A program made the translations under genes and the position numbers. A stretch of 20,065 nt of DNA from a virus, in the IMG/VR virus record IMGVR_UViG_3300045922_000246, positions 1 through 20,065 of that record, one strand, 5' to 3'. A model generated the notes under the pieces. That model was given only the letters and a program-made list of their open reading frames with translations, was not told the origin of the DNA and ran no database searches. This document shows positions 1-20,065 of this stretch, one piece after another. Positions within the stretch are counted from its first letter, which is position 1; each line of letters starts with the position of its first letter.

Positions 1-725
1 GTCGGGCCGAACAGCGCGATCACCGGCACGCCGCACGCCGCCGCCAGATGGCTGATGCCCGAGTCGTTCCCGATGTACACGCTCGCCGCCGCCAGCCACC
101 GCGCCAGTCCGCGCAGATCGGCGAACCGCACGGCGCCGTCGAGCTCCTCCTCCGGCCCCGCGCACCAGAACACGGGCATCCGCCGTTCCAGAATCGAAGC
201 CGCCTGACGGAACCGTTCGAGCGGCCAGTTCTTCCGCGGGCTGCCCGAGAAGGGATGAATCACCGCGTACCCGGCCGGTGCGGCGCGGAAGGGCAGCGTG
301 GGCGCTGCGCCCGGCGGCGCCCCAACCTGCCCGAGATAGAAATCCACGGCATGGACGGGACAACCATCGGGCGGCACCGCCCGGTGAAACTCGAACGGCA
401 GCCCCTCCACCTGCCGCCGGAACTCCTCCCGCGCCGCGCCATACCACGAAATGATCCGGCCGAAACGCCGCAGTCTCCCCAGCGTCCCCGCGGGCAGCTC
501 CAGATGGTCCAGCCCCTCGGCGTACAGCGAGCGCGCAGGAGCGATGTGCTCGAACAGCGGGATGTTCTGCTCCGGACACCAGATCTCTGCGGGCCGGAGA
601 TGCCCGACCGCCGGCAGAGAGACGATGGCGTCGCCGATGGCGCCCGGACGGATCACGAGAACCCGCCCTCCGGCGGGCGGAGATTCCTCCCGTGCGTTGC
701 CCGGCGCAGTGAAAGTGTCGCTCAT
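1..725 (-). CDS. Glycosyltransferase family 9 (heptosyltransferase-like), partial
   Basis: This host-side gene runs off the left edge, so only the first 241 residues are visible. Residues 21-37 read RVLVIRPGAIGDAIVSL, the N-terminal nucleotide-fold signature of family 9 (heptosyltransferase) enzymes. A later HPFSGSPRKNWPLERF block and YIGNDSGISHLAAACGVPVI match the donor-binding C-terminal domain. Known family members transfer heptose or related sugars from a nucleotide donor onto lipopolysaccharide core or other glycans at the inner face of the cytoplasmic membrane. Which sugar is used here cannot be told. The ATG at 723-725 is chosen because it is the only in-frame start before the RVLVIRPG motif and no start lies just upstream. 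No good Shine-Dalgarno site precedes it. It lies outside the prophage, beyond the tRNA remnant. Confidence 0.85.
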   Translation of the reverse strand, partial: MSDTFTAPGNAREESPPAGGRVLVIRPGAIGDAIVSLPAVGHLRPAEIWCPEQNIPLFEHIAPARSLYAEGLDHLELPAGTLGRLRRFGRIISWYGAAREEFRRQVEGLPFEFHRAVPPDGCPVHAVDFYLGQVGAPPGAAPTLPFRAAPAGYAVIHPFSGSPRKNWPLERFRQAASILERRMPVFWCAGPEEELDGAVRFADLRGLARWLAAASVYIGNDSGISHLAAACGVPVIALFGP

Positions 726-797
726 GCCCAGCGCTGATTCTCTGGCGTCAGACCGGCAAGCCCGCCGCCCCCGCCCGGATCCCTCCGCATTGCGTCT

Positions 798-831
798 CAG
801 CCTGCAGCCTTCTGCACCCGGTGCAGGCTGC
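798..831. repeat. Inverted repeat between host gene and attachment site
   Basis: CAGCCTGCA (798-806) is perfectly complementary to TGCAGGCTG (822-830). A nested alternative hairpin pairs CTGCAC (812-817) with GTGCAG (821-826). There is no T tract on either side, so this is not a typical intrinsic terminator. It lies in the 726-909 gap between the tRNA fragment and the glycosyltransferase start, which otherwise holds nothing recognisable. It could affect readthrough from the tRNA locus into the glycosyltransferase, but this is a guess. Confidence 0.4.
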
Positions 832-909
832 GTCAGCCGCGGCGCATCTGAGGCCCCCTGGACAGAGAAAGCCCGTCCTCAATCCATCTCTCGGGGGAAT
901 CGGAGGCGC

Positions 910-954
910 TGGAGCGGGAGACGGGACTCGAACCCGCGACGTTCAGCTTGGGAA
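910..954 (-). tRNA. tRNA-Gly(CCC) 3' fragment, attachment core
   Basis: Read on the minus strand this is the 3' part of a tRNA. It holds anticodon loop TTCCCAA (948-954, anticodon CCC), the 3' anticodon strand GCTGA, a 5-base variable loop, T arm GCGGG-TTCGAGT-CCCGT (one G-T pair), acceptor strand CTCCCGC, discriminator T and CCA at 910-912. The 5' anticodon strand is absent: the next bases (ACGCA on the minus strand, 955-959) do not pair with GCTGA, and no D arm or 5' acceptor strand follows. This is what integration into a tRNA gene leaves at one end. The phage copy of the 3' half restores a whole tRNA at the other end. The fragment is thus the attachment core and should not give a functional tRNA. 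Confidence 0.85.
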
Positions 955-971
955 TGCGTTAACGTTTTTTC

Positions 972-984
972 TATCAATGCTTTA
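972..984 (+). promoter_or_regulatory. IHF-like site in attachment arm
   Basis: TATCAATGCTTTA fits the integration host factor consensus WATCAANNNNTTR at every fixed position. It is preceded by a T6 tract (965-970), as IHF favours an A/T tract on that side. It lies about 18 bp from the attachment core and between the core and the integrase gene, comparable with the H' site beside the lambda core. The match is seen directly. Its use for bending DNA in an integrase complex is inferred, and the preferred sequence of this host's IHF is unknown. Confidence 0.5.
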
Positions 985-1007
985 CGGTTCATCAGAATCG
1001 TCGTAAG

Positions 1008-1607
1008 TCACCAGTCGCGCAGTCGGCGGTCACGCTCGATGCGCCTCTTGTTCGTGATCCGCGCGTAAATCATCGTGTTCTGAATGTTGACATGCCCGAG
1101 GTGATCTTGCACATCCTCGATCGGCTCTCCGCGGTTCAGCAGATGGGTCGCGGCCGAGTGTTTCAGAACGTGGACGTGCCTCTTCTCGGGCGGGATTCCG
1201 GCCGCCTCACCGTAACGTTTCATCAGCACATCCAGCATCTGCTGTGAGATCGGCTTCCCGACGCGGGAGGGGAATAGCGGTCCCGGGGCGCTTCCCCTGA
1301 CCCGGAGCCAGGAGCGAATCGCTTTGACTTCGTTCTTGGTGAGATGGTACTGCCCGCCGCGGCTGCCCTTCAAGCGCCGCACGGTGAGCCGATCAGACCG
1401 CGGATCGAAATCGGCCACCTGGAGCAGCCCGATTTCCCGCGCACGGAGACCACGGTGATACGCCACGCGGAAAATGGCAAGATCACGCGGATCGCGGATC
1501 ACTGAGAAGAACCGCTCGATTTCCTGTTCCGTGAGGTATTGGATTTCAGGACGCGCTCGCCTGGTCATCGGAGGGCACGAATTGGTGAGAATAGGCATTC
1601 TCACCAA
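1008..1607 (-). CDS. int: Tyrosine recombinase/integrase, catalytic domain only
   Basis: This is the probable enzyme for integration and excision at the adjacent tRNA-Gly site. The 199-residue frame holds a tyrosine recombinase catalytic domain: first arginine in GLRAREIGLL, lysine in RRLKGSRGG, the histidine motif HVHVLKHSAATHLL, DHLGH, and the tyrosine nucleophile in NTMIYARI. The usual second arginine of HxxR is lysine here (HVLK). The N-terminal SAM-like core-binding domain and any arm-binding domain are missing; phage integrases are usually 300-400 residues. The longest frame begins at TTG (1605-1607), but the hairpin at 1579-1610 covers that start. ATG at 1566-1568 (186 residues) is more plausible and keeps the whole domain. 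Neither start has a clear Shine-Dalgarno site. The stop lies about 50 bp from the attachment core, as expected for an int gene at a prophage end. Confidence 0.88.
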   Translation of the reverse strand: MVRMPILTNSCPPMTRRARPEIQYLTEQEIERFFSVIRDPRDLAIFRVAYHRGLRAREIGLLQVADFDPRSDRLTVRRLKGSRGGQYHLTKNEVKAIRSWLRVRGSAPGPLFPSRVGKPISQQMLDVLMKRYGEAAGIPPEKRHVHVLKHSAATHLLNRGEPIEDVQDHLGHVNIQNTMIYARITNKRRIERDRRLRDW

Positions 1608-1689
1608 TTCATCGGCTTGGCCGGACGAAAACTCAACAGGTTACTGGCGATTTCTGACGTTGGAAACTCGCTGTAGTCACCAATTCGTG
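1576..1689. repeat. TCACCAATTCGTG inverted repeat pair around integrase 5' region
   Basis: CACGAATTGGTGA (1576-1588) is perfectly inverted at TCACCAATTCGTG (1677-1689), with the right arm of the 1579-1610 hairpin (1601-1610) as a third TCACCAATTC copy. A related GTAAGTCACCAGTCG sits at 1003-1017 over the integrase stop codon. The non-coding gap 1611-1697 otherwise shows nothing recognisable. Repeated short motifs on both sides of int and near the core are typical of recombinase arm sites or repressor operators. The sequence alone does not tell which. Confidence 0.6.
1579..1610. repeat. Perfect 14-bp hairpin at integrase 5' end
   Basis: GAATTGGTGAGAAT (1579-1592) and ATTCTCACCAATTC (1597-1610) are perfect inverted copies separated by AGGC. 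On the integrase transcript this hairpin would end about 10 bases before the ATG at 1566-1568 and would bury the upstream TTG and ATG starts. No T run follows, so it is not a standard terminator. It could be an operator, a recombinase binding site or an RNA structure that controls int translation. Confidence 0.7.
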
Positions 1690-1697
1690 TGTCAGGC

Positions 1698-2783
1698 CTA
1701 TTGGAGCACACACCGGCCGGTGAATGAGACCAGAAACTGGATCTGGACGTCGCCGGACGCGCTCACCACGACCTGGTCCGGGATCACCCATTCCCAGTTA
1801 CCTCCGCTTTGCATGAAGCACGTAACCTGAATTGGACCGACCCCAAGCTGGTGGGTCGCAGCGGTCACGCTGACGGAGGTCTGACTCGTCACATCCTCGA
1901 CGTGTTTCAGCCTCGGGAGGCGCTGAGGATCGAGTGTGCCGCTCGTGATGTCGGCGGCGCTGTGGGTATGGGCCGCCGACGGAAAGGATGTAGGTTTGCT
2001 TGTCACGTCTGCCCAATCCACAGCAGCCCACTGCTGATCGCCACGCAGGAACGTACCAGAGGTGGCCGTTCCAGATCCGAGACGGGCAGAAGCGATCGTC
2101 CCGCTGGCGATTTGTGAGGCGTCATGGGTGTGAGACAGCGATGCTTTCCCGTCGAGAGCAGTTTGAAGATCCGTCTGATTGCTGAGCGTCCCGGTGATGG
2201 TTCCCCATGTCGGCGTACCGCCAGTCTCATCCGGCGCCGCGATCCATGCGGATCCGTTCCACTTGATGACCTGGCCTGCGATGGCCCCGGACTGGCTCAG
2301 ATCGGAGAGCGGATGATTGTGCGAGACCGCCGCCTTCCCATTGAGAGACGCCTGTAGGTCCGTCTGATTGCTCAGTGTGCCAGTGATCGCGCCCCAAGTC
2401 GCGGTGGCGCTGATGGTCTGCCAGCTTCCGTCATCCCGCAGGAATTTCGTGCCGTCCGGGGCTCCTGAAAGCCCTGTGATCTTGGACCAGGCGAGGGACG
2501 AAATCCAAGATGGGTTGACGTAGGCGCTGTCGAGGCGGGGATAGCGGCTGTCATGGTCGTGAACCAGCGGCGCCTTCCCGTCGAGGGCGGCTTCCAGATT
2601 GGCGATGTCTCCCACGTCCAGCGTCACATCCTGTGCACGCGTGGGAGAAACGTGCCCAATAGGAAGCGCTGCTCGATTTTTACAGTCACATCCTGTGCAC
2701 GCGTGGGAGAAACTCTGTGGATATTGGTAAAAACGCGCGAAAAACTGTCGGTTCACCTGGTGCAACAAACGGGCATTCCACAC
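1698..2783 (-). CDS. Tail fibre protein with repeated collar modules; 5' end doubtful
   Basis: The frame has 361 residues, of which about 52-361 look like a phage tail fibre. Two copies of TWG(A/T)ITGTLSNQTDLQ are followed by LDGKA or LNGKA and SHNH or SHTH motifs, then LGSGTATSGTFLRGD, a HTHSAADITSGTL repeat and a beta-rich C-terminus. Such repeats form the shaft of receptor-binding fibres. Residues 1-51 are unlike a fibre and are read through the 29-base repeat pair and its spacer, with cysteine-rich low-quality sequence. The longest frame starts at GTG 2781-2783 with no ribosome site. GTG 2625-2627 is an alternative, also without good spacing. The usual N-terminal tail-attachment domain is missing. 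The gene may therefore be a 5'-truncated fibre or a fibre cassette without its base. Confidence 0.7.
   Translation of the reverse strand: MWNARLLHQVNRQFFARFYQYPQSFSHACTGCDCKNRAALPIGHVSPTRAQDVTLDVGDIANLEAALDGKAPLVHDHDSRYPRLDSAYVNPSWISSLAWSKITGLSGAPDGTKFLRDDGSWQTISATATWGAITGTLSNQTDLQASLNGKAAVSHNHPLSDLSQSGAIAGQVIKWNGSAWIAAPDETGGTPTWGTITGTLSNQTDLQTALDGKASLSHTHDASQIASGTIASARLGSGTATSGTFLRGDQQWAAVDWADVTSKPTSFPSAAHTHSAADITSGTLDPQRLPRLKHVEDVTSQTSVSVTAATHQLGVGPIQVTCFMQSGGNWEWVIPDQVVVSASGDVQIQFLVSFTGRCVLQ
2623..2713 (-). CRISPR. CRISPR-like mini-array: two 29-base repeats, one 33-base spacer
   Basis: Two identical 29-base copies lie at 2623-2651 and 2685-2713, separated by a unique 33-base segment (2652-2684), so the period is 62. 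Read on the minus strand, each starts GTTTCTCCCACGCG and ends CACAGGATGTGAC. The GT start, CCCACGCG middle and GGATG near the 3' end recall type I-E repeats of 28-29 bases, whose period is about 61. Against this, the internal stem is weak, there are only two copies, no cas gene is present, and copy one runs directly into fibre coding sequence. The bases on the 5' side (2714-2750) contain A/T tracts, as a leader might. A chance duplication of phage DNA gives the same picture. Confidence 0.35.
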
Positions 2784-2818
2784 TACGACACTAGAGATTC
2801 AGTTGTTGCACCAGGTGA
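2753..2818. repeat. 16-bp inverted repeat with dyadic arms upstream of fibre gene
   Basis: TCACCTGGTGCAACAA (2753-2768) is perfectly inverted at TTGTTGCACCAGGTGA (2803-2818) across a 34-base loop. Each arm also contains its own dyad CACC-N-GGTG, so this may be two copies of one operator in opposite orientation, about 54 bp apart centre to centre. It lies between the 88-residue gene (stop at 2837) and the CRISPR-like repeats, in a stretch less GC-rich than the neighbouring genes. No clear -35/-10 pair is seen, and no T tract makes it a terminator. Confidence 0.65.
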
Positions 2819-2836
2819 TCCAAAGAGTGAAGCCGG

Positions 2837-3103
2837 TTAGGCGCCAGAAGGCCGGAACAGCCCCAGGGTATTGAAAGTCGTAACGACGCGGCTGACCACT
2901 CGGGCCACAGTGGGCTTCAAGTCGTCCGCCGCGCCAACGACATCGTCGATGACACCCAGGATCAGCTCCAGCTTCTCTTTGCCTGCCTTCGGCAAGGGGA
3001 TAGCATCTTCCGCTGCCCGGATCGCCTGGATCAGAGCAGGAAGCATCGTCAACACCTGAATCAACTTCTGCACAAACACCTCCACAAGATCAAAGCCCTC
3101 CAC
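2837..3103 (-). CDS. Small helical phage protein, function unknown
   Basis: This gives 88 residues from GTG 3101-3103, or about 82 from GTG 3083-3085, which has GGAGGG ten bases upstream. The product is predicted to be mostly helical, with a hydrophobic stretch VLTMLPALIQAI near residues 18-29 and a C-terminal amphipathic part ending FNTLGLFRPSGA. I do not recognise a family. It overlaps the end of the membrane-anchored gene upstream and is the last gene of the lysozyme cluster, so an accessory lysis role is possible by position only. The single hydrophobic segment is too weak to call it a holin. Confidence 0.6.
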   Translation of the reverse strand: MEGFDLVEVFVQKLIQVLTMLPALIQAIRAAEDAIPLPKAGKEKLELILGVIDDVVGAADDLKPTVARVVSRVVTTFNTLGLFRPSGA

Positions 3104-3857
3104 GGACAGCCGCGCCGGCCAGCGTCAAGCCGCCCTCAACAAACAACCGTCGCTTGCTCGTGTACCACTTCCCCATGCGGTCCAGGCTGGCGGCGATGCC
3201 GTCCACGCTCTTCGCCGTGGTCGGACCATAACGTCGGAGCGTTTCGCTGGTCGTCTCAGCAGCCAATGTCACGGACGATAGCGTCAGGTTTGCCTTGCGT
3301 GCCATCCACCAGAACTCGTATTGGAGGCATGGCCGCCCCTCGCCCATCACGCCAGTTCCGCAGTCAAACCACGGATACACGGCACCGTGCCATGATGCCA
3401 ACGTTCCGTCGGCCCGCCGGATCAGGCCATCGGCGGCCGCCATTGTGGTCGTCGATTGGCTCACCAGTTGAGCCACCGAGGCCGTTGTCTCCCCGAGCCG
3501 TCTATCGGTCACAGCAATCACCTGGCCGAGCCGCGCATCGAGCCGCGCCTCGACGCTCGCGAGACGCTCATCAGCCGTGCGTTCGAGCGACTCGATCCGG
3601 GCCGCCGCCGTTCGCTCGAGAGATACCGCGCGAGCATCCGCGCGTGCAATGATCTCACCGGCCCGCCGATCCACGAGTACCGGCAGCCAGGCTGCAGCGG
3701 CCTCGGTCGTACGGGCCGCGGAAGCCACGGCGCGCGCTGCAAGTGCCGCCTCAACGGCTAGCCATGAGAGAGCCGCAAGCGCAGCAATGGCCGACCAGTT
3801 GCGCAGGTGCACAATGAGGCTTTGGCGTGGCCCCATCTGGACTGTGTCATCCATCAT
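3090..3857 (-). CDS. Membrane-anchored coiled-coil phage protein
   Basis: The 255-residue product has one likely transmembrane helix at residues about 22-45 (WSAIAALAALSWLAVEAALA). A long alanine- and arginine-rich coiled coil follows at about 50-130, with repeats of the form AAARIESLERTADERLASVEARLD. A globular part then contains two cysteines (FDCGTG, RPCLQYEFWWMA). The start overlaps the lysozyme-like gene: GGACATGATGGATGA contains its stop and both candidate ATGs, with GGAGGA just upstream. A membrane anchor plus coiled coil next to a peptidoglycan hydrolase suggests a lysis or spanin-like part, but it is longer than known spanins and I do not recognise the family. Confidence 0.7.
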   Translation of the reverse strand: MMDDTVQMGPRQSLIVHLRNWSAIAALAALSWLAVEAALAARAVASAARTTEAAAAWLPVLVDRRAGEIIARADARAVSLERTAAARIESLERTADERLASVEARLDARLGQVIAVTDRRLGETTASVAQLVSQSTTTMAAADGLIRRADGTLASWHGAVYPWFDCGTGVMGEGRPCLQYEFWWMARKANLTLSSVTLAAETTSETLRRYGPTTAKSVDGIAASLDRMGKWYTSKRRLFVEGGLTLAGAAVRGGL

Positions 3858-4356
3858 GTCCTCCCCAGTTCATTGGAAATGGTTGGTCCACCGGGATCCC
3901 GAGCCGCCCGGCCACGAAGCGGGCATACGCCGCCGGATCATTGCCGTCGCTTGCTGGTGCGTATATCTGGAACATCTGGAGCGGAGTCGGGCGCTTCCCC
4001 TCGGTATGCCGCCCGCTCAGATAAATCTCGATCTGGCGTTTCAGCTTGCGCCACCCCTCCTCAAGCGCGCGCTGCCTCAGTTCCGCTTCCGGCAGGTCGC
4101 CAAACTTCTGACGCGCCCACGCCACGAAGTCCACATACCCGCGAGGTCGCCCGTCCGCCCCGAGCCCGCCGGTAGTCGGATACCAGCGCCCCTGGGCGTC
4201 CTGCCACACCCGGATGTTTCCGGGGTTGCAGCACTTCTGCGCGATGGTCGGCCACTTGATTCCGCGCCGCCGGGCCTGCTCCTCGGTGACATAGAAGCCT
4301 TCCTTTGCGGCCATAGCTTCGGCCATCGCGTTAATAAGCATCCTGTCGCTCATCAA
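3847..4356 (-). CDS. Lysozyme-like peptidoglycan hydrolase (NPGNIR type), putative endolysin
   Basis: The 169-residue protein has the layout of a phage lysozyme-like or transglycosylase-like domain. It has an N-terminal helix with glutamate in AAKEGFYV (about residues 16-23; E19 is the best candidate catalytic acid), CCNPGNIRVW (about 42-51), GYVDF, EEGWRKLKRQIEIYL, then TPLQMFQIYAPASDGNDPA and YARFVAGRLGIP. Related proteins cut glycan strands of the cell wall during lysis or DNA entry. The assignment rests on this motif order from memory. There is no signal peptide or transmembrane segment, so export would need a holin, or the protein is virion-borne. It shares ATGA with the gene upstream. 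Confidence 0.65.
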   Translation of the reverse strand: MMSDRMLINAMAEAMAAKEGFYVTEEQARRRGIKWPTIAQKCCNPGNIRVWQDAQGRWYPTTGGLGADGRPRGYVDFVAWARQKFGDLPEAELRQRALEEGWRKLKRQIEIYLSGRHTEGKRPTPLQMFQIYAPASDGNDPAAYARFVAGRLGIPVDQPFPMNWGGHDG

Positions 4357-4682
4357 GCCTCCTCAACAAGCTGCACGACCGCTCGCACTGCTGCCATTTC
4401 CTCGGCAGCCTTGGCCTGGGCCAGCTGCGCCTCCAGTTCGGCTGCCAGCTGGCCGGCCTCGCCGGCCAGCTGGCGCACGGTCAGCCCTTGGCGTTCCAGC
4501 ACCGGCCGCAGCCAGTTAGACCAGGTCATGCGGATGAAGAGGTCCGTCTTTCCCAGCACCGGCTGGCCTTCGGCCTGCAGGTAGGTCACATGTTGATCCA
4601 GCACCGCCGCGATTTCCTCGGGGATCTCGATCACGGAAGGCTGCTGGCTTTCCTCGTGGAACGTGATGGTGATCTTTGCCAT
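4353..4682 (-). CDS. Phage protein of unknown function, 109 residues
   Basis: The start ATG 4680-4682 has GAGGAGGAAGACGGA before it, a strong ribosome site. The N-terminal half (KITITFHEESQQPSVIEIPEEI) looks like a small beta-rich fold. The C-terminal half (about residues 65-105) is an alanine, glutamine and glutamate-rich helix or coiled coil. I do not recognise a family. It lies between a fibre protein and the lysozyme-like gene, whose ATG overlaps its stop, so the two are probably translationally coupled. A perfect DNA palindrome lies inside its coding sequence. Confidence 0.65.
   Translation of the reverse strand: MAKITITFHEESQQPSVIEIPEEIAAVLDQHVTYLQAEGQPVLGKTDLFIRMTWSNWLRPVLERQGLTVRQLAGEAGQLAAELEAQLAQAKAAEEMAAVRAVVQLVEEA
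4444..4474. repeat. Perfect 14-bp palindrome inside the 109-residue gene
   Basis: GCCAGCTGGCCGGC (4444-4457) and GCCGGCCAGCTGGC (4461-4474) are exact inverted copies with a 3-base CTC loop. The coding sequence here gives the palindromic peptide QLAGEAGQLA. The hairpin would be very stable on either strand. No T tract follows. Confidence 0.7.
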
Positions 4683-4707
4683 TCCGTCTTCCTCCTCGAA
4701 CTCATAC

Positions 4708-5571
4708 TCACGGCGCTGAAGTGCTGTGCTGCCACGTCGTTCCCGTACCGGTCAGGTCCAGCCACTTGTAGCGGACGGTGCCGGCGTCGTTGAACTGGAT
4801 AACCAGCTTGCTTCCCTTTATGTAAAGCTTCGCCTCGTTACTGGCCCCGGGAGACGCTGGCGTCTCCGACGCTTGGAACATCGTAAACGCACCCACTCCT
4901 TCGAAGCGGAACTTTGTCGATATGCCAGTCTGATTCGGGCCGTTGAGATCGATGTGAACATCGGTTTGCCCGTTCGAGCTGGACCAAGTTGATCCGGCAA
5001 TGAAGCGGAGCTGGCCGCCAAGTAAAACACCCGACCCGGCATGGCCATATGCCGCCAACTGAAGAAGCCTGTCCTGCGCCTGCGTGGCCGCTGGATTTGC
5101 TTTGGTCCCCCGCGCGCTGTAGCCACGCAGGATGCCGCCGCTGCATATGCTCGATCCCGACCATGCTTTTAGGACCATTTCGGCCGAGTTGAAAAGTTGG
5201 TCGGCGCTGGCTTCCACCAGCATTCTCGTCCAGATAGACGCGGCAAGGTGGAGGAGTTCCTCTGGCGAGTCATTCCCCAATCCGACTTTCCCGCCGCTAT
5301 AGTAGATTGCGCCGGCTGTCCCGCTCACCCACTGGGACGGCTGGACAAATACCCATGCACCGTCGCCGCGTAGGAATGTCGTACTGTCGGGCGTGCCGCT
5401 GCCGAGCCTCGCCGGAGAGAAGACCCCGCTGACGATGACGCTGCTATCGTGGTCATGGTTCTGAGGAGCCTTGGTAGCAAGCTCATCGTTCAGCGCCGTG
5501 AAATTCCCGTTGATCGTGAAGAGGCTCTCATCGACTGGATCGTCGAGCGTCAACATGGTCAGGTTCGCCAT
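4708..5571 (-). CDS. Tail fibre or receptor-binding protein
   Basis: The 287-residue product starts at ATG 5569-5571, with GGGAGGATGAC as its ribosome site. The N-terminus MANLTMLTLDDPVDESLFTI resembles short phage fibre leaders. It is followed by ATKAPQNHDHDSS (a histidine repeat of fibre shafts), then VFSPARLGSGTPDSTTFLRGDG, the same module as in the fibre gene at 1698. The rest is beta-rich (YYSGGKVGLGNDSPEELLHL, then a long C-terminal domain ending KWLDLTGTGTTWQHSTSAP). The GKVGLGNDSPEELLHL part recalls trimeric fibre head repeats. It is likely a distal tail part that contacts the host surface. The receptor cannot be told. Confidence 0.75.
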   Translation of the reverse strand: MANLTMLTLDDPVDESLFTINGNFTALNDELATKAPQNHDHDSSVIVSGVFSPARLGSGTPDSTTFLRGDGAWVFVQPSQWVSGTAGAIYYSGGKVGLGNDSPEELLHLAASIWTRMLVEASADQLFNSAEMVLKAWSGSSICSGGILRGYSARGTKANPAATQAQDRLLQLAAYGHAGSGVLLGGQLRFIAGSTWSSSNGQTDVHIDLNGPNQTGISTKFRFEGVGAFTMFQASETPASPGASNEAKLYIKGSKLVIQFNDAGTVRYKWLDLTGTGTTWQHSTSAP

Positions 5572-6092
5572 GTCATCCTCCCTCGAGAAAGTGCCGCCGG
5601 AGGCAGATTCGAGAGCCGATACACACCTCCCGCTCCGCACTCGACCAATAATGCAAGCTGAATGGGGCTGCCGCCTCCAGCCGACAGATTTCCAAGTGCG
5701 GAAGATCCAAGCAAGAATGTTGGCGCCGCACCGCTGCCGAAGGCCAAGTTCGCGTCTGCAGGGCCGGCAGGGGTGCCGAGTGCGAGGACTCCGGATCGGA
5801 GCAGCGCTCTCCAGGGTGTTGGGTAGTCGCGCCAGCGGCCTGTCATCTCACGCCCGCGATAGATCCCCGCAGCCGGAATTATCCGTCCGCCAGATGGCTC
5901 AACGATGGTCAGGCCGACAGAAATCGTCTCGGCATCACCCGCTGACGCAATTTCTGCCGCTCCGGTGCCAATTGTCAGAGCTGCGATGGCGAATGGAACC
6001 GTCAAGGCGCGCCACGATTGTGCGTAACCTCTCCACAGGCCCGTCAAAGAGCGCCATGCGGGATATGCAATCGAGCCAGCCAGCAACACCAT
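5559..6092 (-). CDS. Phage tail-region protein of unknown function, 177 residues
   Basis: The ATG is at 6090-6092 in TGATG overlap with the stop of the gene upstream, and the 3' end overlaps the next fibre gene by 13 bases. Such coupling supports the frame. The N-terminus MVLLAGSIAYPAWRSLTGLW is hydrophobic. WRALTVPF and WRALLRSG recur, and small residues dominate the C-terminal half. I do not recognise a family. The position between a tail-associated protein and a fibre suggests a virion component. Confidence 0.6.
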   Translation of the reverse strand: MVLLAGSIAYPAWRSLTGLWRGYAQSWRALTVPFAIAALTIGTGAAEIASAGDAETISVGLTIVEPSGGRIIPAAGIYRGREMTGRWRDYPTPWRALLRSGVLALGTPAGPADANLAFGSGAAPTFLLGSSALGNLSAGGGSPIQLALLVECGAGGVYRLSNLPPAALSRGRMTWRT

Positions 6093-6442
6093 CAGGGCAC
6101 CTGTACAAGCAGCGTGTTGGGCCGAAAGAAGAACCCGTCCCCAGCAGATAGCGTTCGCGCCTGCGTCAACGGGGCGCCAAAGAGAAACGTGCTGCCGCGC
6201 CACCACCCGCAATGAGTGATGGTTGTGGGAGGCAGATCAGTCCACACAACTGACGCCGAGTTGCTGCTTTGACCGTTTGACGCGGCAGGAAAACTGGCGG
6301 CTGCCCGGCTGTAACTGCCGCCGCTCACCTCATTCGATCCAGCCGTGACTGGATCGGCCGTGTGGAGGGAAATGTAGATCTGCGAGCCCTGCAGCAGGGC
6401 GTCAATCATCATGTTCTTGGCGGTCGTGCTGACAGCCATCAT
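6092..6442 (-). CDS. Tail-associated protein of the LHTADP / GGSYSR type
   Basis: The 116-residue protein has the motif order often seen in short phage tail proteins: IYISLHTADP (residues about 22-31), SNEVSGGSYSRAAASFPAAS, VVWTDLPPTTITHCGWW and SAGDGFFFRPNTL. Two ATGs are in frame, at 6440-6442 and 6437-6439. GGGAGGAA fits the second better, and that start makes a TGATG overlap with the upstream stop. The precise role of the family is not known to me. Position and length fit a tail tip or fibre-connected component. Confidence 0.7.
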   Translation of the reverse strand: MMAVSTTAKNMMIDALLQGSQIYISLHTADPVTAGSNEVSGGSYSRAAASFPAASNGQSSNSASVVWTDLPPTTITHCGWWRGSTFLFGAPLTQARTLSAGDGFFFRPNTLLVQVP

Positions 6443-6690
6443 TTCCTCCCGGCGTCGATCTGAACGTTCGCGGTGGCCTCTCCCTCGTTCATCTGCGGCT
6501 GCACCATCACAAGGCCGCTGAGATCGTCAGCCAACCTCCATGCGCCCTCCAGTTCGTGCGCTGCGCACAGTGTGCTGATGGCGGACTGGATGGCTACCTC
6601 GGCGCGCGCCATCTCTTCCCTGGCCTGGGAGTGGCGGAGCACCAGCGCCCTGATGAATTGTCGTTCGTGGTCCGAAAACGAGTGAACCAT
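6439..6690 (-). CDS. Small phage protein of unknown function, 83 residues
   Basis: ATG at 6688-6690 follows an ideal AGGAGGACAC ribosome site, only 8 bases after the hub gene's stop. The product (MVHSFSDHERQFIRALVLRH...) is predicted to be helical throughout, with an N-terminal basic and histidine-rich helix. It contains no membrane segment or known motif. It overlaps the next gene by 4 bases. It may be a virion or chaperone protein of the tail tip, but no family is recognised. Confidence 0.65.
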   Translation of the reverse strand: MVHSFSDHERQFIRALVLRHSQAREEMARAEVAIQSAISTLCAAHELEGAWRLADDLSGLVMVQPQMNEGEATANVQIDAGRK

Positions 6691-6698
6691 GTGTCCTC

Positions 6699-9600
6699 CT
6701 AAATGAGCGGGATCTTCCCGATGAAGTTGCCATTGGCGTCGTGCGCCGGAATCCAGCGGTTGCTCGTGACCCCTCCGAGCGGAATGGACTCCCAGACCGT
6801 GTTCGCGAACCGCATGTGATCCAGAACGACGACCTTTTCGATGTAGGCGTCCACGACATCCAGAAGCGAGTTCGGGCCCAGATCGACGGTCGTATGCGGC
6901 GAACTGCACTGAAATTCGCAGCCGTATGCCGTCGCTTCGATCTTTATGGTCTTGTTCGTGTCGGCTTTCAGGATCAGCCGTGCGCCATGCGGATCGCCGA
7001 GCGGCTCGGTGACCGTCAGCTCCGCCCGGGCGTTAGACTGGATCCTGTTCAGTATGAGCTTCTGCCACCCAAGGCTTCCAAACCCGCCAGATATTCCGGA
7101 AACCGCGACCTCGTAAGAACTCACCTGAGTTGCGAAATTGCCCTGGATGGCTCCTACGTACAGGCCTTCCGTCGGATTAATCTTGATCCGGCTGTTATAC
7201 GGCACCGAGTCCACCTGGATGGACGCGTTGTTGATCTGCGCCCCTGCGCTGGTCAAGGAAATAATGGGGCTCGTGAACGTCCCGCCAAAACGGCCGTTTA
7301 CGGCCCACAATCCGGTGAACGATTGGCTTCCCTGCGTGAACTCCCCGATCGCTCCGATGATCCCCCCGAAGCTGTCTGTGATGATCAAGCGCGGGGGCTG
7401 CCCAGCGTATGGGCCGATGCTGATCTGATTCCCCGCCAAGTGGGACGTGTTGATCGCGCCGGCGGCGATCAGACCGGCTACGATCGTGCCGGCCGCGATT
7501 TCGTTTGCCGTGAGCTTGTCCACGGCCAGCTCTGCCTTGATGTCGGAGCTAGGCATCGGACGGACGTAGGCCGACCCGTTCCAGCGATACAGCCTGCGGT
7601 CGCTCGTATTGACAATGAAATCGCCCTGGTAATTGGACGGCACGTAATTGAGGACGCGCACTGGCGCGAAACTCGTGGCAAACTCCGCCGCCGTCAGGCC
7701 GTTCTGCTGAAGCTGGCTCTTGATTTGAGCCGCATTCGCATCCGGCTGGTAGGCTGAGCCGTTCCATGTCCAGAGCTGGCCGGACCAATACACGACTCTC
7801 GATCCGAGCCACGAGGCTCCCGGTTGTGTGGCGGCAATCACTGGCACATCGCGGTCCGGAGCTGTGGTGATCCGGCCTTGACCGTCTACAGCCATCGGTC
7901 CAGTGACGGAGCCGGGTTTGGCGCGCGTCATTGTCACACCGCCGGAGACAGGCACAGATACGAAGACCGTCGGCGGGTTGACCGGATTCTCCTGCCCGAG
8001 TGAATTGCAGGCGACTGCTTTGAACAACCAGTATTCGGGCTGGCTTGGCAGCGGCCACCAGCCGCCCGGCCCGCCGGTCATGATCGCCGCGACCCTGTCA
8101 GGCAGCCAGTCAGCAATCGGCTGACCGGCCGAGTTGGCGGGCCGCCGGTAAACGTGGATGTGGTGGAAGTCCGGGTCAGACGGCGGCGAGAACGAGAACA
8201 CAAAGCGGGCGCGCGGCACCTCCTGCGACTGGTCTGTTTCTACGGTGACCTGCCAGTTGTAAACCTGGTCGCTCAAACCAGCCCGCGGAAGCCAGACGCT
8301 CGCCACCGGCAGTTGTCCGGTGTTGTAATCCGACGGCTTGAGCCAGACGCCATCCGCTGGTAGCTGAGCCACGAGCGCAAGGTGAATGTACTCCCCCTCG
8401 CCTGTCGGAGGCGGCACCCAGAGCGTCACCGAGCCCTCGGTCGTGTTCGCCTCAGTCGGCTTGTAAAGCGAGTACGGTGGCGGCTCAGACTCCGGCGAGC
8501 GATACTCGTAGATGCCGTACACCACGCCCGGAATCGTCAGCGGCGTCCAACTCAGATCCAGTTTGCCGTAGCGGATACCGTTTCCGTCATCCCAGTAGCC
8601 GCTGAGTTGCGCCGTGAAGTTCCAGTTGTGCCCGACGCCGGGCACGGCATCTCCCAAAGGCAGATGCAATGCGTAGGGCCCGGCGATCGTGCCCCAGGCG
8701 CGGTTTCCGCCGGCTCGGTCGCGCACCGCTGCCCGAAGCCAGAATTGCGTCGATGAGCCTGGCGTTATAGGCCACCATGGACTGTGAATCGTGGTTGGAT
8801 CGCCAGGGCGATGCTCTCCGATCCTGCGCAGCGTGGCCCAATCGCTCGGTACGGTTTCTGACGCAAAACGCACATGCACGTCAGCCCCGCCGTAGTGCTC
8901 CTGACCCAACGCCGAGCCTGAGAGATTCACAGCCAGCCGATAGCTCCAGCCGCCTTCGTTCTGCCGATACTCGACAGCGGCAGACGTGATGGAAAGCGGG
9001 TCCAAGGGGCCTGTTGGGACGCCGCCGGATCCGCCTTCCGATGGCCTCGGCGACGATGGCGGGATGCCTTGCGCAGCTGCGAGGTCACGGAAGAAGCTGG
9101 CCGCGTCATCAGTGGCCGGCCCCGTCACGCATTCCAACTGGACAGATAGCTGACCGGCCACGTCAGCAGTGCGAATCTGACGGATCAGATACGTCAGCGG
9201 GTACGCATATCCGCCGCCATTGTATGAGCCGGAGGCATTCGATCCGACAAGGCGAACCTTGTCCGAATCGACCACCTGCACGCTCCAGGATCCATTCAGG
9301 CCAGGTACCTGGTGGAGCCGGATGCGCGCGCCGTCCATGAGGCCGTGGCCAGGAATGGTGATGACCGACGGCGCTCCATATTCGACCGCGGCGACCTGCT
9401 TCCACTCAAGACGGTAGCCATCGACGTCGACGTGAATGAACTGCCCCACCCGGGCTGTCGAGGCGAGCGGCTCGATGACAGTATTGGTGTCGATCACAGC
9501 CACCGCGCTGAGGCTGTCAAGCTTGTCAAGCGCCGCCTGTGCATACTGCCTGGCGTCCGCACGGGTCATCTCCTGGGATGTGTCGATCAGCTTTTCGTAG

Positions 9601-10598
9601 ATGCCAGTATGTTGTTCGATCGAGGCGCGGCGGCTGATTTCGCCCGTGTTTTCCACAGTGAGCACTTCGGACGACAAGCCGATGTATGTGATCTCCAGCA
9701 CGTCTCCGGGGGCGAGAGCTGCAGAGTTGTCTGATTGGCCGATTTCTCTGCTCCCGGTCTGCCAGTAGAACTCCGCGGCATCGTCGCCGTATGGTCCCAC
9801 TGTGCGCGACACTCCGTTCACGCGGACCGTGGGCGAGGCATGTACTGGGAAAGTCACTGCCCAGCGCTTCCTCGTTCCGTCCGGCTTCATCCAGTCGAGC
9901 GGGTCTTCTCCTTCGCCAGTTCGGCCTTGCGCATCGAATCGAGCCATCTGCGGATCGCGGACGAACTGGCCGATCTTGGCGATGATCCTGTTGGCGTACT
10001 GCTCGCGTGTCGAGCGCAGCACGAGATCTTCAAAGTTGGTGCTGTCTGGATCCAGTTCGAACGGGCATGCATAGGAATTGGGCGCGAAGAAGCGTAACTG
10101 GCGTCCGTAGTCGATGTACCAGACCATGCCTGCAACTTCGGCGAGTTGCTGGAGGGCCTCGGCGATAGTGGCATGGTCGATCTCGAAGCGCTCGACGACC
10201 GGGCCCTGCTGGATGAAGTCAATCCCGACAGCCTCTCCGCCCAGGTAGGTCGTGCAGATCTCGATGACGATCGCGCCTGCCCGTGTCGCCTGCCAGCTTT
10301 TCTGCCCGGTGATCCTCCGGTCCAGGATGCGATGGTGGTCGACGCAGGACACCCTCCACAGGCCGGCGAAAGTCCCCGGATATCGCACGGCTTCCACCGT
10401 CTCGATGCTGCCGGCGAAAATCGTGTAGGCGCCATCCTTCACGAGCACGCTCTGCCCAACCTGCGGCGCCGTGATTGAGCCGTCCGGGTTGTCGATCGAG
10501 AACTCGCACGTCGACCGGCCTCCGAGGGTTTCGACGATGTTCAAGGTGCCCTGCTTCCAGTTGTAGGGTCCGCCGCCGATCAGAAGTGAGAACGCCAT
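6699..10598 (-). CDS. Tail hub / central fibre protein, J-like multidomain
   Basis: The 1299-residue protein is the largest in the window and lies after the tape measure, where tail tip or host specificity proteins sit. Residues 1-400 look like a tail hub domain (LLIGGGPYNWKQGTLNIVET; later hub-like GDVLEITYIGLSSEVLTVEN). Residues about 530-890 hold several beta-sandwich, fibronectin III-like stretches. Residues about 890-1060 carry WNGSAYQPDA and RRLYRWNGSAYV repeats and the EIAAGTIVAGLIAAGAI motif common in J-type central fibres. The C-terminus is beta-rich. ATG 10596-10598 has no Shine-Dalgarno sequence: the terminator hairpin ends just upstream. The fusion of hub and central fibre in one chain is inferred. 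Confidence 0.8.
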   Translation of the reverse strand: MAFSLLIGGGPYNWKQGTLNIVETLGGRSTCEFSIDNPDGSITAPQVGQSVLVKDGAYTIFAGSIETVEAVRYPGTFAGLWRVSCVDHHRILDRRITGQKSWQATRAGAIVIEICTTYLGGEAVGIDFIQQGPVVERFEIDHATIAEALQQLAEVAGMVWYIDYGRQLRFFAPNSYACPFELDPDSTNFEDLVLRSTREQYANRIIAKIGQFVRDPQMARFDAQGRTGEGEDPLDWMKPDGTRKRWAVTFPVHASPTVRVNGVSRTVGPYGDDAAEFYWQTGSREIGQSDNSAALAPGDVLEITYIGLSSEVLTVENTGEISRRASIEQHTGIYEKLIDTSQEMTRADARQYAQAALDKLDSLSAVAVIDTNTVIEPLASTARVGQFIHVDVDGYRLEWKQVAAVEYGAPSVITIPGHGLMDGARIRLHQVPGLNGSWSVQVVDSDKVRLVGSNASGSYNGGGYAYPLTYLIRQIRTADVAGQLSVQLECVTGPATDDAASFFRDLAAAQGIPPSSPRPSEGGSGGVPTGPLDPLSITSAAVEYRQNEGGWSYRLAVNLSGSALGQEHYGGADVHVRFASETVPSDWATLRRIGEHRPGDPTTIHSPWWPITPGSSTQFWLRAAVRDRAGGNRAWGTIAGPYALHLPLGDAVPGVGHNWNFTAQLSGYWDDGNGIRYGKLDLSWTPLTIPGVVYGIYEYRSPESEPPPYSLYKPTEANTTEGSVTLWVPPPTGEGEYIHLALVAQLPADGVWLKPSDYNTGQLPVASVWLPRAGLSDQVYNWQVTVETDQSQEVPRARFVFSFSPPSDPDFHHIHVYRRPANSAGQPIADWLPDRVAAIMTGGPGGWWPLPSQPEYWLFKAVACNSLGQENPVNPPTVFVSVPVSGGVTMTRAKPGSVTGPMAVDGQGRITTAPDRDVPVIAATQPGASWLGSRVVYWSGQLWTWNGSAYQPDANAAQIKSQLQQNGLTAAEFATSFAPVRVLNYVPSNYQGDFIVNTSDRRLYRWNGSAYVRPMPSSDIKAELAVDKLTANEIAAGTIVAGLIAAGAINTSHLAGNQISIGPYAGQPPRLIITDSFGGIIGAIGEFTQGSQSFTGLWAVNGRFGGTFTSPIISLTSAGAQINNASIQVDSVPYNSRIKINPTEGLYVGAIQGNFATQVSSYEVAVSGISGGFGSLGWQKLILNRIQSNARAELTVTEPLGDPHGARLILKADTNKTIKIEATAYGCEFQCSSPHTTVDLGPNSLLDVVDAYIEKVVVLDHMRFANTVWESIPLGGVTSNRWIPAHDANGNFIGKIPLI

Positions 10599-10602
10599 AA
10601 CG

Positions 10603-10636
10603 AAAAAGCCCGCTGCGGGCCGAAGCCCGGCGGGCT
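10603..10636 (-). terminator. Intrinsic terminator with UUCG loop
   Basis: On the minus strand AGCCCGC-CGGGC-TTCG-GCCCG-CA-GCGGGCT is followed by TTTTT (10603-10607). This gives a 12-bp GC stem with a 2-base bulge, a UUCG tetraloop and a U tract. It lies between the secreted protein gene (stop at 10661) and the hub gene, whose ATG is only four bases past the T tract. It would end transcripts before the hub unless an antiterminator acts. Confidence 0.85.
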
Positions 10637-10660
10637 GAACAATGTCGAGTGTCTCCGGAG

Positions 10661-11143
10661 CTATTTCTCCGCCAGAAGTCCTTTCGCCCAGACCTGCAGC
10701 CGGATCAGTTCCAGGATCTTCCGCTCCAGCTCTCCCGTGCTGCGGAACCGCTCCGGCCCTTCTGTGAAGAGCCCGCGCCGGTATCCGTTGTAGTCGACTG
10801 CCAACCGCACCTCGCAGTGCTGTTCTCCGGTGCGCCAGTTGACGTTGATGTCAGACAGAATCAGCTCGGCGAACCGCGGCCGCAGGCCTGCGACGTAGCC
10901 GAAAAGGCCGGAGTTGGTCTCGGCCGGCTTCTTCACCTGCCGCCAGACCTGGTTCCAGTCGCGCGTGCGGTAGGCGTGGGCGTACACCATGGTCGCACCG
11001 CCGCCGCTCGGCTGGACGTCGAAGCCCAGGGCGCTCATCGCTTCATGGGACGGCCAGTCGACTTGCCCGCAGGACAGCGGCAGGCGCATCGATTCCTCGG
11101 CCAGCAGCGTCATGCAGAATAGAGCCAGAGTGATCAGCTTCAT
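10661..11143 (-). CDS. Secreted protein of unknown function, possible moron
   Basis: ATG 11141-11143 is chosen because GGAGG lies six bases upstream and it starts a signal-peptide-like sequence: MKLITLALFCMTLLA, with a positive residue, hydrophobic core and small residue before EES. The 160-residue product has two cysteines after the signal (LSCGQ and EQHCEV) and is otherwise mixed alpha/beta. I recognise no family. It lies between tape measure and hub and is followed directly by an intrinsic terminator. Phage genes of this kind (morons) are often expressed from the prophage and alter the host envelope. That role is inferred from position and signal peptide only. A periplasmic assembly or tail-linked role is also possible. 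Confidence 0.65.
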   Translation of the reverse strand: MKLITLALFCMTLLAEESMRLPLSCGQVDWPSHEAMSALGFDVQPSGGGATMVYAHAYRTRDWNQVWRQVKKPAETNSGLFGYVAGLRPRFAELILSDINVNWRTGEQHCEVRLAVDYNGYRRGLFTEGPERFRSTGELERKILELIRLQVWAKGLLAEK

Positions 11144-11184
11144 GCCGGCCTCCGGCCTGATGGACGCGGCTGGGTGAATCACCG

Positions 11185-14094
11185 TTACAAGCCTCGCTGC
11201 TTGAGACGGCGCACCAGCTCGTCCAGGAACGCATCCAGATCCCGGAATCCGATGAAATTGGCGCCGTCCATGTTGATCGTGATGTTGCCCCCGCCGCCCG
11301 CCAGCTTCAGGCCTCCGGTGATGTACTCGTCCCACCCAATCAGAACGTCCCGCACCTCCACGATGCGGGCCTGAACGTCTCCGAATCCTGGCAGGCCCGC
11401 GTTGATGCGGTGAATGATGTGCTCCAGATGCAGCGAGCTCTTGCGCGTGTTCCATTCGATCGCGTTGAGCGAGCCCTCCTGCCTCGCATTCTGGAAGACC
11501 GAAATCACTCCAGTGACGGCGCTGATGGCCCCCGTGACCACGCCGGCCAGCGCGGTAAACGAGGAGCCGATCACTTTCCCGACTGTACCCGCGGTCTGAC
11601 TGGCCACCTGCCCGGCGGCTGCCGCCGTGGACGCTGCCGCGGACGCTGCCGTGCCCGCTGTGGCCGCGGCGCTGCCGCCCAGACCGAAAATCGATCCGAT
11701 CTTGGCGAGACCGGGAATCTTCGCTACGATACCCGCGATTTCGCGGCCCATCGCCGCAAAGGTCTTCTCGATGGCGAGCCGTGTCAAAGCTTTCCCGATC
11801 TGCTCCAGGCTGTCCACCATCACGTCCTTGAACTTCCCGCCTTTGAAGATCAAGTCCGTGATGTCCTTTGCCGTGTCCTGAAAGATCGCGCCAAGCCGCT
11901 GCTTGGCCTGCTCCCAAAAACTGACTTGCTCACGGCTGAGATCACGCTGCCACTTCTGGAGCCTTTGCAACTGCGCAGCCTCTTCTTGCGTGAGGGCAAT
12001 GTTCTGACGGCGCTTCTCGAGCAACAATTCCAGCTCGGCCTTTCGCTGCTGATAGACCGGCGCGTTGCTAGACTTCAGTGTGGCCACGTCGGCGGCCATC
12101 TGATGGATGTCCTTCTCGCCATCAAACCCGAGCCGCTTCTTCGCCTCCTGCAGCTTCTTGTACTGCTCGACGTTGATCCCCAGAGCCCAGGCCAACTGCT
12201 TGAGTTGCTGTTCAGCGCGCGCGGCAGCCTGCTGGTTGCCGATCTCCTCCCACATCCTCTGGTAGAACCGCCCGGCTATTTGCGCGGCGATGCCTGATTG
12301 CTCCGCAGCCTGTCCGGCTTTGGCCACGTACCAGGGGAACCTGTCCGGCTCGAACCCGCGCAGCGAGAGAATCTCGGCAATCGACCTGAGCCTCTGCTCG
12401 GCCTCCTTGGCTTGGGCGCCGCCGGCGATTTCGGAGACCATGTCGCGCAGCACTGTGCCCACATTTTCTGGCCCCTGGATTTTGCCAAGCTCCTCACGGA
12501 CCGCTTTGATTGGCTTGTGCACGGCTTCGAAGGCCTGCCGCACGGCCTCCTGCGCGCGGGCCAGATCCATGGCGGAGGCCTTGCCTTCGCGGTATGCCTG
12601 CTCAACCGCAGCCAGCGCCTCACGAGCCTGCTGGTAGCGCTTCGTGAGCGTCTCGGTGCTGTCGACTCCCAGCACGCGGAAGGCCTCGGCGAGGTCCATG
12701 GTCTGCCGCCTGGTCTCGTCTGCCGCCTGATGCGTCGCCTTGTGGGCCGTCGCCAGTTGTATCAGGCCGCGGGCGTACTGGGCGATCGAGATTTCAGCGC
12801 GTCGGTAAGCCTGGTCGAGTTCCGCTGTCGAGATGCCAGCCTGATGGAGTTTGATCCGGAGAATCTCAATGCTGTGGTTCTGCTGCTCGGTGGCCTCGCG
12901 CGCCTGTTGCTGCGCGTCGCGCAGTTGTCTGGATGCCGAGACCAACTGGACGACTCCGGCGGCCGCCTGCACAGCCGCGAGGGCCGTAGCTGTCAGAAGA
13001 GCCGCGCCTCCGAGTGCCTTCAGCGCCACGGTGGCCGATCCTGCCGCCGGAACGACCTGCGAAATCAGTGCTCCTGCAAACTGGCCAAGAGCCAAAGTGC
13101 CAGCGCCGACAGCCACGGTCATCGCTTTTATGACCGGAATTGCTGTGGCGATGCCCGTGATCCCCAGCCCGATCTGGCCAATCGCAGCCAGCGCCGGACC
13201 GGCGGCCACTGCGAGCCCCCCAAGAGCCACAGCCGTGGCCTGGATGGCCGGCGGCAGCTCGCGGAATCCCTTCGCCATGTCCGCCAGCTTGGAAACAGCG
13301 GCCTCAGCGAATTTCGTCACCAGTTCCGTGCCCGGCCGCAGCGCGGCGCCGAATTCCGCCATCGCGCGCTCGGCCGCGTCGCGGATGTTCTCGAACGCGT
13401 TCTTGACGCCGCCGGTCACCGGCGGCAGTTTCTCGAACTCCGCCACGATCCGCTCGATGAACTCCTGCGTCGAGATGCCCATCTTCTGGAGCGCTTCCGT
13501 ATCGGCCGTGCCGAACGCGGCCTTCATCGCAGCGCGGATCTGCGGCAGGCGTTCGCCGAGCTGGTTGATCTCCTGCGCGGAGATCTTCCCTTTGGACTGG
13601 ATCTGGGTGAGGGCGAGAATGACGCCGTCCAGATCGGCTTTGCCTCTGCCGACGGTGGCCAGAGCGTTGCCAAAAGCCTTCAGAGAACGCTCTGCCAATT
13701 GAGCCGAGAAACCGGCGGCCTGGAGATTCACCGAGCCCTGGATGGCCTCGCGGAAGCCGAGTCCCGGCAGCTTCGCCACCTCGGCCAGCCGCGCGAGCTG
13801 CTTGTCCGCCGCGGCGGCGCTGCCGCTGACGGCGATCAGTCCCATGCGCAGGGCTTCCAGATCGGCGTCGGCCTTCACCGCGGCCACGCCCAGCGCAGCC
13901 AGCGGCGCGCTGACTCCGATCGTCAGCCTGGTCCCGAGGGAGCCGATTCGCTCGAACGCCGTACGAATGCCGCGCACAGCATTGTCGCTTACCGAGCTGA
14001 GCCGCTGCATCTCGACCGACACTTCGCGCACGCCGCGCGAAAACTGCGCCGTGTCGGAGGTGATCTTGACGATCAGTTCACTGAGCCGTGCCAT
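11185..14094 (-). CDS. Tape measure protein
   Basis: The 969-residue protein sets tail length and fills the tube lumen in long-tailed phages. The N-terminus (SELIVKITSDTAQFSRGVREV) and the block at about residues 113-200 (LGFREAIQGSVNLQAAGFSA, QSKGKISAQEINQLGERLPQ) match the tape measure N-terminal domain family. A long hydrophobic alanine/glycine region at about 275-390 is typical of the membrane-inserting part. Coiled-coil, glutamine-rich segments follow at 390-730, and the end is GGGNITINMDGANFIGFRDL. Its ATG lies inside the 3' end of the chaperone frame. By the usual rule of about 0.15 nm per residue, the tail would be roughly 145 nm long. Confidence 0.92.
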   Translation of the reverse strand: MARLSELIVKITSDTAQFSRGVREVSVEMQRLSSVSDNAVRGIRTAFERIGSLGTRLTIGVSAPLAALGVAAVKADADLEALRMGLIAVSGSAAAADKQLARLAEVAKLPGLGFREAIQGSVNLQAAGFSAQLAERSLKAFGNALATVGRGKADLDGVILALTQIQSKGKISAQEINQLGERLPQIRAAMKAAFGTADTEALQKMGISTQEFIERIVAEFEKLPPVTGGVKNAFENIRDAAERAMAEFGAALRPGTELVTKFAEAAVSKLADMAKGFRELPPAIQATAVALGGLAVAAGPALAAIGQIGLGITGIATAIPVIKAMTVAVGAGTLALGQFAGALISQVVPAAGSATVALKALGGAALLTATALAAVQAAAGVVQLVSASRQLRDAQQQAREATEQQNHSIEILRIKLHQAGISTAELDQAYRRAEISIAQYARGLIQLATAHKATHQAADETRRQTMDLAEAFRVLGVDSTETLTKRYQQAREALAAVEQAYREGKASAMDLARAQEAVRQAFEAVHKPIKAVREELGKIQGPENVGTVLRDMVSEIAGGAQAKEAEQRLRSIAEILSLRGFEPDRFPWYVAKAGQAAEQSGIAAQIAGRFYQRMWEEIGNQQAAARAEQQLKQLAWALGINVEQYKKLQEAKKRLGFDGEKDIHQMAADVATLKSSNAPVYQQRKAELELLLEKRRQNIALTQEEAAQLQRLQKWQRDLSREQVSFWEQAKQRLGAIFQDTAKDITDLIFKGGKFKDVMVDSLEQIGKALTRLAIEKTFAAMGREIAGIVAKIPGLAKIGSIFGLGGSAAATAGTAASAAASTAAAAGQVASQTAGTVGKVIGSSFTALAGVVTGAISAVTGVISVFQNARQEGSLNAIEWNTRKSSLHLEHIIHRINAGLPGFGDVQARIVEVRDVLIGWDEYITGGLKLAGGGGNITINMDGANFIGFRDLDAFLDELVRRLKQRGL

Positions 14095-14745
14095 TCTTCA
14101 GCGCCCGGAACCGCGCGAGGATCTCGGCCCCGCTCATGCCGCGCCGGCGGCGGCCCCAGAGGGTAGGCAGAAACTCCTCGAGCGGCTTCTCCGGGGTCTT
14201 TCCCCGATGAGCGTTCCAGTAGAGCCAGGGCATCATGCCGGCCCGCACGTCAGCCAGCCGCTCCTGAGCCTGGGCGCGGTCAACCAGCGCCCAGAACTCG
14301 CGCGGTGTCATCCGCCAGAAATCTCGATCTGGGATCCCGAGGTCGACCCTGGCAATGGCCCAGATTCCGAGCCAGTAGTCGTCCCTGCTAAAGGGCCATC
14401 GGCCGCAGCCTCCTTCTCGCCGCTCTGGCCAGGCACGCGGAGCGCGTCCGAAAACGCCTCGAAGACCGCCTGTTCGATCTCGGCCGCGTTCTCGAACGTG
14501 ATCATGTCCTGTGCCTGCTCGAGCGTGAGCTGCGGCAGTGCGTGCAACAGGCCGACGAAGAGAAGCACTCCAGTCTGATACGCAGGCCCGGCCTTGGCCC
14601 AGAACTCGGCCGCCGGCGGGCCGAGCAGCGCCATGCCGAGCCGGCCTTCGGCGCGCGCGAAGTCCCGGTGCTCGAAGCGCAGAGGCAGGCGCCGGCCGCC
14701 AATCTCGACGAAATGCTCTTTGCGGAGTAGATTCGGATTCGACAT
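14078..14745 (-). CDS. Tail assembly chaperone G-T fusion by -1 frameshift
   Basis: A second reading frame ends at 14078 with no start of its own and joins the first chaperone frame at the -1 slippery heptamer C-CCT-TTA (14389-14395). Slipping gives CCC-TTT and continues AGC-AGG-GAC, so the product is 119 residues of the first protein plus SRDDYWLGIWAIARVDLGIP and onward, 222 residues in all. The downstream part has the helical, tryptophan-rich look of the T domain (DFWRMTPREFWALVDRAQAQ). In lambda the matching gpGT fusion binds the tape measure and loads tail tube subunits. The tape measure ATG overlaps its 3' end. Frame, order and heptamer all agree; the efficiency is unknown. Confidence 0.8.
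14308..14745 (-). CDS. Tail assembly chaperone, G-like
   Basis: This 145-residue product of the zero frame starts at ATG 14743-14745, three bases after the tail tube stop. It is a small alpha/beta protein (FVEIGGRRLPLRFEHRDFAR, then LLFVGLLHALPQLTLEQAQD) followed by an unstructured serine- and glycine-rich tail from about residue 105, which is read only if ribosomes do not slip. The position between tail tube and tape measure and the overlapping second frame identify it as the gpG analogue. In lambda the non-shifted form is made in excess and helps assembly without entering the virion. Confidence 0.8.
   Translation of the reverse strand: MSNPNLLRKEHFVEIGGRRLPLRFEHRDFARAEGRLGMALLGPPAAEFWAKAGPAYQTGVLLFVGLLHALPQLTLEQAQDMITFENAAEIEQAVFEAFSDALRVPGQSGEKEAAADGPLAGTTTGSESGPLPGSTSGSQIEISGG
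14389..14395 (-). promoter_or_regulatory. -1 ribosomal slippery site CCCTTTA
   Basis: The heptamer obeys the X-XXY-YYZ rule exactly in the zero frame (codons GGC-CCT-TTA). After slipping, the next codon is AGC in the long downstream frame. It lies near the end of the chaperone gene, as in lambda G-T, where the site is GGGAAAG. Confidence 0.75.
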
Positions 14746-14748
14746 GGT

Positions 14749-15165
14749 TTACGGGGTTACCGTCACGTTGCCGCTGACTTTGATGGTGACTTCGACGCTG
14801 GCTGCCTGTCCCTTCTCGAAAGACCACTGCCAGCCAGTCACCTGGCCGTTGAACAGGACTTCGGCCGCTCCGGCATCGCTGCAGACCAGTTTGAACTCGT
14901 CCGTCGAGTTCGGGGTCTGATAGCTCGTCAACAGATGCTGGTGGGCCGAGTCAGACGGATCCCAGTACAGACGGAAAGTTACCTCGCCGTAGTCCGGCAG
15001 GCCCGCCACGAACTTCGCCGCGGTGTCGTTCATGGCTGTCACTTCAATCTGCTGCTTCGTGCCCGTGGGCCCAGACAGGCCTTCGACGCCCGGAACGGCC
15101 ACGAAAGCAGCCCCGATCTTGACTTGCAGCGCCGTGCCCTGCACGGCGAATGCGCTGTAAGGCAT
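14749..15165 (-). CDS. Major tail tube protein
   Basis: The 138-residue beta-rich product (MPYSAFAVQGTALQVKIGAA; VPGVEGLSGPTGTKQQIEVT; PDYGEVTFRLYWDPSD) has the pattern of siphovirus tail tube proteins, which stack in hexameric rings around the tape measure. GAGGAGGAACG before ATG 15163-15165 is a strong ribosome site, as expected for a highly expressed virion protein. The position between tail completion protein and chaperones supports the call. The end ASVEVTIKVSGNVTVTP is beta-rich. It is shorter than lambda V because it lacks an added Ig-like domain. Confidence 0.85.
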   Translation of the reverse strand: MPYSAFAVQGTALQVKIGAAFVAVPGVEGLSGPTGTKQQIEVTAMNDTAAKFVAGLPDYGEVTFRLYWDPSDSAHQHLLTSYQTPNSTDEFKLVCSDAGAAEVLFNGQVTGWQWSFEKGQAASVEVTIKVSGNVTVTP

Positions 15166-15177
15166 CGTTCCTCCTCG

Positions 15178-15579
15178 TTACTTGAACTGAATCTCGAACC
15201 GCAGCAGGACCGCGAAGAACCCGAGGTCCGTCTCGTCGAAGTCCGCTGCATCCTGAAGCGTGCAGGCCTCGACCTGCACACCTCCTCCCATCTGCCCTTT
15301 GAAGTAGTTCAGAGCGCCGATCACGGCCTCAGCCAGCTCGTGAGCGGTGTCGTAATCAGCCGCGAGAGCCGCGATTTCCCACTCGGTCGTCGCCAACGTC
15401 AGCGGCCCATTCAGCACCAGCGCATCGCGCCTGGCGGCCAGGCGGAAGACCAGAGTCGGCGCGAGAGGCGCATTCGGATCCCGTTGCGGCGCGAGAACCG
15501 GGTACACGCGATCGTTCGCGAGGGCGGCTACGGCCGGATGGGCGGTCAGATGGGCGTAGAGGCTCGCCGCAATGGTCAT
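15178..15579 (-). CDS. Tail completion / head-tail joining protein (DUF3168-like)
   Basis: The 133-residue protein begins MTIAASLYAHLTAHPAVAAL followed by VYPVLAPQ, TLVFRLAARR, DYDTAHELAEAVIGAL and C-terminal beta strands ending FAVLLRFEIQFK. This order is typical of the SPP1 gp17 / DUF3168 group, which completes the tail end that joins the head. ATGA overlap couples it with the gp10-like gene. Length (about 130) is usual. Confidence 0.8.
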   Translation of the reverse strand: MTIAASLYAHLTAHPAVAALANDRVYPVLAPQRDPNAPLAPTLVFRLAARRDALVLNGPLTLATTEWEIAALAADYDTAHELAEAVIGALNYFKGQMGGGVQVEACTLQDAADFDETDLGFFAVLLRFEIQFK

Positions 15580-16121
15580 TTCTGGGCCGTGCCCTCCAGG
15601 ATCTTCGCAATGCGGTCGCGAGCCGCATCAAGCGCCACGGGGCCGGCGCGCTCGACGGCGCGCCGGAAAAAGGGATTGGGAGGCGTGGGCCCCACGCGCT
15701 TCGCCGCGATCCATCCCTGGCCTCCCAGCGCCGGGAACATCATCACCTTTCCCGACTTCGCCGTCCGCGTGCCAGTGCCGAATGCCACCAGGTGTGCGTG
15801 CGGCGCCCGCTGGAGGCCCCAGCGCACGTTGACCTGCGCCGCCGCTCCGGGACCGACGCCTTTCCCGGCCTGACTCCTGAACGCGTAAGCGACAATGGAC
15901 TTCCGCAACGAGCCGCGCTCGCGCCGAGATATGCTGGCGCCGCGGGAGCCGCGCCAGAGCGAGATGATGGGCCACCGCGAGACCGGCGCCTGGCGCCGGG
16001 CCTCGTCGCGGATCTTCCGGGCGGCGGTCAGGTAGACGGTCACCGCCTCCTCGCTGTAGAGCGACTGTGTCAGCCGGCCGAGCTTCGCTTTCAACTCCTC
16101 CATCCCGTCGATCGTCTTCAC
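15576..16121 (-). CDS. HK97 gp10-like head-tail component
   Basis: The start is GTG 16119-16121 in a GTGA overlap with the adaptor gene's stop, giving 181 residues; ATG 16101-16103 is the next choice. VKTIDGMEELKAKLGRLTQ and the later AHLVAFGTGTRTAKSGKVMM and NPFFRRAVERAGPVALDAAR match the gp10 family, which has a conserved FG-T region after the histidine and a PFFRRA-type end. The family helps connect neck and tail. The middle is longer than usual, with an arginine-rich piece (SRRERGSLRKSIVAYAF). Confidence 0.8.
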   Translation of the reverse strand: MKTIDGMEELKAKLGRLTQSLYSEEAVTVYLTAARKIRDEARRQAPVSRWPIISLWRGSRGASISRRERGSLRKSIVAYAFRSQAGKGVGPGAAAQVNVRWGLQRAPHAHLVAFGTGTRTAKSGKVMMFPALGGQGWIAAKRVGPTPPNPFFRRAVERAGPVALDAARDRIAKILEGTAQK

Positions 16122-16447
16122 GCGCCCTTGCCCTCCTTGCACAGCAGGCGGATCTCGACATGGCGCTCCTCGACGTCCATCACGGCAATGATGTCGAGGA
16201 TCCGCTGCCCGAGCCGGACTCGCATGTCCGGCCGCACGTTCAGCGGCCCGCGGACCGTAATGATGTGCGTAAGTTCTGAATGCACCTGCCGGGCGGCCAC
16301 AAACTCGCGGCCGGATTGGGGCTCGATGGCCGCCCACCGTTCCGCCACCGGCGTCCAGTTCGGCGCAAGGGCTCCCGTGGGAGTTCGGGCCGGCGCGTTC
16401 TCCTCGATCACAATCCTGTGCCGCAGCGCTCCAGGCTCGATCGCCAT
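16118..16447 (-). CDS. Head-tail adaptor (SPP1 gp16-like)
   Basis: The 109-residue protein begins MAIEPGALRHRIVIEENAPA. WTPVAERWAAIEPQSGREFV, ITVRGPLNVRPDMRVRLGQR and DIIAVMDVEERHVEIRLLC follow, the standard order of the phage head-tail adaptor family (PF05521 type). Such proteins form a ring below the connector that closes the neck. It overlaps the gp6-like gene by TGATG and the gp10-like gene by GTGA. Confidence 0.88.
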   Translation of the reverse strand: MAIEPGALRHRIVIEENAPARTPTGALAPNWTPVAERWAAIEPQSGREFVAARQVHSELTHIITVRGPLNVRPDMRVRLGQRILDIIAVMDVEERHVEIRLLCKEGKGA

Positions 16448-17013
16448 CAGAATCTCACCAGCCGGTTCGCGCTGAGAAGCGCGGTGATGCCGACAGGGAC
16501 TTCCGTGAGGATGTTCCCTAATCGGTAGCCCGTACGGTGCTCGTACCAGCTCGTGATCAGGAGCTTCATTCCCTGCCTGATGTGCTCCGGCACGTCGTCA
16601 GGCAGCCAGCCGCAGACCATCCGCACGGACACTGCGCCAGCAGGCCACAGAGCGTCGCCCGGCCATCCGGCGCGCGGGTGAATCTCGCCGGGCTCCGCGT
16701 CGGCCGCGACCAGGTATTCGGTCGCCGGCCAGGTCATCCAGGTTCCGTCCGCGAGCCTGTACCGGATGTCCTCCACCTGGACGAGCGGCGCCGGGGTCAG
16801 GATTGGCCCTCGCCGCGGCCAGCCGTCGAGGAGCATCTCCAGCCGCTTGCGCGCGACCTCCCGTCCCTGATACAGCTCCGCCTGCTCGCGCGCCGCGCGG
16901 ATCATCGCCTCGATCTCGACGTCGTCGGCGTCATGGTCCACTCGCAGGAACACTTTCGCCTCCGCGAGCGTCAGAGGCTCCTGCTGCGGCGGATCCAGCA
17001 CTCGCAGGATCAT
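16447..17013 (-). CDS. Head-tail connector, gp6-like
   Basis: The 188-residue protein has an acidic N-terminal helix bundle (LTLAEAKVFLRVDHDADDVE, IRAAREQAELYQGREVARKR). A beta-rich middle follows, then VPEHIRQGMKLLITSWYEHR near the end, the hallmark order of HK97 gp6 / DUF3199 connectors. Twelve or thirteen copies form a ring under the portal. It overlaps the previous gene by ATGA and the next by TGATG. Confidence 0.85.
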   Translation of the reverse strand: MILRVLDPPQQEPLTLAEAKVFLRVDHDADDVEIEAMIRAAREQAELYQGREVARKRLEMLLDGWPRRGPILTPAPLVQVEDIRYRLADGTWMTWPATEYLVAADAEPGEIHPRAGWPGDALWPAGAVSVRMVCGWLPDDVPEHIRQGMKLLITSWYEHRTGYRLGNILTEVPVGITALLSANRLVRF

Positions 17014-17201
17014 TTCCGTTTCTGTTTACGCGATGCGTGAACAGTTTCTGGTTCGGGCTCGGCCTCGCCCGCCGGCTCTGCCGACTCGGCAAGTCCGCTG
17101 CCGATCCACGTCCGGGCTATTCCCTCGTCCATCTCGACGATCTGTCCAGGGACGTACGACCACTCGGCCGAGGCGATGCTCACGAGAACTCGCACCTGCA
17201 T
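17010..17201 (-). CDS. Small phage protein, 63 residues
   Basis: ATG 17199-17201 has GGGAGGACATC before it. The N-terminal half (MQVRVLVSIASAEWSYVPGQ, then IVEMDEGIARTWIGSGLAES) resembles a small beta-barrel domain found in short proteins next to phage capsid genes. The C-terminus is acidic, then basic (SRKQKRK). Function is unknown. Coupling to the connector gene suggests a head-assembly role. Confidence 0.7.
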   Translation of the reverse strand: MQVRVLVSIASAEWSYVPGQIVEMDEGIARTWIGSGLAESAEPAGEAEPEPETVHASRKQKRK

Positions 17202-17219
17202 GATGTCCTCCCAGAAAGC

Positions 17220-17243
17220 GGGGGCGGCCCTGAGGCCGCCCCC
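17220..17243 (-). terminator. Hairpin between capsid gene and next genes
   Basis: GGGGGCGGCC and GGCCGCCCCC pair perfectly over ten bases with a 4-base loop, 30 bases after the capsid stop. The following bases on the minus strand (GCTTTCTGGG) have no real U tract, so it may only slow or partly end transcription. It may also protect the abundant capsid message from 3' decay. Confidence 0.5.
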
Positions 17244-17273
17244 TGGCTGGCAGCAGTCTCCCGATCAGGATGA

Positions 17274-18485
17274 TCAGGTGGCGCTGTTGGCATAGTGGAC
17301 GACTGGAGCGACGCCGGCGTTGACGCCGCGGCCATCGGTGCGCATGAATGCGAGGAAGCCGACCTGGCCGGTCTCGACGTACTTGTCCGTGATCCGGAAA
17401 AGTGTGAGGTCCATCACGCGCCGGATGAAGTAGTTCGAGAAGTCGCCGAAGAGGATCGACTTCGCGCTGGCCCCCATCTGGGGCATGTCCTGGTTGATGA
17501 CGTACGGGTAGCCGAGGATGGTGTCAGGCTCGCGCACGGCCAGACCCGGGAGCCAGAGCGGACGGCCCTGGCTGTCCTTCAGCTTCTTGATGGCCCGGAG
17601 CGTCTGGTCATGCATCATGAAACGGGCCCGGCGGCGATAGGCCGGCTCGAGCGCGTGCTCGAGATCGACGATGTCGTCGTATGTGACGGACGTGGTCTGG
17701 CCGTTGGCGCCGGTCTTGCCGAGGGTCGAGAACGGCACGACTCCCTGCGGCTGATTCGTGCCCGTGCCCGTGGTGAAGTGCTGATTGGTGATGCGGCCGA
17801 TGCGCTCGCCCAGCTTCTGGGCGATGTAGGCCTCGATGTCGATCGCCGAGTCCTGCATCAGCTCGAACGGCACGAGCACCGTCTTCGAGCTGTACTTGTA
17901 CGCCTTCAGCACGACCTGGCCGAAAGCGATGTCCTGCGCCGACACAGCCGTGTTCTCGGCGACGATCTCGCCGACCTGCGCCGTGTCATTCGCCGCCGGG
18001 ATCGGCATGTCGGCGCCGGTGGAGGTCTGCAGCACCGTGGCGCCAGCCGCCTCCACGCCGCCGAACTCCTTCATCGCGTCGATGAGGCGGCGGTAGAAGT
18101 CCTGCGCCACCGTGAAGCCGCCGGCCGATCCGGTGATCGCCGACTGGGCGCGGTACTGGCTCAGCACGTCCCGCTCTTCCGGGCTCAGCGCCTCAATCCC
18201 GCCCCGGATCCAGTGCAGGATGGCCGAGCGGTACAGTTCCGGCTCGCTGCGCTCCGCCGTCTCGCGGGCCTGGCCGCGGACGGGCTGCTCGAGGTCCTGC
18301 GAGAGGCTTTCGACCTTCTCGGCCGCCTCAATGGTTTTCAGCATGCGGTCGGCGTCGGCCATCATGCGGTCGAACTGCGCTTCCTGTTCTCCCGTCATGG
18401 TCTGACCTTCCGGCACGCTGTTCAGGATCGCCCGGGCCTGCTCGATCAGGGCGGCCCGTTGTCTCCTCAGTTCCTTCGTGTTCAT
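17274..18485 (-). CDS. Major capsid protein, HK97 fold
   Basis: The 403-residue product starts at ATG 18483-18485 with AGGAGGACGA upstream. Residues 1-75 form a helical, coiled-coil region like the HK97 delta (scaffold) domain (LRRQRAALIEQARAILNSVP and later AEKVESLSQDLE). The rest carries the capsid fold: SAGGFTVAQDFYRRLIDAMK, KYSSKTVLVPFELMQDSAID, FTTGTGTNQPQGVV and GYPYVINQDMPQMG, then RRVMDLTLFRITDKYVETGQ. It assembles into the icosahedral head, and the protease gene directly upstream probably removes the N-terminal delta domain. No separate scaffold gene is present. Confidence 0.93.
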   Translation of the reverse strand: MNTKELRRQRAALIEQARAILNSVPEGQTMTGEQEAQFDRMMADADRMLKTIEAAEKVESLSQDLEQPVRGQARETAERSEPELYRSAILHWIRGGIEALSPEERDVLSQYRAQSAITGSAGGFTVAQDFYRRLIDAMKEFGGVEAAGATVLQTSTGADMPIPAANDTAQVGEIVAENTAVSAQDIAFGQVVLKAYKYSSKTVLVPFELMQDSAIDIEAYIAQKLGERIGRITNQHFTTGTGTNQPQGVVPFSTLGKTGANGQTTSVTYDDIVDLEHALEPAYRRRARFMMHDQTLRAIKKLKDSQGRPLWLPGLAVREPDTILGYPYVINQDMPQMGASAKSILFGDFSNYFIRRVMDLTLFRITDKYVETGQVGFLAFMRTDGRGVNAGVAPVVHYANSAT

Positions 18486-18493
18486 TCGTCCTC

Positions 18494-19114
18494 CTATTCG
18501 CGTTCTGCAAGAGCCAGGCGCCGCCGCACCAGGCTCAACGGCCGCCCAGGCGTTGCGGGCGGGTCGATCTTCTCCTCCTCGGCGAGCGACACTTCGCACG
18601 CCGCCGGCTGCGCCGAGCGGACGCCTGCGCCGGCGTCCGCTCCGACGGGCACCAGGCTCACCTCCTCCGGCTCCCAGTCCGTGGCGAGGAGCCGCGGCGG
18701 CTTCTCGCCGGGAAATTCCTCGTAGCGGTACACCCGGTAGCCGATGCTCACGTTGCGGATTACGCCGTCGAGCACATCGCGCCAGACCGGATCCACTTCC
18801 GGCCGCCGGCTGAAACGCACGAGCGCGCGGCCTTCTCCGTCCGCGAGCCACGCCCGCTCGACCACCCCGATGATGCCGCGCAGATCGAAGCGGTCGTGAG
18901 TGTTGAGCAGGGGAGCGCCGCTGTTGAGACGGCCGAGGCGCACATGGCCAGGCTGCATGGAGAGCTCCTCCACGTACACCTTCCCTGTCATCCAGTCCGC
19001 GCGCCGCACCGCCGCCCCCGTCGACCAGACCACTTCGATCGTGCGCTGTTCCTCGTTCGCCGTGGCCGGCGCGATCTGCGCCGCGCGCGTCTGCTGTGCC
19101 AGTTCGACAATCAT
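18494..19114 (-). CDS. Prohead protease, HK97 type
   Basis: The 206-residue protein has the motifs of the HK97 prohead protease family: LLNTHDRFDLRGIIG with likely catalytic His73, and GVIRNVSIGYRVYRYEE with likely Ser123. YRVYRYEE, EEVSLVPVGADAGA follow. The family matures the capsid by cutting the delta domain inside the prohead. ATG 19112-19114 has GGAGGAGAGCA before it and overlaps the portal stop (ATGA). The C-terminal tail after about residue 170 (ACEVSLAEEEKIDPP) is probably disordered and self-cleaved. The gene lies between portal and capsid as in HK97. Confidence 0.9.
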   Translation of the reverse strand: MIVELAQQTRAAQIAPATANEEQRTIEVVWSTGAAVRRADWMTGKVYVEELSMQPGHVRLGRLNSGAPLLNTHDRFDLRGIIGVVERAWLADGEGRALVRFSRRPEVDPVWRDVLDGVIRNVSIGYRVYRYEEFPGEKPPRLLATDWEPEEVSLVPVGADAGAGVRSAQPAACEVSLAEEEKIDPPATPGRPLSLVRRRLALAERE

Positions 19115-20065
19115 TGCTCTCCTCCGTCCAGTTGCGTCAGGGGCACCATCTGGGCCTGCACGCGGTACACATCACCGCCAGGGATCGGGTTCATCTCCTC
19201 GAGCTCGCGCACCTCGTCCTGGTTCAAAAACCCCGCCCGCAGGCCCGTGTTGTAGGCCTCGTAGCGGCTCTTCATGTCGCCCCGCAGCAGCGCGGCGACC
19301 AGGAACCGGCAGAAGTAGCCGTCGCCGAGCAGCTTCCTGTTGAACTCCTGCTCGAACCGGGTCATCCAGGGCAGCATCGAGTACTGGATGAATTCAAGCG
19401 ACTGGTGCTCGATGTTCGAGAAGGTGGCCCGCTCCAGGTCTCCGATCAGATGGGGCGGCACGCGGTAGATGGCGGCAATCTCCGAGCGCTGGAACTTGCG
19501 CGTCTCGAGAAACTGCGCGTCATCCGGCGGGATGGTGGTCGCCACCCACTTGGCTCCGTCGTCGATCACCAGCGTCTTGTGGGCGTTCTCGACCGATCCG
19601 TAGGCCGTATTGAACTCCTCGGTGAACTTCTGCCTGTCCTTGAGCCGGCCGGGCACCTGGAGGATGCCGCCGATCTTGGCGCCGTTGGCGAACAGCTTCG
19701 CCCCGAACTGGGCGGCCGCCATGCCCGTGCCGATCGACTGCCGGGCCAGCCGGATCGGAGACCAGCCGACCAGGTCGTCGCCGAGCGTCCTGATGTGGAT
19801 GATGTCCTCGGCCGGATACACACCGGCCCACGGGCTCGACCGGTCCTCGTAGCTGTAGACCAGACGCCCGTTGAGCCGCTGCACGCGCATCCACTGCGGC
19901 GCCAGCGGCCACAGCGCCCGGGCCCGGCCGGCGCGGTTCCAGTCGATGAGCGCGTAGGCGTTGCCCCAGCGGTTGGCCCACTGCATCAATGTCTCGATGA
20001 ATGTCGAGGCGCTGATCTCCGGGTTCGGCTCCTCCTTGAGCAGCCGGTAGGCGTAATGTTCAGGC
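19111..20065 (-). CDS. Phage portal protein, partial
   Basis: The gene enters from the right edge and is open at its 5' end, so 317 C-terminal residues are seen. PEHYAYRLLKEEPNPEISAS, then WANRWGNAYALIDWNRAG, and EDIIHIRTLGDDLVGWSPIR and FQRSEIAAIYRVPPHLIGDL are the conserved order of HK97-type portals. It ends with PWMTRFEQEFNRKLLG and a tail region. The portal ring sits at one head vertex and is the channel for DNA packaging and exit. Together with the protease and capsid genes it begins the visible head module. Terminase genes should lie upstream, outside the window. Confidence 0.92.
   Translation of the reverse strand, partial: PEHYAYRLLKEEPNPEISASTFIETLMQWANRWGNAYALIDWNRAGRARALWPLAPQWMRVQRLNGRLVYSYEDRSSPWAGVYPAEDIIHIRTLGDDLVGWSPIRLARQSIGTGMAAAQFGAKLFANGAKIGGILQVPGRLKDRQKFTEEFNTAYGSVENAHKTLVIDDGAKWVATTIPPDDAQFLETRKFQRSEIAAIYRVPPHLIGDLERATFSNIEHQSLEFIQYSMLPWMTRFEQEFNRKLLGDGYFCRFLVAALLRGDMKSRYEAYNTGLRAGFLNQDEVRELEEMNPIPGGDVYRVQAQMVPLTQLDGGEQ

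Follow-up and report, generated by a model that had tools for sequence, protein, structure and literature searches.

How does a prophage come to carry two exact copies of a 29-nt sequence on either side of a unique 33-nt segment, a layout that resembles a CRISPR array with a single spacer? Here, we trace each part of this unit to its source, and we conclude that the unit very probably arose as a natural off-target ("neo-CRISPR") spacer integration by host Cas1-Cas2 into the prophage. The geometry of the unit and the nature of its insertion site point to the Cas1-Cas2 event itself; the whole case is one metagenomic contig.

Based on a repeat search of the window (i.e., the whole 20,065-nucleotide stretch analyzed), the 29-mers form an exact pair with a spacing of 62 nt and have the minus-strand sequence GTTTCTCCCACGCGTGCACAGGATGTGAC, while the segment that they enclose has the minus-strand sequence TGTAAAAATCGAGCAGCGCTTCCTATTGGGCAC (Table 1). 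No third copy of the 29-mer is present in the 20,065-bp record at up to 3 mismatches. On the minus strand, which carries all phage genes around the unit, the Mu-like module is followed by GTTTCTCCCACGCGTGCACAGGATGTGAC, TGTAAAAATCGAGCAGCGCTTCCTATTGGGCAC, a second GTTTCTCCCACGCGTGCACAGGATGTGAC, the tail gene, the integrase, the tRNA-like segment, and the host gene. A coding or protein repeat is ruled out because 62 is not divisible by 3. In 1.77 Mb of comparison loci, gapped exact repeats (at least 22 nt, with a gap of at least 15 nt) are found at about a dozen places, and a gapped duplication by itself is, therefore, not decisive; the decisive features are the 29/33 geometry, the insertion site, and the source of the 33-mer. 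A scan of 1.10 Mb of the genome of a related acidobacterium, G149, revealed no further unit with two copies in this layout. The initial annotation had described the same two exact copies, with the same coordinates, period, and minus-strand sequence, and had named a simple duplication as the main alternative to a CRISPR array. This alternative is wrong: the 33-mer has no second copy, which rules out a tandem duplication, and it derives from another phage, as described below.

Table 1. Features of the 29/33/29 unit and its surroundings (coordinates are those of the window)
Feature	Position	Strand	Remarks
Host glycosyltransferase 9 gene flanking the prophage	3..725	-	PF01075, 4.5e-14; 95% identity in G149
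tRNA 3'-end-like segment, probable attachment repeat	910..954	-	tRNA reading by eye
Tyrosine integrase of the carrier prophage	1008..1607	-	PF00589, 4.7e-32
PTR-repeat tail gene, 3' part, truncated 5' by the Mu-like end	1698..2631	-	Intact 609-aa homologue in L123:6899-8728
Copy 2 of the duplicated site, running on into the tail-gene remnant	2623..2651	-	
Inserted 33-nt candidate spacer TGTAAAAATCGAGCAGCGCTTCCTATTGGGCAC	2652..2684	-	First T, putatively the PAM-derived nucleotide, then 32 nt
Copy 1 of the duplicated site	2685..2713	-	Leader-like side; Mu-like right end (2694-2713) plus 9 nt GGATGTGAC (2685-2693)
Right terminal region of Mu-like transposable phage	2694..2821	-	GTGGGAGAAACTC, TTGGTAAAAAC, inverted repeat 2750-2768/2803-2821; would have the leader role in the unit
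Mu-like (L138-type) module: lysozyme-like gene, tail fibre, small genes	2694..7217	-	

Carrier prophage and parents of the 29-mer

The 4.86-Mb acidobacterial contig G149, which shares its order with an uncultured Acidobacteriia MAG, contains a related prophage (L123) at the same place as the prophage in the window, and window positions 1-2631 share 88% identity with this G149 locus. This identity together with that of the glycosyltransferase gene argues that the host of the window is near G149, yet not G149. Near the G149 prophage, two further sites carry perfect 45-bp copies of the tRNA-like segment. Upstream of the integrase gene, at 1579-1610 and 1680-1690, we noticed a perfect 14-bp inverted repeat (GAATTGGTGAGAAT/ATTCTCACCAATTC) with a partial extra copy nearby; this repeat is conserved in L022, and its arms are possible integrase arm sites. 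L022 has the integrase in common with the window and lacks the tail gene and, thus, does not represent an empty site. P0004 yielded no relatives.

The 29-mer is native phage DNA, i.e., the junction of a 20-nt Mu-like right end and 9 nt of a tail gene, and the parents of the two parts are found, in a single copy each, in two prophages of G149, L138 and L123. Above position 2693, the window sequence tracks L138 up to ...CCAATATCCACAGAGTTTTTCCCGCGCGTGCACAG, which is L138's own terminus. The two share 75.5% identity over 2.5 kb (2693-5225), with more matches at 5477-5591 and 5989-6570, and the right terminal region in the window is 80% identical to the right end of the G149 Mu-like prophage. On the other side, homology to L123 spans the tail gene to window position 2631 and then ends, while the L123 gene (ORF 6899-8728) runs on for ~300 codons; the 9-nt part, GGATGTGAC, is homologous to GGAAGTCAC in L123. 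At the Mu-like junction, the tail gene had already lost its 5' end. No allele with the joined junction and without the insert was found; only the separate halves were, in L138 and L123.

L138 is a Mu-like transposable phage. The element (G149 positions ~3,966,363-4,001,263) has terminal inverted repeats, is flanked on both sides by the 6-bp sequence GCACGC, and encodes a transposase (phrog_310, 5e-47) and Mu Gam (PF07352, 9e-27). The pattern GGGARAAACTC-N8-TTGGTAAAAAC is common to both of its ends and was found nowhere else in 257 genomes. The 19-bp inverted repeat adjoining the Mu-like right end in the window is conserved in L138, and its arms are probable transposase binding sites. At ~7217, a crossover between L138-type (Mu-like) and L123-type sequence lies inside a large tail gene (6699-10598) that is common to both; this crossover could have deleted the remainder of an inserted Mu-like prophage. 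We also considered another Mu-like insertion that was then deleted internally, leaving a 53-bp TG...CA element flanked by 9-bp repeats; we reject this because, in the other element of the family, the duplication is 6 bp long and the left end differs.

In searches for an imported CRISPR repeat, the 29-mer was unmatched in viral and genome contigs using exact or degenerate patterns, and a comparison with 12 relatives gave no match at up to 3 mismatches. Rather than the phage-carried CRISPR repeat that it had been taken for, the 29-mer is a junction of a Mu-like end and a tail gene that was duplicated upon insertion.

Source of the 33-mer and the type I-E locus of a related host

Among the 2.9 million viral contigs in IMG/VR, the 20-nt core of the 33-mer has a single match, L151, which is a 12.4-kb tailed-phage contig. 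The 33-mer and L151 are identical at 29/33 positions, 23 of which are contiguous; the donor is a relative of L151 and not L151 exactly. The match falls within a large gene that is weakly similar to a central tail fibre protein (phrog_31), and the in-frame translations read NVKIEQRFLLG for the insert and NAKIEQRFLLG for L151, with the nucleotide differences falling within the reading frame. Six genomes from the same bacterial group (G148, G206, G207, G208, G211, and G213) contain sequences of the L151 type, with 70-79% identity over kilobases. Around the start of the protospacer, three of these homologous sites read AA|TG, and others, as does L151, read AA|CG. This AAT or AAC lies on the side of the 33-mer that faces the leader-proximal copy, i.e., at the position of a type I-E PAM, and AAT, AAC, and AAG are among the listed I-E PAMs (PMC8482600). 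From the sequence of these homologues, AAT would be the PAM in the true donor. Searches of phage and plasmid records gave chance-level matches alone, for the spacer and for the site, and the spacer was not found in 257 genomes of the order at up to 3 mismatches.

G149 contains a type I-E array (1580371-1583571) with 53 repeats of GTTCTCCCCACGCGCGTGGGGATGGTCCG, a period of 61 bp, and spacers that are all 32 nt. Upstream of the array are cas3 (Cas3e), cas8e, cas11e, cas7e, cas5e, cas1, and a cas2-sized gene; G149 being a close relative and not the window's own host, the presence of Cas1-Cas2 is known from G149. A separate cas6e was not identified at this cas locus and may hide in the N-terminal part of a 604-aa open frame (L117:16671-18485), in which the match to Cas7e is limited to residues 203-586. 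Several spacers in the array are duplicated, adjacent or apart, as if by array rearrangement.

Two of the G149 spacers, sp22 and sp37, each match L151 at 28/32 positions, compared with at most 24 matches for shuffled spacers in 1.75 Mb. Together with the L151 relatives in the group genomes, these matches support that the donor is a phage of these hosts that their CRISPR has met. The same array contains spacers against relatives of the window prophage: sp25 matches L009 at 32/32 and L010-L012 at 31/32 positions, while sp26 matches L014 at 31/32 and window positions 13168-13199 at 27/32. Thus, the window's prophage group is a target of CRISPR adaptation and, here, a recipient too.

The repeat that precedes sp25 ends with T and not G, and T also precedes the sp25 protospacers in L009, L011, and L012, arguing that the last base of the repeat is spacer-derived. 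Accordingly, each new spacer adds 33 bp and duplicates 28 bp in the G149 array; in the prophage unit, 33 bp are added and 29 bp are duplicated. This is near the type I-E geometry, as originally suggested for the unit, and the one-base difference in the duplication speaks against off-target integration. Relative to the host repeat, the prophage site has GGATG shifted one base to the right, and each of the two duplications ends 4 nt past this motif. This endpoint would fit control of the second cut by a ruler, a model for type I systems summarized in PMC6895254.

Likeness of the insertion site to the leader-repeat junction

Off-target sites of Cas1-Cas2 in vitro look like leader-repeat junctions (PMC6895254), and integration outside arrays occurs in Escherichia coli with overexpressed Cas1-Cas2 (PMC11788318). 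The first 14 nt of the duplicated site match the G149 repeat in register at 11/14 positions, CCCACGCG included. This score is attained at three of 40,104 positions in the window, two of which are the copies themselves, and at 201 of 2.13 million positions in G149. When four leader nucleotides are included, the match is 14/18, which is unique in the window and found at 13 of 2.13 million positions in G149, a rarity that is qualified by the fact that the interval from −4 to +14 was picked after the sequence was seen. When the offset is shifted by one base or more, the match is at most 7. The L138 end also matches the G149 repeat at 11/14 positions; the likeness of the site is, therefore, older than the insertion. 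The match to the whole repeat is unremarkable (15/28, a score that 119 of 40,076 window positions also attain; 15/29 for the full 29-mer), and the case consequently depends on the leader-side half.

In folding predictions, the G149 repeat reaches −12.8 kcal/mol compared with −3.8 kcal/mol for the prophage copy, and shuffled sequences do as well as the latter, consistent with the weak stem reported in the initial annotation. Because the I-E hairpin is lacking, processing by Cas6e is unlikely, and the unit is probably inert. By eye, a hairpin with G-U pairs on the plus strand resembles that of type I-E; it was rejected since it is no better than shuffles and, compared with the host repeat, lies on the wrong strand.

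Origin of the unit and its relation to known systems

We suggest that the unit arose as follows. Judging from the two prophages, a Mu-like phage would have inserted into, or recombined with, the tail gene of an integrase-type prophage, resulting in a single junction that reads ...CAGA followed by GTTTCTCCCACGCGTGCACA and GGATGTGACGCTGG. Upon infection by an L151-related phage, the host I-E Cas1-Cas2 may have taken a 33-bp fragment of that phage's own tail gene beside an AAT PAM and used the prophage junction in place of, or besides, the true array. The upstream CAG and the first 14 nt, being similar to the host leader-repeat junction, would have attracted the integrase to this junction. The cuts would have been made at the G of GTT and 29 bp onward, 4 nt past GGATG as in the host repeat, and gap repair would have generated the exact 29-bp duplication around the 33-bp insert. 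The allele before insertion, without the 62 bp, would read ...CAGAGTTTCTCCCACGCGTGCACAGGATGTGACGCTGG..., while the product, without an I-E hairpin for Cas6 processing, is probably silent. Thus, of the CRISPR mini-array originally proposed, the CRISPR origin holds, given the spacer from a rival phage, with its match in the L151 tail gene and a candidate PAM at the correct end, the I-E geometry and orientation, and the half-site match to the relative's repeat; the proposed function, use of the host's Cas proteins against rivals, is unlikely for a 29-mer without the hairpin.

It is very unlikely that the unit is a working phage mini-array, in which a prophage crRNA would act together with host I-E Cas proteins to exclude L151-like rivals. 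Virus-borne mini-arrays are known (PMC6858448), and the spacer is directed against another phage of the same hosts and has a plausible PAM; however, the repeat is phage-native and lacks the hairpin, the repeats of published phage mini-arrays mostly equal or closely resemble real CRISPR repeats (PMC8616872), and the spacer differs from L151 at 4/33 positions. We consider it similarly improbable that illegitimate repair of a break at the junction of the Mu-like end and the tail gene duplicated 29 bp by template switching and captured 33 bp of filler from a coinfecting phage. Mu-like ends are break-prone, and gapped duplications do occur in the comparison loci; however, such repair predicts neither an insert of 33 bp nor a PAM on the correct side, nor does it predict the in-register likeness to the host leader-repeat junction or that the source phage is also targeted by the host's CRISPR. 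That the pair is a functional repeat of the Mu-like end without a CRISPR link, e.g., extra transposase binding sites, is hardly credible: 20 of the 29 nt are conserved terminal sequence of the Mu-like element, but the related L138 has one terminal copy per end, the duplication takes in 9 nt of a foreign tail gene, and the 33-mer is phage-derived.

We favor off-target integration by Cas1-Cas2 over these explanations. It is a further, if improbable, idea that the ends of Mu-like phages in this host group resemble the host leader-repeat junction closely enough to draw spacers, either as a decoy from the array or as a seed for mini-arrays against rivals.

The unit shares features with several known systems. 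Like the right end of a Mu-like phage, the sequence next to it has a terminal inverted repeat, a CA-3' terminus, and adjoining tail-fibre genes; however, in the window, this end is a relic joined to the tail gene of an integrase-type prophage. As in a type I-E array, the insert length, the orientation, the candidate PAM-derived first base, and the duplication of approximately one repeat are found, whereas the single unit has no leader, CRISPR repeat, or hairpin. The mini-arrays of viruses (SPV1/SPV2 of Saccharolobus and phages) also have one spacer, two repeats, no cas genes, and a spacer that targets another virus of the same host, but their repeats are host-like and some have leaders (PMC6858448), whereas the repeat described here is phage-native with similarity to the host repeat in a half-site only and no hairpin. 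The authors of that study suggested that leaderless phage mini-arrays may gain spacers via recombination with host arrays; our analysis suggests direct mis-integration by host Cas1-Cas2 as a second route to CRISPR-like units in phages. Finally, the off-target Cas1-Cas2 integration termed neo-CRISPR (Nivala, Shipman and Church 2018, Nat Microbiol 3:310), as outlined in PMC11788318 and PMC11687729, similarly involves a spacer-sized insert that lies outside an array, at a site similar to the native leader-repeat junction, together with a target duplication the size of a repeat. Unlike the cases as outlined there, the unit in the window resides in an acidobacterial prophage, the donor phage is recognizable, and both parents of the target junction are known. 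Nivala, Shipman and Church reportedly named candidates in the chromosomes of Yersinia pestis and Sulfolobus in 2018. For this unit, the donor phage, the target junction, the PAM, and the cas locus of a related host are identifiable together. With site, enzyme, and donor at hand, the question of origin becomes testable, and the unit would, if our interpretation is true, be an instance from nature of a mobile element that underwent off-target CRISPR adaptation.

Follow-up and report, generated by a model that had tools for sequence, protein, structure and literature searches.

The gene orf160 is likely a moron for a secreted envelope protein that, as far as sequence can tell, would be transcribed independently of the late operon and has been swapped between phages and host chromosomes. 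Since the gene also occurs alone in bacterial chromosomes, its product is probably of use to the host cell rather than a component of the virion. The gene lies in a window of 20,065 bases, an entire IMG/VR record, on the same strand as the tail genes and between the tape measure gene and a hub-like gene. The features that bear on this reading are as follows.

909–954, minus strand: attachment core, whose 46 bp match the 3′ part of a tRNA-Gly(CCC) in locus L019, and also locus L028, without a difference.
1008–1607, minus strand: tyrosine recombinase (integrase, lysogeny), 199 aa, Phage_integrase E = 4.7e-32.
6699–10598, minus strand: hub-like tail protein of 1299 aa, 3′ neighbour of orf160, whose matches to PHROG tail/baseplate-hub entries are weak (E = 6e-4 and 5e-3).
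10607–10636, minus strand: terminator-like hairpin with a UUCG loop, followed by a T-run (10607–10603); called on energy and conservation and found in 4 of 4 phage copies.
10661–11143, minus strand: orf160, predicted exported protein of 160 aa with a hydrophobic N-terminal signal sequence and invariant C25 and C110.
11149–11153, minus strand: Shine-Dalgarno-like GGAGG, 5 bases 5′ of the orf160 ATG, identified by eye.
11163–11166, minus strand: −10-like box CGTC, 17 bases past TGTAAC; GCGTCC is invariant in 7 of 7 copies.
11184–11189, minus strand: −35-like box TGTAAC, which includes the tape measure stop TAA (11187–11185); AAC is invariant in 7 of 7 copies.
11185–14094, minus strand: tape measure gene, 5′ neighbour of orf160, Pfam TMP_3 E = 3e-14.

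The window is most likely a provirus within, or near to, the Bryobacteraceae, with its tail genes on the minus strand, because it carries the attachment core together with a flank that aligns to the flank of a prophage in genome G150. The tRNA-Gly(CCC) that matches positions 909–954 comes from L019, a host genome locus of Bryobacteraceae, and window positions 422–2631 form an 86% alignment, in opposite orientation, with the G150 prophage flank (L028 11794–14000). Positions 1–954 are a host-chromosome-like left end that runs up to the attachment core, its flank common to prophage-bearing G150 (86%). The prophage belongs to soil and hot-spring Acidobacteria. The G150 prophage itself is seemingly divided by contig ends, its capsid and terminase genes missing; on the opposite G150 contig end (L030 14049–18737), an identical attachment core adjoins a second integrase of 372 aa and a large replication-like gene.

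A preliminary description, made from the sequence of the window, had noted a secreted protein of no recognisable family between tape measure and hub, and its placement, signal segment and lack of relatives were all borne out. The frame (11143–10661) opens with an ATG and encodes a protein with the N-terminus MKLITLALFCMTLLAEE, whose signal peptide was called by eye from the sequence. C25 and C110 are invariant in every copy that covers those positions, and a lipobox-like cysteine occurs in the family only in the G150 prophage copy (L026) and in L019. That the frame is truly coding and under purifying selection is shown by dN/dS ratios of 0.066–0.184 in 21 of 21 pairs among four phage copies (window, L002, L003, L026) and three chromosomal ones (L025, L017 and a partial L018), with values of 0.075–0.153 among the chromosomal copies. 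The protein matched nothing significantly in Pfam, PHROGs, NCBIfam, PADLOC, PDB sequences, INPHARED phages or PLSDB plasmids, and the PADLOC search, run with four family members, likewise gave no match; Pfam hits at E = 0.099 and above were set aside as chance-level. Two AlphaFold2 models, of the full length and of the mature part, reached a mean pLDDT of only 37.7 and 36.4; at this low confidence, both show three long strands and a C-terminal helix. Function could be read neither from the sequence nor from these models. Base composition does not deviate (GC 0.644, vs 0.646 in the tape measure and 0.620 in the hub gene); such a deviation is common in morons and is not required of them. As a side observation, the N-terminal quarter of the hub protein shows 30% identity, over 27% of the protein, to the Methanosarcinales virus record BK063672.

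The family is tiny, with four phage copies, of which those of the window and L002 are near-copies, and three genomes. The latter are 3 of 237 Bryobacteraceae genomes, where orf160 stands outside tail operons as single copies with intact frames and the same upstream block. Samples of the order and the phylum (257 and 396 genomes) yielded no clear further member; the weak profile hits seen in other Acidobacteriota genomes (per-genome E between 4e-4 and 0.05) were attributed to chance, since they were short and many were interrupted by stop codons. G150 holds a copy in its prophage and a second at 2,465,613, which is surrounded by host genes, with a tRNA-Lys at 0.51 kb and the last phage-like genes some 27 kb off. 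In G001 (SKYG119), the copy lies 0.37 kb from a tRNA-Arg of low Rfam score (30.8 bits), with an integrase gene on its other side. The G002 copy, 1.47 kb from a tRNA-Gly, spans two contigs, the MAG assembly being broken inside orf160, and the contigs overlap by 95 identical bases (L018 1–95 and L019 8114–8208). The sample may have contained orf160 in more than one setting, and the true neighbourhood of L019/L018 is less sure owing to this break.

All three chromosomal copies thus sit on the 3′ side of a tRNA, in genomes of 4.1–4.9 Mb with 46, 45 and 40 tRNAs; a rough post hoc estimate puts the chance of this, at the distances given, at about one in a million. So improbable an arrangement suggests that the copies entered by way of integrative elements. 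No convincing att-like repeats were found around the L027 and L017 chromosomal copies. We considered a second, distant tailed prophage in G150, at 2418–2438 kb beside a tRNA-Arg(tct) (L116/L117), as the source of that genome's chromosomal copy and rejected it, as it ends about 27 kb away and runs directly from tape measure to hub.

In the gene tree, L025 pairs with the window and L002, L017 with L003, and L018 with L026, two of the three pairings having only moderate support. A single split between phage and chromosomal copies was rejected (AU p = 3.6e-10). Because the two kinds of copy interleave, orf160 must have crossed between phages and chromosomes more than once. This pattern, together with three genomes that each hold a copy outside tail operons on the 3′ side of a tRNA (0.37, 0.51 and 1.47 kb), leaves room for a possible though doubtful alternative, that orf160 is a host chromosomal gene picked up several times, with the phage a mere carrier and the upstream block its native promoter. 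Presence in 3 of 237 family genomes, however, means that orf160 is no core host gene, and left-overs of integrative elements, which land at tRNA 3′ sides, would fit the locations equally well; the direction of transfer is not readable from seven sequences. This alternative differs from the moron reading in the origin of the gene rather than in the autonomy of the unit, and both may be true.

The tape measure–hub junction of relatives also bears on the moron reading. The preliminary description had proposed to look for relatives that lack the gene and keep both neighbours, and L004 is such a relative. Its tape measure is 96.8% identical to that of the window and its hub is 98.2% identical, over 228 aa, to that of L002, which carries orf160; its junction holds neither orf160 nor the hairpin, the tape measure TAA being followed by the hub ATG 5 bases on. 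Among five close records that contain the junction, orf160 is present in four (window, L002, L003 and L028) and absent from L004. In ten more distant tape measure relatives (L008–L014 and L110–L112), no more than about 10 bases separate the end of the tape measure gene from the next gene; for L110, the start given for that next frame is an early one, which makes it overlap the tape measure gene. Records without a junction were excluded from these presence and absence counts: L007 is cut within the tape measure gene, L006 and L015 also stop there, and L016 is a second stretch of the L015 contig. The orf160 of the window has its closest match in L002 (94%, vs 81% in L026 of the G150 prophage); for the tape measure of the window, identity is 89% with the G150 prophage (L028) and 80% with L002. 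Since orf160 and the tape measure have different nearest relatives, the history of the gene differs from that of the genes around it.

On these grounds, we regard it as improbable that orf160 encodes a tail assembly or virion protein of the phage clade that is expressed only late, with the hairpin merely tuning the downstream hub and fibres. Its position on the tail-gene strand, its tight fit between tape measure and hub and its presence in four of the five close junction records would agree with such a role. Yet L004 keeps near-identical neighbours without the gene, and the constrained, stand-alone chromosomal copies, with the same upstream block, and the interleaved gene tree make a role in the virion unlikely. 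Signal peptides are unusual in virion proteins, and the one predicted for orf160 also speaks against this explanation.

Directly behind orf160 lies the UUCG-loop hairpin, which had been described as a strong terminator and withstood closer analysis as a terminator-like element. Its stem (10636–10607) closes on a C(UUCG)G loop, and the T-run ends a few bases 5′ of the hub ATG. The fold has an energy of −23.9 kcal/mol (z = −3.5; none of 200 shuffles was equally good), an excess that is smaller when longer flanks are included (z = −1.3; 24 of 200 shuffles), and a plain terminator scan of the whole window found no excess of sites (13, vs 11.5 in shuffles). Conservation is the stronger evidence for the hairpin: across the four phage copies, 33 of the 34 columns of hairpin and T-run (10637 to 10604) are invariant, as against 3 of 23 positions, in window numbering, in the gap between stop codon and hairpin. 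No covariation was seen in the hairpin among these four copies, and the pairing rests on sequence and energy. The hairpin is absent 3′ of all three chromosomal copies whose 3′ side is visible, and a search of the 237 family genomes for its motif, allowing one mismatch, found it in G150 only, in the prophage copy. Confinement to phage copies is expected if its role is to keep the orf160 transcript out of the tail genes. Hairpin and T-run together form a predicted terminator and would give orf160 the terminator of its own that marks a moron. With orf160 present, the hub ATG (10598) lies directly behind the hairpin and lacks a Shine-Dalgarno sequence; at the empty site (L004 4828), it lies 5 bases past the tape measure stop. 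The sequences suggest that insertion of orf160 broke a translational coupling between tape measure and hub.

Upstream of orf160, a promoter-like block is shared by phage and chromosomal copies. We compared seven 5′ ends (window, L002, L003, L026, L025, L017 and L019), and TGYAAC-N17-CGTC stands at one distance from the start codon in all of them, L019 being one base off: its block begins CG, with C as the first base, and is otherwise as in the six others. Anchored on the start codon and aligned without gaps, the seven share G-N-AACG, 15 bases, and GCGTCC. The tape measure stop codon falls within the −35 box (TG-TAA-C) of the phage copies. The two-box score, computed from L026 and the three chromosomal copies, comes to 11 matched positions; the best of 5000 shuffles gave 6. 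Local alignment of the last 60 upstream bases from chromosome to chromosome was no better than the best shuffles, so that the boxes are conserved within otherwise diverged sequence. The window contains a single exact match to the motif, and a scan of the window for sigma-70 promoter-like sites found none.

The form of the block resembles promoters of ECF sigma factors, which in the available text of PMC4153023 generally carry AAC at −35 and CGT at −10. Mapped promoters of RpoE7 from S. meliloti read TGTAAC-N16/17-CGAA, the spacing being our own count from those promoters (PMC6180224). The orf160 block fits with AAC at −35, CGT at −10 and a spacing of about 16–17 bases, and from this form we infer that it is a putative ECF-sigma promoter. 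The three host genomes are rich in candidate sigma factors, with 32, 33 and 29 matches to Sigma70_r4_2 (sigma-70 region 4). In these genomes, the motif was in no excess over a reversed control, either exactly (14 vs 21, 10 vs 16 and 13 vs 16) or with one mismatch (17 vs 21, 9 vs 23 and 12 vs 19), and therefore no regulon is shown. The related sequence TGCAACG-N15-GCGTCC occurs at position 1501 of L052, L053 and L057, from three genomes, immediately 5′ of the gene for a secreted protein (about 336 aa), with an isoleucyl-tRNA synthetase-like gene pointing the other way. As support for a regulon this site was dropped, since a sigma-70-like TACAAT adjoins it.

We consider it improbable that the block is no promoter and instead marks one end of a mobile cassette (a recombination or insertion site) with the hairpin at the other. 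The similarity between the window and the L027 chromosomal copy does start near the block (from 11189), and the unit moves in one piece. The chromosomal copies, however, have no common element on their 3′ side, and the block has the layout of a promoter, its two boxes standing 17 bases apart around a diverged spacer, with a Shine-Dalgarno-like sequence after them.

We return to the moron reading, which the preliminary description had offered and which holds in part: the empty site in L004, the promoter-like block and the stand-alone chromosomal copies favour it, and the data do not choose among the benefits that the protein may bring. A self-contained, accessory orf160 transcription unit would have entered a Bryobacteraceae prophage at the junction of its tape measure and hub genes. 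The unit looks autonomous because of the promoter-like block upstream, and the conserved sequence argues for both its own transcription and its own termination. The block would serve a host ECF sigma factor as promoter and allow transcription of orf160 while the prophage is silent, perhaps in response to envelope stress; translation would start from GGAGG-N5-ATG. The hairpin would end this transcript before the tail genes, and late transcription after induction would run through it. The protein would be exported by a type I signal peptide, with one possible disulfide, and would work in the cell envelope of the lysogen, to its benefit; an envelope role is suggested by the signal segment and by the stand-alone, constrained chromosomal copies. 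The likeliest benefits are the exclusion of other phages, superinfection exclusion being possible, and aid under envelope stress. Only tentatively do we propose that the prophage wires an exported protein to the host's ECF envelope-stress network, using the tape measure stop as its −35 box, that production of the protein in the lysogen is confined to times of envelope attack, and that hosts have repeatedly kept the promoter–gene unit after losing the phage, or without having had it.

Morons of lambdoid and other temperate phages are described, in the available portions of two accounts, as accessory loci independently transcribed in lysogens (PMC7067206, PMC6469090). Like them, orf160 is a single gene between two late genes, missing in a relative and flanked by promoter-like and terminator-like sequences; unlike them, it has a promoter-like block of ECF-sigma rather than sigma-70 type, its protein falls into no known family, and its chromosomal copies stand alone without the hairpin. 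With the superinfection exclusion lipoproteins of the Ltp type, as the available text presents them, it shares being a small exported prophage protein (PMC3952083). In contrast to these, its family has no conserved lipobox cysteine and matches no known family. SieA of P22 is an integral inner-membrane protein, unlike the orf160 product, which has an N-terminal signal segment only. Both would be prophage-expressed and envelope-acting, judging from the available text on SieA, and the likeness is by analogy only (PMC10883804). A study of Acidobacteriota viruses reports Bryobacterales proviruses and predicted morons, and its available text does not mention orf160 (PMC11924767). No link between a prophage, an ECF sigma factor and a moron was found in the titles and opening abstracts of the open-licence papers searched. 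The predicted architecture of orf160 is thus that of a moron, and what appears new is the unusual form of its putative promoter and a protein without known relatives in the libraries searched.

Accessory genes of prophages are hard to recognise from sequence. orf160 bears most of the marks by which this can be done, namely an empty site, a promoter-like block, a terminator-like hairpin and constrained stand-alone homologues, and it comes from a phylum whose phages have been little studied. If its promoter answers to an ECF sigma factor, the phage would tie the protection of its host to the host's own sensing of envelope stress.
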